A stretch of DNA of 64,000 nucleotides from Neomegalonema perideroedes DSM 15528. GTDB taxonomy: Bacteria > Pseudomonadota > Alphaproteobacteria > Rhodobacterales > Rhodobacteraceae. Location: NCBI RefSeq assembly GCF_000374145.1, contig NZ_KB893654.1, positions 330,221-394,220 on the forward strand, in the 5' to 3' direction. Both the position numbers and the translations under genes were made by a program. Shown here piece by piece: positions 1 through 64,000 of this stretch (its first letter is position 1; each line of letters starts with the position of its first letter). The notes below the pieces were generated by a model that was not told the DNA's origin, did no database searches, and saw only the letters and a program-made list of their open reading frames with translations.

Positions 1-231
1 TATCAGGACCGGGGTCCGCGTCCGGCCGGGGATCGTCCTTACGGCGATCGTCCGCCGCGTCCGGCCGGGGATCGTCCTCCTTACGGCGACCGTCCGCCGC
101 GTCCGGCCGGGGATCGCCCCTATGGCGACCGCCCGCCCTATCAGGACCGGGGTCCGCGTCCGGCCGGGGATCGTCCTTACGGCGACCGTCCGCCGCGTCC
201 GGCCGGAGATCGTCCGGGCGGCTTCGGCGAC
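1..231 (+). repeat. In-frame repeat array in the IF-2 N-terminal linker
   Basis: Imperfect tandem units of about 39 bp encode variants of [13 protein letters not shown], with interspersed [13 protein letters not shown] versions. The array continues off the left edge. All length changes are multiples of three, so the infB frame is kept. It encodes a basic, proline-rich disordered linker between the N-terminal part and the G domain. Confidence 0.85.
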
Positions 232-2343
232 CGCGGTCCGCGTCCTCAGGGCGACCTGAGCCATCTGACGCCGCGTCTGCCGGGTCCGAAGTTCATCTCC
301 CGCGCCGCCGACCGCCCGGAAGTTCCGGGTCTGGGCGGACGCGCCGACATGGCTTCGAAATTCGCCAAGGCGCCCCCCGTCAAGAGCAAGGCCGAGCTGG
401 AGCGCGAGCGCGCCGACAAGGCGTCTCCGCGCGGCAAGGGCGAATCCGACCGCCGTCAGGGCAATTTCTCGCTCGACCGCGCCATCGCGGGCGAGGAGGG
501 CGGACGTCAGCGGTCCATGGCGGCGATGCGTCGCCGTCAGGAGCGCGAGCGCCGCAAAGGCGCGACGATGGAGAAGCCCGCCAAAGTCATGCGCGAGGTC
601 CGCATTCCTGACGCCATCACGGTGCAGGAGCTGGCCAACCGCATGGCCGAACGCGGCGTGGACGTGATCAAGTCGCTGATGAAGATGGGCATGATGGCCA
701 CCATCACCCAGGCCATCGACGCCGACACGGCCCAGATCATCGTCGAGGAGTTCGGCCATACGCCGCTCCGCGTCTCCGACGCCGCCGTCGAGGAGGGCAT
801 CGAGGGCGAGGTCGACGTCGCGGAGGCTCTGCTGCCGCGCGCGCCCGTGGTCACGATCATGGGCCACGTCGATCACGGCAAGACCTCTCTGCTCGACGCG
901 CTCCGCAAGACCAACGTGGTCTCGGGCGAGGCGGGCGGCATCACGCAGCACATCGGCGCCTATCAGGTGCGCACGAGCGGCGGCGTGGTGACCTTCCTCG
1001 ACACGCCGGGCCATGCGGCCTTCACCTCGATGCGCGCCCGCGGCGCCTCGGTCACCGACATCGTGGTTCTGGTGGTCGCGGCCGACGATTCCGTCATGCC
1101 GCAGACCATCGAGGCGATCAGCCACGCCAAAGCGGCCGGCGTGCCGATGATCGTGGCGATCAACAAGATCGACAAGCCCGCCGCCAACGCTCAGAAGGTC
1201 CGCGAGGAGCTGCTGCGCTATGAGGTGCTGGTCGAGGAGATGGGCGGCGAGACCCTGAACGTCGAGGTTTCGGCCAAGACGGGCAAGGGCCTCGACAAGC
1301 TCGTCGAGACGATCCTGCTTCAGGCCGAGGTTCTCGATCTGCGCGCCAACCCCGACCGCGCCGCCGACGGCGCCGTGATCGAGGCCAAGCTCGACGTGGG
1401 CCGCGGTCCTGTGGCCACGGTTCTGGTTCAGCGCGGCACTCTGCGCGTCGGCGACATCTTCGTGGTGGGCGATCAGTGGGGCAAGGTGCGCGCCCTGATC
1501 AACGACCATGGCGAGCGCGTCGAATTCGCCGGCCCCTCCGAGCCCGTCGAGGTCCTCGGCCTCAACGGCGCGCCCGAAGCCGGCGACAAGCTGCAGGTGG
1601 TCGAGAACGAGACCCGCGCCCGCGAGATCTCGTCCTATCGTCAGGACAAGACCCGCGAGACCGCCGCCGTCAAAGGCGCGCGCGTGTCGCTGGACCAGCT
1701 TCTGGCTCAGGCCGGATCGAGCGCCAACGTCAAGGAGCTGGCCGTCATCGTCAAATCCGACGTGCAGGGCTCCGCCGAAGCCATCGCTCAGGCGCTGGAG
1801 AAGATCGGCAACGAGGAGGTGCGCGTGCGCGTGCTTCAGTCGGGCGTGGGCGCGATCACGGAATCGGACGTCACCATGGCCGTCGCCTCCCGGGCGCCGA
1901 TCATCGGCTTCAACGTCCGCGCCAACGCCGCCGCCCGCGACGCCGCGACGCAAAAGGGCGTCGAGATCCGTTATTACTCCATCATCTACGACATCGTGGA
2001 CGATGTGAAGAAAGCGGCCTCGGGCCTGCTCTCGCCGGAGCTGCGCGAAACCATCATCGGCAACGCCGAGGTTCTTCAGGTCTTCAAGATCTCGAACGTG
2101 GGCGTGGTGGCGGGCTGCCGCGTGACCGACGGCGTGGCGCGTCGTTCGGCGGGCGTGCGCCTGCTGCGCGACAACACCGTGATCCACACCGGCAAGCTTT
2201 CGACCCTCAAACGCTTCAAGGACGAGGTGAAGGAAGTCCAGTCCGGTCAGGAATGCGGCATGGCCTTCGAGAATTATCAGGATCTCCGCGAGCGCGACGT
2301 CATCGAGCTTTTCGAGACGCAGACCATCGAGCGGAGCCTTTAA
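1..2343 (+). CDS. infB: Translation initiation factor IF-2 (5' end outside window)
   Basis: IF-2 is the GTPase that places initiator fMet-tRNA on the 30S subunit and promotes 70S assembly. The frame is open from base 1, so the gene begins upstream of the window; 780 residues are visible. An ATG at 349 is internal and should not be taken as the start. Residues 1-85 form a repetitive Arg/Pro/Asp/Gly-rich linker. The IF2 N-terminal-type segment follows at about 190-260, then the G domain with G1 GHVDHGKT near residue 288, G3 DTPGH, G4 NKID and G5 SAKTG. Domains II to IV ([21 protein letters not shown]) complete the C-terminus. A terminator-like hairpin separates it from rbfA, the usual neighbour. 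Identity is certain; only the missing N-terminus is unknown. Confidence 0.97.
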
Positions 2344-2383
2344 TCTCCGGCCGGAGCCTTCGGGCTCCGCCTCCGACGGCTTT

Positions 2384-2416
2384 CGCCTCTCCCCCCTGCG
2401 GGGAGGGGCGTTTTTC
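2384..2416 (+). terminator. Terminator-like hairpin between infB and rbfA
   Basis: The arms cgcctctcccc and ggggaggggcg pair around a short loop with one G-T wobble and are followed by five T residues. The hairpin lies 40 nt after the infB stop and just before the rbfA ribosome binding site. It may act as a partial terminator or as a processing site within the operon. Confidence 0.6.
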
Positions 2417-2433
2417 ACTGAAAGGATCTTCTC

Positions 2434-2976
2434 ATGAGCGTGAGAGGCCAAAAAAGGGGCGGCGGCGGAGCCGATCCCGCGGCGGGTCCGAGCCAGCGGC
2501 AATTGCGCGTGGGCGAGATCGTGCGGCGCGCTCTGGCCGAAGTCTTCGCGCGGGGCGATCTGCATGACCCCGACCTGACCAGACGCAATCTGACTTTCAC
2601 CGAGGTCCGGCCTTCGCCGGATCTGAAGAACGCGACCGTCTTCGTGGCGCCTCTAGGCGGCAAGGACGAAGAGGGCGCGCTGAAGGCTCTGCGGCGGAAC
2701 TCCGGCGAGATTCGCCGGGCTCTGGCGCGGAACGTCCAGCTGAAATACGCGCCGGACGTGAAATTCGTCATCGACAAGACCTTCGACCGCATGCAGGAGG
2801 CCGACCGCCTCTTTCAGAACGAGCGCGTGCGCCGCGACGTCGAAGCCGGACGCGCCGCCGCTCAGGAGGAGGACGACGTTTGGGACGACGAGGGCGAGGA
2901 TGAGGACGAGGGTGGGGGCGGCGCCGATGAGGCCGCCGAAGGGGGTTCGGCCGGGGATCCCGCGCCGAAAACCTGA
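2434..2976 (+). CDS. rbfA: Ribosome-binding factor A
   Basis: RbfA is a KH-like cold-shock protein that binds the 30S subunit during late 16S rRNA maturation. The 180-residue protein has the family core at about residues 10-120, with QRQLRVGEIVRRALAEVF near the start and LTFTEVRPSPDLKNATVFV in the middle. The last ~35 residues are an acidic Asp/Glu tail ending in a Gly/Ala-rich stretch, longer than in compact RbfA proteins. The ATG at 2434 is preceded by AAAGGATC at suitable spacing. It follows infB, the normal alphaproteobacterial order. truB, often next, is absent; a dispersed repeat begins 2 nt after the stop. Confidence 0.93.
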   Translation: MSVRGQKRGGGGADPAAGPSQRQLRVGEIVRRALAEVFARGDLHDPDLTRRNLTFTEVRPSPDLKNATVFVAPLGGKDEEGALKALRRNSGEIRRALARNVQLKYAPDVKFVIDKTFDRMQEADRLFQNERVRRDVEAGRAAAQEEDDVWDDEGEDEDEGGGGADEAAEGGSAGDPAPKT

Positions 2977-2978
2977 CC

Positions 2979-3080
2979 AGAGCGTCGTCCGGCGAAGCCG
3001 GAAGGCTTCGCGTCTTGATGGCGCGGCCCGAAAAGAAGTCGGAGCCTTTGAGCGATCCGGCAGGATCGGCGAAGGCTCTG
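2979..3080. repeat. Dispersed double-hairpin element, copy A
   Basis: This is the first of four related ~100-bp intergenic elements. The left hairpin is built on gcgaagccg/ggcttcgcg. The right hairpin pairs ggagcctt with aaggctct around gatcc/ggatc. The right-arm change relative to other copies (GAGCCTT/AAGGCTC against GAGCGTT/AACGCTC) is compensatory. It starts 2 nt after the rbfA stop. Confidence 0.75.
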
Positions 3081-3150
3081 AAATCCGGGGCGGGCGAGCC
3101 TGTCCTCTCCGCCCGGAGCGCCTGCTGAGCGGGCGGCTGATGTGTTGAAG

Positions 3151-4047
3151 ATGTCGCGGAGCCTCGCCATGCGCGGACCTCTCACGCTCGACGCCATGGC
3201 GCCGATTCTCTTCGTCCTGCTCTGGAGCACGGGATTCGTCGGGGCGAAATACGGCCTCCCCTACGCCGAGCCCATGACCTTCCTCGCGCTGCGCTTCGCG
3301 GTGGTGATCGCGGGGATGGGGCTCTGGACTTTGCTCAGCCGCGCGCCATGGCCCACCCGGCGCCAATGGGGCCATCTGGCGATCATCGGCCTGACGGTGC
3401 AGCTCGGATATTTAGGCGGCGTCTTCGCGGCGATTCATCTGGGGCTGGAATCGGGCGTCTCGGCGCTGATCGTGAGCCTTCAGCCGATCCTCTCGGCGAT
3501 CCTCGCCAAGCCCATGCTCGGCGAGAGGCTGCATAAGGGGCAATGGTTCGGGCTGGCTCTGGGGCTGGCGGGCGTGGCGCTGGTGGTCTCCAATAAGCTC
3601 GCGGCGGGCGTGGGCGACTGGCGCGGCGTCGGGCTTTGCCTGATCGCTCTGGCCTGCATGACCTTCGGCACGCTCTGGCAGAAGAAATACGGCGCGAATC
3701 TGCCGCTGCGCTCCGGCGCGGTGGCGCAATATCTCGTGGCGCTCGTCGGAGCCTTGGCGCTGGCCTTCCTCTTCGAGACGCGCGAAGTGACATGGACGGG
3801 CGAATTCGTCTTCGCTTTGCTCTGGCTGGCGGTGGCGCTCTCCTTCGGCGCCATCGCGCTTTTATACCGATTGCTCAGGACGGGCGCCGCCTCGCGGGCG
3901 ACGAGCCTCTTCTTCATGGTGCCTCCGGTGGCGGCGCTTTGGGGCTGGGCGCTCTTCGGCGAGACCCTCGGCCCGACGGCGCTGCTCGGATTCGTGCTGG
4001 CGGCGGCGGGGGTGGCTCTGGCGATGCGGCCGCAAAAGCCTTCCTGA
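3151..4047 (+). CDS. EamA/DMT-superfamily transporter
   Basis: This is a drug/metabolite-exporter-type inner-membrane protein of about 298 residues. Ten hydrophobic segments fall into two EamA repeats: PILFVLLWSTGFVGAKYGL opens the first and LVVSNKLAAGVGDWRGVG bridges to the second. The second ends with an ALWGWALFGETLGP segment typical of the last helices. The substrate cannot be told from sequence; relatives export amino acids or other metabolites. Start choice is uncertain: GTG 3142, ATG 3151 and ATG 3169 are in frame, and the last has the best upstream purine run (gcggag). It sits alone between a repeat element and ileS. Confidence 0.85.
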   Translation: MSRSLAMRGPLTLDAMAPILFVLLWSTGFVGAKYGLPYAEPMTFLALRFAVVIAGMGLWTLLSRAPWPTRRQWGHLAIIGLTVQLGYLGGVFAAIHLGLESGVSALIVSLQPILSAILAKPMLGERLHKGQWFGLALGLAGVALVVSNKLAAGVGDWRGVGLCLIALACMTFGTLWQKKYGANLPLRSGAVAQYLVALVGALALAFLFETREVTWTGEFVFALLWLAVALSFGAIALLYRLLRTGAASRATSLFFMVPPVAALWGWALFGETLGPTALLGFVLAAAGVALAMRPQKPS

Positions 4048-4238
4048 GCGTTGAAGAAACGCCCGCCGCTTGTTAGAAGCGGCCGGATTCAAAGATGACG
4101 GAGCGGATCATGGTTCGGCGGGGCGTTCTGCGAATTAGCCGCCCGGCCTTCGCCTGAGGGCGAGGCGCCGGGGAGACGCATCGCGCCCGGATTCAGAATC
4201 TCGGGCGTCGGATCATTCGCGATTTCAGGATTCCTGAC

Positions 4239-7157
4239 ATGACTTCCGAGACCAAAGCTCCGAACCACGATTATAAAGACACCCTCTTCCTCCCCGAGAC
4301 CGAATTCCCCATGCGGGGCGGCCTGCCTCAGCGCGAGCCGGAATGGCTGGCGCGCTGGGAGAAGATGGATCTCTATAAGCGCCTGCGCGAGCTTTCCAAG
4401 GGGCGTCAGCCTTGGGTGCTGCATGACGGCCCTCCCTACGCCAACGGCCATCTCCATATCGGCCATGCGCTGAACAAGACGCTGAAGGATTTCGTGGTCC
4501 GCTCGCGTCAGGTTCTGGGCTACGACTCGCGCTACGTCCCCGGCTGGGATTGCCACGGCCTGCCCATCGAGTGGAAGATCGAGGAGAAATACCGCGAGAA
4601 GAAGCTCGATAAATCCGCCGTGCCGATCAATGAATTCCGTCAGGAATGCCGCGATTTCGCCGCCGGATGGATCGACGTCCAGCGCGAGGAGTTCAAGCGC
4701 CTCGGCGTGATCGGCGATTGGGATGACCCCTACACGACGATGAAATTCTCCGCCGAAGCGACCATCGCGCGGGAATTCCTGAAATTCGTGATGAACGGGC
4801 TGTTGTATCGCGGCTCCAAGCCGGTGATGTGGTCGCCGGTGGAGAAGACCGCCCTCGCCGACGCCGAGGTCGAATATCATGACCGCGTGTCGCCGACGAT
4901 CCATGTGCGTTTCCCGGTGGTCAGCGCTCCGACGGGCGCGCTCTCGGGCGCCGACGTCGTGATCTGGACGACCACCCCCTGGACCATCCCGAGCAATCGC
5001 GGCGTCTCCTATGGTCCGGAGATCAATTACGGCCTCTATGAAGTCACGGAGGCCCCGGAAGACAATTGGGTGAAGGTCGGGGCCAAGCTGGCCCTCGCCG
5101 ATGATCTCGCCGAAGACGCTCTGACCGCCGCCCGCGTGGGCGAGTGGCGGCGCCTCTATGACCTCACCCCGGCGGATTTCGAGGGCGCGATCCTTGGGCA
5201 TCCCTTCCGCGGCGAGCCTTGGGCCGAACGCTTCTGGGATTACGAAGTCCCCATGCTGGCGGGCGGCTTCGTGACCTCCGACGCGGGCACGGGCTTCGTG
5301 CATAACGCCCCCAGCCACGGCGAGGAGGATTTCGAACTCTTCGCCGAGAATAAGATGCTCGACCGCATCACCTATAACGTGCTGGAGGATTCCGCCTTCG
5401 CGCCGCATGTGCCTTTCTTCGCGGGGCTGCGCATCCTTGAGCCCAACGGCAAAGACGGAAAAGCCAATGACGCCGTGCTGGAGAAGCTGGCGGAATCGGG
5501 CAAGCTCATGGCGCGGGGCCGCATCAAGCACAGCTATCCCCATAGCTGGCGCTCGAAGGCTCCGGTGATCTACCGCAACACGCCGCAATGGTTCGTGGCG
5601 ATGGATCAGGCCATCCACGACGCCACCCCGCAGGCGGGTCTGACGCTCCGTCAGCGCGCGCTGAAGACCATCGCCGAGGACGTCCAGTGGACGCCCAAAA
5701 GCGCCTATAACCGCATGCGCGGCATGATCGAGACCCGCCCCGATTGGGTGCTTTCGCGGCAAAGAGCTTGGGGCGTTCCGCTCTGCTGCTTCATGCGCGA
5801 GAGCGTCGTGGAAGGCGTGGTCAAGGTCGAGCTTCTGCGCGACGAAGCGGTCAACGCCCGCATCCTCGCGGCCTTCGAGGTCGAGGGCGCCGACGCTTGG
5901 TTCGCCGAGGGCGCCGCCGCGCGCTTCCTCGCCGGGCGGCCCGACGCCGACCAATGGACGCAGGTCGTCGACATCCTCGACGTCTGGTTCGATTCCGGCT
6001 CCACCCACGCCTTCGTCATGGAGGACCGGCCGGACGGGATCTGGCCCGCCTCGCTGTATCTCGAAGGCACCGACCAGCATCGCGGCTGGTTCCAGTCGAG
6101 CCTTCTGGAGGCCTCGGCCACGCGCGGCCGCGCGCCTTACGAAGGCGTGCTGACCCATGGCTTCACGCTCGACGAGAAAGGACAGAAAATGTCCAAATCC
6201 GTCGGCAACACCGTGGCGCCTCAGAACGTCATCAAGGATCTGGGCGCCGACATCCTGCGGCTCTGGATCGCGCAGACCGACTTCACCGAGGATCAGCGCA
6301 TCGGCCCGAAGATTCTTCAGGGCGTGGCGGATTCCTATCGGCGTCTGCGCAACACCCTGCGCTATATGCTGGGGGCTCTGGCGGGCTTCGACGAATCCGA
6401 GCGCGTCGAGCCGAAGGACATGCCCGAGCTTGAGCGCTGGATCCTCCATCGCCTCGCCGAGCTGGATCAGGTGGTCCGCAAGGGCTACGAGGCCTATGAA
6501 TTCCAGAAGGTCTTCGCGCAGATCTTCAATTTCTGCACGACGGATCTCTCGGCGGTTTATTTCGACATCCGCAAGGACGCGCTGTATTGCGATCCCCCGT
6601 CGAGCCTGCGCCGCCGGGCCTGCCGCACGGTGATGGACATCCTCTTCCATCGCCTGACGACCTGGCTTTCGCCGATCCTCTGTTTCACGACGGAGGACGT
6701 CTGGCTCTCGCGCTATCCCGGCGAGGATCAGAGCGTGCATCTCCAGACCATCCCGGAGACGCCCGCCTCATGGCTCGACCCGGAGCTTGCGGCGCGTTGG
6801 GAGAAGATCCGCGAGGCTCGCCGCGTCGTGACGGGCGCTCTGGAGATCGCCCGCCGCGAAAAGCTCATCGGCGCTTCTCTGGAGGCGGCGCCGGTGGTGC
6901 GCGTCTCGGATCCCGAGCTTCTGGCCGCGCTGCGGGCGGTGGATTTCGCGGAAATCTGCATCGCTTCGGATCTGAAGCTCGAAGAGGGCTCCGGCTCGCC
7001 CGAGGCCTTCAGCCTCAGCGAGGTTCCGGGCGTGGAGGCGGTCTTCGTCAAGGCGGAGGGCGGCAAATGCGCCCGCTGCTGGCGCGTCACGCCGGAGGTG
7101 GGCGCTCAGCCCCATCATGACGACCTCTGCCGGCGCTGCGACGAAGCCCTGAGCTGA
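4239..7157 (+). CDS. ileS: Isoleucyl-tRNA synthetase
   Basis: This class Ia synthetase charges tRNA-Ile and edits Val. The 972-residue product has the HIGH signature in GHLHIGH near residue 78, a CP1 editing domain containing WTTTPWTIPSN near 250, and KMSKS in KGQKMSKSVGN near 650. A C-terminal zinc knuckle, CARCW ... CRRC, ends the protein. These features mark the bacterial-type, ileS1-like form. The start MTSETKAPNHDYKDTLFLP matches the usual N-terminus. The 190 bp upstream show no recognisable T-box or other riboswitch. A very long open frame on the opposite strand (4089-6740) is a composition artefact. Confidence 0.98.
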   Translation: MTSETKAPNHDYKDTLFLPETEFPMRGGLPQREPEWLARWEKMDLYKRLRELSKGRQPWVLHDGPPYANGHLHIGHALNKTLKDFVVRSRQVLGYDSRYVPGWDCHGLPIEWKIEEKYREKKLDKSAVPINEFRQECRDFAAGWIDVQREEFKRLGVIGDWDDPYTTMKFSAEATIAREFLKFVMNGLLYRGSKPVMWSPVEKTALADAEVEYHDRVSPTIHVRFPVVSAPTGALSGADVVIWTTTPWTIPSNRGVSYGPEINYGLYEVTEAPEDNWVKVGAKLALADDLAEDALTAARVGEWRRLYDLTPADFEGAILGHPFRGEPWAERFWDYEVPMLAGGFVTSDAGTGFVHNAPSHGEEDFELFAENKMLDRITYNVLEDSAFAPHVPFFAGLRILEPNGKDGKANDAVLEKLAESGKLMARGRIKHSYPHSWRSKAPVIYRNTPQWFVAMDQAIHDATPQAGLTLRQRALKTIAEDVQWTPKSAYNRMRGMIETRPDWVLSRQRAWGVPLCCFMRESVVEGVVKVELLRDEAVNARILAAFEVEGADAWFAEGAAARFLAGRPDADQWTQVVDILDVWFDSGSTHAFVMEDRPDGIWPASLYLEGTDQHRGWFQSSLLEASATRGRAPYEGVLTHGFTLDEKGQKMSKSVGNTVAPQNVIKDLGADILRLWIAQTDFTEDQRIGPKILQGVADSYRRLRNTLRYMLGALAGFDESERVEPKDMPELERWILHRLAELDQVVRKGYEAYEFQKVFAQIFNFCTTDLSAVYFDIRKDALYCDPPSSLRRRACRTVMDILFHRLTTWLSPILCFTTEDVWLSRYPGEDQSVHLQTIPETPASWLDPELAARWEKIREARRVVTGALEIARREKLIGASLEAAPVVRVSDPELLAALRAVDFAEICIASDLKLEEGSGSPEAFSLSEVPGVEAVFVKAEGGKCARCWRVTPEVGAQPHHDDLCRRCDEALS

Positions 7158-7228
7158 GGCTTGTCGGCCGGGCCTCGCGGCGGCTAATTCTGGGAGACCG
7201 GAAGCAGCCGCCAGCGAGGAGCCAGCCC

Positions 7229-7741
7229 ATGCCTGAGGAAGCCAGAGATCTGCGCCATGTCGAGATGGTCGTCCTCATGACGCCCGACATGGCCAATTTC
7301 AGCGGCAAGGTCCATGGCGGAGCCTTGCTGAATCAGCTCGACCGCGTGGCCTTCGCCTGCGCCTCGCGCTACTCCAAACATTACGCGGTGACGCTCTCGG
7401 TGGATCAGGTGATCTTCCGCGAGCCGATCCACGTCGGCGAACTCGTGACCTTCCGCGCGGCGATCAATTCGACGGGCCGCACCTCCATGGAGGTGGGCGT
7501 GCGGGTGGAGGCCGAGAACATCCGCAGCGGCCTGAGGCGTCACACCAATTCCTGTTATTTCACCATGATCGCGGTGGACGACGAGGGCAAGCCGACCGAA
7601 GTCCCCTCCTTCGCGCCGGTCTCCGAGGTGGATCGGCGGCGGCATAGGGCGGCGGCTCTGCGGCGGGAGCTGCGCCGCGAATTCGAAGAGCGCTTCAAGG
7701 CCGCGACGGAGGGCGTCGCGGAAGCTCCCGCCGAAGGCTAA
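7229..7741 (+). CDS. Hotdog-fold acyl-CoA thioesterase (YciA/BACH-like)
   Basis: This 170-residue protein belongs to the acyl-CoA thioester hydrolase family and would hydrolyse fatty acyl-CoAs. The hotdog core spans residues 10-130. It contains the helix-start motif [17 protein letters not shown], with the Asp expected in catalysis, and the strand [18 protein letters not shown] ~35-residue charged, Arg/Glu-rich C-terminal helix extends beyond the minimal fold. GAGGAG precedes the ATG. Its TAA overlaps the TAG of the convergent kptA gene by 3 of 4 bases. Exact substrate length is not predictable. Confidence 0.87.
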
Positions 7742-8295
7742 TCCTCGCTCTCCGCGAAGCTCAGATGTGCGGGCGGGACATGATCCGTCAGCCAGACGCC
7801 GTTTTCGGCCTGCTGAAACACGATCCCCGCCCGATGCATCGCGCCCGCCGCCACGATCAGCACGACCGGCTTGCCATGGCGCGTCCCGACCTTGCGGGCG
7901 GTCTCGGCGTCGCGGGAGAGATGCACCTGACGCCGCGCGCCGGGCTTCAGCCCCTCGGCGAAGATGGAGTCGAGATTGCCCCGCGCCGTGCCGTGATGCA
8001 GGATCTCGGGCGGTTCGGCGGGGGGCAGGCCCAGATCCACCTCCACGCTATGCCCCTGAGCCGCGCGGATGCGCCGCCCGTCCTCCGAGAGGGTGAAGCG
8101 CCGCTTATCGTTGGTCTCGACGATCTCGCGCAGATCCTCGGCGGAGAGCTTATGGCCCGCCGCCTTCATCTTCGCGAGCAGCTCGGGAACCGGAGCCCAG
8201 CCCTGCGCGTCGAGCTTCAGCCCGATGGTCTCGGGCGCATGGCGCAGCACGAGGCTGAGGAATTTGCTGCGGGTCTTGAGATTCGGGTGGCCCAT
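7738..8295 (-). CDS. kptA: RNA 2'-phosphotransferase, Tpt1/KptA family
   Basis: Tpt1/KptA enzymes use NAD+ to remove an internal RNA 2'-phosphate through an ADP-ribosylated intermediate. The 185-residue protein has an N-terminal winged-helix half ([31 protein letters not shown]) and a C-terminal ART-like half with [17 protein letters not shown] and RRQVHLSRD. The Arg-His-Arg-Arg active-site pattern appears intact. In eukaryotes the enzyme finishes tRNA splicing. Bacteria lack that route, so its cellular substrate here is unknown. It ends tail-to-tail with the thioesterase gene, and a dispersed repeat lies about 50 bp upstream of its start. Confidence 0.92.
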
Positions 8296-8342
8296 GGTTT
8301 CGCGGAGCGCGCTCCGGCGCTCCGGCTCCTTTCTTCGCGCGT

Positions 8343-8446
8343 TAGAGCATTTTCCAGCGAAGCCGACGAGGCTTCGCGTCGCGAAAATGCGGCCGCATAA
8401 AAGCTTAGGGCGTTGAACGATCCCTATGGGATCGGAAAGCGCTCTA
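8343..8446. repeat. Dispersed double-hairpin element, copy B
   Basis: The left hairpin pairs gcattttc with gaaaatgc outside gcgaagcc/ggcttcgc. The right hairpin has gatccc/ggatc arms closed by an agcgctcta end. The last three bases (cta) are, on the minus strand, the TAG stop of the lipoprotein gene, so the element supplies that stop codon. Confidence 0.75.
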
Positions 8447-9040
8447 GGCCAGATAAGACCCGAGCCGCGTGCGGATGGCGTCGCTCATGGCGAGGTCGAA
8501 GCGCTCGGCCAATTGCGCCGCCACGCGGTTTTGCAGATTGGTGCGCTCGGCGGGGGTGAGGGGGCCGTCCGAATGGCCTTCGGCCGTGACGCGGGCGCCG
8601 GCGAAACCGCGCTCCGCGCCGTTCTCGTCGATGGCCAGACGCGCCTGAAGCACCGCCTCGAAGCGCTCGCCGGGGCCGAGCGGGCCGGGCGGCGTCTCCT
8701 GGCTCGCGCCGCGCGCCTCGTCGATCACCAGACGCCCCGAAGCGCCGCCGCCGATGGTCCTCAGCCGCCGCTCAGACCAGAGCCGCACGAAATCGGCGAC
8801 GCGCACGGGGAAATCCTCGGCGGCGGAGGCCACGGTGGGCGCCGTCACCAGCTGCACGCCCGTCAGGCGCAGATTCAAAACGCCGGGCAGGAAGTTCACC
8901 TCGGCGTAGGGCGAGGGCGGCAGAATCTTCGTCTGGCATCCGGCCAGCAGCGCGGGCGCCGCCAGCAGCGCGAGCGCGCGGCGGCGATGAATTCCCCCGG
9001 AGCGGGGGGCGGAGATCGGAAGGGGGGCGCCGGTCTTCAT
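8444..9040 (-). CDS. Putative lipoprotein of unknown function
   Basis: I do not recognise a named family. The 198-residue product starts with an RRR-containing signal sequence followed by a hydrophobic run and the lipobox LLAGC at about residues 31-35, so it is probably a lipid-anchored envelope protein. The mature part has no membrane segments. It contains motifs such as [16 protein letters not shown] and [13 protein letters not shown], suggesting a small alpha/beta domain. Its TAG stop is formed by the end of repeat copy B. It is oriented with hslO upstream (50 bp gap) and may share its transcript. Confidence 0.75.
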
Positions 9041-9090
9041 GCGGAATCCTCGGAGCGGGCCGCAGCCCTCGCCGCCCGCGCCGAAGGGGG

Positions 9091-10095
9091 TCAGGAGAGG
9101 CGGACGGCGGTTTTCGTTTGAGGATCAAATCTATACTTGGCGCCGCAGAATTGGCAATCCGCCGCGACGAGCCCATCCTCAAGGATCATGTCGGCGATCT
9201 CGGCGGGCTCGTAGACGCCCAGAGCCGCCGAAACCTTCTCCGCCGAGCAGGCGCAGCCGAACTCCACGGGCTGGGCGGAGAAGACCCTCGGCTCATCCTC
9301 ATGATAAAGCCGCAAAAGCAGCTCCTCCGGCGCGACATGCGGCCCGAGAAGCTCATGGGGCTCCACGGTGCCGAGCTTGAAGGCGGCGGCGCGCCAATCC
9401 TCCAGCCCGCCGCTGAGCGCGGCCACGTTGTCGGCCTTCATCAGCGGGAGCGGCTCGCCGGGGAGCGTTTGCGGCGGCGGCGCCTCCTCGCGGACATGCT
9501 CGCCGGGGGCGGGCATGTGTTGGATCATGATTCCGCCCGCGCGCCAGACCGGCGCCTCGCCCGGCTCCTGAGCTTGGGCCGCCGCGATGGCGAAGCGGGT
9601 CGCCACTTGTTCGGATTGGGCGAAATAGGTCTCGGCGCAATCGGAGAGGTTTTCGCCCTCCAGCGGCGTGATCCCCTGATAGGGCTGTCCGGTCCCTTGG
9701 TCCACCAGCACGCCGAAGAAGCCTTTGCCGAGCAGGGGGAAGCCGTCGCGGGCGTCTTCGGGCGGGGGGTTCTGCGGATCGAAATCGGCGTAGGCGCGCA
9801 GACGCGGCGGCCCGCCCTCGGTTTCGGGGGCCATGTAGTCGGCCGCGATCAGGCGCACCGAGCCCGCCCCCCGGATCTGAAGCGAGAATCGGCGGCGCGG
9901 CTGAATCGCCGAGCCGATCAGCGCCGCCAGAACCGCGGCCTCGGCCAGCAGGCCGGAGATCGCCGCCGGATAGGCGTGCTGAGTGAGAATCCGGTCGATG
10001 GAGGCGTCCAGCCGCGCCAGACGCCCGCGCACCGCGAGCCGGTCGAGCTGAAAGGGCAGGATCTGGTCGTCTCCGCGATGGGGGCTCTCCGTCAT
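9091..10095 (-). CDS. hslO: Redox-regulated chaperone Hsp33
   Basis: Hsp33 is a cytoplasmic holdase activated by oxidative unfolding. The 334-residue protein has the N-terminal chaperone domain (residues 1-240, with LAEAAVLAALIGSAIQ near 50). The C-terminal zinc-binding switch carries CAC near residue 282 and CQFC near 316, the four zinc-ligand cysteines in the CxC...CxxC arrangement. MTESPHRGDDQILPFQLD matches usual alphaproteobacterial starts. The neighbours, a lipoprotein and a Dabb protein on the same strand, offer no functional link. No heat-shock promoter was recognised. Confidence 0.95.
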   Translation of the reverse strand: MTESPHRGDDQILPFQLDRLAVRGRLARLDASIDRILTQHAYPAAISGLLAEAAVLAALIGSAIQPRRRFSLQIRGAGSVRLIAADYMAPETEGGPPRLRAYADFDPQNPPPEDARDGFPLLGKGFFGVLVDQGTGQPYQGITPLEGENLSDCAETYFAQSEQVATRFAIAAAQAQEPGEAPVWRAGGIMIQHMPAPGEHVREEAPPPQTLPGEPLPLMKADNVAALSGGLEDWRAAAFKLGTVEPHELLGPHVAPEELLLRLYHEDEPRVFSAQPVEFGCACSAEKVSAALGVYEPAEIADMILEDGLVAADCQFCGAKYRFDPQTKTAVRLS

Positions 10096-10125
10096 GCGCG
10101 GGCTCCTTCGATATGGCGGATGGGG

Positions 10126-10428
10126 TCAGGCGCGCGCCTGCGCGGCCTCGTAATCGACGGCGAAGCGCAATTCGCGCAGAGGCTTCACCACGGCGGTGCA
10201 GGCCGAATAACGCGGATCGGCCTTATAGGCGGCCAGAGCCGCGAAATCGGCGAATTCGGCGTAGACCACCACGTCGATGTCGTTGGCGTAGCCGTCGCGC
10301 TTGGCGTTCAGCTCGACCTCGAAATGATCGCTGTGGGGAATCACGCCCAGACGCGCGCGCAGCTCGTCGCGGATGCGCTGAGCCTCGGCGGGATCTTTGG
10401 CGGAGAAAAAGACGATATGGCGGATCAT
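10126..10428 (-). CDS. Dabb (stress-responsive A/B barrel) domain protein
   Basis: This 100-residue protein starts with MIRHIVFFSAKDP and contains DIDVVVYAEFADFAALAAY, the pattern of the dimeric alpha/beta-barrel Dabb family. Members form small ferredoxin-like dimers; most have no assigned reaction. The gene is separated from pdxA and hslO by short gaps on the same strand and could be co-transcribed with either. No catalytic residues can be assigned. Confidence 0.85.
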   Translation of the reverse strand: MIRHIVFFSAKDPAEAQRIRDELRARLGVIPHSDHFEVELNAKRDGYANDIDVVVYAEFADFAALAAYKADPRYSACTAVVKPLRELRFAVDYEAAQARA

Positions 10429-10481
10429 GCGGCGCTTGTCGCAAAGCGCGCGCGCTTTGGCAAGAGGGCGCCGCGCCGCGT

Positions 10482-11459
10482 TCAGGAGGCGCGGCGAGCC
10501 GCCATCTCGGCGGCCATGCGCAGAGCCGCGATCAGGCTGCCCGGATCGGCGAGTCCGCGTCCGGCGATGTCATAGGCGGTCCCGTGGTCGGGCGAGGTCC
10601 GGACGAAGCCGAGGCCCAAAGTCACGTTCACGCCTTGGTCGAAATCCAGCGTCTTGATGGGGATCAGCGCCTGATCGTGATACATGCAGAGCGCCGCGTC
10701 GTAACGCTGGCGGGCGGCGGCGTGAAACATGGTGTCGGCGGGCAGGGGGCCGCGGACCTCGATTCCGAGGGCGCGCAGATCCGCGACGGCGGGCGCGACG
10801 ATCTCGATGTCCTCGCGGCCCATGGCGCCGCCTTCTCCGGCGTGGGGATTGAGCCCCGCCACGGCGAGTCTTGGCGAAGATATGCCGAAATCGCGGCGCA
10901 GGCCCTCGGCGAGAACCCGGCCCGTGGTCGCGATCATCTCGCGGGTCAGGCGCTTGGGAACCTCCGCGAGCGCGATATGGATCGTGACCGGCGCGACTTT
11001 CAACTGCGGCCCCGCCAGCAGCATGACCACCGGAGGCCCGCCCGCCAGATGGGCGAGATATTCGGTATGTCCGGGGAAGCCGAAAGAGGCGCCGTCATAG
11101 AGCGTCTTCTTATGGATCGGATTGGTGACCAGCCCCGCGACGCGCCCGGCCATGGCCATCTCCGCCCCGCGCCGGATGGATTCGACCACCACGGCGGCGT
11201 TGGCGGGATGGGGGCGCCCGGGCTCGGCGGGGGCCGCCAGAGCCAGAGGCAGGACCGGCAGGGCCTCCGGGAAGGCCGCGAGGGCCTCCTCCGGCGAGGC
11301 GACGACCTTAACCGGTTCTCCGAAGGCCGCCAGCCGCGCCGGATCGTCCAGCGCGAGGAAGGCCGGGCCCGTCTCCCGCAGGGCGCGCCAAGCCTTCACG
11401 GCGATCTCGCCGCCGATTCCGGCGGGATCGCCCATCGTCAGAGCGAGCGGAGGGCTCAA
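10482..11459 (-). CDS. pdxA: 4-hydroxythreonine-4-phosphate dehydrogenase
   Basis: PdxA oxidises 4-phosphohydroxy-L-threonine in the DXP-dependent pyridoxal-phosphate pathway. The 325-residue protein shows LALTMGDPAGIGGEI at the N-terminus, TNPIHKKTLY and FPGHTEYLA, and metal-ligand histidines in LNPHAGEGG and MYHDQALIP. The start is TTG at 11459, overlapping the surA stop as TTGA; it gives the canonical N-terminus, whereas the next ATG would cut into the MGDPAGIG motif. In many alphaproteobacteria rsmA/ksgA follows pdxA, but here a Dabb gene does. Last gene of the lptF-lptG-lptD-surA-pdxA series. Confidence 0.96.
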   Translation of the reverse strand: MSPPLALTMGDPAGIGGEIAVKAWRALRETGPAFLALDDPARLAAFGEPVKVVASPEEALAAFPEALPVLPLALAAPAEPGRPHPANAAVVVESIRRGAEMAMAGRVAGLVTNPIHKKTLYDGASFGFPGHTEYLAHLAGGPPVVMLLAGPQLKVAPVTIHIALAEVPKRLTREMIATTGRVLAEGLRRDFGISSPRLAVAGLNPHAGEGGAMGREDIEIVAPAVADLRALGIEVRGPLPADTMFHAAARQRYDAALCMYHDQALIPIKTLDFDQGVNVTLGLGFVRTSPDHGTAYDIAGRGLADPGSLIAALRMAAEMAARRAS

Positions 11460-12640
11460 TTGGTCTTCATCTCGATGACGGCGCGGCGGCGCAGCTCCTG
11501 CAAAGCCGAACGCGACGTCAGATTCGCCCGCTCGGCCACGATGCGCGAGCGGATCTGATCGCGCGAGCGGCTGGGATCGGCGGCGGCGGCGGTCGCGATT
11601 TCGAGATCCGTCGGCTCGATGCGCGAGCCGTGGCGGGCGCGCAGATATTCGCGCCAGACGATTTCAGAGGTCACCTGAGCCTCCACCGAGGCCCGCGCCA
11701 CGCCGCGCGCCTGAAAGAAGGCGAGCATGGCGTCGAGCGACATGCCGTTTTGCTCCGCCACCTCGCCGAGGCCGCGGCGCAGAGCCTCCGGATTGGCCTC
11801 GAGTCCGGCGGCCTTGGCGGCCTGAACCTTGACCTGATCGTCCACGAGGCTTTGCAGGGCCTCGTTGAGCAGCGCGGCCGGAGAAACGCCCGAAGCTTCG
11901 TCGGCGGCGGCGAGGATGCGCGCGCGCTGCTCGACGTCGAAGCGGGTGATCACGCGGTCGTTCACCGTCGCGACGGGGGTGAAGATGTTGGCGCCCGCCG
12001 ATCCCGAAGGCGCGGCGGCGGGCCGGGCGCTGGAGACGGGCGGCGCGGGCGGAAGAACCCGCGCCGGCGCGCTTTGCATGCTCGGCGCGGCCTGAACCGG
12101 CGCGCGCATGACCGCCTGAGGCGCCGGATCATAGATCGGCGCGGCGGCGGGGGTGGTGGGCGTCGCGAGGGCGGCGGGGCGGATCTGCGCGGCCTGAGGA
12201 GCCGCCGCCTGAGGAATCGCCGCCTGAACCGGGGCGGAGAAGCCCGTTCCCTGAAGCGCCGTCTGCGCGGGAGCGGAGAATCCCGTCTCCGTGGTCACGA
12301 CTCCGCGCCAGCCTTCGGGGCGGGGCGCCGGAGCCGCCGCTCCGGTCGGGGCGTAGGGCAATTGCGCGGCGTAGGCCGGGGGCTCGGCGTAAGGGGTCGC
12401 GGCGGGCGGGATCTGAGGCGCCGCCTGAACGACGGGAGCCGGAGCCGCAAGAGCCTGAACGGGCGCGGGGGCGGTCGGCGTCGTGGCGGGGAAGTCGAAG
12501 GGCGCGAGCGCGCTTTGGGCGCGTCCGTCCGGGGCGCCGCCGAGGACGGCCAGCCCCGCAGCCAGAGCGCCGAGAGCGAAGGGCCGACGCAGGACGCGAC
12601 GAGGCGCGCGACGGGAGGCGCGGAGGAGGAGGAAGCTCAT
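11456..12640 (-). CDS. surA: SurA N-terminal-domain periplasmic chaperone lacking a parvulin domain
   Basis: Position between lptD and pdxA, with the conserved SurA N-terminal signature (VATVNDRVITRFDVEQRARIL; ALLNEALQSLVDDQVKVQAAK), identifies a SurA-like outer-membrane-protein chaperone. The 394-residue product has a signal segment at residues ~12-40, then ~190 residues rich in Ala and Pro containing repeats such as GFSAPAQ/GFSAPVQ, and only then the ~180-residue chaperone core. No parvulin PPIase domain is present between core and C-terminus. I chose ATG 12640 because GAGG lies 9 nt upstream; ATG 12655 is an alternative. The TGA overlaps the pdxA start. Confidence 0.85.
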   Translation of the reverse strand: MSFLLLRASRRAPRRVLRRPFALGALAAGLAVLGGAPDGRAQSALAPFDFPATTPTAPAPVQALAAPAPVVQAAPQIPPAATPYAEPPAYAAQLPYAPTGAAAPAPRPEGWRGVVTTETGFSAPAQTALQGTGFSAPVQAAIPQAAAPQAAQIRPAALATPTTPAAAPIYDPAPQAVMRAPVQAAPSMQSAPARVLPPAPPVSSARPAAAPSGSAGANIFTPVATVNDRVITRFDVEQRARILAAADEASGVSPAALLNEALQSLVDDQVKVQAAKAAGLEANPEALRRGLGEVAEQNGMSLDAMLAFFQARGVARASVEAQVTSEIVWREYLRARHGSRIEPTDLEIATAAAADPSRSRDQIRSRIVAERANLTSRSALQELRRRAVIEMKTN

Positions 12641-12720
12641 GGCGTCGAACCTCATGGAGAGGCGCGGCCCTCTCCCGATGCGCGGGCGGGGCGGCGCGGA
12701 CGAATCCGAAACCGGACGGC

Positions 12721-14919
12721 TCAGCCGCCCGGGAATTTCAACTGGGCCCGCAATCCGAAGGTGAGGTCGTCCTCCGCGTCGCGATCCGTGGTGTAGCGTC
12801 GCGAGACGGAGGCGTCGAAGAGGAGCCACGGGTCTTCATAGCGCAATCCGCCGCCTGTGCGAATTAAATCCTCGTTTTGAAGATCGCGCACGCCGCTGGC
12901 GTAAAGCGTCCAATAAGGATCCATGCGCCATTCGGCCGCCAGACCCAATTCGGAACGCCTTTCAGGAGATCCTGCTTCGGGATCGGCGTCCAGCGTGACG
13001 TAAGACGCCTCCAGCGCCACCGGCCCATAATCGGCCGAAGCGTAAAGCTCGCCGCGCCGGAGCGAAAAATCATGCTCGTCGAGCCGCACGCGCCCGAGCG
13101 CCTCCAATCCGTAATCGGGCAGCGCCAGCCGCACCATGGCCACATGATCCGAAGCCCGGTCGCGCAGGCCCGAGGCCGTGCTGAAGGCCGGATCGGGCTC
13201 CAGACGGAAGACGCGCCCGTAAGCCGCCTCGAAGGACTCGCCCGTGGGCGCCGTGAAGTCGTAGCGGACGCCGAGATTGGCGCGCGTCCCGCCCTCCCAG
13301 CGGTCCACGCCGGGAAAGCGCGAGACCGCCGAAAACAAGGTGGTCTCGTCGAATTCGAGGTCGAGGCTGTCCTCGTTGGGGGTGCGCAGGGCCCCGGTGT
13401 CGGGCGAGAAGACGATTTGCGCGATGGGCTCGACCACATGCACCCCCGAGGCCCGCCGCGCCACGAAGGGCCAGCGCAGATCCAGACCTGCGGCGGCGTC
13501 GATGCGGCCCGCCCATTCGGGGTCTCCGACGGGCTGGTCGTGCTGGCCGTAGCCCACGGCGCGGGCCGTGGCGAAGGGCGTGGCGCGCAGGCCGAAATCC
13601 AGCGTGAAGGGCCGCTCCCAAGAGACCCCCGCCGCCGCGCGCGCCACGTCGCGCCCCTCGCGGCGGGTCAGCCCGAGCAGCGAGGCCTCCGTCTCGACGA
13701 AGCCCCATCGCGGATCGGCCAGCACCGTGCGCCGGGCGCGCAATTCGGGCAGCACCAGCGGAATCGTCGCGCTGGCCTCTTCGGGGCGGAAGCTCTGGAA
13801 GTGATAGGCGTTCAGCTCGGCGTAGGAGCTTTCCGTCTGGCGGTCGAGATAGATCCGCGAGGTCAGGCGGTCGGTGTCGGTGAAGTCGTAGCGGCGCAGA
13901 TAAGTGTCGTCCGAGGCGAGATTCACGTCGAAGCCCCAGGCGAGGGCCTCGGAGAGGCCGAAGCGCCCTTCGGAATCGATATGGCCGCGCCAGCGCTCGC
14001 CGTTGGCGTTGGGCGCGACGTTCCCCAAACTGCCGCCGAGGCTATAGGCGCCGGTCTCGGTCAGCCCGCGCAATTCGCTTTCGAGAATCAGGCCGTCGGC
14101 GCTGACGAGATAAGGCGTGAGGGTGAGATCCAGATCCGGGCGGATCTCCCAGAAGAAGGGGGTCTTGACCTGAACGCCGATCTCCTTGCTCCAGCCGAGC
14201 CGGGGCGCGAGGAAGCCCGTGCGCCGCTTCACGCTGGGGTCGGGGTGGCGGAACCATGGGACCGCCGCGACGGTGTGGTCGAGGAACTGGAAGCTCGCGC
14301 CTTCGTAAACCACGTCGCGGGAGGCTTCGTCGAGCGCCGCCCGCCGGGCGCGGATGCTCCAGAGCGGCCCGCGCGTTCCCGGAGGGCAATCGGCGCAGGG
14401 GCTGTAGACGGCTTTGGAGATCGCCATGACCTCGCCCTGACGCCGGGCCTCCACGCCGCGCACCAGCCCGCCCCCGAGGATGCGCGCCGTGGGATTGGTC
14501 AAAAGCCCGTCGGTGAGATCCGCCGCCAGATCCATGCCGTCGGCGAAGAGCGTCGAACCATCGTCGTTGAGCAGGATCACGTTTCCTTCCGCGCTCACGC
14601 GGTCGGCTTGGGCGTCGTAGGTCAGGCGGTCGGCCCGCAGCGCCCGCCCGCCGTAAACCGCCTCGACGGCGCCTTCGGCGGCGGCGGCTTCGCCCCTCGT
14701 GTCGTAAAGCAGGGAATCGGCGGTCACGAAGAGCCGCGCGTCCTCTTCGGCCTGCAATCCGCCCAGATAGCGTTCGAGGAAGGTCGCGGAGGGCTCGGGA
14801 GAAGCCGCCTGCTGCGCCGCGGCCGGAGCCGCGACGACCGTCGCCAGCGCCGCCGCCGCGCAGAGCGCGCCCCGCCGGAATCCCCCCGGGGCCGATCTCC
14901 AAAGGAAGGCTGCGCGCAT
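12721..14919 (-). CDS. lptD: LPS-assembly protein LptD
   Basis: LptD is the outer-membrane barrel that inserts LPS into the outer leaflet together with LptE. The 732-residue protein has a signal peptide ending near VAAPAAAQQA. An OstA/jellyroll domain at ~50-190 contains ADRLTYDAQADRVSAEGNV and ISKAVYSPC. A long beta-strand-rich barrel follows and ends in aromatic/Gly-rich strands (DDLTFGLRAQLKFPGG). It starts directly after the lptG TAA and is followed by surA, the usual operon. A cysteine pair around YSPCADCPPG matches the disulfide-rich plug region. An antisense open frame of over 1,100 codons here is not considered coding. Confidence 0.95.
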   Translation of the reverse strand: MRAAFLWRSAPGGFRRGALCAAAALATVVAAPAAAQQAASPEPSATFLERYLGGLQAEEDARLFVTADSLLYDTRGEAAAAEGAVEAVYGGRALRADRLTYDAQADRVSAEGNVILLNDDGSTLFADGMDLAADLTDGLLTNPTARILGGGLVRGVEARRQGEVMAISKAVYSPCADCPPGTRGPLWSIRARRAALDEASRDVVYEGASFQFLDHTVAAVPWFRHPDPSVKRRTGFLAPRLGWSKEIGVQVKTPFFWEIRPDLDLTLTPYLVSADGLILESELRGLTETGAYSLGGSLGNVAPNANGERWRGHIDSEGRFGLSEALAWGFDVNLASDDTYLRRYDFTDTDRLTSRIYLDRQTESSYAELNAYHFQSFRPEEASATIPLVLPELRARRTVLADPRWGFVETEASLLGLTRREGRDVARAAAGVSWERPFTLDFGLRATPFATARAVGYGQHDQPVGDPEWAGRIDAAAGLDLRWPFVARRASGVHVVEPIAQIVFSPDTGALRTPNEDSLDLEFDETTLFSAVSRFPGVDRWEGGTRANLGVRYDFTAPTGESFEAAYGRVFRLEPDPAFSTASGLRDRASDHVAMVRLALPDYGLEALGRVRLDEHDFSLRRGELYASADYGPVALEASYVTLDADPEAGSPERRSELGLAAEWRMDPYWTLYASGVRDLQNEDLIRTGGGLRYEDPWLLFDASVSRRYTTDRDAEDDLTFGLRAQLKFPGG

Positions 14920-16032
14920 TTAGCTTCCCTGCAAATAGGCGGCGAGGGCCGCAGCCGCCAAGGCGGCGCTGAGCGAAGGCGCCACGGCGGCCAGCAGAGC
15001 CGGCGCCTCGCCGGAGCCGCCGAGCGCCAGAGCCACGTCGCCGAGGAAATAAAGGGCGAAACCCGTGATCGCGCAACCCGCCGCCGCCAGACCATAAGAG
15101 GTGAGCCGGGGCGGCCGCGCCGCGAAGGCCGCCGCGATCACCGCCATGGCGGCGAACATCAGGGGGCTGGCGAGGGTGGCGTAGAAATGGGTCTTATGCC
15201 GCCGGGCCGAGAATCCCGCCGCCTCCAGATCGCGGATGAAGCGCGGCAGACGCCAGATGGAGGTCGCCTCCGGCGAGGAGAAGCCTTCCTGAATCCGGTC
15301 CGGGGTGAGGTGGGTCGGCAGATCGAGGGCGGATTCATGGGTCATTTCGGCGGAGGCCAGAGGATCGCCCCGCACCTCGCCGAGGATCGAGGCTTCGCTC
15401 AGACGCCAGAAGCCGCCTGCGAGCCGGGCCTCCTCCGCGTCGAGGCGGCGCAGGAAGCGGTCCTGCGAATCGAATTCGAAGAAGGTCGCCTCTCCGAGCC
15501 GCGCGCCCCCGGAATCGGCCTGACGGGCCTGAATCACGGTCTGGCCGCCGTCGGGGCGGGCCTCGCGCAGCCAGAGCCCTTCCTCCGAAAAGGAGAGCAG
15601 GCTCTCGCGGCCCTCGAAATAACGGCCCTCCATGCGGTCGAAGCGGTCGAGCGCCGCCGCCGCCAGAGGATCGAAGCCCCCCGCCGCGAAGGCTCCGAAG
15701 AGCCCCGCCGCCAGAGCCCCCGGCGCCGCCACGCGCCAGAAGCTCATGCCCGCCGCCATGGCCGCCGTGATCTCGCTGCGCCGCGCGAGGGCCATATAGG
15801 TCCAGAGCGCCGCCAGCAGCATGATGAAGGGAAAGGTCTTGCGCATGACGGAGGGCGTCTGAAGGGCCGCCATGGCCGCCAGACGCGCGAATCCGGGTCC
15901 GCCTTCTCCGCCGCCGCGCCGCAGCAGCTCGATGAGGTTCACCGTGCAGATCAGCGCGAAGACGATCAGCGTGGCGATGAGGAAGGCGCCCGCCAAACGC
16001 CGGGCCTCGTAGCGGGCGAAGACGCCGATCAT
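14920..16032 (-). CDS. lptG: LPS export permease LptG
   Basis: LptG is one of the two transmembrane subunits of the LptB2FG ABC extractor. The 370-residue YjgP/YjgQ-family protein starts MIGVFARYEARRLAGAFLI, with three N-terminal membrane helices, a periplasmic beta-jellyroll at ~130-270, and three C-terminal helices (PLMFAAMAVIAAAFA ...). ATG 16032 overlaps the lptF stop as ATGA, so the start is well supported. A longer frame from 16104 only adds lptF-overlapping sequence. lptD begins immediately after its stop. Confidence 0.94.
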   Translation of the reverse strand: MIGVFARYEARRLAGAFLIATLIVFALICTVNLIELLRRGGGEGGPGFARLAAMAALQTPSVMRKTFPFIMLLAALWTYMALARRSEITAAMAAGMSFWRVAAPGALAAGLFGAFAAGGFDPLAAAALDRFDRMEGRYFEGRESLLSFSEEGLWLREARPDGGQTVIQARQADSGGARLGEATFFEFDSQDRFLRRLDAEEARLAGGFWRLSEASILGEVRGDPLASAEMTHESALDLPTHLTPDRIQEGFSSPEATSIWRLPRFIRDLEAAGFSARRHKTHFYATLASPLMFAAMAVIAAAFAARPPRLTSYGLAAAGCAITGFALYFLGDVALALGGSGEAPALLAAVAPSLSAALAAAALAAYLQGS

Positions 16033-17168
16033 GCGCGGGACTCCCCGGATTGCGGGCGGCTCGGCGGCGCGAGCCCCGGTTTGCGGAAGCCGAAGCCGCT
16101 CCACGACAGCAGCGCCATAGCCCCGAGGATTCCGAGCAGCGGCGGCAGATATTGCAGCGCCCAGAGCCCCGGCGTGGAGATCACGGCGTTTTTCGCGGCC
16201 AGCCCCGCCAGCCTCAGGCCGCCGCCGATCAAAGCCCCCGCCGCCGCCCGCGCGCCGTAGCCGCGCCGGCTGAAGGGCCCGGCCATGAGCGCCGCCGCCG
16301 CGACCAGAGGCAGAGCCAGCCCGTACAGCGGCGTGGCGAGCCTTTCATGCGCCTCCGCGACCCAGCGCCCGAGGGCCCGCCCTTCCAGATCCGGCGGCGT
16401 GGAGAGCAGTTCCAGCGTGCCGCGCTCGTCGGGGCGGATGGAGCGGGGTTCGTCCGAGGAGGTGAATTCCGAAAGATCATAGGCCAGCTTGTCGAAGCGC
16501 AGCACCGAGAAGGCGCCGGTCCCCCGGTCCACGCGCTGGGCCTCGCCGTCGAACATCACGAGGCGCGGGCCCTCCTCGGCGCGCACCACCGCCCCGCGCC
16601 GGGCGTGATAGGCCATGGGCGCCTCGGGATCGCGGGCGTCGTTGACGAAGACGCCGAGCGTCTCGCCGCCGCGCCCGACCTCGCGCAGATAGACCGTCAC
16701 GCCCTCCGCCGGATGGAGGAAGCGCCCGTCCTGAAGCAAAGCCGCCGCGAGATCCGTCTGAACCTCCGCCGTGCGGCTGCGCAGGGCCTGCGCCGATTGC
16801 GGCGCGATCCAGATCGAATTGACGTAAAGCAGCGCCGTCACGCCGAGGCCGAAGATGAGCGCCGGACGCGCCGCTCTGAAGCGGCTGGCGCCTGCGGCGA
16901 AAAGCGCGGCGATCTCCGAGTCGCTCATGGCGCGCTCCAGCGCGTAGAGCGTGGCGCCGAGCGCGGCCACGGGAATCACCACCGCCATGGCCTTGGGCAG
17001 CAGAAAGGCGGCCAGCTCGACCAGCACGAGGGCGCTCTGGCCGTAGTTCAGCGCCACGTCGATCACCCGCAGCGACTGGGCGAGCCAGATCACCGCCGTC
17101 AAGACGAGCAGGAAGAAGGCGAAGGGGCCCATCAGGCGCCCGAGGAAATAGCGGTCGATCCAGCCCAA
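16029..17168 (-). CDS. lptF: LPS export permease LptF
   Basis: LptF pairs with LptG in the inner-membrane LPS extraction complex. The 379-residue protein begins MGWIDRYFLGRLMGPFAFF and has six predicted membrane segments around a periplasmic jellyroll (ARRGAVVRAEEGPRLVMFDG; IRPDERGTLELLSTPP). It is the first gene of the lpt operon and diverges from pepA, a common alphaproteobacterial arrangement. A sigma70-like promoter lies 28-57 bp upstream. The extreme C-terminus (PPSRPQSGESRA) is a short polar tail. Confidence 0.94.
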   Translation of the reverse strand: MGWIDRYFLGRLMGPFAFFLLVLTAVIWLAQSLRVIDVALNYGQSALVLVELAAFLLPKAMAVVIPVAALGATLYALERAMSDSEIAALFAAGASRFRAARPALIFGLGVTALLYVNSIWIAPQSAQALRSRTAEVQTDLAAALLQDGRFLHPAEGVTVYLREVGRGGETLGVFVNDARDPEAPMAYHARRGAVVRAEEGPRLVMFDGEAQRVDRGTGAFSVLRFDKLAYDLSEFTSSDEPRSIRPDERGTLELLSTPPDLEGRALGRWVAEAHERLATPLYGLALPLVAAAALMAGPFSRRGYGARAAAGALIGGGLRLAGLAAKNAVISTPGLWALQYLPPLLGILGAMALLSWSGFGFRKPGLAPPSRPQSGESRA

Positions 17169-17195
17169 GCGCGGCGCCTCCCTGAATGCGCGTCA

Positions 17196-17225
17196 GCCTA
17201 AGCCTGACCGGGGGCGGCGCGTCAA
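17196..17225 (-). promoter_or_regulatory. Candidate sigma70 promoter for the lptF operon
   Basis: On the minus strand TTGACG is followed after 18 nt by TTAGGC, and the lptF ATG lies about 28 nt further on. The -35 box is strong and the -10 box weak. Its place in the lptF/pepA divergent region supports it. Confidence 0.4.
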
Positions 17226-17337
17226 GCCTCCGAAAGAATCGCCGCCTGCGGAAGGATGGGGCGCGCGAGTCTGGCGAAAGGCGGCGCGGGGCGTTAGCTT
17301 GCGGGGCGAAACAGCCTTCGCATCAGGAAAAACGCTC

Positions 17338-18822
17338 ATGTCCATCACGTTCGGAGATTCCGCAGCCTTCGGAGACGAGGCGCAGATCTGGGTCACGCCT
17401 GTCTTCGAGGGAGAGGCGCCTCCCAAGGCGTCGAAAAAAGATCCGGCGGCGACGCTGATCGCGCGGGCGCTCGAATCGGGACGCTTCAAGGGCAAGGCGG
17501 GCGAGAGCTTCGACATCGCCTTTCCGCAGGGGCTCAAGGCCGAGCGTCTGATTCTGCTGGGCGCGGGGCCGCGCGGAAAACTCGACGCTCCGGCGGCGCG
17601 GGCTCTGGGCGGCAAGGCCGTCGCGGCGGCGGGACGCGCGGGCGGGGCCGTCCGGGTGGATCTGACCGGGCTGGAGGCCGGACAGGCGCTTCTGGCGGTC
17701 GAGATCGCAGCGGGCGTGAAGCTGCGCAAGCATCTGTTCCTCAGATATAAGACCAAAGCCGATCCCTCCGACAAAGGCGCGCCGAGCTTCGATCTGAAGG
17801 TTTCGGACGCCGCGGCGCTCGAAGCCCCCTGGGAGGAGGCCAAGGCCATGGCGGCCGGAATCCTCTACGCCCGCGATCTGATCAGCGAGCCGGGCAACGC
17901 CCTGCACCCGGAGGTCTACGCCGAAATCCTCGCCGAGCTGAAATCCGAGGGGCTGAAGGTCAAGATCCTCGACGAGCCCGCCATGGAGAAGCTCGGCATG
18001 GGGGCGATTCTGGGCGTCAGCCGCGGCAGCGCGCGCGGCGGGCGGCTCGTGACGCTGGAATGGCGCGGCGCCAAGGATAAGAAAGCCGCGCCTCTGGCGG
18101 TGGTGGGCAAGGGCGTCACCTTCGACACGGGCGGAATCTCGATCAAGCCCGCCGCGGGCATGGAGGACATGACCTCCGACATGGGCGGCAGCGCCGTGAC
18201 GGTCGGTCTGATGCTGACTCTGGCGCGGCGCAAGGCCAAAGCCAACGTGGTGGGCGTGGTCGGGCTGGTCGAGAACATGCCCGACGGCGACGCCATCCGC
18301 CCCGGCGACATCCTGACCTCCATGTCCGGCCAGACCATCGAGGTGATCAACACCGACGCGGAAGGCCGCCTCGTGCTGGCGGACGCGCTTTGGTATGCGC
18401 AGCAGAACTTCAAGCCTCAGGCGATGATCGACCTCGCCACCCTGACGGGGGCCATCGTGGTGGCGCTCGGCTCCGAGAACGCGGGGCTCTTCTCCAACGA
18501 CGAGGATCTGGCGAACGGGCTGCTGGCCGCCGCCAAGGCCGAAGGCGAAGGGCTCTGGCGGATGCCTCTGGGCGCGGCCTATGACGAGAAGATCAAATCC
18601 CGCCTCGCCGACATGAAGAACACCGGAGGCCGCGAAGCCGGTTCGATCACGGCGGCGCAATTCCTTCAGCGCTTCGTGGAGGCCGGGACGCCTTGGGCGC
18701 ATCTCGACATCGCGGGCGTGACGCTCTCCTCAGCCGACAAGCCCACGAGCCCGCGCGGCGCGACGGGCTGGGGCGTGGCCACGCTGAACCGCCTCGTGCG
18801 GGACCTCTACGAGGAGAAATGA
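17338..18822 (+). CDS. pepA: Leucyl aminopeptidase (M17)
   Basis: M17 cytosolic aminopeptidases form hexamers with two catalytic metals and release N-terminal residues. The 494-residue protein has a variable N-terminal domain (1-170) and the catalytic domain with VVGKGVTFDTGGISIKPA, MGGSAVTVGLM and the signature NTDAEGRLVLAD near residue 345. All metal-ligand motifs look intact. ATG 17338 follows AGGAAAAACGCTC; an upstream in-frame start at 17299 lacks such a site. Repeat copy C begins 15 nt past its stop. Confidence 0.96.
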   Translation: MSITFGDSAAFGDEAQIWVTPVFEGEAPPKASKKDPAATLIARALESGRFKGKAGESFDIAFPQGLKAERLILLGAGPRGKLDAPAARALGGKAVAAAGRAGGAVRVDLTGLEAGQALLAVEIAAGVKLRKHLFLRYKTKADPSDKGAPSFDLKVSDAAALEAPWEEAKAMAAGILYARDLISEPGNALHPEVYAEILAELKSEGLKVKILDEPAMEKLGMGAILGVSRGSARGGRLVTLEWRGAKDKKAAPLAVVGKGVTFDTGGISIKPAAGMEDMTSDMGGSAVTVGLMLTLARRKAKANVVGVVGLVENMPDGDAIRPGDILTSMSGQTIEVINTDAEGRLVLADALWYAQQNFKPQAMIDLATLTGAIVVALGSENAGLFSNDEDLANGLLAAAKAEGEGLWRMPLGAAYDEKIKSRLADMKNTGGREAGSITAAQFLQRFVEAGTPWAHLDIAGVTLSSADKPTSPRGATGWGVATLNRLVRDLYEEK

Positions 18823-18837
18823 GCCTGAAAAGGGCCT

Positions 18838-18940
18838 CAGGCGCTTTCCAGCGAAGCCGATCAGGCTTCGCGTCGCGAAAGCGCGATGACAGAAAGGCTG
18901 AGAGCGTTTGAACGGCCCAATTCGGTCGGAAAACGCTCTC
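18838..18940. repeat. Dispersed double-hairpin element, copy C
   Basis: The left hairpin pairs gcgctttc with gaaagcgc around gcgaagcc/ggcttcgc, a compensatory change against copy B. The right hairpin is the most perfect of the set: agagcgttt pairs with aaacgctct. It lies between the pepA stop and the Sel1-repeat gene. Confidence 0.78.
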
Positions 18941-19012
18941 AGGTTGATTTTTCGTCAACCCCGCGCCCGCAGTCTGAGAAATCCCTACAGCCGAGAAGAA
19001 GGAGGCCCCGCC

Positions 19013-19780
19013 ATGAGAATCCGGTCGAAGATCTGGAGCGCGGGGCTTCTGGCCTTATGTTTCGCGGCCTCGGGCGCGGCCTTCGCTCAGGAGAGCGGAG
19101 GGAGAAGCGGCCTGCCGACGGAATCCATCCGCCGTCTCGGGAGCTTCGACCTGCGCCATAATCCGGCCGCCGCCGCCCATTGGTTCCGGATCGCGGCGGA
19201 GCGGGGAGACGCCCCGTCGCAATTTCACCTCGCCCGGCTGACTCTGGAGGGACGCGGCGTCTCCAAGAACGAAGCCGAGGCCGCGCGCCTCTTTCGTCTG
19301 GCGGCGGAGCAAAAGCATCTTGAGGCGAAATATGAGCTCGGCCTGCTCTATGGCGAGGGGATCGGCGTTCCGCATGATCTGGCCGAGGCGGCGCGCTGGC
19401 TGCGTCTGGCGGCCTCTCAGAACCACGCCGAGGCGCAATTCGTCTATGGCGCGATGCTGAGCGAAGGCGCGGGCGTCCCTCGGAATCCCGCCGAGGCCGC
19501 CTTCTGGCTCCGTCGGGCGGCGGCTCAGGAGCATGACGAAGCGCGCCATATCCTTGGTCTGATGCATGTCGAGGGGCGGGGCGTCGCGCAGGACGACGCC
19601 GAGGCGGCGCGTCTCTTCCGTCAGGCGGCGGAGCGCGGCTTCGCTCCGGCGCAACTCCACCTCGGGATTCTCGCGGCGGAAGGGCGGGGCGTGGCTCAGG
19701 ATTTCAACGAGGCGGCGCTTTGGATCGGCCGCGCCGCGGCTCAGGGCCTGCCGGAGGCCCTCGCCCTCGCCAAGCCCTGA
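19013..19780 (+). CDS. Secreted Sel1-repeat protein
   Basis: This 255-residue protein has a Sec signal peptide (MRIRSKIWSAGLLALCFAAS, cleavage near AFAQE) and about six 36-residue Sel1-like repeats with the pattern A-x-x-x-L-G-x-x-Y-x-x-G-x-G-V-x-x-x-x-x-E-A-A. Such alpha/alpha solenoids mediate protein-protein contacts, often in the periplasm. No enzymatic domain is present. ATG 19013 has a strong AAGGAGG upstream. The upstream in-frame extension to 18908 runs into repeat copy C and is rejected. The partner protein is unknown. Confidence 0.88.
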   Translation: MRIRSKIWSAGLLALCFAASGAAFAQESGGRSGLPTESIRRLGSFDLRHNPAAAAHWFRIAAERGDAPSQFHLARLTLEGRGVSKNEAEAARLFRLAAEQKHLEAKYELGLLYGEGIGVPHDLAEAARWLRLAASQNHAEAQFVYGAMLSEGAGVPRNPAEAAFWLRRAAAQEHDEARHILGLMHVEGRGVAQDDAEAARLFRQAAERGFAPAQLHLGILAAEGRGVAQDFNEAALWIGRAAAQGLPEALALAKP

Positions 19781-19883
19781 TCAGAGCGTTTCCAGTGAAG
19801 CCGGAACGGCTTCGCGTCGTGAAAACGCGACCAAACGAAAACCTGAAGCGTTTGAACGACCTAACTTGGTCGGAAAACGCTCA
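19781..19883. repeat. Dispersed double-hairpin element, copy D
   Basis: The element fills exactly the space between two convergent stops: it begins at the base after the Sel1-gene TGA, and its last three bases (tca) are the hspQ TGA on the minus strand. The left arms are gcgtttcc/gaaaacgc and the right arms gagcgttt/aaacgctc with gacc/ggtc inside. Confidence 0.78.
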
Positions 19884-20207
19884 ATGCCCCCGGCCCTGCG
19901 GCTGATAAGAGCCGTCGCGCCAATCGGCGAAATATTCCCCGATCTGCGGATGATCCATCGGCGCCCCGGTCTCGTCGATCTCCAGATTCTGCTCGGAGAC
20001 ATAGGCCACGTAATAGCTCGTCGCGTTCTCCGCGAGCAGATGATAGAAAGGCTGGCCCTTGCTGGGACGCGCCTCCTCCGGAATGGCCTCCCACCAAGCT
20101 TCGGATTCCGAAAACACCGCGTCCACGTCGAAGACCACGCCCCGGAAGCCGTGGATGCGATGCCGGAGGATTTGTCCAAGCCCATATTTGGCTTTCGCAC
20201 GGATCAT
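19881..20207 (-). CDS. hspQ: Heat-shock protein HspQ
   Basis: HspQ (YccV) is a small protein first described as a hemimethylated-DNA binder and, in enterobacteria, as a specificity enhancer of Lon. The 108-residue sequence shows YGLGQILRHRIHGFRGVVFDVD at the N-terminus (quoted in part; key residues G-x-G-Q-x-x-x-H-R) and later GQPFYHLLAENATSYYVAYV and HPQIGEYF, all family hallmarks. The stop codon is supplied by repeat copy D. No RpoH-type promoter could be identified upstream. Confidence 0.92.
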   Translation of the reverse strand: MIRAKAKYGLGQILRHRIHGFRGVVFDVDAVFSESEAWWEAIPEEARPSKGQPFYHLLAENATSYYVAYVSEQNLEIDETGAPMDHPQIGEYFADWRDGSYQPQGRGH

Positions 20208-20328
20208 GCCTGCGCCTCGTTCAACCTCGTCCTCTTGCGGCGGGGAGAGCCTTCATCTCCTGAAGCCGCTGGGAGAGGAAGGTAAAAGGAATTTTAACCT
20301 CCGTCTAGCCTGATAACGGTGTAATATA

Positions 20329-20356
20329 TTGTGATGATTAGCTAATTTTGTAAAAT
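20329..20356 (+). promoter_or_regulatory. Candidate sigma70 promoter for the transglycosylase gene
   Basis: TTGTGA and TAAAAT are separated by 16 nt inside an unusually AT-rich patch (20285-20360). The predicted start lies about 90 nt before the ATG of the lytic transglycosylase gene. Confidence 0.5.
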
Positions 20357-20451
20357 AGGCGGGTCGGGCGAAGGGTGCGCCGTTAAAGATTCACCCAAAG
20401 GGCGAAAGCGGCTCTGTTCCAAAACGGCGCGGATTTCGCTAAATTGCGCCC

Positions 20452-21159
20452 ATGCGTCTGAGCTGGAGCCATTTCCTCATCAATCTGGCGACTCTTCTCG
20501 TCGTGGCGGGGGGCGTCTGGACCTATCTGCGCCCGGCGCCGGCGGCGACCCGCTTCGAATCCCGGCCCAGCCTCGGCGAGATCGCGGACGTCTGCCGCCT
20601 GATGAGCGCCCGGCCGCATTGGTGGCGCGCTCTGCTGGAGGCCGAACGCCGCTGGGAGGTTCCGCCGCATCTGGCTTTGGCGATCATGTGGCGGGAGAGC
20701 TCCTTCGTCGCCGACGCGCGGCCTTTGAAGAAGCGCTTCTTCAGCTTTCTGCCGCCCAAGCGCCTCTCTTCGGCCTATGGCTATGCTCAGGCTCTGGACG
20801 GGACTTGGGAATGGTATCTCCGCGAGACGACCCGCCGGGGCGCCCGGCGCGAAGCCTTCGCCGACGCCGCCGACTTCATCGGCTGGTATCTCGACCGCTC
20901 GCGGCGGGAGCTGGGCTTGTCCTTCGAGAAAAGCTTCGACCATTACGCGGCCTATCATCAGGGCCATGCGGGCTATGCGCGCGGCGGCTGGCGCGAGAAT
21001 CCCGTGGTGCTGACTCCGGCCCGCGACGTGGCGCTCCGGACGCGGCTTTATGAAAGCCAGATGGCCGATTGCATGGCCGATTACGCCGCGCGCCAAGCCC
21101 CCGCCGAGTCCCCTGAACCAAGGCCGCGCCCGCAGGCGGGGCGCTCCGCCGCGCTGTGA
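20452..21159 (+). CDS. Membrane-anchored lytic transglycosylase (SLT domain)
   Basis: Lytic transglycosylases cleave peptidoglycan between MurNAc and GlcNAc, forming 1,6-anhydro ends. The 235-residue protein has an N-terminal membrane anchor (HFLINLATLLVVAGGVWTYL) and an SLT-type domain at ~45-200. The catalytic Glu lies in MWRESSF near residue 81, followed by SAYGYAQALDGTWEWY and YHQGHAGYARGG. A basic proline-rich tail ends the protein. It probably faces the periplasm from the inner membrane. No neighbouring secretion system suggests a specialised role. Confidence 0.9.
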   Translation: MRLSWSHFLINLATLLVVAGGVWTYLRPAPAATRFESRPSLGEIADVCRLMSARPHWWRALLEAERRWEVPPHLALAIMWRESSFVADARPLKKRFFSFLPPKRLSSAYGYAQALDGTWEWYLRETTRRGARREAFADAADFIGWYLDRSRRELGLSFEKSFDHYAAYHQGHAGYARGGWRENPVVLTPARDVALRTRLYESQMADCMADYAARQAPAESPEPRPRPQAGRSAAL

Positions 21160-21175
21160 TCGGAGAGAGGCGCAG

Positions 21176-21216
21176 AAAAAAAACGCCGTCCTTCCGGGGA
21201 ACGAAAGGGGACGGCG
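21176..21216 (-). terminator. Intrinsic terminator downstream of the M20 peptidase gene
   Basis: On the minus strand CGCCGTCC pairs with GGACGGCG, followed by eight T residues. It lies between two convergent genes, 145 bp past the M20 peptidase stop. Confidence 0.75.
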
Positions 21217-21306
21217 CATCACAGGGGCATGGTTCAGAGCTTGATCGCCCTGATTGAGTTTGATTTTACAGGAAACGGCTTTCTTCGGGAACCGCCCCCG
21301 GCCCCC

Positions 21307-21354
21307 GCGCCGAGGCGCAAAAGGACAGGGGCGCCGAGGCGCAAAAGGACGGGG
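21307..21354. repeat. 24-bp tandem duplication
   Basis: Two adjacent 24-bp copies differ at one base. Each contains the self-complementary core gcgccgaggcgc followed by aaaagg. The pair ends 6 bp before the stop codon of the M20 peptidase gene. Confidence 0.85.
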
Positions 21355-21360
21355 GCGGGG

Positions 21361-22755
21361 TCAGGCGGCGGGCTCGGCCAGACGCGCGAGAACCCGAGCC
21401 CATGAACGCGCGCCCTTCTCGAAGCTGCGCAGCTCGTATTTCTCATTGGGCGCATGGATGCTGTCGTCGCCGAGAGCGTAGCCGATGAGCAGGGTGTCCA
21501 CGCCGATGGTCTTGCGCAAAAGCCCCACCACCGGAATCGAGCCGCCGCTGCCGACCAGCGCGGCGGGCTTGCCCCATTCCGCGCCGAGGGCCTCGCGCGC
21601 GGCGGAGACCCAGCGGCTTTCAAGGGGCAGGCTCACCCCCGGCGAGCCGCCATGCTCCGTGAAGACCGCCTCGCAATCGGGGGGCAGATTGGCCTTCACA
21701 TAGGCCCGGAAGGCCGCGCGGATCTTGGCCGGATCCTGATCGCCCACCAGCCGGAAGGAGATCTTCGCCATGGCCTCGGCGGGCAGAACGGTCTTGAAGC
21801 CCGCGCCCGCATAGCCGCCCGAGATTCCATTGATCTCGCAGGTGGGGCGCGACCAGATGGATTCGAGAAGGCTCCGGCCTTTTTCTCCGGCGGGCGCGGT
21901 CAGGCCGACCTCGCCGAGAAAGGCGGATTCGTCGAAATCCAGCGCGGCCCGCGAGGCTTGGATCTCCGCCGAGGGCTCGGGCACGTCGTCGTAAAAGCCC
22001 GCGAGGGTCACGCGGCCGTCTTCGTCATGGAGTCCGGCGATGATCTTCGCCAGAGCGGTCGCCGGATTGCGCGCCGCGCCGCCATACATGCCCGAATGCA
22101 GATCCCGCGCGGCGGATTTGATCCGCAGCTCCTCGCCGACCAACCCGCGCAGGCTCAGGCCGATGCTGGGGGTCTCGGCGTTCCACATGTCGGTGTCGCA
22201 GACGAGGGCGACGTCGGCGCGCAGCTCCTCGGCGTTGTCGCGCAGGAAGCCCGGCAGATGCTCGCCGCCGGATTCCTCCTCGCCCTCGATGAGGATGGTG
22301 ACCCGCACGGGCAATCCGCCCTGCGCCTTCCAGGAGCGGCAGGCCTCCAGAAAGGTCATGACCTGGCCTTTGTCGTCCGAGGCGCCGCGGGCGTAGATGC
22401 GGCGGCCTTTCGGACCTTCGGCGAGGCGCGGCTCGAAGGGCGGAGTCTCCCAAAGCTCCAGCGGATCGACCGGCTGAACGTCGTAATGGCCGTAGAAGAG
22501 CACATGCGGCGCCCCCGCCGGAGCGGAATCGTCATGAGCCACCACGATGGGGCGTCCGGCGGTGGGGCGGGATTCGGCGGCGAATCCCATGCTCCGCAGA
22601 TCCGCCACGAGCCAGTCGGCGGCGCGGGCGCATTCGGCGGCGTAGGCCGGATCCGTCGAGATGGAGGGGATCTTCAGCAGCGCGATCAGACGATCAAGCG
22701 CGGCCTCGCGGCCGGAATCCAGACGGGCCAGCACGGCGTCGAGGGGGGCGGTCAT
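21361..22755 (-). CDS. M20-family dipeptidase/peptidase
   Basis: This is a zinc-dependent cytosolic peptidase of the ArgE/DapE/CPG2 superfamily. The 464-residue protein has VLFYGHYDVQPVDP (metal His and Asp) near residue 90, ARGASDDKGQVM near 125, and LIEGEEESGG near 155 with the general-base Glu. A dimerisation lid covers ~195-350. These are the motifs of the M20A-type dipeptidases, so small peptides are the likely substrates. The gene stands alone on the minus strand with a good terminator downstream. Confidence 0.92.
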   Translation of the reverse strand: MTAPLDAVLARLDSGREAALDRLIALLKIPSISTDPAYAAECARAADWLVADLRSMGFAAESRPTAGRPIVVAHDDSAPAGAPHVLFYGHYDVQPVDPLELWETPPFEPRLAEGPKGRRIYARGASDDKGQVMTFLEACRSWKAQGGLPVRVTILIEGEEESGGEHLPGFLRDNAEELRADVALVCDTDMWNAETPSIGLSLRGLVGEELRIKSAARDLHSGMYGGAARNPATALAKIIAGLHDEDGRVTLAGFYDDVPEPSAEIQASRAALDFDESAFLGEVGLTAPAGEKGRSLLESIWSRPTCEINGISGGYAGAGFKTVLPAEAMAKISFRLVGDQDPAKIRAAFRAYVKANLPPDCEAVFTEHGGSPGVSLPLESRWVSAAREALGAEWGKPAALVGSGGSIPVVGLLRKTIGVDTLLIGYALGDDSIHAPNEKYELRSFEKGARSWARVLARLAEPAA

Positions 22756-22934
22756 GGAGCGGGAACCTCGCAGAAAGAAAAGCGGCGTTCAGGCTAGACC
22801 CTCGCCGGGCCTTTGGGGAAGAGGCTTCGCGGTCCGCAGGCCGCCGCGCAGGCCGAACTCGGCGACCCCATCCAAATTCGCGCCGCCGCCGAGCCTTCAA
22901 GGGTGGCGAATGGGAGAGAATCACCTCATAAAGG

Positions 22935-22963
22935 TTGGAGATCGTCTTTGAAGCAACTTTAAG
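22935..22963 (+). promoter_or_regulatory. Candidate promoter for the beta-barrel protein gene
   Basis: TTGGAG is followed after 17 nt by TTTAAG, about 50 nt before the ATG at 23013. The -10 match is modest. Confidence 0.35.
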
Positions 22964-23012
22964 CATGCTGATCCGCAGGATGATCGTCCGATTCGACGTT
23001 GATCAGAGGGAC

Positions 23013-23699
23013 ATGATGATCAAATTTACGCCAATCGCCGCGCTTCTCGCGGCTTCTCTGAATTTCGGGGCCGCGCAAGCGCAGGAGGTCTACGGCAAGC
23101 TGGGCGTTCTCGGCGCGGGCGTCGGCTACGCCCATGGCCTGAGCCCCTCGGTGACTCTGCGCGCCGATTTCTCGACCATCGGCTCCATCGGCCATGACGG
23201 GAACTCCGGCGATTTCGATTATGAGGCGAAGATCCGCAACAACGTCGGCACGGCTTATGTGGATTACTTCCCCTTCGAGGGGAATTTCCGCGTGACGGCC
23301 GGTCTGGGCCTCCGGGACACGCGGGCGACCGCGCATGGCCGTCCGAACATCGCGGGCTTCGTGGACATCGGCGACGCCGTCGACATTCCGCTGGGGCCGG
23401 ACGACCGCGCCGACGCCGAGGTCGAATTCCCGAGCGTCGCGCCTTATCTCGGCCTCGGCTGGGGCCATAACGCGGGCCGGGCCGCCGAACCGGGCTGGAG
23501 CTTCTTCGCCGACGTCGGCCTTTACATCGGCCGCCCCAAGACCAGCTTTTCGGTCAGCGATTCGGTGCGGGCCAGCCTGACCGCGGCCGGTTACGACGCC
23601 GACGCCGAGATTCAAAAGCAGCGCGACGAGATCCACGACGAAGCGAAGAAATTCGCCGTCTTCCCGAGCGTCTACGTCGGCGTGGCCTATCGCTTCTGA
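23013..23699 (+). CDS. Outer-membrane beta-barrel protein
   Basis: This 228-residue protein has a Sec signal peptide (MMIKFTPIAALLAASLNFGA, cleavage near AQAQE) and alternating amphipathic strands such as VTLRADFSTIG and FRVTAGLGLRD. It ends in YVGVAYRF with the terminal aromatic residue typical of BAM substrates, so an eight-stranded OmpW/OmpA-like porin fold is likely. A ~30-residue charged helix (EIQKQRDEIHDEAKKFAVF) precedes the final strand. ATG 23013 follows AGAGGGAC. Function is unknown. Confidence 0.82.
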   Translation: MMIKFTPIAALLAASLNFGAAQAQEVYGKLGVLGAGVGYAHGLSPSVTLRADFSTIGSIGHDGNSGDFDYEAKIRNNVGTAYVDYFPFEGNFRVTAGLGLRDTRATAHGRPNIAGFVDIGDAVDIPLGPDDRADAEVEFPSVAPYLGLGWGHNAGRAAEPGWSFFADVGLYIGRPKTSFSVSDSVRASLTAAGYDADAEIQKQRDEIHDEAKKFAVFPSVYVGVAYRF

Positions 23700-24045
23700 T
23701 GCGGCTCCCTCCTGCGGGAGGCGAAGAGGCGGGGCGCCTTCCGGGGCGTCCGGCGTCTGCGAAAGACGTCGCGCGGGGCGCCGGACTCCTCGCCGGGGCG
23801 GGCTTTCGTCAGGCGCGTCGCCCGCGCCGCATGCGGCGGGCGGCGCGTCTTCTCGGGCGCTGCGCATCCTGCGGGAGAGGTCTGCGCCTCAGGGCTGGGA
23901 GGCTTCCGAACAGCCGCCGTCCTCACGGATTCGGAGAAGGGGGCGCGGCGAGGTCGGAGAGCCGAAAGCCGCCGAATCCGCATAAGAAGCCGAACTCAGG
24001 ATGAAGAAGCGCTCATCCTCTTTCGATCGATCTTTGGGGAAATCA
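23700..24045. other. Non-coding interval of 346 bp between the barrel gene and tRNA-Thr
   Basis: I see no convincing gene. The first bases form a small hairpin (ctccctcctgcgggag) just past the barrel gene stop, possibly a weak terminator. The rest is GC-rich sequence with short open frames whose composition resembles no real protein. The 3' end of the tRNA transcript probably lies near 24000-24045. Confidence 0.5.
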
Positions 24046-24120
<75 letters not shown>

Positions 24121-24132
24121 GCTCTGGGCGAT

Positions 24133-24161
24133 CCTCTATAGGGGGCGCCGCCGCCGGTCAA
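24133..24161 (-). promoter_or_regulatory. Candidate promoter of tRNA-Thr
   Basis: On the minus strand TTGACC is followed by a GC-rich spacer and CTATAGAGG. The -10 can be read as TATAGA (15-nt spacer) or TAGAGG (17-nt spacer). It lies 13 bp upstream of the mature tRNA. Confidence 0.6.
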
Positions 24162-24262
24162 GGCTTTTTACAGGCTCCTCCTCTTTCGCGTCGGGCTCCG
24201 TGGTTGGCGGCCCGCGCCTGAGATGATAGAGCCAAGCCTCCGCCGCCAGCCGAGGCCAGCCT

Positions 24263-24769
24263 ATGACGTCCCCGATTGAACTTTTCGCCTTCACGGACGG
24301 CGCCTGCTCCGGGAATCCCGGGCCGGGAGGCTGGGGCGCGCTCCTCTCGGCGCGGCGCGGCGAAGAGGTCGTCAAAGAGCGCGAAATCTTCGGCGGCGAA
24401 GCCCTCACCACCAATAACCGCATGGAGCTTCTCGCCGCCATCTCGGCGCTGGAGGCTCTGGAGCGCCCTTCCACGCTGACCATGGTCACGGATTCGGTCT
24501 ATGTCCGCGACGGCGTGACCAAATGGATTCATAACTGGCGGCGCAAGGGCTGGCGCAAGGCCGACGGCGGGGCGGTCAAGAACGAAGACCTCTGGAGACG
24601 CCTCGACGAGGCGGCGGCGCGTCACAAAGTGGTCTGGGAATGGGTCAAGGGCCACGCCGGGCATCCGGAGAACGAACGCGCCGACGCTCTGGCGCGGGCG
24701 GGCATGGCGCCTTTCAAGCCCCAAAAAGCCGATCCGGAGGGCGTCAGCCCGCCGATCATCCCCCTGTGA
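24263..24769 (+). CDS. rnhA: Ribonuclease HI
   Basis: RNase HI degrades RNA in RNA-DNA hybrids. The 168-residue protein contains the first catalytic Asp in [16 protein letters not shown], the Glu in [10 protein letters not shown], the Asp in [10 protein letters not shown], and the final His/Asp region [16 protein letters not shown] short C-terminal extension ends QPIIPL-like (GVSPPIIPL). It ends convergently with moaA, overlapping it by 14 bp. The RNase HII gene is also present at the right edge of the window. Confidence 0.96.
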
Positions 24770-25793
24770 CGCTCATATGGCGCGAGAGGGCGGGGGCTTG
24801 TCCCCGGCGCTCGTAAATGAAGTCATGGCCTTTCGGCTTGCGGGCGATGGCGGCGCGGATAGCGTCTTCAAGCTCCGCCTCGGAGGCGCCCGCCCGCAAA
24901 GGCGCGCGCAGATCCGCCGAATCCTCTTGTCCGAGGCACATATAGAGCTGGCCCGTACAGGTCAGACGCACTCGGTTGCAGCTTTCGCAGAAATTATGCG
25001 TCAGGGGCGTGATGAAGCCGATGCGCCGCCCGGTCTCCGCCACATCGACGTAACGCGCCGGGCCGCCCGTGCGGTAAAGCGTGTCCTGAAGGGTCCAGCG
25101 GGTCGCGAGTTCGCGCCGGACTTCGCTCAGGGGCCAATATTGATCCAGACGCTCCAGCCCGCCGAGCTCGCCCAGAGGCATCACCTCGATGAAGGCGAGG
25201 TCATGGCCTTCGCGCCCGGCCCAAGCCACGAGGTCATGAACTTCGCCGTCGTTGATCCCCTTGAGCGCCACCACGTTGATCTTCAGATGGATGCCGACCG
25301 CTCTGGCGGCCTCTAATCCAGCCATGACCTGTTTCAGATCGCCGCCGCGGGTCACTTTGGCGAAGGTCGCGGGATCGAGGCTGTCGAGCGAGACGTTGAT
25401 CCGGCGCACCCCCGCCGCCGCCAGAGCCTCGGCGTGGCGCGCGAGCTGCGTCGCGTTGGTGGTGAGGGTCAATTCCTCCAGCTCTCCGGCTTCGACCCGC
25501 GCCCCGAGCCCCCGGATGAGGTCCAGCACGTCGCGGCGCACCAGAGGCTCGCCGCCGGTGATTCGCAGCTTCTTCACGCCGAGGCGGATGAAGCTTCCGC
25601 AAAGCCGCTCCAGCTCCTCCAGCGTGAGCAGCTCCTTGCGCGGCAGGAAGGTCATCTTCTCCGCCATGCAATAGACGCAGCGCAGATCGCAGCGATCCGT
25701 CACCGAAACGCGCAGGTAACGAATGGCGCGGGCGAAGGGGTCGATCAGCGGAGCGGCGCGCGTCGGGGCGTCGGCGGTCGGGGCGGCGATCAT
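24756..25793 (-). CDS. moaA: GTP 3',8-cyclase
   Basis: MoaA is the radical-SAM enzyme that starts molybdenum-cofactor synthesis by converting GTP to 3',8-cyclo-GTP. The 345-residue protein has the SAM cluster motif CDLRCVYC near residue 36 and [12 protein letters not shown]. The second cluster region [13 protein letters not shown] lies near 265, and the conserved C-terminal Gly-Gly ends SVTGG. No other moa genes are nearby. The 3' end overlaps rnhA on the other strand by 14 bp. Confidence 0.96.
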
Positions 25794-25949
25794 GGGCGGT
25801 CGGGCCTTTCCTGAGAGAGGGCCGAAGTCAGAACGCGTCCTTGCGCCCGGAATCCGTCCGCTCTTGGGGGAGACGTTTTAGAGTCTCACCTTTCCAAGAT
25901 GGGCGCAATGGCGGCTCAGGGGAAGTGGTCGGATCGGCGGAGCTTGCGC

Positions 25950-26384
25950 TCAATCCTCGTCGCCGGAGGCGGGCGAGCCGCGCAGGCGCTTCACCGTCCC
26001 GCGGATGGTCTTGCCCGCCAGACGCCGTTTCTGCGAACCGAGAGTCGGTTTGGTGGCGCGGCGCGGCGGGGGAGGGGGCGCGGCGGCGGCGCGGATCATC
26101 TCGGCGAGGCGGGTCCGGGCGGCTTCGCGGTTCCTCGCCTGAAAGCGATGCTCCTGCGCCTTGACGACGATCACCCCCGCCTCGGTGGCGCGGCGCCCGG
26201 CCATGCGCAGAAGCCGCGTCCGCACGGCTTCGGGCAAAGAGGGCGAATTGGCCGCGTCGAAACGCAGCTCCACCGCCGTCTCCACCTTATTGACGTTCTG
26301 GCCGCCCGGTCCGGCGGAGCGCACGAAGCTTTCCTGAAGCTCCTCTTCGGGGATGACGATGGAGGCGGTGACGTAAAGCGTCAT
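25950..26384 (-). CDS. arfB: Alternative ribosome-rescue peptidyl-tRNA hydrolase ArfB
   Basis: ArfB (YaeJ) enters stalled ribosomes and releases nascent chains with a GGQ motif. The 144-residue protein carries SAGPGGQNVNKVETAVELRF with the catalytic GGQ near residue 26. A basic C-terminal tail (RRATKPTLGSQKRRL) is the part known to sense an empty mRNA channel. ATG 26384 overlaps the upstream gene's stop as ATGA; a 13-codon longer frame is unnecessary. Last gene of the accA-BaiN-arfB set. Confidence 0.94.
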   Translation of the reverse strand: MTLYVTASIVIPEEELQESFVRSAGPGGQNVNKVETAVELRFDAANSPSLPEAVRTRLLRMAGRRATEAGVIVVKAQEHRFQARNREAARTRLAEMIRAAAAPPPPPRRATKPTLGSQKRRLAGKTIRGTVKRLRGSPASGDED

Positions 26385-27577
26385 ATGGACCTCCCGACAG
26401 CCGCCCCCGAGGCCCAGGCCCATTGGAAGTTATAGCCCCCGAGCCAGCCCGTCACGTCGAGGCATTCCCCGATGAAATGCAGCCCCGGAACCGCCCTGAC
26501 CTCCATGCTCTGGGAATCGAGCGCCCGCACGTCCACGCCGCCCGCCGCGACCTCGGCGATGCGCCAGCCCTCCAGCCCGACGGGCCGCAGGTCAAGGGCG
26601 TGGATCGCCGCTCCGACGCGCCGCAGCTCGGCGTGGGAGGCGTCGGCGAGCGTGCCCCAAGCCTGAGCCTCCTCGGCGAGGAAGGCGGCGAGGCGCTGCG
26701 GCAGGCCCGCCCCGAGCGCCGTGGCGATCTCGCGTTTGGGATGGGCCGTCTTGGCCGCGATGAGTTCGGCCCCGAGATCGCGTCCGGGGGCGAAATCCAC
26801 CGTCAGAGGCTGGCCCTGCCGCCAATAGCTCGAAGCCTGAAGCAGCGCCGGGCCGCTCAGGCCGCGATGGGTGAAGAGCCCCGCCTCGCGAAACACCGGA
26901 GAGCCGGGAGTCCGGGCCGTCACCTCCGTCGAGACTCCCGCCAGCTTGCCCGAGCGCGCCTTGAGATCCTCGTCGAAGAGGAAGGGCGTCAGAGCCGGAC
27001 GCGGCCGCACCACCGGAATCCCGAAGCGCTCGGCCAGCTCATAGGCGAAGCCCGTCGCGCCGATCTTGGGGATCGAAGGCCCGCCCGTCGCGACGATCAG
27101 CCGGGGCGCGCGCCAATTGCCGCGCGTGGTGAAGACCTCGAAGTCCTCGCCCTTGTTGATGTCCCGGACGCTGGCGCCGGCGACCAGAAGTCCGCCCGAA
27201 GCCGCCAGTTCGTCGAGCAGCATTTCAATGATCTGATTGGCGGACTCGCGGCAGAACAATTGACCGAGGGTCTTTTCATACCATTCGATCTTATGCTTCT
27301 CGACCAGCGCGAGGAAATCGCGGGGCTTATAGCGCGCCAGAGCCGAAACGCAGAATTTCGGATTCTCGGAGACGAAATTCTTCGGCCCCGTATTGACGTT
27401 GGTGAAATTGCAGCGTCCGCCGCCCGAGATGCGGATCTTCTCGCCGATGGTCTCGGCGTGGTCGAGCAGCACGACGTTCTTGCCGCGTTTGCCCGCCTCG
27501 ATGGCCGCCATGAAGCCCGCCGCCCCCGCGCCGAGGACGAGGACGTCGACTTTCTCCGCTTGTCCGGGGGCGTTCAT
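26381..27577 (-). CDS. HI0933/BaiN-family FAD-dependent oxidoreductase
   Basis: This 398-residue flavoprotein has an N-terminal dinucleotide-binding motif [19 protein letters not shown] and the family hallmark [14 protein letters not shown] near residue 50. A second FAD motif region is [16 protein letters not shown], and the C-terminus reads [23 protein letters not shown]. The family is widespread (YhiN, BaiN); physiological substrates are mostly unknown. It overlaps accA and arfB by ATGA on each side, so translation is coupled. Confidence 0.92.
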
Positions 27578-28533
27578 TCCAGACCCCTCGCGCCCATGGC
27601 GAGGAATTTCTCGCGACGTTGCTGACGAAGGGCGCCGCGCTCGAAGCCTCTGAAGCGCGCCAGCCCTTCGTCGATGGCCGCCCCGACCGCCGCCACGGCG
27701 GCGGCTTTGTCGCGATGGGCGCCGCCGAGGGGCTCCGGGGCGACGGCGTCGATCACCCCGAGCTTATAGAGATCCTGCGCCGTGATCCGCAGGGCGGCGG
27801 CGGCTTCCTGAGCCTTGGCGGAATCCTTCCAGAGGATCGAGGCGCAGCCCTCCGGCGAGATCACCGAATAAATGGAATGCTCCAGCATGACGACGTGATT
27901 GGCCGCCGCGAAGGCCACGGCTCCGCCTGAGCCGCCTTCGCCGATGACCGTCGCGATCAGCGGCACGCCGATCTCCAAGCATTTTTCGGTCGAACGGGCG
28001 ATGGCTTCGGCTTGGCCGCGCTCTTCGGCGCCCTTGCCGGGATAGGCGCCGGGGGTGTCGATGAAGGTGATCACGGGCAGGCCGAAGCGGTCGGCCATCT
28101 CCATGAGCCGCACCGCCTTGCGATAGCCTTCCGGGCGGGCCATGCCGAAATTGCGATGCAGGCGGGTTTGCGTGTCCGAGCCCTTTTCCTGACCCAGCAC
28201 CATGACCGGGCGGCCGCGGAAGCGCCCGAGCCCGCTGATGATCGCGGCGTCCTCTCCGAAGACGCGGTCTCCGGCGAGGGGCGTGAACTCCTCGATCAGG
28301 CCCTCGACGTAATCCAGCGTATGGGGGCGGCCCGGATGGCGCGCCACCTGGGTTTTGCCCCAGGGGCTCAGCTTGGCGTAGATCTCGGCGAGGTGGGTCT
28401 TGGCCTTCTGCTCAAGCTGAGCCACCTCGTCGGCGATGTTCATCGCGGGATCCTGCCGCGCGAGGGCGCGCAGCTCCTCCGCTTTGCCCTCCAGTTCGGC
28501 GAGGCCTTTTTCAAAATCGAGATAGGTCAGCAT
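27574..28533 (-). CDS. accA: Acetyl-CoA carboxylase carboxyltransferase subunit alpha
   Basis: AccA transfers the carboxyl group from biotin to acetyl-CoA in the first step of fatty-acid synthesis. The 319-residue protein starts [20 protein letters not shown], with [19 protein letters not shown] and [20 protein letters not shown], and the oxyanion-hole glycines in [13 protein letters not shown]. The frame stays open far upstream to 29700, but that extension is antisense to the histidine kinase gene. ATG 28533 follows AGAGGA with an 11-nt gap and gives the standard length. First gene of a coupled operon. Confidence 0.96.
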
Positions 28534-28740
28534 GTCCTGAACGTTTCCTCTGTCGGTCGGGGCGGAATATGGCGGCTCCGGCGGGGGAAGGAAAGGGCGC
28601 AGAAGGGGCCCGCCCTGTCGAGATTCGCCTTTTCGGCGCGGTTTGGCGCCGCCCTTGCTGGAGAAGACGGAGAATCCGGCTCGCGGAGGGCGTCCGCCCT
28701 CGGCTCCGTCGGAGCGGAAGATCCAGATTGAGAGCCCGAC

Positions 28741-30525
28741 ATGTCGCAGCAAGCGCCTCCCTTCGCCGAGACTCTGGACCCCTCGCCGGCCCTCTGGGTC
28801 TGGGACGGCGCGCGACGGCGCATTCTGGCCGCCAATCGCCGGGGGCTGGAGGTCTGGGGCGAGGAGGCGGTGCCCGATCTCGCCGAGCGCGACTTCGCGC
28901 CGCAAAGCGCCGCCACCCGCATGCATGAGGAATTGGAGCGCCGGGCGCGCGCGCTTGCGGAATCGGGCGGCGAGGGGCGGGCCTCCCTGCGGGCGTCTTT
29001 TTCGCCGCATGGGCGTCCCGTCGTGCTGGATTGCGTCGGACGGCTGGTCGAAAGCGGGACGGGGCGGCGTCTGCTGCATGTCGAGGCGCGGCCCGCCCGC
29101 AGCCATGACGCCGGACTCGAGCGCGCCGCCGCCGGATTCGCCGAGGCGCCTTTGGCTCTGGTCCTCTTCGGCGAGAACGGCGAGGCTCTCATTCAGAATT
29201 TCGAAGCCGAAAGGCTCTTCGGCCCGCTCTCGGCGGAGGAGCCTTACGGGCTCGGGCGGATTCTGCGCAGCGAGGAGGGGCCGGGGGCTCTGATGCGCGG
29301 CGCCTTCCTCGACGGCGCTTATAGCGCGGCGCTTGCGGTCTCCACCCATGACGGCGCGCGGCGCATGCGGGTCTCGGCGCGGCGCGTCGAGGATCCGGCG
29401 GGCTTCGCGGCGGTGCTGGCGGGCTTCTCCGAGATTCCCGACCGGCGTCTTGAATCGGTCTTCGCGGCGGCCCCGGTCCCGACCGATCTGCGCGCGACCT
29501 TCGGGGCCTTCGCCGCGGCGCTGGACCAAAACGGCCGCGTGCAGGACATGCCGCCCGTCGCCGCCGAGATCTTCGGGCGCAAGCCCGAGGAGCTGCGCGG
29601 CCAGACCATGGAGGGCCTCCTCGACGCCGAGGGCGCCGAAGCGCTGATCCATCATGCGATCACGGCGGCGCCGGCCCTGTTCGAGGGCGCGGCTCTGCAT
29701 TCGGGCCGCCGCTTATTGCTGGCGCTCGGCCCCCGCGAGCCTCTGCGCGAGACGCGGGCGCTGAACATCCTGCCTTTGCCCGGCCCGGCCCGCACGGCCT
29801 CCGTCTCCGAATCGGCTCTGGCGCGGCTCGGGGCGGTGGAGGCTCTGAGCCATGGCCTGCGCGATCCGCTGAATCTGCTGATGGGGCGTCTTGAGCTGCT
29901 GCGGCTGCAAACCCGCGAAGGCGGCGGGACGCCCGAAGAGGACGCTTCCGCCCTCGCGGCGGCCTCTGAGGGCGCTCAGGCCATGGCGAAGCTGCTGGAT
30001 CAGGTGCTGGACTGGCGCAATCTGGAGCAGGGCGAGCTGCGGCTCGATGCGCGCCCGACGGATCTCGCGGTTCTGGTGCGCCGTCTCGCGGCGGAGAGCC
30101 AGCCTGCGGCGGCGCGCCGGGGGGTGGGGCTGGTGGCTGCGGTGGATCCCGATCTGCCCTTCGTGCTGACCGATCCCAACGTGCTGAGCCGGGCGCTGGA
30201 GCTTCTGCTCGGCGAGGCCCTGCGCCTGACGCCTCCGGGCGGCTCGACGCGGATCGGCGTCTGGCGCGACATGGAGGGCGGGGCGCGTCTGGAGGTGATG
30301 GACACCGGTCCCGGCTACGCCCCCGAGGAGATCGCCGAAAGCGCCCGTCCCTTCGGCCTGCCGACGCCCGTCGCGGGGGGCGGCTTCGGCGGAGAGGGCA
30401 TGAGTCTGGCTTTGGCGCGGCGTCTGGCCGAGGCCTGCGGGGCGAAATTCGTGCTGACCAGCGAAAAGGGCGTCGGCGCGGTGGCGAGCCTCGTCTTTCC
30501 GCCCGTCCGCCGCCCGCCCGCCTGA
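28741..30525 (+). CDS. PAS-domain histidine kinase with a degenerate ATP-binding N box
   Basis: This 594-residue protein has no clear membrane segment and is probably cytoplasmic. PAS-like modules can be seen at about residues 13-110, 130-230 and 258-330 ([19 protein letters not shown]). The H box [18 protein letters not shown] carries the phospho-acceptor His near residue 372. The HATPase part keeps G1 (DTGPGY) and a G2-like [15 protein letters not shown], but the N box reads [17 protein letters not shown], without the usual Asn residues. No response regulator is adjacent. It diverges from accA and converges on an ABC exporter gene across a terminator. Confidence 0.85.
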
Positions 30526-30535
30526 GGACTAAAAG

Positions 30536-30570
30536 CGAAGCGCCGCCCGAGGGGATCGGGCGGCGCTTTT
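30536..30570. terminator. Bidirectional terminator between the kinase and ABC exporter genes
   Basis: A 13-bp perfect stem (aagcgccgcccga with tcgggcggcgctt) and a 5-nt loop are flanked by A4 on the left and T4 on the right. It sits 10 bp from either convergent stop and can serve both genes. Confidence 0.88.
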
Positions 30571-30579
30571 ATCATGGGG

Positions 30580-32415
30580 TCAGGAGATGTCGAGGAAGCC
30601 GCCGGACTGGCGCGTCCAGAAGCTGGCGTAGAGCCCGCCCGCGTCGAGAAGCTCCTGATGGGTGCCCTGCTCGATGATGCGGCCATGCTCCAGCACGACG
30701 ATCCGGTCGAGATGGGCGATGGTCGAAAGCCGGTGCGCGATGGCGATGACGGTCTTGCCCGCCATGAGATCCTCCAGCTCCTCCTGAATGGCCGCCTCGA
30801 CCTCGGAATCGAGGGCGCTGGTGGCTTCGTCCAGCACGAGGATCGGCGCGTTCTTGAGCAAGGCCCGCGCGAGGGTCACGCGCTGGCGCTGGCCGCCCGA
30901 GAGCTTCACGCCGCGTTCGCCGACATGGGCCTCATAGCCTGTGCGGCCTTTGGGATCTTCGAGATCCTGAATGAAGCCATGGGCCTGAGCCCGGCGGGCG
31001 GCCTCGATTCCGGCGTCTTCTCCGGCTTCCGGGCGTCCGTAGAGGATGTTGTCCATCACCGAGCGATGCATCAGGGCGTTGTCCTGAGTCACCACCGAGA
31101 TTCCGCCGCGCAAGGATTCCTGCGTCGCCTTGGAGATGTCTTGGCCATCGATCAGGATGCGGCCCGATTCGACGTCGTAGAAGCGCAGCAGCAGATTCAC
31201 GAGCGTCGATTTGCCCGCCCCCGAACGCCCCACCAGACCCACGCGCTCGCCCGGCTTGATGACCAGATCGAGATCCCGCACCCCGCCTTTCTCCGCGCCA
31301 TAGGCGAAGCCGACCTTCTCGAAGCGGATCTCGCCCTTGTCGACATGCAGGGTCTTGGCCTCTTCGGCGTCCTGCAAGGCGATGGGCGCCGCGAAGCTCT
31401 GCATGCCCTCCGAGACCTGTCCGAGATTTTCGAAGATCCCCGAGACCACGAACATGATCCAGAAGCTCATCTGCGTGAGGCGCAAAGTCAGGGCCGCCGC
31501 CGTCGCCAGAGCGCCGAGCGTGGCTTGGTCCTGCGTCCAGAGCCAGAGCGCCAGACCGCAGATGCTCGTCAGGGCGAGGCCGTTCAGCGCCAGAAGCAGC
31601 GCCTCCATCGAGGTGATCAGCCGCATCTGACGCCGGAAGGCGTCGAGGAAGCCCTGCATGCCCTGACGGCCGTATTCGTCTTCGCGTCCGGCGCGGGCGA
31701 AGAGCTTCACGGTCAGGATGTTGGTGTAGGAATCCACCACCCGCCCGGTCATCACGGATTGGGCGTGCGAAACCGTCTCCGAGCTCTGGCGCAGACGCGG
31801 CAGGAAATAGGTCAGAATCGCGACGTAGCAGACCGCCCAGAACAGCAAAGGCGCCGTCAGCCGCCAGTCGGATTCGGCCATGATCAGCGCGCCGCCGATG
31901 AAATAGACGAACATCTGCCAAACGGCGTCTATGCCCTGAAGCAGGCTTTCGCGCAAAGCCCTCGGGGTCTGCATCACCCGATTCGAGAGCCTTCCGGCGA
32001 AGTCGTTCTGGAAGAATCCCAGAGTCTGCCGCAAAAGCCGCCGATGCAGCCGCCAGCGGATCTGGATCGTGAATCCCGACATGAAGCTGAGGTTATACAA
32101 AGCGTTATGCAGGAAGCTGAACAAAGGCCGCAGCACAAGCGCCGTCAGCGCCATGCCGAGCAGCAAAGGGCCGTGATCGGCGAAGAGCCGCTCCGGCCCG
32201 GCCTCGCGGGCGAGGTCGACCAGCTGGCCGACCCAGCGCACCAGAAGAAGATCGATCGCCGCGACCAGAAAGCCCAAAACCGCGAGAACGACCAGCCAGG
32301 GCCAGACCGGCTTGACGAAGCGCGCGTAAAATCCGCGCATCGTCGTCGGCATGGGCTCGTTCTCATAGGGATCGGGCGCGAAGGCGTCGATCAGACGCTC
32401 GAACCATGCGTACAT
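30580..32415 (-). CDS. ABC-type exporter, ATPase-permease fusion
   Basis: This 611-residue half-transporter has six membrane helices in residues 30-330 and a nucleotide-binding domain at 350-600. The latter has Walker A VGRSGAGKSTLVN, signature LSGGQRQRVTLARALL, Walker B ILVLDEATSALD and the H-loop IAHRLST. Such ABCB-type proteins work as homo- or heterodimers and export lipids, drugs or peptides; the substrate cannot be assigned. The N-terminus (FERLIDAFAPDPYENEPMP) matches a common proteobacterial subfamily. It is monocistronic, with terminators on both sides. Confidence 0.92.
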   Translation of the reverse strand: MYAWFERLIDAFAPDPYENEPMPTTMRGFYARFVKPVWPWLVVLAVLGFLVAAIDLLLVRWVGQLVDLAREAGPERLFADHGPLLLGMALTALVLRPLFSFLHNALYNLSFMSGFTIQIRWRLHRRLLRQTLGFFQNDFAGRLSNRVMQTPRALRESLLQGIDAVWQMFVYFIGGALIMAESDWRLTAPLLFWAVCYVAILTYFLPRLRQSSETVSHAQSVMTGRVVDSYTNILTVKLFARAGREDEYGRQGMQGFLDAFRRQMRLITSMEALLLALNGLALTSICGLALWLWTQDQATLGALATAAALTLRLTQMSFWIMFVVSGIFENLGQVSEGMQSFAAPIALQDAEEAKTLHVDKGEIRFEKVGFAYGAEKGGVRDLDLVIKPGERVGLVGRSGAGKSTLVNLLLRFYDVESGRILIDGQDISKATQESLRGGISVVTQDNALMHRSVMDNILYGRPEAGEDAGIEAARRAQAHGFIQDLEDPKGRTGYEAHVGERGVKLSGGQRQRVTLARALLKNAPILVLDEATSALDSEVEAAIQEELEDLMAGKTVIAIAHRLSTIAHLDRIVVLEHGRIIEQGTHQELLDAGGLYASFWTRQSGGFLDIS

Positions 32416-32542
32416 GAGGGAGGACTCGCTTGCGGATCAGCGCCGGGGGCTCGCGCGAAAGGGCGAGGGCCTGCGCCATGCGGAAGCGACGCAACATGAA
32501 CAAATCATGCTCGAAAGGCAAGAGCGAAAGCGCGCGCAGAAG

Positions 32543-32573
32543 AGGGCCGGACGACGCGGAGTCGTCCGGCCCT
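32543..32573. terminator. Terminator-like hairpin after the secretin-N-domain gene
   Basis: A 13-bp perfect stem, agggccggacgac with gtcgtccggccct, closes a 5-nt loop. It lies 33 bp past the stop of the minus-strand gene. T-richness is weak on the minus side (CTTCT) and better on the plus side (GGCTTTTT). Confidence 0.65.
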
Positions 32574-32605
32574 GAAGGCTTTTTGAGGCGGCTCTTCGCC
32601 TGACG

Positions 32606-33706
32606 TCAGTTCATCAGATAATCCGGCGGCGGCAGAGAAGGCGCCGAGGCGCCCGGCGAAAGCGCGCGCTCGTTGGGGCCGGCGGGCATGGCGGCGCCCA
32701 GAGCCCCGCCGAGCATCATGGATTGCAGCATGCTCGCCACCGCCGGGTCGACGCCGCTCGCGGCGGCGGCGGGCGCGGCCGCCGCGGCCTGAGGCGCCGC
32801 CGCCGGGGCGCCCATGTTCTCGACGGCTTCGGGCGGCACGCCGCCGCTCTGCGCGCTGACGGCGCTGCGGTCGAGGGCCATCTCGGCGTTGATCACGCCC
32901 AGCTGCGCGCCATGCGCGGAGGGCGAATCATTCTGGCTGAGCGAGCGCTCGCAATAGGGCGCGCATTGATAATTCTCGCGGGTCGGGCCCTGACGCAGCG
33001 TGACGCGCTTGGCCTCGGGCTCGCGAACGAAGACCTCCCAGCTGGCGATCTCCTCCTCGTTCTCGTCCAGCGCGACGATGTTGGTCGAGCCGACCGAGCG
33101 CGCCGAGACGAACATGGTGCGCTTGGAGAGCACCGTGACGTCGGCCACCGCCGGATTGCCCACGAGGATCGTCGAGGCCTCGCGGTCGAGCCGCACGCGG
33201 CGCGTATGGTCGCCGAGGATCACGAGGCAGCGCTCGCCCTCCAGAAGTCCGCCGCAGGCCGCCGAAGGGGCGTAGCCGAAGGCGTCGTTGTCTTTGGCGT
33301 AGGGCGGCGGCTGAAGCAGCGGCGCGGGAGCCTGATAGACCGGCGCGTAGGCGGAGGGCGCGTAGACCGGCGCGGAGCCCGCATAGGGGTCGTAGACGGG
33401 GCCGGTCGGCAGGCCGCCCGTGATCATGGGGCCGGGATTATAGACCGGACCGGCCGTCAGGGGGCCGGAGGGCTGGCCGTAGAGCGCCACGGGCGAGCCG
33501 TCGCCGGGGCTGTAGACCGGGGAGCTGGCTCGGCCCGCGTCATAGACCGGAGCGCCGCCCAGAACGCCGCCCGTCAAAGAGCCCTGCGCGCTGAATTTCG
33601 CGCTGCCCGGCGCGTCGGCCTGAGCCGCGCCCGCCGCGCAAAACGCCAAAAGGCCGACGATCGCCGCCGTCCGGCGCCCAGCGCGCCTCTCGCCATCCAT
33701 TCGCAT
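32606..33706 (-). CDS. Exported protein with a pilus-secretin N-terminal (CpaC-N) domain
   Basis: This 366-residue protein has a signal peptide (residues 13-31). Residues 45-135 are Pro/Gly/Tyr-rich with six PVY motifs (APVYDAG, SPVYSPG, GPVYNPG and others). A globular domain at ~155-245 contains STILVGNPAVADVTVLS and FVSARSVGSTNIVALDENE. That is the N-terminal domain of RcpA/CpaC pilus secretins, but the secretin pore domain is missing. Cysteines in CGGLLEGERC and CAPYC could form disulfides. The C-terminal 100 residues are Ala/Pro-rich. No Flp-pilus genes are nearby. Probably periplasmic; function unknown. Confidence 0.78.
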   Translation of the reverse strand: MRMDGERRAGRRTAAIVGLLAFCAAGAAQADAPGSAKFSAQGSLTGGVLGGAPVYDAGRASSPVYSPGDGSPVALYGQPSGPLTAGPVYNPGPMITGGLPTGPVYDPYAGSAPVYAPSAYAPVYQAPAPLLQPPPYAKDNDAFGYAPSAACGGLLEGERCLVILGDHTRRVRLDREASTILVGNPAVADVTVLSKRTMFVSARSVGSTNIVALDENEEEIASWEVFVREPEAKRVTLRQGPTRENYQCAPYCERSLSQNDSPSAHGAQLGVINAEMALDRSAVSAQSGGVPPEAVENMGAPAAAPQAAAAAPAAAASGVDPAVASMLQSMMLGGALGAAMPAGPNERALSPGASAPSLPPPDYLMN

Positions 33707-33774
33707 CTCGGCCTCGCGCCTTGTGAAAACTTATGGCGGGAGATTACGAAATGCGGCTTGCCGCAAACTTAAGA

Positions 33775-34554
33775 TCAGGGCGCGATTTTGGAGAAAAGCC
33801 GGTGAAAATTGGCCGTGGTGGCCTCGGCGAAGGCTTCGGGGGTCATGCCGCGCCTCTCCGCGAGGACGCGGGCGGTCTCGGCGACGTAAGCGGGTTCGTT
33901 GCGTTTGCCGCGATGGGGCGGGGGCGCGAGATAAGGCGCGTCGGTCTCGACGAGGACGCGCTCAAGGGGAACCTCGTCGAAGATGCTCCGCAGGGCCTCG
34001 GCGCTTTTGAAGGCCGCCACCCCCGAAAAGGAGAGGCAGGCCCCTATGGCCAGAGTCCGGCGCGCCAGCTCCCGGCCTGAGGAGAAGCAATGCATCACGC
34101 AGGGAAAAGCGCCTTTGGCGTGCTCCTCTTCGAGCAGGGCGGCCACGTCTTCGTCGGCGTCGCGGGCGTGGACGATCAGCGGCAGCCCGGTCTCGCGCGC
34201 CGCCGCGACGTGAGTCCGGAAGAGCCGCGCCTGAAGATCATGCGGCCAGCGGTCGTAATGATAATCGAGCCCCGTCTCGCCGATCCCGACCATGCGGGGA
34301 TGTTCGGCGAAGGCGACCAGATCCGCGAGGCTCGGCTCCTGCGGCTCCTCGCCGACGTTCAGAGGATGCACCCCCACCGCGTAAAACACCGCATCCGAGG
34401 ATTCCGCGATGGCCCGCACGTTGGGCTCCTCCTTCAGCCGGGTGCAGATGGTCACCATCCGCCCGACTCCCGCCGCCTGAGCGCGCCGGATGATCTCGGG
34501 GACTTCGCCTGCGAAGTCGGGGAAATCGAGATGGCAATGGCTGTCCACGAGCAT
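33775..34554 (-). CDS. tatD: TatD-family metal-dependent hydrolase
   Basis: TatD proteins are TIM-barrel metal-dependent nucleases or deoxyribonucleases. The 259-residue protein has the metal motif DSHCHLDFPDF at the start, GIGETGLDYHYD near residue 95, LIVHARDADED near 128, CVMHCFSSG near 150 and VLVETDAPYLAPPPHRGKRN near 200. It ends the dacC-tmk-holB-tatD series. The metG gene that commonly separates holB and tatD in alphaproteobacteria is absent here. Confidence 0.95.
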   Translation of the reverse strand: MLVDSHCHLDFPDFAGEVPEIIRRAQAAGVGRMVTICTRLKEEPNVRAIAESSDAVFYAVGVHPLNVGEEPQEPSLADLVAFAEHPRMVGIGETGLDYHYDRWPHDLQARLFRTHVAAARETGLPLIVHARDADEDVAALLEEEHAKGAFPCVMHCFSSGRELARRTLAIGACLSFSGVAAFKSAEALRSIFDEVPLERVLVETDAPYLAPPPHRGKRNEPAYVAETARVLAERRGMTPEAFAEATTANFHRLFSKIAP

Positions 34555-34578
34555 GGGAGCGGCTCCTCAGGGTCGGAT

Positions 34579-35610
34579 TCAGCCCGGCGTCTGGAGCCGG
34601 GCGGCTTTGGCGGCGGTCTCTTCAAAATCCCGCGCCGCGTCAAGCAGCATGAGGCCGCGGTCGAGATTCAACAGCTTCGCCTCCGCCGCGCGGGCGATCT
34701 GACGCGCCTGAGCCTCGGCCCAGAGCGCCCCGGCGGCGGGCGGCGCGATTCGGGCGGCGAGCGCCGCTTCTCCGGCGGCGGCCTCGGGCCGGAGCGGCGC
34801 GCCATAGGCCGCCGCCCGCGCCAGACGCGCCAGCAGCAAAGCCCAAAGCTCTTCAGGCGCGGCGGCTTCGTCGGGCGCGCGGACGGCGAGGGCCTCCAAA
34901 GCCGAGCGGTCGGCGGGGCGGGGCGCGAGCCGCAGAAGCTCGACGAGCCGCGCGTAAAGCTCCAGCCCGCCCGCCGCCTTGAGCGCCAGAGCCGCCCCCG
35001 CCGAGCCCTCGGCCAGAGCGGCGAGGGCCTCGGCTTCGGCGGGCTGCGGAGATTCGTCTTGAGCCGCGAGGACGGCGGCGATCTGTCCGGCGCCGAGTTC
35101 GTGAAATTCGAGGCGGCGGCAGCGCGAGCGGATGGTGGGCAGCAGCTTGCCCGGCGCATGGGAGACGAGAAAGAAGACCACGCGCGGCGGCGGCTCCTCC
35201 AGCAGCTTGAGCAGGGCGTTGGCGGCGGCGGGATTGAGGTCTTCGGCGGCGTCGATCAGCGCGGCGCGCCATGAGCCCCCCGGCGCGGAGAGCGCCAGAT
35301 CCGCCTTCAGCGCCCGCACGGAATCCACCGGAATGACGCTTTTGCGCTTCTCGGTCTTGTCATCGAGGGGGCGCTCAAGAAACCGCAGGCGGGTTTCGCG
35401 GCCTTCCCGCAGACGCTCCTGCACGGCGGCGAGGCTTTCCTCCGGGCGCCTGAGCAGCCGAGCCGCCGCGAGCCGCGCGAACAAGGCTTTGCCGAGGCCC
35501 TTCGGCCCGGTCAGGAGCCATGCGTGCGGCATCCGCCCGGCGGCCTGCGCCTGTTCAAAGACGGCGCGCGCCGCCTCATGTCCGACGAAAGGCCCCCAAT
35601 CTCCGCTCAT
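34579..35610 (-). CDS. holB: DNA polymerase III delta' subunit
   Basis: Delta' is the stator of the clamp loader that puts the beta clamp on DNA. The 343-residue AAA+-like protein has AWLLTGPKGLGKALFARLAA near residue 30, NALLKLLEEPPPRVVFFLVS near 150, and the SRC motif in TIRSRCRRLEF near 180. The C-terminal collar domain is Ala-rich and poorly conserved. Its ATG overlaps the tmk stop as ATGA. Delta' proteins commonly do not hydrolyse ATP, in keeping with the weak downstream motifs. Confidence 0.93.
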   Translation of the reverse strand: MSGDWGPFVGHEAARAVFEQAQAAGRMPHAWLLTGPKGLGKALFARLAAARLLRRPEESLAAVQERLREGRETRLRFLERPLDDKTEKRKSVIPVDSVRALKADLALSAPGGSWRAALIDAAEDLNPAAANALLKLLEEPPPRVVFFLVSHAPGKLLPTIRSRCRRLEFHELGAGQIAAVLAAQDESPQPAEAEALAALAEGSAGAALALKAAGGLELYARLVELLRLAPRPADRSALEALAVRAPDEAAAPEELWALLLARLARAAAYGAPLRPEAAAGEAALAARIAPPAAGALWAEAQARQIARAAEAKLLNLDRGLMLLDAARDFEETAAKAARLQTPG

Positions 35611-36245
35611 GACGCTTCGACCAGCCGCCGCGCCGCCGCCCAGACCCGTTCGGCGACCTCCTCAGGCGCGCCGCGGGCGTCGATGAGCTTGCGCCGCTCC
35701 GGGGCGGCCATGGCCAGAAGCAGAAAGCGCCGCCGCAGCTCCTCCTGATAGGCGAGGCCGCGGGCTTCGAATCGGTCGGCGCTCCCGCGCCGGGCGGCGC
35801 GGGTCATGGCTTCGGCGGGATCCATGTCGAGAATCAGCGTGAGATCCGGCTCCAGCCCCTTCGAATGCAGCTGATGCAGCGTCTCGATCTCCTCGGAGGA
35901 GAGGCCGGAGGCGCCCTGATAAGCCCGCGTGGAATCCGCGAAGCGATCCGAAAGGACGATCTTGCCCGCCGCGAGCGCCGGGCGGATCTTCTCCGCCGCA
36001 TGGGCTCCGCGCGCCAGACTCATGAGCGCGGCCTCCTCCAGCGGCGTCCAGTCCTGAGCCCCGCCGAGCAGAAGCCCGCGCAGAGCTTCGCCTTTGGGCG
36101 TTCCGCCCGGCTCGCGGGTGGAGAGGACGGATAGGCCCAGCGCCTCCAGCCTTTCGGCCAGAAGCGCGATCTGCGTCGATTTCCCCGCGCCGTCTCCGCC
36201 CTCGAAGGCGATGAAGATCCCGCGCCGTTCTTGCTCGTCCGTCAC
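35607..36245 (-). CDS. tmk: Thymidylate kinase
   Basis: Tmk phosphorylates dTMP to dTDP. The 212-residue protein has the P-loop FEGGDGAGKSTQ near residue 14, TREPGGTPKGEALR near 43, the LSDRFADSTRAYQG motif near 97 and a LID region ARRGSADRFEARG. The start is GTG at 36245, overlapping the dacC stop as GTGA. It lies between the carboxypeptidase and holB genes, the standard alphaproteobacterial order. Confidence 0.96.
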   Translation of the reverse strand: MTDEQERRGIFIAFEGGDGAGKSTQIALLAERLEALGLSVLSTREPGGTPKGEALRGLLLGGAQDWTPLEEAALMSLARGAHAAEKIRPALAAGKIVLSDRFADSTRAYQGASGLSSEEIETLHQLHSKGLEPDLTLILDMDPAEAMTRAARRGSADRFEARGLAYQEELRRRFLLLAMAAPERRKLIDARGAPEEVAERVWAAARRLVEAS

Positions 36246-37456
36246 GGGGAGGCGCTTTCCGTCTGATCGCCGATCAGCCCCGTGGCTCTGAGCGCCCGCG
36301 TCGCCGCCGTGGAGGCCCCCGCCCGCAGCTTCACGGCGAATCCGCCTTTGGCGACCTCTTCGCCCGCCACGAGGGGAATCTCGATGGGGTCGATTCCCGG
36401 CGCGCTGACCCGCAAAGCCCCTAAGCGCTGGCCTTGCTGAATCGGCGCGGGGGCGGGGCCCTGATAGACGATTTCAGCCTGAACCTGCTCGCGCGCGCCC
36501 ACCGGCGCCGTGAGGGTCAGAGGCTTCTCCACCACCAGCGAGACGCTCGGCTTTTCGCCGATCCAGACCTCGGCCTCGCCGACCTTCAGCCCCGGATGTC
36601 CGACGGTGAAGGTCTCGAATTCGCGAAAGCCCCAGTTGAGCAGGCGCTCCGCCTCCTGAGCGCGCTGATTCTCGCTGTCGAGCCCCGAGACCACCAGCGT
36701 CAGCCGCCGTCCGTCGCGCAGCGCCGAGCCGACGAGGCCGTATCCCGCCTCCTCGGTGTGGCCGGTCTTGAGGCCGTCCGCGCCGGGGACGCCTAAAAGC
36801 GGATTGCGGTTCGCCTGACGAATGTCCTCCCAAGTGAATTCGCGCTCGCCGTAGAAATGATAATATTCCGGGAAATCCGTCAGGATGCGCTCGGCGATGA
36901 TCGCCAGATCCCGCGCGCTCATCCGATGCTCGGGATGCGGCCAGCCGGTGGCGTTCATGAAGGTCGATTGCGACATGCCGAGTTCGCGGGCCTTGGCGGT
37001 CATGCGGACGGCGAAGGCCTCCTCGCTCCCGGCGATGGCCTCGGCGAGCACGATGCAGGCGTCGTTGCCCGACTGGATGATGACGCCGCGCAGCAGATCC
37101 TCGACGCGGATCTGGTCGTTCACCCGCACGAACATCTTCGAGCCGCCCATGCGCCACGCCTTTTCGCTGACGCGCAGCCGGTCGTCGAGATTCAGCCGCC
37201 CGGACTTCAGGCTCTCGAAGACGAGATAGGCCGTCATCAGCTTGGACATGGAGGCGGGCGGAATCGAGACGTCGGCCTCCTTCGAAAAGAGCACCGCGCC
37301 GGATGCATGGTCGATGAGCATGGCGGCTCGGGCGGCGGTCTCGAAAGGCGCGACTTCGGCGCGGGCGCTCCCCAAGGCGAGGGGGGCCGGGATGAGGACC
37401 GAAAGGGCCAGCGTCAGGCCGAGGCCCGGGCGCGCGGAAGGGGGGGCGTAGAGCAT
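36242..37456 (-). CDS. dacC: D-alanyl-D-alanine carboxypeptidase (PBP5/6 type)
   Basis: Class-C low-molecular-weight PBPs remove the terminal D-Ala from peptidoglycan stem peptides. The ~404-residue protein has a signal peptide. The SxxK motif is SMSK in IPPASMSKLMTAYL, SxN is SGN in IIQSGNDACIVLAE, and KTG is in GADGLKTGHTEEAGYGLVG. The C-terminal PBP5-type domain holds LKVGEAEVWIGEKPSVSLV. No clear C-terminal amphipathic anchor was identified. ATG 37456 has GGAG 10 nt upstream; a TTG at 37474 is in frame but falls near the upstream terminator. Confidence 0.94.
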   Translation of the reverse strand: MLYAPPSARPGLGLTLALSVLIPAPLALGSARAEVAPFETAARAAMLIDHASGAVLFSKEADVSIPPASMSKLMTAYLVFESLKSGRLNLDDRLRVSEKAWRMGGSKMFVRVNDQIRVEDLLRGVIIQSGNDACIVLAEAIAGSEEAFAVRMTAKARELGMSQSTFMNATGWPHPEHRMSARDLAIIAERILTDFPEYYHFYGEREFTWEDIRQANRNPLLGVPGADGLKTGHTEEAGYGLVGSALRDGRRLTLVVSGLDSENQRAQEAERLLNWGFREFETFTVGHPGLKVGEAEVWIGEKPSVSLVVEKPLTLTAPVGAREQVQAEIVYQGPAPAPIQQGQRLGALRVSAPGIDPIEIPLVAGEEVAKGGFAVKLRAGASTAATRALRATGLIGDQTESASP

Positions 37457-37472
37457 GAGGGGGCGGCTCCGC

Positions 37473-37505
37473 AAAAGAAGAACGCCGCGCCTGAAAGGCG
37501 CGGCG
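37473..37505 (-). terminator. Intrinsic terminator of the SPOR-protein gene
   Basis: On the minus strand CGCCGCGCCT pairs with AGGCGCGGCG around a 3-nt loop, followed by TTCTTCTTTT. It separates the SPOR-protein gene from dacC. Confidence 0.8.
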
Positions 37506-37559
37506 CTTGAATGTCGAGGCGGGGAGCGGGCGGAGGCCCGCCTCCCTTGAAGGTCGAGC

Positions 37560-38447
37560 TCAGCTGCGCACGAGGCGCGCGTCGCGATGGCCGAGGCCGC
37601 GGACGCGGTTCAGCGCCGCCCAGCCCTGACCCTGATCCAGCACCGGCCCGACGCGGACGCGGTACCAGGTGGCGCCGCGGACCTGAGCCGGCTCGACGAA
37701 AGCCTGCTCGCCGTAGGCGCTCAGCTGACGCACGAGGCGCTCGGCGTTGGCCGGGCGGGTGAAGGCGCCGACCTGAACGTAGAACGCGCCCGAGACGGAG
37801 CCCGCGCCGTAGCTCGGCGCGGCCGGAGCCGGATTATAGATCGGCGCCGGAGCGGCGGGCTGCGTGTAGCTGTAGCTCGGGGCGGCGGGCTGAGGAGCCG
37901 GCTGCGTGTAGCTGTAGCTGGGGGTCGAGGGCTGCGCGTAGCCGTAGCTCGGGGCGGCGGGCTGAGGAGCCGGCTGCGTGTAGCTGTAGCTGGGCGTCGA
38001 GGGCTGCGCGTAGCCGTAGCTCGGGGCGGCGGGCTGAGGAGCCGGCTGCGCGTAGCTGTAGCTGGGGGTGGAGGGCTGCGCGTAGGCGTAGCTGGAGGTC
38101 GAGCCGTAATCATAGCTCGGCTGAGCGTAGCCGCCCGAGGTCGACGCCGAATAATCGTAGGCGCCGCCGAGATAGGTGCTGGAGCCCGAGGGCTGCGCGT
38201 AGCTGTAGCTCGGGGTGGAGGCCGGGACGGGCTGGGCCGTCTGAGCCTGATCCAGATAATAGGGCTCGCTCACGCTGACGACCTGACCCACCTGCTGAGC
38301 GGGGGCCGGGGCCGGGGCGGCGTAAGGCGCGCCATAAGCCTGAGCGTAGTTCGGAGCGCCGTAATAGCCCTGAGCGGCCGCCGGTCCAGCGACGACGAGA
38401 GCCAGAGCCGCGACGCTCGTCGCGCGGATTCGTGCCTGCCTCGACAT
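37560..38447 (-). CDS. Exported SPOR-domain protein with Tyr/Pro/Gln repeats
   Basis: This 295-residue protein has a signal peptide (residues 8-25), a long Ser/Tyr/Pro/Gln-rich region at ~60-215, and a C-terminal SPOR domain at ~218-295 (FYVQVGAFTRPANAERL; ATWYRVRVGPVLDQGQG). SPOR domains bind denuded glycan strands at division sites. The middle region carries three near-identical 24-residue repeats of the YGYAQPSTPSYSYTQPAPQP type. The gene stands where many alphaproteobacteria have rlpA, just upstream of dacC, but no double-psi barrel domain is present. GAGGAGAAC precedes the ATG. Confidence 0.85.
   Translation of the reverse strand: MSRQARIRATSVAALALVVAGPAAAQGYYGAPNYAQAYGAPYAAPAPAPAQQVGQVVSVSEPYYLDQAQTAQPVPASTPSYSYAQPSGSSTYLGGAYDYSASTSGGYAQPSYDYGSTSSYAYAQPSTPSYSYAQPAPQPAAPSYGYAQPSTPSYSYTQPAPQPAAPSYGYAQPSTPSYSYTQPAPQPAAPSYSYTQPAAPAPIYNPAPAAPSYGAGSVSGAFYVQVGAFTRPANAERLVRQLSAYGEQAFVEPAQVRGATWYRVRVGPVLDQGQGWAALNRVRGLGHRDARLVRS
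37879..38094 (-). repeat. Three 72-bp tandem repeats inside the SPOR-protein gene
   Basis: Units begin at 37879, 37951 and 38023. The first two differ at a single base over most of their length; the third diverges near its end. Each encodes 24 residues, so copy-number change would keep the frame. Confidence 0.9.
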
Positions 38448-38520
38448 GATGTTCTCCTCATGCGTTATTCAGAGCCGCCATCGCGCGAGTTGTTCTGCTC
38501 GACGCCCGACGCGCAGCGAC

Positions 38521-38599
38521 GCGCCGCATGCGGAGTTTTAACATGATCTCCCCATGTGCGGCGCGGGGGGAGGATAACGTTGAACAAACAAACTTCCAA
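38521..38599 (-). promoter_or_regulatory. Promoter and leader hairpin of the SPOR-protein gene
   Basis: On the minus strand TTGGAA (38599-38594) and TATCCT (38576-38571) are separated by 17 nt, predicting a start near 38564. An 8-bp inverted repeat, gcgccgca at 38521 and tgcggcgc at 38557-38564, would put a hairpin at the very 5' end of the roughly 117-nt leader. Confidence 0.55.
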
Positions 38600-38656
38600 G
38601 GAATTTTAAACCTTAACCGCCGCAAGTTTGATTGATCTGAGACATATTTCCGGCGC

Positions 38657-38703
38657 AATCCCCCGGGGGCGAAGTTCGCAATGTGAACAGCGCCCCCGGG
38701 ATT
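38657..38703 (-). terminator. Hairpin downstream of ppa
   Basis: On the minus strand AATCCCGGGGGCG pairs with CGCCCCCGGGGGATT with a 2-nt bulge. It begins about 30 bp past the ppa stop. No T-tract follows, so it may be a processing or Rho-dependent end. Confidence 0.5.
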
Positions 38704-38733
38704 CTTACGGGAAACGAGGGGCTTCGCCCCGAC

Positions 38734-39276
38734 TCACGCCTTTTGAGAGACCGCCGCCACGCCGCGGGCGATGATCTCCTCGGCGGCGGCCTTATCGGCC
38801 CAACCTGAGACTTTCACCCATTTGCCCTTCTCAAGGGCTTTGTAGCTTTCGAAGAAATGCCTGATTCGATCCCGCTCGATCTGGGGCACGTCCTCAAGGC
38901 TCAGCACGTCGGCTTGGAAGGGGTCGATCTTCTCGACGGGCACCGCGAGGATCTTTTCGTCGCCGCCGCCTTCGTCCTCCATGCGCAGCACGCCGATGGG
39001 GCGGCAGCGGATGACCGAGCCCGGCGCGAGCGTCACTTGGGTGCGCACCAGCACGTCCACGGGGTCGCCGTCGTCGCCGAGGGTGTTGGGGATGAAGCCG
39101 TAGTTCGCCGGGTAGAACATCGCCGTGTTGACGATGCGGTCCACGAAGACCGCGCCCGAATCCTTGTCGATCTCGTATTTCACCGGAGCGCCGCCGTTCG
39201 CGCCGCCGGGGATCTCGATGACGACGTTCACGTCGGAGGGCGGATTCTTGCCCGCCGGAATCTTGGAGATGTCCAT
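38734..39276 (-). CDS. ppa: Inorganic pyrophosphatase (family I)
   Basis: Family I pyrophosphatase hydrolyses PPi and so drives biosynthetic reactions. The 180-residue protein contains [12 protein letters not shown] near the start, the KYEIDKDSG segment, and the signature [12 protein letters not shown] near residue 70 with the metal-binding Asp residues. [15 protein letters not shown] lies near the end. ATG 39276 is preceded by GGGAG; a longer frame to 39570 is rejected because it lacks homologous sequence and runs across the divergent promoter region. Confidence 0.95.
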
Positions 39277-39490
39277 GGTCGCTCCCTGAATTGCTGCGTG
39301 GCCGGGGCGGCGGGCGCCTCGCGGCGCGCGGTCCCCGGCGATGAAGGCGGCTTTCCTTCCGCCCCTCCTCCTTCGCGCCGGAGGCTCCGTCTGCGACAGA
39401 ATCTTGCTCAAACGCGGCGAGGCTTGGCGGTCGCGCGACTTTTCGGCTAAGCCATGGCGCGTTTCAAGCCCCAATCGAGAGAGATGACTC

Positions 39491-40369
39491 GTGTTCTTTG
39501 CGGATGGCGCCGCCTTTCGGGCGGTTCGGCGGAAGGCCGTGACCTTGTTCGGCATGTCGGGCGTGGGCAAGACGCGCCTCTCGACCTTGCTGCGCGAATC
39601 GGGCTGGCATCATTATTCGGCCGACCACCGGATCGGCGCCCATTATCTGCGCGAGGCGATCAACGAGGATCTCAAACGGCAGGTCATGGCGCTGCGGCGG
39701 CTGCGGCCTTTGCTGATGACCGATTCGATCCGCGTGGCGGCCAACATCACCTTCGACGATCTGTCGGCTTTGTCGGCGTGGCTCGGCAAGCCGGGAGACC
39801 CCGAGAAGGCGGGTCTGCCTTTCGCGGAATATCTCCATCGCCAGCGTCAGCATCGCTCGGCGGAGATCGGAGCCATGATGGACGTCGAGAGCCTGATCGT
39901 CCCGGTGCGCGAGGTCTACGGCTACGACCATGTGGTGGTCGACGCCAGCGGCAGCCTCTGCGAGGTGGTGGAGCCCGAGGCCCCCAACGACGCGGTGCTG
40001 CAATCGCTCGCGCGGGTGGGGGCTCTGCTCTACATCCGCGGCGACGAAAGCCATGAAGAGGAGCTGGCCCGCCGCTTCGCCAGAGCGCCTAAGCCTATGT
40101 ATTACGAAGAGAATTTCCTAAAGGCTAAATGGGCGGAGTTCAAGGCCGAGGCGGGAGTCGAGGACGCCGCCGTGGATCCCGACGAGTTCATCCGCTGGGG
40201 CTTTCGTCAGCTTCTGCGGCGGCGGATTCCGCGCTATCAGGCCATCGCCGACCGCTGGGGCTATCAGGTCGAGGCCGAAGAGGTCGCGGCGCTGCGCGAC
40301 GAGCAGGATTTCTCCGATCTCATGGCTGTGGCCATCGACCGGCGCCTCGCGCGGGAGAAACAAGACTAA
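39491..40369 (+). CDS. Conserved P-loop ATPase next to metA (function unknown)
   Basis: This 292-residue protein has a Walker A motif, [19 protein letters not shown], near residue 20. I recall similar proteins in Rhodobacterales, usually annotated only as ATPase; that link is from memory. Conserved-looking blocks are [42 protein letters not shown] and [13 protein letters not shown]. The start is GTG at 39491. The gene's last 30 bases, including the TAA stop, are the first copy of a 32-bp tandem repeat that continues past the gene. Nothing in the sequence tells the substrate. Confidence 0.8.
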
Positions 40370-40453
40370 CCCGGCGCCTCGCGCGGGAGAAACAAGACTA
40401 ACCCGGCGCCTCGCGCGGGGAAAACAGGACGAACCCGGCGCCTTGCGCGCGGG
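40340..40453 (+). repeat. 32-bp tandem repeat spanning the ATPase gene stop codon
   Basis: Units start at 40340, 40372 and 40404, with a partial fourth at 40436. Units 1 and 2 are identical and both contain TAA at the same place; unit 3 differs at four positions and has lost the stop. The repeated part encodes the ATPase C-terminus RRLAREKQD. Confidence 0.95.
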
Positions 40454-40628
40454 CGGCGGCGGAGCAGGCCGCAGCCTGAGAGCGGGGCGGGGCGGGGGAG
40501 GGCGCAAGCGCCCTCTTGCCGTCGCGGCCCATCCGCGCCATCTTTCCCGGAAGCCCGCGGCGCGAAGCCGGGGGCCTTTTCATCTTCATCGCCGCTTCGC
40601 CCCGAGAAAGGGGCCTTCGAGGTTCGTC

Positions 40629-41654
40629 ATGCCTATCAGGATTCCCGCCCATCTTCCCGCCCGCGACGTGCTGGAGCGTGAGGGCGTGATGGTCATGACC
40701 GAGGATTTCGCGGCGCGTCAGGACATCCGGCCGCTTCAGATCGCGCTTTTGAACCTCATGCCCAATAAGATCCGCACCGAGACGCAATTCGCGCGTCTGG
40801 TCGGCTCCAGCCCGCTGCAGATCGAGCTCAGCCTGATGAGCGTGGACGGCTATGCGCCGCGCAACGTCTCGGCGGAGCATATGCTCAATTTCTATCAGCC
40901 TTGGTCCGAGCTTCAGGATCGGAAATTCGACGGGTTGATCGTCACCGGCGCCCCCATCGAGACCATGCCCTTCGAAGAGGTCTCTTACTGGCCCGAGCTG
41001 GAGCGCATCTTCGAATGGTCGCGGAGCAACGTGCATTCGCTTTTCAGCATCTGCTGGGGGGCTCAGGCGGCGCTGCGCCATTTCCACGGCACGCCTAAAC
41101 ATGAGCTGCCGCACAAGGCCTTCGGCGTCTACGACCATCGCAATCTCGCGCCTTCCTCGCATTATCTGCGGGGCTTCTCGGATGATTTCTCGATTCCCGT
41201 CTCGCGCTGGACCGAAGTCCGCAAAGAGGATCTGCCGCCGGATGCGGGCCTGCGCGTGCTGATGGAATCCGACGAGGCGGGCCTCTGCATGCTGGAGGAG
41301 CCGCATCTGCGGCGGCTCTATATGTTCAATCATATCGAATATGATTCGCAGTCCCTCGCGGAGGAATATCGCCGCGACGTCGAGCGCGGCGAGCCGGTCG
41401 CCGTGCCCGCCAACTACTTTCCCGACGACGATCCGACCCGCGAACCCAAGAACCGTTGGCGCAGCCACGCGCATTTGCTCTTCGGGAATTGGATCAACGA
41501 GGTGTATCAAACCACCTGGTTCGACATGTCGAAGATCGGTCAGAATCCGGAGGATTATCATGGGCGGGAAGAAGGACAAGAAGGCGGAGAAGGAGAAGGC
41601 TCCGGCTCAGGAGGCGCCTCCGCCCTCCGCGCCCGTCCTCGCCAAGCCGTTTGA
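40629..41654 (+). CDS. metA: Homoserine O-acetyltransferase (MetA family)
   Basis: MetA acylates homoserine in methionine synthesis. The 341-residue protein has the catalytic Cys142 in [14 protein letters not shown] and the His/Glu pair in MFNHIEYD near residue 235. Residue 111, known to decide acyl-CoA preference (Gly for succinyl, Glu for acetyl), is Glu in [15 protein letters not shown], so acetyl-CoA is predicted. Family members are ~305 residues. Here about 30 extra Glu/Gly-rich residues at the C-terminus are read from DNA that also encodes the start of ppk2 in another frame. GAGG lies upstream of the ATG. Confidence 0.93.
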
Positions 41655-42501
41655 CGGGGCCATCACCCGCTATTTCGAGGAGCAGGCGCCGGAGGAGATC
41701 CGGAGCCTGATCCAAAACTCAGGGAAAGGCGCGATCCTTGATCCGGCCTATCCTTGGCGCGAGGAGATGAAGAAGAAGGAATATGAGGCCGAGCTGGAGC
41801 CCCTCCAGATCGAACTCGTGAAGATGCAGGCTTGGGCGCGCGATTCGGGCGCGCGGATCTGCGTGGTCTTCGAGGGCCGCGACAGCGCGGGCAAAGGCGG
41901 CTCGATCAAGGCGGTTTCGCAGAACCTCAATCCGCGCGGGGCGCGGGTCGTGGCGCTCGCCAAGCCCACCGAGCGCGAGGCGGGACAATGGTATTTCCAG
42001 CGCTACGTCGCGCATCTGCCGAGCAAAGGCGAGATCGCGCTCTTCGACCGCTCTTGGTATAATCGCGGCGTGGTCGAGCCGGTCATGGGCTTCTGCGCGC
42101 CCGAGCAGACCGAGGATTTCCTGCGCGCCGCGCCCGGCTTCGAGCGCATGCTGACCGAAGACGGCCTGATCCTCTTCAAATTCTGGCTGACCATGAGCCG
42201 CGGCGCGCAGATTCAGCGCTTCCTTGAGCGCGAGAGCGATCCCTTGAAGCAATGGAAGCTCTCGCCGGTGGACGTGGGCGGCCTCTCGAAATGGGACGAG
42301 ACCACCAAAGCCGCCGAGGAGATGCTTCGCCGGACCCATCGTCCGCCTTTGGCCTCATGGTGGGTCGTGAACTCCGAGGATCAGCGTCGGGCGCGGCTTC
42401 AGATCATCCGCGTGCTGCTCGCGGGGCTGCCCTATGAGAATAAGGACGAAGCCGTGGTCGGCGCGGCCGATCCGCGCCTGATCGCGCCGCCGGGCCTCTG
42501 A
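41560..42501 (+). CDS. ppk2: Polyphosphate kinase 2
   Basis: PPK2 transfers phosphate between polyphosphate and nucleoside di- or monophosphates. The 313-residue protein has Walker [17 protein letters not shown] near residue 102 and Walker [11 protein letters not shown] near 160. The lid region and [14 protein letters not shown] follow. One PPK2 domain is present, as in the class I enzymes. GGAGG lies 7-11 nt before ATG 41560. The first ~30 codons, rich in Lys/Glu/Pro, overlap the metA 3' end by 95 nt in a different frame. No adjacent polyphosphatase gene is visible. Confidence 0.94.
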
Positions 42502-42667
42502 AGGCCCGGGCGGGAGGGGGCGCCTTCGCGCGCCGCCCTCAAGAATCGGGGAGAGACGCCGAAGCTCTTGGCGGAGAAGGGGAGTTTGTCATATCCTCTT
42601 CATGGAAAGCTTGGAGCCCGAGCGGGCTTGCGGCCTCGCCCTGTGCGCGGGCGACGGAGGGACGAAG

Positions 42668-43405
42668 ATGACGCAGCATTTCGGCCTGCCCCGGCCCCGG
42701 TTCTATGTGACCGAACCTCAGCCCTGCCCCTATCTCGAAGGCAGGCTGGAGCGGAAGGTGTTCACGCCGCTGCATGGCGAAGCCGCGGCGATGTTGAACG
42801 ACGAATTGTCCCTCAACGGCTTCCGGCGCAGTCAGAAGGTGGCCTATAAGCCGCAATGCGCCGGCTGCGACGCCTGCGTTTCGGTGCGGGTTCCGGTCGC
42901 GCGCTTCACGCCCACCCGGACCCAGCGCAAGATCCTCAACCGCAATTCGGGCTTTCTGCGCGAGAGCCGTCCGCCCCGCGCCACCGAAGAGCAATATGAG
43001 CTCTTCCGGCGTTATCTTCAGGCCCGCCACCACGACGGCGCCATGGCCGACATGGACGATTACGAATTCGCCGCCATGATCGAAGACACCACCGTGCGCA
43101 GCCGCATGGTGGAGTATCGCGACCCCGAGGACGGATCTCTGCTGGCCGCCTGTCTGACCGACGGCCTCGCGGACGGGCTCTCGATGGTCTACAGCTTTTA
43201 TGATCCCGACCGTCCCGAAGCGAGCCTTGGGGCCTATGCGGTGCTGGATCACATCCGCCTCGCCGGAGAAGAGGGGCTGCCCCACGTCTATCTCGGCTAT
43301 TGGATCGAGGGCAGCCGGAAGATGTCCTATAAGACCGCCTATCAGCCGCTGGAGCTTCTGACGCCCTTCGGCTGGCGGCCTTGGACTCCGCCCGCCGCGC
43401 CTTGA
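42668..43405 (+). CDS. bpt: Aspartate/glutamate leucyltransferase (Bpt/Ate family)
   Basis: Bpt conjugates Leu from leucyl-tRNA to proteins with N-terminal Asp or Glu, marking them for ClpS-ClpAP. The 245-residue protein has the N-terminal ATE region with CPYLEGRLERKVFTPL and the Cys-rich CAGCDACVSVRVPV, and the C-terminal acetyltransferase-like fold with VYSFYDPDRPEASLGAYAVL and YLGYWIEGSRKMSYKTAY. ATG 42668 has a strong GGAGGG 6-7 nt upstream; an earlier ATG at 42602 is less likely. A bidirectional terminator follows. Confidence 0.94.
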   Translation: MTQHFGLPRPRFYVTEPQPCPYLEGRLERKVFTPLHGEAAAMLNDELSLNGFRRSQKVAYKPQCAGCDACVSVRVPVARFTPTRTQRKILNRNSGFLRESRPPRATEEQYELFRRYLQARHHDGAMADMDDYEFAAMIEDTTVRSRMVEYRDPEDGSLLAACLTDGLADGLSMVYSFYDPDRPEASLGAYAVLDHIRLAGEEGLPHVYLGYWIEGSRKMSYKTAYQPLELLTPFGWRPWTPPAAP

Positions 43406-43434
43406 TTCCTCTGAGTTTCCGGCTTTCCGAACGT

Positions 43435-43466
43435 CGAAAGGGCCGCCCTGATGGGGCGGCCCTTCG
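43435..43466. terminator. Bidirectional terminator after bpt
   Basis: gggccgccc pairs with gggcggccc around tgat, extended by cgaaa and ttcg, followed by GGTTTT on the plus strand. It serves the convergent bpt and PEP-CTERM-like genes. Confidence 0.85.
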
Positions 43467-43493
43467 GTTTTCGTCCGGAGAGGACAGGCGCGC

Positions 43494-44489
43494 TCAGGCG
43501 GCGCGGCCGCGGCGGCTGCGCAGAGCCAGCGCGCCGAGCGCGACGGCGAAGAAGGCGAGGCCGCCCGGAACCGGAACCTGTCCGCCCGAAGACGAAGAGG
43601 AGTTTCCGCCTGAGGAGGAGGAATTCCCGCCCGAGGAGGAGCCGCCGCTCGAAGAAGAGGAGGACGAACTCGACGAGGAGGAGGAGGACGAGGACGAAGA
43701 CGAGGAGGAGGACGAAGACCCGCCTTGACCGAAGGGCAGATAGACCGTGCCGTTGATCACGTCGTTGCCGCAGGTCTGAGTCCATTGGGTCTGGAAGCGC
43801 TCGCCGAGGAGGCCGCCGTCGTCGAAGGAGAAGGTCAGCGAGTCGCCGAGCACCGAGGTCCAGGTGCCGGTCCCGAGGACCTCGACGCCGTGATAATTGG
43901 CGACCTCGTCGTAAACGCCCGTGCGGACGCTGCCGGTGCTCAGATTGGCGTCGGTGATCTTCAGAAAGCGCACCGTGCCTGAATTTCCGCTCGGATTGGC
44001 CTCGATGTCGAGGGCGTAGCTCCATCCGGTCATCCGGTCGGTTTGGCCGAGGCTCTGGGGCGCGCCGAACAGCAGGTCTCCATAGCCGATCTGGCTATTG
44101 GCGCGGCCCGCGAAGGCGGTCGAGACGCTGATGCTCAGCATGCCGTCCGAGGCGCGGGTGGCGGTCAGCGAATCGACGGAGTACATCGAACCGCCGTAGA
44201 TGTCGGCGTTGCGCTGCATCGGCGCGGCGGGGCCCCAATAGGTGTCCTGCAGGGTGAAGCTGCTGACGATCGAAGCGCCGCTCGACGAATTCGACGAACC
44301 GGAGGAGCTTGAGGAGCTCGACGAGCCGGAAGATCCGCCGCTCGAATGAGGAGAGACCCAGCCGCCGCCGATTCCCGCCGAGACGGAGCCGCCGAAGAGG
44401 CTGTTGAAATCCAGAAGGGTGGCCTTGGAGGCGCCGGTCGACGCGAAAGTCATGACGGCGGCGGCGACAAGAGAGCGCCAGGTGTTCAT
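43494..44489 (-). CDS. Poly-serine protein with PEP-CTERM-like sorting tail (paralogue 1)
   Basis: This 331-residue exported protein has a signal peptide (MNTWRSLVAAAVMTFASTGA), a short Ser/Gly tract at ~45-70, a beta-rich core at ~75-250, a run of about 27 serines, and a tripartite tail: QVPVPGG, hydrophobic LAFFAVALGALAL, basic RSRRGR. This resembles PEP-CTERM/VPLPA-type exosortase substrates. Core blocks VSSFTLQDTYWGPAAP and CGNDVINGTVYLPF recur in the next gene, a tandem paralogue. The core matches no domain I know. No exosortase is in the window. Probably a surface or matrix protein. Confidence 0.82.
   Translation of the reverse strand: MNTWRSLVAAAVMTFASTGASKATLLDFNSLFGGSVSAGIGGGWVSPHSSGGSSGSSSSSSSSGSSNSSSGASIVSSFTLQDTYWGPAAPMQRNADIYGGSMYSVDSLTATRASDGMLSISVSTAFAGRANSQIGYGDLLFGAPQSLGQTDRMTGWSYALDIEANPSGNSGTVRFLKITDANLSTGSVRTGVYDEVANYHGVEVLGTGTWTSVLGDSLTFSFDDGGLLGERFQTQWTQTCGNDVINGTVYLPFGQGGSSSSSSSSSSSSSSSSSSSSSSSSGGSSSGGNSSSSGGNSSSSSGGQVPVPGGLAFFAVALGALALRSRRGRAA
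43648..43728 (-). repeat. Serine-codon tract in paralogue 1
   Basis: About 27 consecutive Ser codons, mainly mixed TCC and TCG rather than one repeated codon, followed by SG-rich spacers. Mixed codons suggest the tract is kept at the protein level rather than being a recent slippage product. Confidence 0.85.
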
Positions 44490-44651
44490 TTCATCTTCTC
44501 CCGCAAGAGGCGTCCCGATCTCAGGCGCTGCGAACCCTTCGGATGCGGCCTGAACGGGACGCGTCCTTCGCGCCCCTTCGCAAGCCCTGTCCGCAAGGAG
44601 TATCCGCGCGATCCCCTAACGGAGGCGTAAAAAGGACCGTTAACGCGCCGC

Positions 44652-44684
44652 AAAAGCCGAAAGGCCGCCTCTTGCGAGACGGCC
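44652..44684 (-). terminator. Intrinsic terminator between the two poly-serine genes
   Basis: On the minus strand GGCCGTCTC pairs with GAGGCGGCC (one G-T) around GCAA, followed by TTTCGGCTTTT. It ends the paralogue 2 transcript, so the two genes are transcribed separately. Confidence 0.82.
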
Positions 44685-44712
44685 CACCGGAGAGAAGAGG
44701 AAGAGAGGAGGA

Positions 44713-45669
44713 TCAGGCGAGGAAGCTCTGGCGACGGAAGATCATCGCGCCGAGGGCGGCGAAGATGAAGCCGAGGCCGCCGGGAACCGGAACCTGACCG
44801 CCCGAGCTGCTCGAGGAGGAGCTGCTGGAGGAGGAGGACGAAGAGGACGAGGAGGAGGACGACGACGAGCTGCTGGAGGAGGAGGAAGAGGACGAGGAGG
44901 ACGAGCTGCTGGAGCTGGTCGGGAAGGGCAGCTGCACCGTGCCGTTGATCACGTCGTTGCCGCAGGTCTGGCTCCACTGCACCTGGAAGAGGTCGCCGAG
45001 GACGCCGCCGTCGTTGAAGGAGAAGGTCAGCGTGTCGCCGAGCACCGAGGACCAGGTGCCGGTCCCGAGGACCTCGACGTTGCGGTAATTGTCGATCTGG
45101 TCATAGACCGTGCTGCGGTTGCTGCCGGTGCCCAGATTGGCGTCGGTGATCTTCAGGAAGCGCACCGTGCCCGAGGTTCCGCTCGGATTGGGCTCGATGT
45201 CGAGGGCGTAGCTCCAGCCGGTCATCGCCGAGGTCTGGCCGACGGTCTGGGGCGCGCCGAAGAGCAGGTCGCCGTAGCCGATGGAGCTGTTGGCGCGTCC
45301 GGCGAAGGCGGTCTTGATGCTGATGCTCAGCATGCCGTCCGAGGCGCGGGTGGCGTTCAGCGAGTCGATGCCGTAGGTCGAGGCGTTGCCATAGACGTCG
45401 GCGTTGCGCTGATAGGGCGCGGCGGGGCCCCAATAGGTGTCCTGAAGGGTGAAGCTGCTGACGATCGAAGCGCCGCCCGAGGAGGAGCCGCCGCTCGACG
45501 AAGAGCTGGAGCCGCCGCTCGACGAAGAGCCGGACCCGCCCGACGAGGAGCTGGAGGAGCCGAAGATTCCGCCGAACAGGCCGTCGAAATCCAGCACGGT
45601 GGCGCTCGAGGCGCCGGTCGACGCGAAGGTCATGAAAGCAGCCGCAGCAAGGGCGCGCCAGGTGTTCAT
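44713..45669 (-). CDS. Poly-serine protein with PEP-CTERM-like sorting tail (paralogue 2)
   Basis: This 318-residue paralogue of the preceding gene shares the signal peptide (MNTWRALAAAAFMTFASTGA), two early Ser/Gly blocks, and the core with SSFTLQDTYWGPAAP, SLNATRASDGMLSISIKTAF and CGNDVINGTVQLPF. About 38 consecutive serines separate the core from the tail QVPVPGG-LGFIFAALGAMIF-RRQ. Both signal and tail are kept while the serine tracts differ in length, in line with a common surface-sorting route. The conserved core Cys is single. It has its own terminator and upstream region. Confidence 0.82.
   Translation of the reverse strand: MNTWRALAAAAFMTFASTGASSATVLDFDGLFGGIFGSSSSSSGGSGSSSSGGSSSSSSGGSSSGGASIVSSFTLQDTYWGPAAPYQRNADVYGNASTYGIDSLNATRASDGMLSISIKTAFAGRANSSIGYGDLLFGAPQTVGQTSAMTGWSYALDIEPNPSGTSGTVRFLKITDANLGTGSNRSTVYDQIDNYRNVEVLGTGTWSSVLGDTLTFSFNDGGVLGDLFQVQWSQTCGNDVINGTVQLPFPTSSSSSSSSSSSSSSSSSSSSSSSSSSSSSSSSSSSSSSGGQVPVPGGLGFIFAALGAMIFRRQSFLA
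44804..44916 (-). repeat. Serine-codon tract in paralogue 2
   Basis: About 38 Ser codons mixing AGC, TCG and TCC. The use of both Ser codon families (AGC and TCN), which are not one mutation apart, argues that serine itself is selected. Confidence 0.85.
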
Positions 45670-45870
45670 CTCATCATCTCCCGCAACTTGCGCCGTTTTT
45701 GGCGCCGCGATCTGGTTTGGCGGGTCTGGAGCAATAAGCGCGCCAGTCGCGCCCGCCGTCCTCGCCGTATGACGGGAGAGAAAGCAGATTCGGCGCCAAA
45801 CCGCGGCCCGGGGGCGAAAATCGCCCGTCGGAGCCCGTCAGAGAATGTCGAAAGGCCCCGGCGGCGGCTC

Positions 45871-45897
45871 TTGACCGGCCGCGGGGGGCGGTCTAAC
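45871..45897 (+). promoter_or_regulatory. Candidate promoter of trmFO
   Basis: TTGACC and TCTAAC are separated by 15 nt of GC-rich sequence, 30 nt before the ATG. The short spacer resembles that of the tRNA-Thr promoter in this window. Confidence 0.35.
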
Positions 45898-45926
45898 CCC
45901 TTGGAGGACCAAGGAGGATCAAGATA

Positions 45927-47297
45927 ATGAAGCCTGTGCGCGTGATCGGGGCCGGCATGGCCGGATCGGAGGCCGCCTGGACCCTCGCCGAGGCGGGCGT
46001 TCCCGTGACGATCCATGAGATGCGTCCCGAAACGGGCACGGCCGCCCACGAAACGGACGGTTTCGCCGAATTGGTCTGCTCCAACTCCTTCCGCTCCGAC
46101 GATCACGAGCATAACGCCGTGGGTCTGCTCCATGAGGAGATGCGTCGGGCGGGCTCTTTGATCCTGCGCATGGCCGACGCCCACGCCTTGCCTGCGGGCG
46201 GGGCCTTGGCTCTGGACCGCGTCGCCTTCTCCAAGGCCGTGACCGAGGCTCTGACCTCTCATCCCCTCGTCACGGTGGAGCGCGGCGAGGTGAAGGGCCT
46301 GCCGCCTGAGGATTGGGACAGCGTGATCGTCGCCACGGGGCCGCTGACTTCGCTCGGGCTCGCCGAGGCCGTGGGGGCTCTGACGGGCGAGGCGAATCTC
46401 GCTTTCTTCGACGCCATCGCCCCCATCGTCCATTTCGACACAATCGATCTGTCCAAAGCGTGGTTCCAGTCCCGATATGATAAGGGCGAGACCGAAGAGG
46501 AGCAGAAGGCCTATCTGAATTGCCCGATGGACCGCGCGCAATACGAGGCCTTCATCGCCGCGCTCATCGCCGCGCCCAAAGCCGAGTTCCGCGAATGGGA
46601 GAAGAACACGCCTTATTTCGAGGGCTGCCTCCCCATCGAGACCATGGCCGAGCGCGGTCCCGAGACTCTGCGCCACGGCCCCATGAAGCCGGTCGGGCTG
46701 ACCAATCCCCATACGCCGGGCGTGAAGCCTTGGGCGGTGCTCCAGCTGCGCCGCGAAAACGCGCTGGGCACGCTCTATAATCTGGTCGGCTTCCAGACCA
46801 AGATGCGCCACGGCGCCCAGCTGGAGGTCTTTCGTCTGATTCCGGGGCTGGAGCAGGCCGAATTCGCGCGGCTCGGCGGGGTGCATCGCAACACCTTCCT
46901 GAACTCCCCGAAGCTGCTCGACGGCGAGATGCGGCTGAAGCTTCAGCCGCGCCTCCGATTCGCGGGACAGGTCACCGGCGTCGAGGGCTATGTGGAATCG
47001 GCGGCCATGGGGCTTTTGGCGGGCGCCTTCGCCGCCGCCGAGCGTCTGGGGCGGCCCATGGCGCCGCCGCCGGTCGAGACGGCGCACGGCGCTTTGCTGC
47101 ATCACATCTGCGGCGGGGCCTCCGCCGAGCTTTTTCAGCCGATGAACGTGAATTTCGGCCTGTTTCCTCCTTTGGAAGCCGCTCCGCGCGGCAAACGCGA
47201 AAGAGCCAAAGCCTACACGGAGCGCGCCAAGGCGGCTTTCGAGCTTTGGCGTTTGTCGGCGGGCTTGGGCGGAGAGGCGCGTCTGGAGGCGGTCTGA
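45927..47297 (+). CDS. trmFO: Folate/FAD-dependent tRNA (uracil-54) C5-methyltransferase
   Basis: TrmFO makes ribothymidine-54 in tRNA using methylenetetrahydrofolate and FADH2. The 456-residue GidA-related flavoprotein has an FAD motif [20 protein letters not shown] at the start, [20 protein letters not shown], the conserved [11 protein letters not shown], and [15 protein letters not shown]. The C-terminal domain contains [23 protein letters not shown] 45927 follows AAGGAGGATC. It lies between the poly-serine gene and pal and has no functional tie to either. Confidence 0.96.
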
Positions 47298-47449
47298 GGG
47301 CGGAAGCGCCTGAAAACCGTTGCGCGGAAGACGCCTTTGTGAAGCAGAAGCGCGCGAGCGCGTCCGCGAAGGGGTTGATGCTCCTTCGGGCGGCGGGTAA
47401 GTTTCTCGTAACCTGTTTCAGGAAACCACGTCCCTCTGAGGAGCGATTC

Positions 47450-48367
47450 ATGCGCGGCTTTTTTTCCCGCAGCGTTATTCTGTCCTGCGCCGTTCTGGCC
47501 CTGACCGCCGGCTGCGCGACGAAAAGGCCGCAGACCGGCACCTCGACGAGCGCCACTGAGCTGGGCGCTTTCGGCCCCGGCGGCTTCCCGGGCGATTCTT
47601 CCGGTCTGGGCGGCGTCGGTTCGGGCGTCGGCGGCGGCTTGGCCGACGGCGCCGCGCCGGGCGGCCTCGTGATCGGGCCCGACGGCCAGATCGTCGGCGG
47701 CGGCGGCCTCGGCGGCGTCGGCGGCCAGAGCGTCGTCGGCCCGGACGGCCGCGTCTACGATCTCGGCGGCGGCTCCTCCAGCCCGAGCCTGCTCGGCCCG
47801 AGCGTGGTCGGCGGCGGCTTCGGCGCGGGCGGCGGCCTTGGGGGCGTCGGCGGCGGTCTGGGCGGCGGCGCGGGCGGCCTTGGGGGCGGCGCGATCTATA
47901 ATCCCGACGGCTCTCTGGCGGGCGGCGGATTCGGCGGCGGCGCCGGCGGTCTGGGCGCGGGCGGAACCTCGGCGGGCGGCTACAGCTTCCCCGGAGACGA
48001 CGGCTCGGCGCAATATTTCGCCGTCAACGTCGGCGACCGCGTGCTCTTCGGCTACGACAGCTCCGATCTGGACGCGCCGGCCCGCGACATCCTGCAGCGT
48101 CAGGCCGCCTGGCTGAACCTGCATCCGAACGCCTCCATCGTGATCGAAGGCCATTGCGACGAGCGCGGCACCCGCGAATACAACCTCGCGCTGGGCGCCC
48201 GCCGCGCCAATTCGGCGCGCAGCTATCTGACCTCGCTCGGCGTGGCCTCCAGCCGCGTCGAAACCATCTCCTACGGCAAGGAGCGCCCGGTTCAGGACTG
48301 CAACAGCGAATCCTGCTGGGGCCAGAACCGCCGCGCCGTGACCGTGGTGCGGTCGGCGGGCTTCTAA
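47450..48367 (+). CDS. pal: Peptidoglycan-associated lipoprotein Pal with Gly-rich insert
   Basis: Pal is the outer-membrane lipoprotein of the Tol-Pal system and binds peptidoglycan through its OmpA-like domain. The 305-residue protein has a lipoprotein signal with lipobox TAGC near residue 19. A ~130-residue Gly-rich region at ~45-180 has GLGGVGGG-type repeats. A complete OmpA C-terminal domain follows: FGYDSSDL, IEGHCDERGTREYNLALGARR and GQNRRAVTV. Typical Pal is ~165-180 residues, so the Gly-rich segment is the difference. ATG 47450 follows TGAGGAGC; a longer frame from 47246 overlaps trmFO and is rejected. Confidence 0.92.
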   Translation: MRGFFSRSVILSCAVLALTAGCATKRPQTGTSTSATELGAFGPGGFPGDSSGLGGVGSGVGGGLADGAAPGGLVIGPDGQIVGGGGLGGVGGQSVVGPDGRVYDLGGGSSSPSLLGPSVVGGGFGAGGGLGGVGGGLGGGAGGLGGGAIYNPDGSLAGGGFGGGAGGLGAGGTSAGGYSFPGDDGSAQYFAVNVGDRVLFGYDSSDLDAPARDILQRQAAWLNLHPNASIVIEGHCDERGTREYNLALGARRANSARSYLTSLGVASSRVETISYGKERPVQDCNSESCWGQNRRAVTVVRSAGF

Positions 48368-48582
48368 GGCCGGGTTGTGGCGCTGGGGCGACAGGTCGCG
48401 CGTTTTCGCTCCATGAGGGCGCGCGACATGCTTTCGCCCCATTCCGCGCAATGATTCCTAAGAGGCTGATGGGGTAAAACGGGCGTCGCGCGCAGCGGAG
48501 CCGGCTCGGAGCCCTCCCCCCGGAGGGCCTCCCGACGCTTCGCCCTCGGCGTGACGAAGCTTGCGTACTGGAGACTGACACG

Positions 48583-49686
48583 ATGATCCCCGGCCTTGCG
48601 TCCCGGCGCCGCCCCGGCCTCATCCTCATGATCGGGGCCTTCACTGCGGCCTTGTTCTCTCCTCCGGCGCCCCGAGCCCAGCAAGTCTGGACAGGCGCGC
48701 CGCCCGTCGCCAATCCCATGCCGGTCTCCGGCGACCTCAACGCGCGGCTGGAGGGGATGGAGCGGGAGCTGCGTCGTCTCGGCGGCGAGATCTCCCGTCC
48801 CGAGCTGGACAACGCCGTGACGCGCCTCGCCCGCGACCTTGAGGCTCTGCGGGCGGATCACCGCCGCTTTCAGGCCGACGTGGATCGTCGTTTGCGGGAT
48901 CTCGAAGCCCGCGCAGGCGCGCCCCGCGCCGTCTCGGCGAGCCAGCCCGAGCCGATCCGCCCCGAGCCGATCCGCATCGATCCGCCTTCCGCTTCGGGCT
49001 TCGTCGTGGAGACGCGTCCGCCTTCCCCGCCGCAGATCGGCCTTGCGCCCGCGCCGCCCATCGGCTTCGGCGCGCCGGTCCTGCGCGACGAGCCCCCCGC
49101 CATGCCCGTGATGGGGCTGGAGGGCATCGAGGTCTCCGCGCCGGGCGTGCGCATGCCGGTCGCGCCGCCGCCGAGCCTGCGCGTGCCGACCATGGTGGTC
49201 GACGCCGCGCCGGATCTCGGGGATATGGACATCGTCATGTCTCCGCCGCGCCCGAGCCTTCAGCCTGCGCCTTTGCGGCCCGCCGCCGCTCCGGCGGGGG
49301 CCTCGCCGCAGAGCGATTACGACGCCGCCCTGCGTCTTCTGGAGACGGGCGGCGCGGATCAGGCTCTGGAGCTCTTCGGACGCATCGTCGGCGCCGCGCC
49401 CAATGATCCGGTGGCGGGCTCGGCCCAATATTGGATCGGCGACATCCATTTCCGCAAAGCCGAATACGACCTTGCGGCCCGCGCCTTCCTCGATTCCTTC
49501 CGCCGCTGGCCCGAAGGCCCCAAAGGCCCCGAGAGCCTCTTGCGGCTGGGCATGACCCTCGCGGCCACCGGCAAACACGCCGAAGCCTGCGCTGCCTTCG
49601 CTCAGGTCTCCGCGCGCTATCCCGGCGCCGCGCCGGACGTGCTCGGCCGCGCCCGGATCGAGACGCAACGCAATCAGTGCTCCTGA
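48583..49686 (+). CDS. cpoB: Tol-Pal system protein CpoB/YbgF
   Basis: CpoB coordinates peptidoglycan synthesis with outer-membrane constriction. The 367-residue protein has a signal peptide (~residues 10-31) and an N-terminal coiled coil at ~45-105 with leucine heptads (LEGMERELRRLGGEI; VDRRLRDLEARAG). A Pro-rich linker at ~110-240 contains several PEPIRPEPIRI-like repeats. TPR-like repeats at ~245-365 include YDAALRLLETGGADQALELF and SAQYWIGDIHFRKAEYDLA. It follows pal as usual, with a 215-bp gap, and its stop overlaps the proposed tilS start. Confidence 0.9.
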   Translation: MIPGLASRRRPGLILMIGAFTAALFSPPAPRAQQVWTGAPPVANPMPVSGDLNARLEGMERELRRLGGEISRPELDNAVTRLARDLEALRADHRRFQADVDRRLRDLEARAGAPRAVSASQPEPIRPEPIRIDPPSASGFVVETRPPSPPQIGLAPAPPIGFGAPVLRDEPPAMPVMGLEGIEVSAPGVRMPVAPPPSLRVPTMVVDAAPDLGDMDIVMSPPRPSLQPAPLRPAAAPAGASPQSDYDAALRLLETGGADQALELFGRIVGAAPNDPVAGSAQYWIGDIHFRKAEYDLAARAFLDSFRRWPEGPKGPESLLRLGMTLAATGKHAEACAAFAQVSARYPGAAPDVLGRARIETQRNQCS

Positions 49687-51002
49687 GGCCCGAAAGGCCG
49701 GAGGAGGAGGGCGCAGGGGATCCGCTCGCGGAGCGCCTGCGCCTTCGGCTTGAATCGCTGGAGCCCGCGCCGGGGCCTTTGGTCTTGGCGGTCTCCGGGG
49801 GCTCGGACAGCGCGGCGCTGATGCGTCTGGCGGCGGCTTCGCCGCCGATCCGCCGCAGGGTGGCGCTGGTCGCCACTGTGGACCACGGCCTGCGCCCCGA
49901 AAGCGCCGCCGAGGCCGCTCAGGTGGCGCTCTGGGCCGCCGAACTCGATTTTCCCCATGAGATTCTGATCTGGCGCGGAGACAAGCCGCAGGGCGATCTT
50001 TCCTCCCGCGCCCGCGCCGCGCGCTATGATCTTCTGCGCGCCGCCGCCGAAGCGCGGGGCGCCGCGCTGGTCGCGGCCCACACCGCCGAGGATCAAGCCG
50101 AGACCTTTCTGATGAATCTCGTCCGGGGCTCAGGGCTTCGGGGGCTGGCGGCGATGCGTCCGCGCAGCCTGCGGGGGGGCGTCCCGCTGCTGCGGCCTTT
50201 GCTGGATCTCGGGCGCGAGGAGCTGCGCGCTTGGCTGAGGGCGCGGGGCGCGCCTTGGATCGAGGATCCTTCCAATCTGGATCTGCGGCGCCTGAGGCCG
50301 CGTCTGCGTCAGGCGGCGGCGCTTCTGGAGGGCTTCGGCCTGAGCCGCGCCCGGCTTCTGGAGACCGTGGCCCATCTCGCCCGCGCCCGCGAGGCTCTGG
50401 AGGCGGCGGAGGCGGCTCTGGCGGCGGAGGCTCTGACCGGGGGGCCGCTCGGCGAATCGCGCCTGAGCCGCGCGGCTTTGGCCGAGGCTCCGCGCGAAGT
50501 CGCCTTGCGGCTCTTCGCGGAGATTCTGCGCCGGGCGGGCGGCGCCGAGCATCCGCCGCGCTTCGCCTCTCTGGAGCGGGCTTTCGATCTTTGGATGGGC
50601 GGGGGGCTCGGGGGCGGGATTTCTCTGGGCGGGGCGCTGCTGCGGCCTCTGCCGGGGGGCGGGCTCAGCCTCTCGCCCGAACCGGGACGGACGCCGCCGC
50701 CCGAAGCCCTCGCGCCGGGAGAAAGCCGCCTCTGGGCCGGGCGCTGGCGGGTGACGCTCGCGCCCGACGCGCCGCAGGGGCTCGAATTGGCGGCGCTCGG
50801 CGCTCAGGGCGAGGCGCTTCTGAAAGCCGCCGCCCGCGAAGGCTGGAGCCCGCCCGAGGTCTGGCGGCTCGCGCGGCCCGAGGCGCGCCGGGCCTCGCCC
50901 GCTCTGCGGCTGGAGGGCGCGCTCTGGGCCGTTCCGGCCGCCGGATGGGGCGCGCATAAGGCCAAGGCGGTTCTTGAGGATCGCCGAGACGCTGGACGAT
51001 GA
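49677..51002 (+). CDS. tilS: tRNA(Ile)-lysidine synthetase
   Basis: TilS converts C34 of tRNA-Ile(CAU) to lysidine, which gives AUA decoding. The 441-residue protein has the PP-loop LAVSGGSDSAALM near residue 38, VDHGLRPESAAEA, the AHTAEDQAETFLMNLVRGSG motif and a long, Ala/Leu-rich C-terminal region. No ATG precedes the PP-loop at suitable distance. GTG 49677, overlapping the cpoB stop by 10 nt, is the best start, though without a strong ribosome site. ftsH, its common downstream partner, is replaced by DUF2842 and YfgM-like genes. Confidence 0.9.
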   Translation: MLLRPERPEEEGAGDPLAERLRLRLESLEPAPGPLVLAVSGGSDSAALMRLAAASPPIRRRVALVATVDHGLRPESAAEAAQVALWAAELDFPHEILIWRGDKPQGDLSSRARAARYDLLRAAAEARGAALVAAHTAEDQAETFLMNLVRGSGLRGLAAMRPRSLRGGVPLLRPLLDLGREELRAWLRARGAPWIEDPSNLDLRRLRPRLRQAAALLEGFGLSRARLLETVAHLARAREALEAAEAALAAEALTGGPLGESRLSRAALAEAPREVALRLFAEILRRAGGAEHPPRFASLERAFDLWMGGGLGGGISLGGALLRPLPGGGLSLSPEPGRTPPPEALAPGESRLWAGRWRVTLAPDAPQGLELAALGAQGEALLKAAAREGWSPPEVWRLARPEARRASPALRLEGALWAVPAAGWGAHKAKAVLEDRRDAGR

Positions 51003-51027
51003 ACGCCGCGCCTGATATGCGGCGCTC

Positions 51028-51237
51028 ATGACCAGACGTTGGCGCATCTTCGCCGGATCCATCCTCATGATGGCCTATATCGCGGCTTATTCTCTGATCG
51101 CGGCCTTTGTGGTCGGCGCATGGGAGCGGCCGTCCCTCTGGGCGGAGCTGGCGCTTTACGTCTTTCTCGGAATCGTCTGGATCCTGCCGCTGAAGCCCCT
51201 CTTCAAGTGGATGGGCCGGGGCGCGCCGGATCTCTGA
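51028..51237 (+). CDS. DUF2842 small membrane protein
   Basis: This 69-residue protein has two membrane helices (ILMMAYIAAYSLIAAFVVGA and LALYVFLGIVWILPLKPLF) and the end KPLFKWMGRG that I associate with DUF2842, an alphaproteobacterial family of unknown function. It lies 26 bp after tilS and 18 bp before a YfgM-like gene, probably in the same transcript. Confidence 0.85.
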   Translation: MTRRWRIFAGSILMMAYIAAYSLIAAFVVGAWERPSLWAELALYVFLGIVWILPLKPLFKWMGRGAPDL

Positions 51238-51254
51238 AGCAGGATAGGGCGCAG

Positions 51255-51911
51255 ATGGCCACGGACGGCGATAGTTTCATCCATGAGGTGAGCGAAGAGC
51301 TTCGGCGCGACCGCATGTATCGGGTCTGGCGCCGTTTCGGGCCCTGGCTGATTCTGGCTTTGACGCTCTTCGTGCTTTGGTTCGCCTGGAGCGAATGGAG
51401 CAAGCACCAGAACCGCCGCGCCGCCGAAGCGCGCGGCGACGCCTACGCCGCCGCCGTGGCTCTGCCGCCCGGCCCTGAGCGCGTTTCGGCTCTGGAGGCT
51501 CTGAGCCGTCAGGGCGGCGGGGCCGCGCCCGTGGTGCTGATGCGCGCGGGCGGGATTCTGCTCGAGGAGAAGGACGCCGCAGGCGCCGCCGCGAGCTTCT
51601 CCGCCGCCGCGCGATCGGCGCAATTGCCCGAGAGCTGGCGCGAATTGGCGCGTCTGCGCGCTCTGATGGCCGAGGCCGATTCGAAGCCCCCGGCGGAGCT
51701 GCTCGCCGCTCTGGAGCCTCTGACCGCCGAAACCCAGCCTTGGCGCTATTTCGCCCGCGAGCTGAAGGCCATGGTCCAGATGCGCGCCGAAGACTTCCCG
51801 GGCGCCTCCGCCACGCTGGAGGCTCTGGCTTCGGCGGAGAATCTGCCTGGCGGCATGTCCGCCCGCGTGGAGGCCATGCGCCGCGCGCTCGGCGTGGTCG
51901 AGGCGCCCTGA
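51255..51911 (+). CDS. YfgM-like tetratricopeptide membrane protein
   Basis: This 218-residue protein has a cytoplasmic N-terminus (FIHEVSEELRRDRMYRVWRR) and one membrane helix near residues 32-50. The periplasmic Ala-rich helical region follows the YfgM/TPR_21 pattern. YfgM-type proteins associate with the SecYEG translocon and PpiD. It precedes bamB, which is the conserved order. ATG 51255 is in the middle of a longer open frame; upstream sequence belongs to the DUF2842 gene in another frame. Confidence 0.85.
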   Translation: MATDGDSFIHEVSEELRRDRMYRVWRRFGPWLILALTLFVLWFAWSEWSKHQNRRAAEARGDAYAAAVALPPGPERVSALEALSRQGGGAAPVVLMRAGGILLEEKDAAGAAASFSAAARSAQLPESWRELARLRALMAEADSKPPAELLAALEPLTAETQPWRYFARELKAMVQMRAEDFPGASATLEALASAENLPGGMSARVEAMRRALGVVEAP

Positions 51912-52084
51912 GGCGAGCTTTCGGCCGCCTTTGCGGAACGCGCCGCGCGAGTCTCGCCTTTCGGATGGTTTTCAGAGTAAGATGGCGAAACGCGCGCGTC
52001 CGGTTCGGGTCTCCGGCCGGAGCGGCGCGGGATTTCGCGCCTTTCCGGGGCTGTGCGAGCCCCATGATTTCGAGGAGTAGGCCC

Positions 52085-53380
52085 ATGAGCGCCTCCGCTT
52101 TCCGCATCACGCTTCAGGCCGCCGCCGTGGCGGCTCTGCTCGCCGGATGTTCAGGGGGCGGAGGGGGATGGTTCGGCGGAGAGCGGGAGACGCCTCTGGA
52201 AGGCGAAAGGATCTCCATCCGCGCCCCGGCGCCGCCGCCCTCCATCGCGGGCCGCGCGCCCGCGCCCTCCGCGCCGGTCGCCAACGCCGAATGGAGCCAG
52301 TTCAACGGCGGATCGGCCCGCGCGGGCGGACATCTGGCGTTGGCCGCCGATCCGGCGCCCGCTTGGCGGCGCTCCATCGGTGCGGGCGGCAGGCTGGCCG
52401 CGCCTCCGGTGGTGGCGGACGGACGCCTCTACGCTCTGGACTCCGGCCTGAATCTGACCGCCCTTGACGCCGGATCCGGCGCGGATCTCTGGAGCGTCGG
52501 GCTGCGCCCCGAAGGCGACCGCGGGTCGGGCGGGCTCGGCGGCGGTCTGGCCGCCGAAGGCGGGCGGGTCTACGCCGCCACCGGCTACGGCGAGGTTCTC
52601 GCGCTGGATTCCGCGGGCGGGCTGCTCTGGCGCGTCTCCGTGGGGGCGCCGGTGCGCTCGGCGCCTGCGGTTTCGGGCGGGCGCGTCTACGTGCTGACCC
52701 GCGCCGACGAATTTCTGGCTCTGAACGTCGCGGACGGCTCCGTGGCTTGGCGCCGTCAAGGCTCTTCGGGCGGCGCCAGCGTCTTGGGCGGCGGCTCGCC
52801 CGCCGTGGCGGGGCCGGTGGCCCTCGCGCCTTTCAGCTCCGGCCTGTTGTCGGCCTTCATGGCGGCGGACGGGCGTCCGGGCTGGGAGATCTCGACCCTC
52901 TCCTCCGGCGCGACGCGCGGCGCGGGCGTGGGCGTGGCTTTGCCTCAGGTGGCGGGCGACCCCGTGGTGGTGGGCGAAACCGTTTACGCCGGTTCGCGGG
53001 CGGGCGGGCTGGTGGCGGCGAATCTCCGCACCGGCGAAGCCGAATGGCGCCGCGAATTCGCCGTGGAGCGTCCGGCTTGGCCTGCGGGGAGCGTGCTTTA
53101 CGTCGCCAGCGTCGACGGGCGCGTCCGGGCGCTGGATCGGGCCACGGGCGCGACGCTCTGGGAGATCGATCTCGGCGCGGGCGGCTGGAGCGGCCCGGTT
53201 CTGGCGGGCGGACGCCTGCGGGTGGCCTCGGCGTCCGGGCGTTTCTTCTCGCTCGATCCGCAGACGGGCGAGCCGCTCGGCGAGATGCAGCTGAGCCGAG
53301 GCGCGGACGCCGGGCCTGTCGTGGCGGGCGGAACGCTCTACATTCTCTCCAACGACGGAATGGTTTCGGCCTATCGCTGA
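52085..53380 (+). CDS. bamB: Outer-membrane assembly lipoprotein BamB
   Basis: BamB is the beta-propeller lipoprotein of the BAM complex. The 431-residue protein has a signal peptide with lipobox LLAGC at about residues 18-22, followed by a Gly-rich stretch. The propeller shows PQQ-like blades (LYALDSGLNLTALDAGSG; VYAATGYGEVLALDSAGG; ALDRATGATLWEIDLG). The end, GGTLYILSNDGMVSAYR, is typical. In related genomes der usually follows bamB; here hrcA does. The 173-bp gap to the upstream gene may hold its own promoter. Confidence 0.93.
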   Translation: MSASAFRITLQAAAVAALLAGCSGGGGGWFGGERETPLEGERISIRAPAPPPSIAGRAPAPSAPVANAEWSQFNGGSARAGGHLALAADPAPAWRRSIGAGGRLAAPPVVADGRLYALDSGLNLTALDAGSGADLWSVGLRPEGDRGSGGLGGGLAAEGGRVYAATGYGEVLALDSAGGLLWRVSVGAPVRSAPAVSGGRVYVLTRADEFLALNVADGSVAWRRQGSSGGASVLGGGSPAVAGPVALAPFSSGLLSAFMAADGRPGWEISTLSSGATRGAGVGVALPQVAGDPVVVGETVYAGSRAGGLVAANLRTGEAEWRREFAVERPAWPAGSVLYVASVDGRVRALDRATGATLWEIDLGAGGWSGPVLAGGRLRVASASGRFFSLDPQTGEPLGEMQLSRGADAGPVVAGGTLYILSNDGMVSAYR

Positions 53381-53428
53381 GCGGCGCGCCGCCGCGGCGA
53401 GGCCGCTTGAGGCGAAGGAGCGCCGCGC

Positions 53429-54589
53429 ATGCCCGACTCCAGAAAGCCTGCGGGCTCCGGGCTTCGTCCGATGGGGGCGAGCCTCGGCGAGATGACCGAC
53501 CGCGCGCGGGAGATCTTCCGGCGCGTGGTCGAGGCCTATCTGGAGACCGGCGAGCCCGTCGGCTCGCGGACCCTCTCGCGGGCGCTGGAGGAGCGGTTGT
53601 CTCCGGCCACCATCCGCAACGTGATGCAGGATCTGGAGCTGATGGGCCTTCTGGCCTCTCCGCACACCAGCGCGGGCCGGACCCCCACTCAGGCGGGCCT
53701 GCGGCTTTTCGTGGACGCGCTGATCGATCTCGGCGAGCCCGCGCCGGAGGATCAAGCCCGCATCAAGGCCGCGCTCGATCCGGCGGCGGGCGACCTCAAC
53801 AGCGCTTTTCAGGCGGCGGGCGCGGCTTTATCGGGGCTTTCGCGCGGGGCGGGTCTGGTGATCGCCCCCACCCGCGAGGCGCCGATCAAACATATCGAGG
53901 TGGTGAGCCTCGGGCCTGAGCGCGGGCTTCTGGTGCTGGTCGGCGCCGACGGCACGGTGGAGAACCGCCTCTTCACGCCGCCCCCCGGCCTGACGCCCTC
54001 GGCCATGGCCGAGGCGAGCAATTTCCTCAACGCCTTTCTGCGCGGCGGCACTCTGGAGGAGGCGCGCGGCCTGCTGCTGGCGCGCATCGAGGAGAACCGC
54101 GCCGAACTCGACGCCGCCGCCGCCCGGCTCATTGAGACCGGACTCGCGGAATGGGCGGGCGTGGGGGCCGGGGCGGGGCGGGGGGCGCGCCTGATCGTCC
54201 GGGGGCGCTCGAATCTGCTGGAGGACGGGGCCTCCGCCGCAGATCTGGAGGCCGCGCGCCGGCTCTTCGATCTGCTGGAAAGGCAGGAGGACGCCGCCGA
54301 ATTGCTGGATCTGGCCCGCGACGCCCAAGGGGTCCGCGTGTTTTTAGGATCGGAAACGAAATTATTCTCGCTTTCGGCTTCGGCGCTGGTCATATCTCCC
54401 TATATGAACGCGGAAAGGCGGGTCATCGGGGCCATCGGCGTGATCGGCCCGATGCGCCTCAATTACGCGCGCGTGGTGCCCATCGTGGAATATACGGCGC
54501 GGCTCATCGGACGCACCCTCGGAGGGGCCTCCGAAGAGCGCCGGGCTTTGGGCGCCGCCTCTAAGGAAGGAGAGTCTCATGGCGGATGA
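53429..54589 (+). CDS. hrcA: Heat-inducible transcription repressor HrcA
   Basis: HrcA represses chaperone genes by binding CIRCE elements, with GroE as titrator. The 386-residue protein has the N-terminal winged helix with VVEAYLETGEPVGSRTLSRA and LSPATIRNVMQDLELMGLL, and SPHTSAGRTPTQAGLRLFVD. The C-terminal GAF-like domain holds VIGPMRLNYARVVPIVEYTA. GAAGGAG precedes the ATG. It overlaps grpE by 11 nt. I find no CIRCE inverted repeat upstream, so hrcA-grpE may not be autoregulated here. Confidence 0.95.
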   Translation: MPDSRKPAGSGLRPMGASLGEMTDRAREIFRRVVEAYLETGEPVGSRTLSRALEERLSPATIRNVMQDLELMGLLASPHTSAGRTPTQAGLRLFVDALIDLGEPAPEDQARIKAALDPAAGDLNSAFQAAGAALSGLSRGAGLVIAPTREAPIKHIEVVSLGPERGLLVLVGADGTVENRLFTPPPGLTPSAMAEASNFLNAFLRGGTLEEARGLLLARIEENRAELDAAAARLIETGLAEWAGVGAGAGRGARLIVRGRSNLLEDGASAADLEAARRLFDLLERQEDAAELLDLARDAQGVRVFLGSETKLFSLSASALVISPYMNAERRVIGAIGVIGPMRLNYARVVPIVEYTARLIGRTLGGASEERRALGAASKEGESHGG

Positions 54590-55379
54590 ACAGCCGACGC
54601 AGAAGGCGGAGGATCCTGCGGCCGAGGCCGCCGCGGCCGAAGAGGCCCGCGCCGAAGGGACGGAGCAGGAGGACGGCGCCGAGGGCGAGCCCTTGGGCCA
54701 TGGGGCCGGGCTGGAGGCCGAACTGGCCGCTGTGAAGGATCGTCTGCTGCGGGCGCTCGCCGAGGGCGAGAACGACCGCCGCCGCGCCGCCCGCGACCGC
54801 GAGGACGCCGCCAAATACGGCGGAACGCGCCTCGCGCGGGACATCCTCTCGGTCTACGACAATCTCGAACGCACGCTCTCCAGCGCCGACGAAGCCAGCC
54901 GCGCCGCCGCCAAAGACTTCTTCGAGGGCGTGGAGCTGACCCGCGCCGAATTGCTCTCCGCCTTCGCCAAACATCAGATCGAGCCCATCGACACCTCTTT
55001 GGGCGTGCGCTTCGACCCGAATCTGCATCAGGCGATGTTCGAGGCGGTTTTGCCGGGGGCTCCGGCGGGCAGCGTCGTGCAGACCATGCAGACCGGCTTC
55101 ACCATCGCGGGACGTCTGCTGCGTCCGGCCTTCGTGGGCGTGGCCAAGGCGCCGCCCGCCGCCGCCGCTCCGGCGCCCGCCGCCGAGGAGGAGGAGGCCC
55201 CCGCCGCCGACCCCGACCCCGCTCCTCAAGAGGAGGCGAGGGCCGAGGCCGCCGAAAAGTCCGGGGAGAAATCTGCGGAGAAATCTGCGGAGAAATCCGC
55301 CGAGGCCTCCGCCGCGCCGCGTCCGGCCTCCGCTCCGCCTCCGCCGCGCCCCGGCGCCGCGCGCACGCGTCGCGACTGA
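54579..55379 (+). CDS. grpE: Nucleotide exchange factor GrpE with extended C-terminal tail
   Basis: GrpE releases ADP from DnaK. The 266-residue protein has an acidic N-terminus and a coiled-coil helix at ~45-100 (LEAELAAVKDRLLRALAE). The head domain contains NLHQAMFEAVLPGAPAGSVVQTMQTGF-type sequence, with the conserved GR.LRPA.V at its end. The family usually stops near residue 190. Here ~75 further residues are Ala/Glu/Pro-rich and include three GEKSAEKSAEKSAE-like repeats and a basic end (PGAARTRRD). dnaK is not in the window. Confidence 0.94.
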   Translation: MADEQPTQKAEDPAAEAAAAEEARAEGTEQEDGAEGEPLGHGAGLEAELAAVKDRLLRALAEGENDRRRAARDREDAAKYGGTRLARDILSVYDNLERTLSSADEASRAAAKDFFEGVELTRAELLSAFAKHQIEPIDTSLGVRFDPNLHQAMFEAVLPGAPAGSVVQTMQTGFTIAGRLLRPAFVGVAKAPPAAAAPAPAAEEEEAPAADPDPAPQEEARAEAAEKSGEKSAEKSAEKSAEASAAPRPASAPPPPRPGAARTRRD

Positions 55380-55385
55380 TCCGAC

Positions 55386-56516
55386 GTGATCCGCGAGATC
55401 CGCATCGAGGGCTACCGCTCGCTGCGGGCCGCCTCCATGGCCATGGGCCGCCTGAGCGTCGTGACCGGCGAGAACGGGGTGGGCAAGACCAACCTCTATC
55501 GCGGGCTTGAGCTGCTGCGGGCGGCGGCGGTGGGCGATCTGGCCCGCCGCCTCGCGCAGGAGGGCGGCATGGCCTCGGCGCTCTGGGCGGGGGCGACGCC
55601 GCTTGATCCGCAGGCCCCGCCCGAGGCGCCCAAAGCGCGCCGCGACGCGCGGCTGAAGCTCGGGGTGCGGCTGGAGAGCCTCGAATATGAGATCGTGCTG
55701 GGGCTGCCCGGCCCCACCGATCCGGCTTTGGCGCTGGATCCGGTGGTGAAGGAGGAACGCGTCTCCATCCATGTGGACGGCCGCCGCGCGGTCATGCTGG
55801 AGCGCAAGGGCCCCCATATCTCCGCCCGCGAGCCGGACGGCGCATGGCGCAGCTATAAGGGCGCTCTGCTCATGGCCGAGACGGCCTTGGCCACCCTGCG
55901 CGATCCGCATCAATTCCCGGAGCTGCATATCCTTCAGAAGCGCCTCACGGATTGGCGCTTCTACCACGGCTTCCGCTCGGACGCGGACTCGCCTTTGCGC
56001 CAGCCTCAGCCCGCGGTCTGCGCGCCGACGCTGGATTCCGACGGCGTGAATCTGGCGGCGGCTCTGGCGACGGCGATCCACCTCAAGGAGGGGCCGCAGG
56101 GCGTGGAGCGCTCCGAGGTGGGCCGCGCCGTGGAGGAGGCTTTCCCCGGCTCGCGGCTGGAGTTCGTGGAGGCGGCGGGGCGCTATCTGGTGGCCATGCG
56201 CACGCCGGGCTTTCCGCGCTCTTTTTCGGCGCCGGAGCTTTCGGACGGAGTCCTGCGCTATCTGGCTTTGGTGGGGGCGCTCTGCGCCTATCGCCGCCCC
56301 GACTTCATCGCGCTGAACGAGCCGGAGGCGAGCCTCCATCCCGCGCTGATCGCGCCTTTGGGGCGGCTGATCCTGCGGGCTTCGGCGGAGGCTCAGATTC
56401 TCGTCGTCAGCCATTCCGACGCCCTCGCGCGGCTGCTGGAGCAGGAGGGCGGGGCGCGGGTTCTGCGTCTGGAGAAGCTGCGCGGCGAGACGCGTCTGCC
56501 GGACTCCGCCTTCTGA
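55386..56516 (+). CDS. COG4637-type predicted AAA ATPase
   Basis: This 376-residue ABC-like ATPase of the OLD/RecF-related class has IEGYRSLRAASMAMG, Walker A VVTGENGVGKTNLYRGLELL near residue 27, a signature-like SDGVLRYLALV near 298, Walker B FIALNEPEASLHP near 320, and the switch VVSHSDALARLL near 350. A TOPRIM domain is absent, unlike OLD nucleases. The start is GTG at 55386, 6 nt after grpE, so co-transcription is likely. Function is unknown; the family is often a single chromosomal gene and should not be read as a defence system without partners. Confidence 0.82.
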   Translation: MIREIRIEGYRSLRAASMAMGRLSVVTGENGVGKTNLYRGLELLRAAAVGDLARRLAQEGGMASALWAGATPLDPQAPPEAPKARRDARLKLGVRLESLEYEIVLGLPGPTDPALALDPVVKEERVSIHVDGRRAVMLERKGPHISAREPDGAWRSYKGALLMAETALATLRDPHQFPELHILQKRLTDWRFYHGFRSDADSPLRQPQPAVCAPTLDSDGVNLAAALATAIHLKEGPQGVERSEVGRAVEEAFPGSRLEFVEAAGRYLVAMRTPGFPRSFSAPELSDGVLRYLALVGALCAYRRPDFIALNEPEASLHPALIAPLGRLILRASAEAQILVVSHSDALARLLEQEGGARVLRLEKLRGETRLPDSAF

Positions 56517-56537
56517 CGATCTCCGCCTTCTGACGAT
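56504..56537 (+). repeat. 17-bp tandem duplication at the ATPase gene stop
   Basis: ctccgccttctgacgat occurs twice in direct succession. The first copy holds the last codons and TGA stop of the ATPase gene; the second is non-coding. Confidence 0.95.
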
Positions 56538-56625
56538 CCGTCTTTCGCGGCCTTTTCTCCGCAAGGCCCCGCTCCTATATCGAACTCCGAGACTCCCCGA
56601 ATCGTTCGTTCTGAAAGGCCTCTCC

Positions 56626-58467
56626 ATGCGCGATCCCGTTTTTGGGCCCCTTTTCGATTCCGCCGAAGCCGTCTCCGGCCGCCGCGAGCTCGGCCCTTTG
56701 CCGGAATGGGATCTGACCGATCTCTATTCCTCGCCCGACTGCGCGGAGATCAAACGGGATTTCGAGCGCGTTCAGGCCGAAAACGCCGCTTTCGCCGCCG
56801 ATTATCAGGAGAAGGTCGCGGGGCTCTCCGGCGACGGGCTGGCGCGGGCGATCTCGCGCTATGAGGACACCGGCGAGACCATGGGCCGGATCGGCTCCTT
56901 CGCGGGCCTGCGCTATTACGCCGACACGACGGATTCCGCCAAGGCGAAGTTCCTCGCGGATTCACAGGCGCGTCTGGCGGAGGCCTCGTCTCTGGCGGTC
57001 TTCTTCACGCTGGAGCTGAACCGCATCCCCGACGCCGATCTGGAGGCCAAATACGCCGAAAGCGCCGCGCTCCGCCGCTATAAGCCCTGGATCGAGGAGG
57101 TGCGGGCCTTCCGCCCCTATCAGCTCTCCGACGATCTGGAGAAATTCCTCCATGACCAGAGCGTCGCGGGAGATTCCGCCTGGGGCCGCCTCTTCGACGA
57201 GACCATGGGCGATCTGCGTTATGAGGTCGGCGGCGAGAGCCTGACCCTTGAGGAGACCCTCACGCTGATGTCGCGGGCCGACCGCGCCAAGCGTCAGGCG
57301 GCGGGCGAGGCTCTGGCCAAGGTCTTCACGAAGAACCTCCGCCTGTTCGCGCTGATCACCAACACCCTCGCGAAATCCAAGGAGGTGGTGGACCGCTGGC
57401 GCAAGGCGCCTTCGCCTCAGACCATGCGCCATCTCTCCAACAGCGTCGAGCCGGAGGTGGTTCAGGCGCTGCGGGATTCGGTGACGGCGGCCTATCCCCG
57501 GGTGCCGCATCGCTATTACGCGCTGAAGGCCAAATGGCTCGGGCTCGACAAGCTGGAGTTCTGGGACCGCAACGCTCCGCTCCCCGACCGCCCCGAGCGC
57601 GTGATCGCTTGGGACGAAGCCCGCGAGACCGTCTTGGGCGCCTATGGGGCCTTCTCGCCGAAGATGCGCGATTTGGCCGCCAATTTCTTCGAGAAGCCTT
57701 GGATCGACGCTCCGGCGCGTCCCGGCAAATCGCCGGGGGCCTTCGCGCATTCGACGGTGCCCTCGGCGCATCCCTATGTGCTGGTGAACTACCTCGGCCA
57801 GACCCGCGACGTGATGACCCTCGCCCATGAGCTTGGCCATGGCGTGCATCAGATCCTCGCGGGAGAGCAGGGGCCTTTGATGTCCAGCACGCCCCTGACC
57901 CTCGCCGAGACGGCCAGCGTCTTCGGCGAGATGCTGACCTTCCGCGCCCTGCTCGACGCCGAGACCGATCCCAAGACCCGCAAGGCCCTGCTCGCGGGCA
58001 AGGTCGAGGACATGATCAACACGGTCTTCCGTCAGATCGCCTTCTATGAGTTCGAATCCCGCGTCCACGCCGCCCGCCGCGAGGGCGAACTCACGCCCGA
58101 CGACCTCAACGCCATCTGGCTGGCCGTGCAGACCGAGAGCCTCGGTCCGGCCTTCAACTTCGCGCCGGGCTATGAAAGCTTCTGGGTCTATATCGGGCAT
58201 TTCATCCACTCGCCCTTCTACGTCTACGCCTACGCCTTCGGCGATGGCCTCGTGAACGCGCTTTACGGCGTCTACGAGGAGCGCAAGGCTCAGGGCCGCG
58301 CCGAGGAATTCGTGAAGGATTACTTCGATCTGCTCGCGGCGGGCGGCTCCAAGCGCCATAAGGAGCTGCTCGCGCCTTTCGGCCTCGACGCGGGCGATCC
58401 GAAATTCTGGAGCAAGGGCCTCGACGTCATCAGCCGCATGATCGACGAGCTGGAGGCCATGGAGTGA
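56626..58467 (+). CDS. pepF: M3B oligoendopeptidase F
   Basis: PepF is a cytosolic zinc metallopeptidase that cuts oligopeptides of roughly 7-17 residues. The 613-residue protein has the active-site helix MTLAHELGHGVHQ near residue 402 with the downstream Glu ligand in LAETASVFGEMLTF. Also present are the N-terminal helical region with EWDLTDLYSSPDCAEIKRDF and the C-terminal FIHSPFYVYAYAFGDGLVNALY. Length and motifs agree with the M3B/pepF family of alphaproteobacteria. Expressed alone; a terminator lies just downstream. Confidence 0.95.
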   Translation: MRDPVFGPLFDSAEAVSGRRELGPLPEWDLTDLYSSPDCAEIKRDFERVQAENAAFAADYQEKVAGLSGDGLARAISRYEDTGETMGRIGSFAGLRYYADTTDSAKAKFLADSQARLAEASSLAVFFTLELNRIPDADLEAKYAESAALRRYKPWIEEVRAFRPYQLSDDLEKFLHDQSVAGDSAWGRLFDETMGDLRYEVGGESLTLEETLTLMSRADRAKRQAAGEALAKVFTKNLRLFALITNTLAKSKEVVDRWRKAPSPQTMRHLSNSVEPEVVQALRDSVTAAYPRVPHRYYALKAKWLGLDKLEFWDRNAPLPDRPERVIAWDEARETVLGAYGAFSPKMRDLAANFFEKPWIDAPARPGKSPGAFAHSTVPSAHPYVLVNYLGQTRDVMTLAHELGHGVHQILAGEQGPLMSSTPLTLAETASVFGEMLTFRALLDAETDPKTRKALLAGKVEDMINTVFRQIAFYEFESRVHAARREGELTPDDLNAIWLAVQTESLGPAFNFAPGYESFWVYIGHFIHSPFYVYAYAFGDGLVNALYGVYEERKAQGRAEEFVKDYFDLLAAGGSKRHKELLAPFGLDAGDPKFWSKGLDVISRMIDELEAME

Positions 58468-58492
58468 GGATTCGAACCTTCCTCCGCTTCTG

Positions 58493-58526
58493 AAAAAAAG
58501 CCCGCCGCGATCTCCTCGCGGCGGGC
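58493..58526 (-). terminator. Intrinsic terminator of the transglutaminase-like cluster
   Basis: An 11-bp perfect stem (GCCCGCCGCGA with TCGCGGCGGGC) has a 5-nt loop and is followed on the minus strand by TTTTTTTC. It also lies 26 bp past pepF on the plus strand but has only a weak tail in that direction. Confidence 0.92.
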
Positions 58527-58547
58527 TTCGTCTGTGGGGCGGCGGGA

Positions 58548-59441
58548 TCAGCCCTGAGATTGGCTTTGCCCGCCGATTCCCTGAAACTGGCCTTGTCCGC
58601 GAGTCGGGGAGGGCGTTTCCGCTCCCTCCGCGCGCCGGACCAGAAGGCGCGCGGCCACGACCGCCGCGCCTTCGCCGCCCTTATAGGCGAAGCGGAAGGG
58701 ATCGGCGTCCGCGGCGTCCAGCCCCGAACAGAGCCGCACATAGGCGTCGGTCGGCGAGAGGTCGTTGGCGGCGTCGAAGCCGATCCAGCCGATGCCCTCG
58801 ATGAAGATCTCCGCCCAGGCGTGGAGCGCTTCGGTTTCGGCCTCCTCCTCCGCATGGCGATAGCCCAGCACGTAGCGCGCGGGCAGGCCGCGCGTCCGGG
58901 CCGCCGAGATCAGGATATGGGCGAAGTCGCGCAGGGAGCCGCGTCCGGCGCCGAGAGCCTCGGCGGCGGTGTGGGGCTTCTCCTCTTCAGGGAGGCCCTC
59001 CTCATGGATCATGCGCTCGCGCAGGACGGCCTTGAGCCGATGCGCGACGTCCAGCCCCGAACTGGCGGGCTCGGCGGCGGCCTCGGCCAGAGCCTCGATC
59101 GCGGCGTCGGCGCGCGTGGCCTTGGTCCGGCGCAGGAAGACGGCGGGGCGGGCTCTTTCGCGCCAGCCCTTGACCACGCCCGCCAGATCCCGCGTCTCGA
59201 CGGTTCCGCGGGCCTGAATCTTCACGGCCTCGACCGGTCCGGCGAGGGTCAGGCTGCGGATGCGGTCGCCGGAGCCGTTGGAGAAGGGTTCGGCGAGCTT
59301 CGCCTCTTCTCCGCCGTCGATGGTCCAGTCGACGATTCTTTGTCCGTCGAAATCCCCCGGCTGGAGCCGGAGACTGAAGACCGCCGAGCGGATCGGCTGG
59401 GCCGTGCGCAGCTCGACGTCATGCGTGATGGTCAGCCGCAT
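58548..59441 (-). CDS. Transglutaminase-like protein lacking the catalytic cysteine
   Basis: This 297-residue protein has the N-terminal beta domain (MRLTITHDVELRTAQPIRS) and the transglutaminase-core fold seen in the bacterial family linked to alpha-E proteins. The helix that normally starts G-V-C-(Q/R)-D-x-A-H reads GRGSLRDFAHILISAARTRG, so Leu (codon 58932-58934) replaces the nucleophile Cys. The His (LHAWAEIFIEGIGW) and Asp (GFDAANDLSPTDAYVRL) remain. The tail is Gly/Gln-rich. GGAGGGTGAGG precedes ATG 59441, 4 nt after the alpha-E stop. Probably inactive as a protease or amidase; binding or another chemistry is possible. Confidence 0.85.
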   Translation of the reverse strand: MRLTITHDVELRTAQPIRSAVFSLRLQPGDFDGQRIVDWTIDGGEEAKLAEPFSNGSGDRIRSLTLAGPVEAVKIQARGTVETRDLAGVVKGWRERARPAVFLRRTKATRADAAIEALAEAAAEPASSGLDVAHRLKAVLRERMIHEEGLPEEEKPHTAAEALGAGRGSLRDFAHILISAARTRGLPARYVLGYRHAEEEAETEALHAWAEIFIEGIGWIGFDAANDLSPTDAYVRLCSGLDAADADPFRFAYKGGEGAAVVAARLLVRRAEGAETPSPTRGQGQFQGIGGQSQSQG

Positions 59442-59445
59442 GGCC

Positions 59446-60390
<945 letters not shown>

Positions 60391-60404
60391 GATGAAGCGC
60401 CCCC

Positions 60405-61808
60405 TTATTCGGCCAGAACCCAAGTGTCCTTGACGCCGCCGCCCTGACTGGAGTTCACCACCAGAGAGCCTTGACGCATGGCCACGCGCGTCAATCCTCC
60501 GGGGATCAGCCGGACCTCGTCGCCGACCAGCGCATAGGGGCGCAAGTCCACATGACGCGGCGCCACGCCCTCCTCCACGAGGGTGGGGGTGGTCGAGAGC
60601 GCGAGGGTCGGTTGGGCGATGAAGTCGCGCGGATCGGCCTTGATGCGCTCGGCGTAAGCCTCGCGTTCGGCCTGCGTGGCTTTGGGGCCGACGATCATGC
60701 CGTAGCCGCCCGAGCCGTGGACCTCCTTCACCACCAGCTCATGCAGGTTTTCGAGCACGTATTTCAGATCCGTGGGATCGGCGCATTTATAGGTCGGCAC
60801 GTTGTTCAGGGCCGGAGTCTCGCCGAGATAGAAGCGGATCATGTCCGGCACATAGGTGTAGACGGCCTTGTCGTCGGCCACGCCCGAGCCCGGCGCCGAA
60901 GCCAGAGAGACCCCGCCCGAGCGATAGACGTCCATCAGCCCCGGCACGCCGAGCATGGAGTCGCGGCGGAAGCAGAGCGGATCGAGGAAATCGTCGTCGA
61001 TGCGCCGATAGATCACATCCACGCGTTTGGGGCCGCCGGTGCTGCGCATCCAGACATACCCGCCCTCGACGTAGAGATCCTGACCCTCGACCAGCTCCAC
61101 GCCCATCTGATCGGCGAGGAAGCTATGCTCGTAATAGGCGCTGTTATAGGCGCCCGGCGTCAGCACCACGATGGTGGGATCCGACTGCGACTTGATCGGC
61201 CGCACGCCGCTGAGGGTGCGCCGCAATTGGGTCGGGTAGTCGTCCACCGGCAGCACGCGCCCCCTCGCGAAGAGCGAGGGGAACATGCGCATCATGATCT
61301 CGCGGTTCTCCAGCATGTAGGAGACGCCGGAGGGCGTGCGGCAATTATCCTCCAGCACGTAGAAGTCGCCGGGGCCGACCCGCACGATGTCGATGCCCAC
61401 GATATGGCTGTAGACGCCGCGCGGCGGGTCCACGCCGATCATGGCGGGCTCGAAGGCGGCGTTGCGATAGACCAGATCGGCGGGCACCACGCCCGCGCGG
61501 ATGATCTCGCCGCGGTGATAGACGTCGTGCAGGAACATGTTCAGCGCCCGGGCGCGCTGGATCACGCCGCGCTCCAGCTTGCGCCATTCCTCGGCGTTGA
61601 AGACGCGCGGCACGATGTCGAAGGGGATCAGCCTTTCCGGGTCGCCGCCCTCGCCGTAGACGGCGAAGGTGATGCCGATTTTGCGGAAGAGCGTCTCGGC
61701 TTCGAGGCTCTTGCGGCGGAGGGTTTCAAGGTCGGTGGCGTTCAGCCAGTCGCGGATGTCCCGATACGGGTCGTCCGGTCGCCCTGCAGGCCCCATTTCA
61801 TCATACAT
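60405..61808 (-). CDS. Circularly permuted ATP-grasp protein (DUF404/DUF407)
   Basis: This 467-residue protein belongs to the circularly permuted ATP-grasp family, thought to form amide bonds. Motifs include RALNMFLHDVYHRGEIIRAG, FYVLEDNCRTPSGVSYMLEN near residue 180, GYVWMRSTGGPKRVDVIYRR, VLENLHELVVKEVHGSGGYG near 375 and ATP-grasp end motifs RPYALVGDEVRLIPGGLTRV. ATG 61808 has GGGGGA upstream; a 37-codon longer frame is unlikely. It leads a tight three-gene operon and diverges from a glutamine-synthetase-family gene. Confidence 0.93.
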   Translation of the reverse strand: MYDEMGPAGRPDDPYRDIRDWLNATDLETLRRKSLEAETLFRKIGITFAVYGEGGDPERLIPFDIVPRVFNAEEWRKLERGVIQRARALNMFLHDVYHRGEIIRAGVVPADLVYRNAAFEPAMIGVDPPRGVYSHIVGIDIVRVGPGDFYVLEDNCRTPSGVSYMLENREIMMRMFPSLFARGRVLPVDDYPTQLRRTLSGVRPIKSQSDPTIVVLTPGAYNSAYYEHSFLADQMGVELVEGQDLYVEGGYVWMRSTGGPKRVDVIYRRIDDDFLDPLCFRRDSMLGVPGLMDVYRSGGVSLASAPGSGVADDKAVYTYVPDMIRFYLGETPALNNVPTYKCADPTDLKYVLENLHELVVKEVHGSGGYGMIVGPKATQAEREAYAERIKADPRDFIAQPTLALSTTPTLVEEGVAPRHVDLRPYALVGDEVRLIPGGLTRVAMRQGSLVVNSSQGGGVKDTWVLAE

Positions 61809-62133
61809 GAGCGTCCCCCTTTCATGGTCCTCCGCCGCCAAGGTTACGCGATGCGGCGCCCGCCACAAGACGGAAATGTGAAGTCGTCTCTCTCTGGAAG
61901 CTGCGCGTCTTTGACGCAATGCAGCAAGATTGAAGCCCTTACGCCTAAAAATTAAGCGATTCGCCCCTTTCCTAAGCTTTCGGAGAGGGGGAGGCGCTTT
62001 GGATCGCCCCCTCTGGGCGAAGCGGATTTCCGCGTCTATAGTCAGGCTTCGCGGCCCATGGGGCGCGGCCCGAGGGTCCGCGTCGTCTCGCGCCTCCCGC
62101 GCCTTGGGCGTCGCGAAACACGCAGATGATCAC
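61809..62133. other. Divergent regulatory interval of 325 bp
   Basis: No gene is seen between the two divergent ligase genes. A 13-bp inverted repeat, GCGTCTTTGACGC, lies at 61905-61917. A weak minus-strand promoter (TTGTGG, 16 nt, TAACCT; 61868-61841) could serve the ATP-grasp operon. The frame of the plus-strand gene stays open back to 61930 but lacks family-like sequence before 62134. Confidence 0.4.
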
Positions 62134-63531
62134 ATGGCCGACAGAAGAAACAACCGCGGTTTGAGCCTGACCGTTTCGCCCGAGAATCGCCCCTATGACG
62201 TGGAGGAGGCGCGGCTTTGGCTGCGGGATCATCGCATCGAAGAAGTGGAGTGCGTCGCGCCCGATTTCGCGGGCGTGCCGCGCGGCAAGGCCATGCCCTG
62301 CTCGAAATTCGCCGAGATGAAGGCGATCTACATGCCGGTCTCGATCTTCTTCCAGACGATCACCGGCATGTACGTCGAGTTCGAGGATCAGGGCGTCTGG
62401 GCGGAGCACGACCTCCGGCTGATCCCCGATCTCTCGACCATGCGCGCGGTGCCCTGGGCTCTGGAGCCCTCGGTGCAGGTGATTCACGACCTCGTCGATA
62501 AAAAGGGCGAGCCCGTCCCCTTCGCTCCCCGCGAGGTGCTGCGGCGGGTGCTGAAGCTCTATGCGGAGCGCGGCTGGAAGCCGGTCGTGGCGCCCGAGCT
62601 GGAGTTCTACCTCACCAAGCGCAACACCGATCCCGATTATCCGCTGGAGCCCCCCATTGGGCGCACGGGGCGTCAGGGCATGGGGAATCAGGCCTATTCG
62701 ATCTCGGCGGTGGACGAATACGACTCGGTGATCGAGCATATTTATGATTACGCCGAGGCTCAGGGCCTTGAGATCGACACGGTGATTCAAGAGGCCGGCG
62801 CCGGACAGATCGAGATGAATCTGATCCATGGCGATCCCATGGATCTCGCGGATCAGGTCTTCATGTTCAAGCGCACCATCCGCGAGGCCGCGCTGCGCCA
62901 TGATTGCTACGCCACCTTCATGGCCAAGCCCATGGAGGGACAGCCCGGCTCGGCGATGCATATTCATCAGAGCGTGGTGGACGCCGAGGGCCGCAACATC
63001 TTCACCGACGCCAAGGGCGATCCGACGCCGGAATTTCATCAGTTCATCGGCGGACAGCAGAAATTCCTCGCGGCGACGGGCTGCGTCTTCGCGCCTTACG
63101 TCAATTCCTACCGCCGCCTGACGCCCGACATGGCGGCGCCGGTGAATCTCGAATGGGGCGAGGACAACCGCACGGCGGGTCTGCGCGTGCCGATCTCCGG
63201 GCCGGAGGCGCGGCGCGTCGAGACCCGCGTGGTGGGCGCCGACGCCAATCCTTATCTGGCTCTGGCGGTTTGTCTGGCCTGCGGCTATCTCGGCATCCGC
63301 GACAAGGTGGAGGCCCGCCCCATGCTGGAGGGCAACGCTTATTCCGGCCAGCATGAGCTTCCGCACGGCTTGCTGGAGGCGGTGAGCCTTTTCGAGGGGA
63401 CGCCGGAATTGCGCGACGTGCTCGGGCCGGAGTTCTGCGATCTCTACGCAAGGGTCAAGCGCGCGGAATATAACGAATATATGCGCGTGATCTCGCCTTG
63501 GGAGCGCGAATATCTCTTGCTGACGGTCTGA
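62134..63531 (+). CDS. Glutamine-synthetase-family ligase (gamma-glutamylpolyamine synthetase-like)
   Basis: This 465-residue protein has the beta-grasp domain ([19 protein letters not shown]) and the GS catalytic domain with [12 protein letters not shown] near residue 155, [13 protein letters not shown] near 218, [12 protein letters not shown] near 275 and [16 protein letters not shown] near 343. The metal- and ATP-binding motifs look intact. The adenylylation Tyr site of ordinary GlnA is absent. It resembles the PuuA-type group that joins glutamate to polyamines or other amines; the amine is unknown. ATG 62134 lacks a strong ribosome site. Its stop overlaps the rnhB start by one base. Confidence 0.85.
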
Positions 63532-64000
63532 TGTCCGGGCGGCTTCTCAGCCTGCGCGAAGCCTTTTGGGCGCGGAGCGGCGGCCTCGTCTGCGGCGTGG
63601 ACGAGGCCGGGCGCGGGCCTTGGGCGGGGCCGCTCATGGCGGGCGCGGTCGCGCTGTCGCCGGACCCGGCCTTGCGGCCTCAGGGCCTGCGCGATTCCAA
63701 GAAGCTCAGCGAGGCCCGCCGCGAGGCCCTCGCGGAGGAGATCCGCGCCAAGGCTCTGTTTTGGGCCGTCGCCGAGGCCAGCGCCGCCGAAGTGGACGAG
63801 CTGAATCCGCTGCAAGCCAGCATGACGGCCATGCTCCGGGCGGTGGAGATGCTGGGCGCGGCCATGGGGCGGGATCAGCCTCTGGCCTGCATTCTGATCG
63901 ACGGGAACCGCCTCCCGAAAGGCTTGCCCGCGCCCGCCGAGGCCATCGTGGGGGGCGATGATCTGGAGGAATCCATCGCCGCCGCCTCCATCCTCGCCAA
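63531..64000 (+). CDS. rnhB: Ribonuclease HII (3' end outside window)
   Basis: RNase HII removes misincorporated ribonucleotides and RNA primers from DNA. The first 156 residues are visible, with the catalytic Asp-Glu in [21 protein letters not shown] near residue 22, [29 protein letters not shown] and the third-metal region [15 protein letters not shown]. The gene runs off the right edge. ATG 63531 overlaps the previous stop (TGATG), so translation is probably coupled. Confidence 0.95.

Follow-up and report, generated by a model that had tools for sequence, protein, structure and literature searches.

Twin poly-serine proteins of Neomegalonema perideroedes with a P-V-P variant of the PEP-CTERM tail, probable substrates of a single XrtA

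Exosortase biochemistry is, to our knowledge, poorly known. Among the described sorting tails, VPLPA-CTERM has a residue other than Glu between its prolines, followed by small residues. In the PEP-CTERM domain the Pro-Glu-Pro motif is reported to be near-invariant, and sigma-54 sites have been described upstream of 99 of 167 proteobacterial PEP-CTERM genes, at a mean distance of 71 nt from the gene (SD 38.5; PMC1569441). The MYXO-CTERM motif is described with an invariant Cys (PMC11980579). PepA is a sigma-54-dependent PEP-CTERM protein from a bacterium that forms flocs and has been studied in connection with the activated-sludge process; its overexpression is reported to move exopolysaccharide from the soluble to the bound form (PMC9850573).

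Here we compare with these systems two tandem paralogous ORFs on the minus strand of the 64,000-nucleotide stretch of N. perideroedes DNA that was analyzed (the window). The source organism, also named Meganema (Neomegalonema) perideroedes, is a filamentous sewage bacterium and a bulking filament of activated sludge. The upstream twin, A (P0002, 44713-45669), has 318 aa and the downstream twin, B (P0001, 43494-44489), has 331 aa; each has an orthologue in a second genome, a Neomegalonema MAG (L022). Both follow the same order of signal peptide, Ser/Gly segment, core of about 183 aa, poly-Ser spacer and QVPVPGG-hydrophobic-basic tail, which confirms the observation of an earlier note on this DNA, the interpretation of which is partly supported by what follows. 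The twins are 76% identical over their full length and 81% within the core by pairwise alignment. Signal peptides are clear by eye in all four sequences, that of A covering approximately aa 1-23 and ending in TGASSA (45601..45669); over aa 1-25, A is identical between the two genomes, and the B orthologues share 48%. A second Ser/Gly-rich stretch, overlooked in the earlier note, lies within the 41-46 residues preceding the core in both twins (in A, aa 36-66, 45472..45564). The core occupies aa 67-249 of A (44923..45471), where weak models predict mostly beta structure, and aa 72-253 of B (43731..44276). It is followed in A by an unbroken tract of 38 Ser (aa 252-289, 44803..44916) and in B by a Ser/Gly/Asn spacer (aa 254-301, 43587..43730) that includes a run of 24 Ser (aa 258-281). 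The tails then close the proteins, at aa 292-318 of A (44716..44796), ending with RR, and aa 304-331 of B (43497..43580). Gene conversion between A and B, considered because of the low dS of the core, is not supported, since 31 sites group the orthologues versus 3 that group the paralogues.

The core itself could not be recognized, as the earlier note had stated: the Pfam-A scan of the four cores found no family, the NCBIfam scan touched only one model, XDD3 (NF041930), in one of the four, and Foldseek of the core model against the PDB returned no match at E 0.001 or better. Two photosystem PsbO rows in a sequence search of solved structures (E 0.023 and 0.038) were judged to be due to chance. 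The structure prediction suggested in the earlier note gave a poor model (mean pLDDT 55.5 with one sequence and 48.1 with four, pTM 0.53 in both), from which a beta-sandwich lead emerged but not a fold assignment. In the VIA-align comparison of the first core model, 0 of 997 chains reached Z 8; the best row, a group 13 allergen matched over 50 residues, had Z 6.6, and 30 of the best 50 rows, with Z from 4.3 to 5.6, were counted as concanavalin-like beta-sandwiches, a fold that we take to be that of the legume lectins, ERGIC-53/Emp47, thrombospondin, glucanases and PL7 lyases concerned. Given how weak the model is and how widespread sandwiches of this kind are, a concanavalin-like core is a lead only. 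Regarding distribution, relatives of the core were found in one of 292 genomes of the order, namely its own; matches in nine other genomes among 385 of the class (E 0.016-0.092) were judged to be chance. A search of genome contigs, sensitive to close relatives only, recovered one relative, in the Neomegalonema MAG, and none was found in plasmids or in viral contigs. As far as these sequence searches reach, the core was found only in the genus Neomegalonema.

All four twin sequences carry QVPVPGG, with P-V-P replacing P-E-P and no Glu; from Q to the C-terminus they count 27-28 residues, in which a hydrophobic stretch (maximal Kyte-Doolittle mean over 14 residues 1.9-2.1) precedes an Arg-containing basic cluster at the extreme end. 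Three of these tails (A, B and MAG B) were scanned, with that of a third protein presented below, against curated models, and none of the three reached any curated cut-off. TIGR02595 (cut-off 16) gave 14.9 bits for A and 13.1 for MAG B, B not being listed; PF07589 (cut-off 20.7) gave a sub-threshold 12.2 for B in the whole-protein scan, A not being listed; the MYXO-CTERM models gave 17.4 for MAG B (cut-off 20), 15.4 for B and 14.7 for A (TIGR03382, cut-off 15.85). MYXO-CTERM ranked first for MAG B and was practically tied with PEP-CTERM for A, while IPTL-CTERM and PID-CTERM scored lower. Apart from the sub-threshold PEP-CTERM match of B, whole-protein family scans of the twins returned only low-scoring matches on or near the Ser tracts, and the twins were not among the matches of the Pfam PEP-CTERM search of the genome. 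Curated models built on P-E-P thus leave such proteins under their cut-offs. The constancy of P-V-P in two genomes, together with these PEP-CTERM scores, supports the proposal of the earlier note that the tail may be a lineage-specific variant.

A tail profile search of the genome found three proteins with this type of tail, the twins plus a poly-Ser protein of 740 aa encoded elsewhere, which the earlier note had overlooked. The search for further VPVPGG tails proposed there was therefore successful in finding another protein of the kind, but its tail, SSGGQVPEPG, has P-E-P instead of P-V-P and is a true PEP-CTERM, first picked up independently by the Pfam PEP-CTERM model and passing TIGR02595 with 24.8 bits (cut-off 16). 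The same QVPEPG tail also passes TIGR03901 of MYXO-CTERM (20.7 vs. cut-off 20), indicating that these short models cross-hit. Other candidates were rejected: the tail profile's fourth match (C3, 15.2 bits) falls in a frame of 85 codons that has no P-x-P tail, and inspection removed as sorting tails the remaining five of six Pfam PEP-CTERM matches (E 0.02 to 9.3) and the four non-twin matches among six to the tail pattern. One rejected candidate is ambiguous, a 707-codon frame at C1:1409912 ending with TPLPPAW-hydrophobic-RREGR.

The exosortase gene that the earlier note had said to look for is present and, together with the third tail protein, means that the note's sorting-signal reading withstands both of the checks it had set. 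One such gene was found in the genome, an XrtA, scoring 305.8 bits against the XrtA model (cut-off 208) and carrying a C-terminal EpsI domain; its Cys, NxxR and HxxxG segment (HLVYG) are all present, so that the catalytic residues are intact. Against the XrtD model it scores 146.5 bits, with a cut-off of 400. Next to xrtA lies the XrtA-system glycosyltransferase gene stp1, and five of ten further ORFs exceed XrtA/PEP-CTERM cut-offs (export protein, ATPase, deacetylase, FemAB protein and TIGR03016 outer-membrane protein), which identifies an exopolysaccharide cluster of XrtA type; chain-length and tyrosine-kinase models are further best matches in this cluster, under cut-off. The genome search found no PrsR (best 359.1 bits vs. 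502.6) or PrsK (best 81.7 vs. 300) over cut-off. The Neomegalonema MAG yielded the same three tail proteins, a count that stands for at least three because 150 of its 152 first-look candidates were scored, and again one exosortase, an XrtA.

Upstream of A, 60 nt before its start, lies a sigma-54-like (-24/-12) site, TGGCGCGCTTATTGCT (45730..45745, minus strand), with one mismatch to TGGCACRNNNNTTGCW, which we took as the sigma-54 consensus for scoring. The 42 nt around it (45725..45766) are identical between the two genomes; in the second, the site lies 61 nt before A. A similar site 45 nt before the gene of the 740-aa protein opens a 61-nt block identical in both genomes, and the 16-mer is itself unchanged between genomes for either gene; with up to two mismatches allowed, none was found upstream of B in either genome. 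Between A and B there is a stem-loop (44663..44684, minus strand), kept in the second genome, that lacks a strong T run and is not among the terminators of the terminator scan; it is possibly an attenuator, and B may be produced less than A, via read-through past it. Beyond B, a terminator-like 12-bp stem, listed on the plus strand, separates it from the convergent ate gene (43438..43464). Codon bias suggests high expression of the twins; from this comparison the row for bamB, which was out of frame, was left out.

How, then, would tails without the near-invariant Glu be sorted? The single detected XrtA with its cluster, the three tail proteins in two genomes and the sigma-54-like sites indicate that the twins are very probably XrtA substrates in which P-V-P stands for P-E-P. 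The twins would be exported by the general secretory pathway and kept in the inner membrane by their hydrophobic-basic tail; XrtA, the only exosortase detected, would process the Q-V-P-V-P-G-G motif in place of the usual V-P-E-P, remove the tail and hand the protein on, either joined to or released into the exopolysaccharide of the neighbouring cluster. By this hand-over the core would come to sit at the tip of a flexible and possibly glycosylated Ser spacer, either on the surface or within the matrix. We consider this whole course quite likely. Alternatively, the loss of Glu might hide the twins from XrtA and the tail be an ordinary membrane anchor, tethering periplasmic cores to the inner membrane, as the P-V-P of all four sequences and the scores under PEP-CTERM cut-offs would allow. 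Yet the SSGGQVP ahead of the variable position and the P-G behind it are common to the twins and the true PEP-CTERM protein encoded in their genome, and GGQVPVPGG is unchanged between A and B although their complete tails are only 58.6% identical. The site before A resembles that of many PEP-CTERM genes, and P-A-P tails exist in other genomes, once beside a P-E-P tail in the same genome (G613), in a search that took the best 20 candidates per genome in many genomes and whose tail numbers are at least those seen. A plain anchor is consequently unlikely. It is highly improbable that another sorting enzyme, be it rhombosortase acting on GlyGly-CTERM, a myxosortase or an unknown one, processes the tail with XrtA uninvolved: MYXO-CTERM models do come close for all tails and the 740-aa protein passes one of them, but the cross-hitting noted above weakens this point, the Cys that MYXO-CTERM is said to need is missing from the twin tails, and XrtA is present with a same-genome partner that is a true PEP-CTERM.

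The serine tracts raise a separate question, namely whether they are a neutral expansion of DNA repeats devoid of any role. The earlier note had given runs of about 27 and 38 residues; the latter is exact for A, whereas the unbroken run of B is 24, the note's figure of about 27 corresponding to the start of a Ser/Gly/Asn stretch of 48 residues. The Ser content of the twins is 25.8% and 24.5%, and elsewhere in the window not one open frame of at least 60 codons contains a run of 8 Ser or longer. Variation of the longest run among paralogues and genomes (38 here and 37 in the second genome for A, 24 and 15 for B) would fit neutral expansion. Against it, the tract codons mix AGC with TCC, TCG and TCT (for reference, 113 Ser codons of six other window genes comprise AGC 27%, TCG 35%, TCC 27% and TCT 9%). 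No single synonymous step connects AGC and TCN codons, so that, as the earlier note had proposed, selection on serine is favoured over a simple DNA repeat. Moreover, the total C-terminal spacer is nearly constant between orthologues (40 and 39 for A, 48 and 49 for B) even though the letters of B differ, and in both genomes each of the three tail proteins has such tracts; neutral expansion thus appears improbable. A Ser/Thr/Gly-rich stretch also precedes, by eye, five of ten PEP-CTERM-type tails among those listed from other genomes. Extending the XrtA reading, one may imagine a minimal system with three serine-stalk substrates, in which the tracts are sites of dense O-glycosylation or attachment, XrtA accepts both P-V-P and P-E-P, and the abundant twin cores form a genus-specific, proteoglycan-like filament coat aiding sludge bulking; this extension is distinctly doubtful.

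Among known systems, PEP-CTERM/XrtA (EpsH; TIGR02595/PF07589, TIGR03109) is matched by the apparent signal peptide, the terminal P-x-P/hydrophobic/basic tail, the Ser-rich body, the XrtA with its exopolysaccharide cluster and the sigma-54-like site before A and the 740-aa protein gene. The twins differ from it in P-V-P-G-G, sub-cut-off scores and very long pure Ser tracts, and their genome in having only three tail proteins found and no PrsK or PrsR over cut-off. With VPLPA-CTERM of XrtD (TIGR04152) the twins share a non-Glu residue between the prolines and small residues thereafter, but that model is absent from the matches of the scanned tails and the exosortase passes as XrtA. MYXO-CTERM differs by its Cys, found in none of the four twin tails. 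The pepA family, which we presume to be that of the flocculation-associated PEP-CTERM model NF033554, is approached by the tail of B (14.0 bits, cut-off 80), while the whole twin proteins have no match to the model and no floc phenotype is known for them. XDD3, an exosortase-dependent surface protein model, matches the MAG B core over residues 26-75 with 15.8 bits, far below its cut-off of 80 and in one core of four, which makes it a lead and not a membership. Since their host is a bulking filament, and a PEP-CTERM protein is linked to flocs in another bacterium (PMC9850573), the twins, probably well expressed, are reasonable candidates for surface properties relevant to wastewater treatment. 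With one detected XrtA and only three tail proteins found, two of which lack the near-invariant Glu, the N. perideroedes genome offers a small and clean setting for studying XrtA recognition, within what is a variant of a known sorting system and not a new one.

The two tandem paralogues, putative surface proteins, are encoded on the minus strand, A (P0002, the upstream twin) at 44713-45669 (318 aa) and B (P0001, the downstream twin) at 43494-44489 (331 aa), and are flanked by a trmFO-like gene of the GidA family and an ate-like gene of the arginyl-tRNA-protein transferase family. Each begins with an N-terminal signal peptide, recognised by inspection, followed by a Ser/Gly-rich segment and a core about 183 residues long. 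Next comes a spacer, which has 40 residues in A, nearly all of them Ser, and 48 in B, made up of Ser, Gly and Asn; it leads to the tail, in which GGQVPVPGG is followed by hydrophobic residues and finally by a basic terminus. The longest uninterrupted Ser run has 38 residues in A and 24 in B. Within the runs AGC is intermixed with TCC, TCG and TCT, codons also dominant at the Ser positions of six other genes of the window, and this mixture supports the proposal of the earlier note that serine itself is under selection, since it argues that the amino acid rather than a DNA repeat is kept. Elsewhere in the window, a Pal-like protein of the OmpA family (47465-48367, plus strand) has, ahead of its OmpA domain, an extended Gly-rich region containing PDG-type repeats, and this region differs in a second genome (L022:2102-3094, in the locus of the twin orthologues). 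The protein at 37560-38447 (minus strand) contains SYSYTQPAPQPAAP repeats, with a SPOR domain at its C-terminus.

The genome (3,409,949 bases in 17 contigs) belongs to a genus now named Neomegalonema; its strain Gr1, under the former name Meganema perideroedes, is an activated-sludge filament linked to bulking (PMC4511698). The sole relative found by a genome contig search, Neomegalonema sp. MAG STC_130, carries both twins, arranged in that order too and flanked by the same two genes. Among the discriminating sites of the four cores, 31 group the orthologues and 3 the paralogues, and the duplication thus looks older than the split of the two genomes. Synonymous divergence between the genomes is 0.097 for the A core, 0.273 for the B core, 0.387 for trmFO and 0.375 for ate. 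The effective codon number, a noisy measure for short genes, is 26.5 for the A core and 31.2 for the B core, against 31.6 to 43.5 for ten other genes of the window (one out-of-frame comparison gene being excluded), so that B lies barely under the lowest of them, the Pal-like gene. Together, biased codons and low synonymous divergence suggest high expression, mainly of A. Core dN/dS (0.45 for A, a ratio inflated by its low dS, and 0.22 for B) exceeds that of trmFO (0.12) and ate (0.09); raised values are common in surface proteins. The tails of A and B are just 58.6% identical, yet GGQVPVPGG is constant, and between the B orthologues the signal peptides agree at just 48% of their positions.

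A single exosortase turned up in the genome, on the contig of the twins and about 97 kb away from them. It scores above the XrtA threshold (305.8 bits, cut-off 208) and includes an EpsI domain; its segments EACAG, NFLR and HLVYG agree with the Cys, NxxR and HxxxG residues that have been described in this family (PMC1569441). The adjoining stp1 exceeds its own cut-off, as do five of ten further ORFs scanned beside xrtA under XrtA/PEP-CTERM models: an export protein, a TIGR03016 outer-membrane protein, an ATPase, a deacetylase and FemAB. Two others match best, under cut-off, the XrtA chain-length and tyrosine-kinase models, one is a glycosyltransferase below every cut-off shown, and two had no match in the family scan. 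The MAG, too, yielded one exosortase, an XrtA of 303.7 bits.

A Pfam PEP-CTERM search of the genome did not list the twins; the one protein over cut-off is a third poly-Ser protein of 740 aa (L018:7170-9392, or about 1103170-1105392 on contig C1, with the match at C1:1105312). It is 30% Ser, with repeated GGHGSSS units lying between its six Ser runs of 16-18 residues each, and ends in a true PEP-CTERM, SSGGQVPEPG; a CC pair lies near its end, and its repeat make-up differs in the MAG counterpart (L066). With TIGR02595 (cut-off 16) its tail scores 24.8 bits, A 14.9 and the MAG orthologue of B 13.1, while B was not listed. These short models overlap, since the third tail also narrowly passes a MYXO-CTERM model (20.7, cut-off 20) and MYXO-CTERM ranks first, below cut-off, for the MAG orthologue of B (17.4 bits). 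A profile built from five tails, three from this genome and two from the MAG, all five being found by construction, recovered in the genome only the twins, the third protein and a fourth match of 15.2 bits that is not a tail (E up to 10), and in the MAG only the three counterparts (E up to 1; 150 of 152 candidates scored).

Among 385 genomes of the class, at least eight others have profile matches at E 0.001 or better, with at least ten tails. The ten tails all have the P-x-P form, eight as P-E-P and two as P-A-P (L044 and L046), and by eye half (L044, L045, L046, L052 and L053) have a Ser/Thr/Gly-rich stretch ahead of the tail. Neither a low-complexity spacer before the tail nor a non-Glu residue inside P-x-P is therefore unique to Neomegalonema, and what is striking is how long and how pure the Ser runs are. 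The genome with L044 also holds a P-E-P tail (L052). In L046 (genome G347) a long GGST-repeat run, which parallels the poly-Ser stalk but is made of Gly, Ser and Thr, immediately precedes an IQVPAPA tail. As early as 2006, PEP-CTERM proteins were reported to be enriched in Ser, Thr and Asn (PMC1569441).

Sixty nucleotides before A, at 45730-45745 on the minus strand, lies a match to the sigma-54 consensus with one mismatch, the only one in the window when both strands are counted. In simulated sequence that keeps the neighbour frequencies, 0.33 matches arise per window, so that the number is unremarkable; the placement before A is remarkable. The MAG orthologue has the identical 16-mer 61 nt upstream, the site falling within a 42-nt identical block, and TGGCTCGGCTTTTGCA stands 45 nt before the third gene in both genomes, where 61 nt of perfect identity begin at the first base of this site and the sequence before it has drifted. 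For PEP-CTERM genes with a sigma-54 site a mean distance of 71 nt (SD 38.5) is reported (PMC1569441). It speaks against a sigma-54 promoter that upstream of B no such site was found within two mismatches in either genome. A match 144-145 nt before xrtA, identical in both genomes (L016:17123-17138, L067:7699-7714), sits in the stp1 coding sequence and was given no weight. Also on the negative side, searches for PrsR and PrsK gave no protein over cut-off; the best PrsR match (359.1 bits, cut-off 502.6), a sigma-54-dependent response regulator about 27 kb from the exosortase (L036; G000:C2:444666-445814), is a candidate activator of the tail genes.

The core itself matched no family of Pfam or NCBIfam in any of the four sequences, and just one of the four touches the exosortase-dependent XDD3 model (15.8 bits, cut-off 80). 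Structure prediction gave weak models, mainly of beta structure; a second-look structure alignment leans to concanavalin-like sandwiches with Z under 6, a lean that is no evidence for function. Literature searches returned no paper joining Neomegalonema with PEP-CTERM or combining PEP-CTERM, exosortase and 'serine-rich', nor the phrase 'exosortase-dependent surface protein'; judged by titles and the start of abstracts, those on polyserine, bacterial surface protein and linker do not concern PEP-CTERM, which the main text of the Gr1 genome paper (PMC4511698) does not mention. The twins look like XrtA-sorted PEP-CTERM proteins and are set up in the same way. They differ from them in lacking Pro-Glu-Pro and in staying below the curated model scores, and for these reasons we do not file them as members. 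The best name for them is a P-V-P variant of PEP-CTERM, which, combined with the twin core, so far appears only in Neomegalonema.
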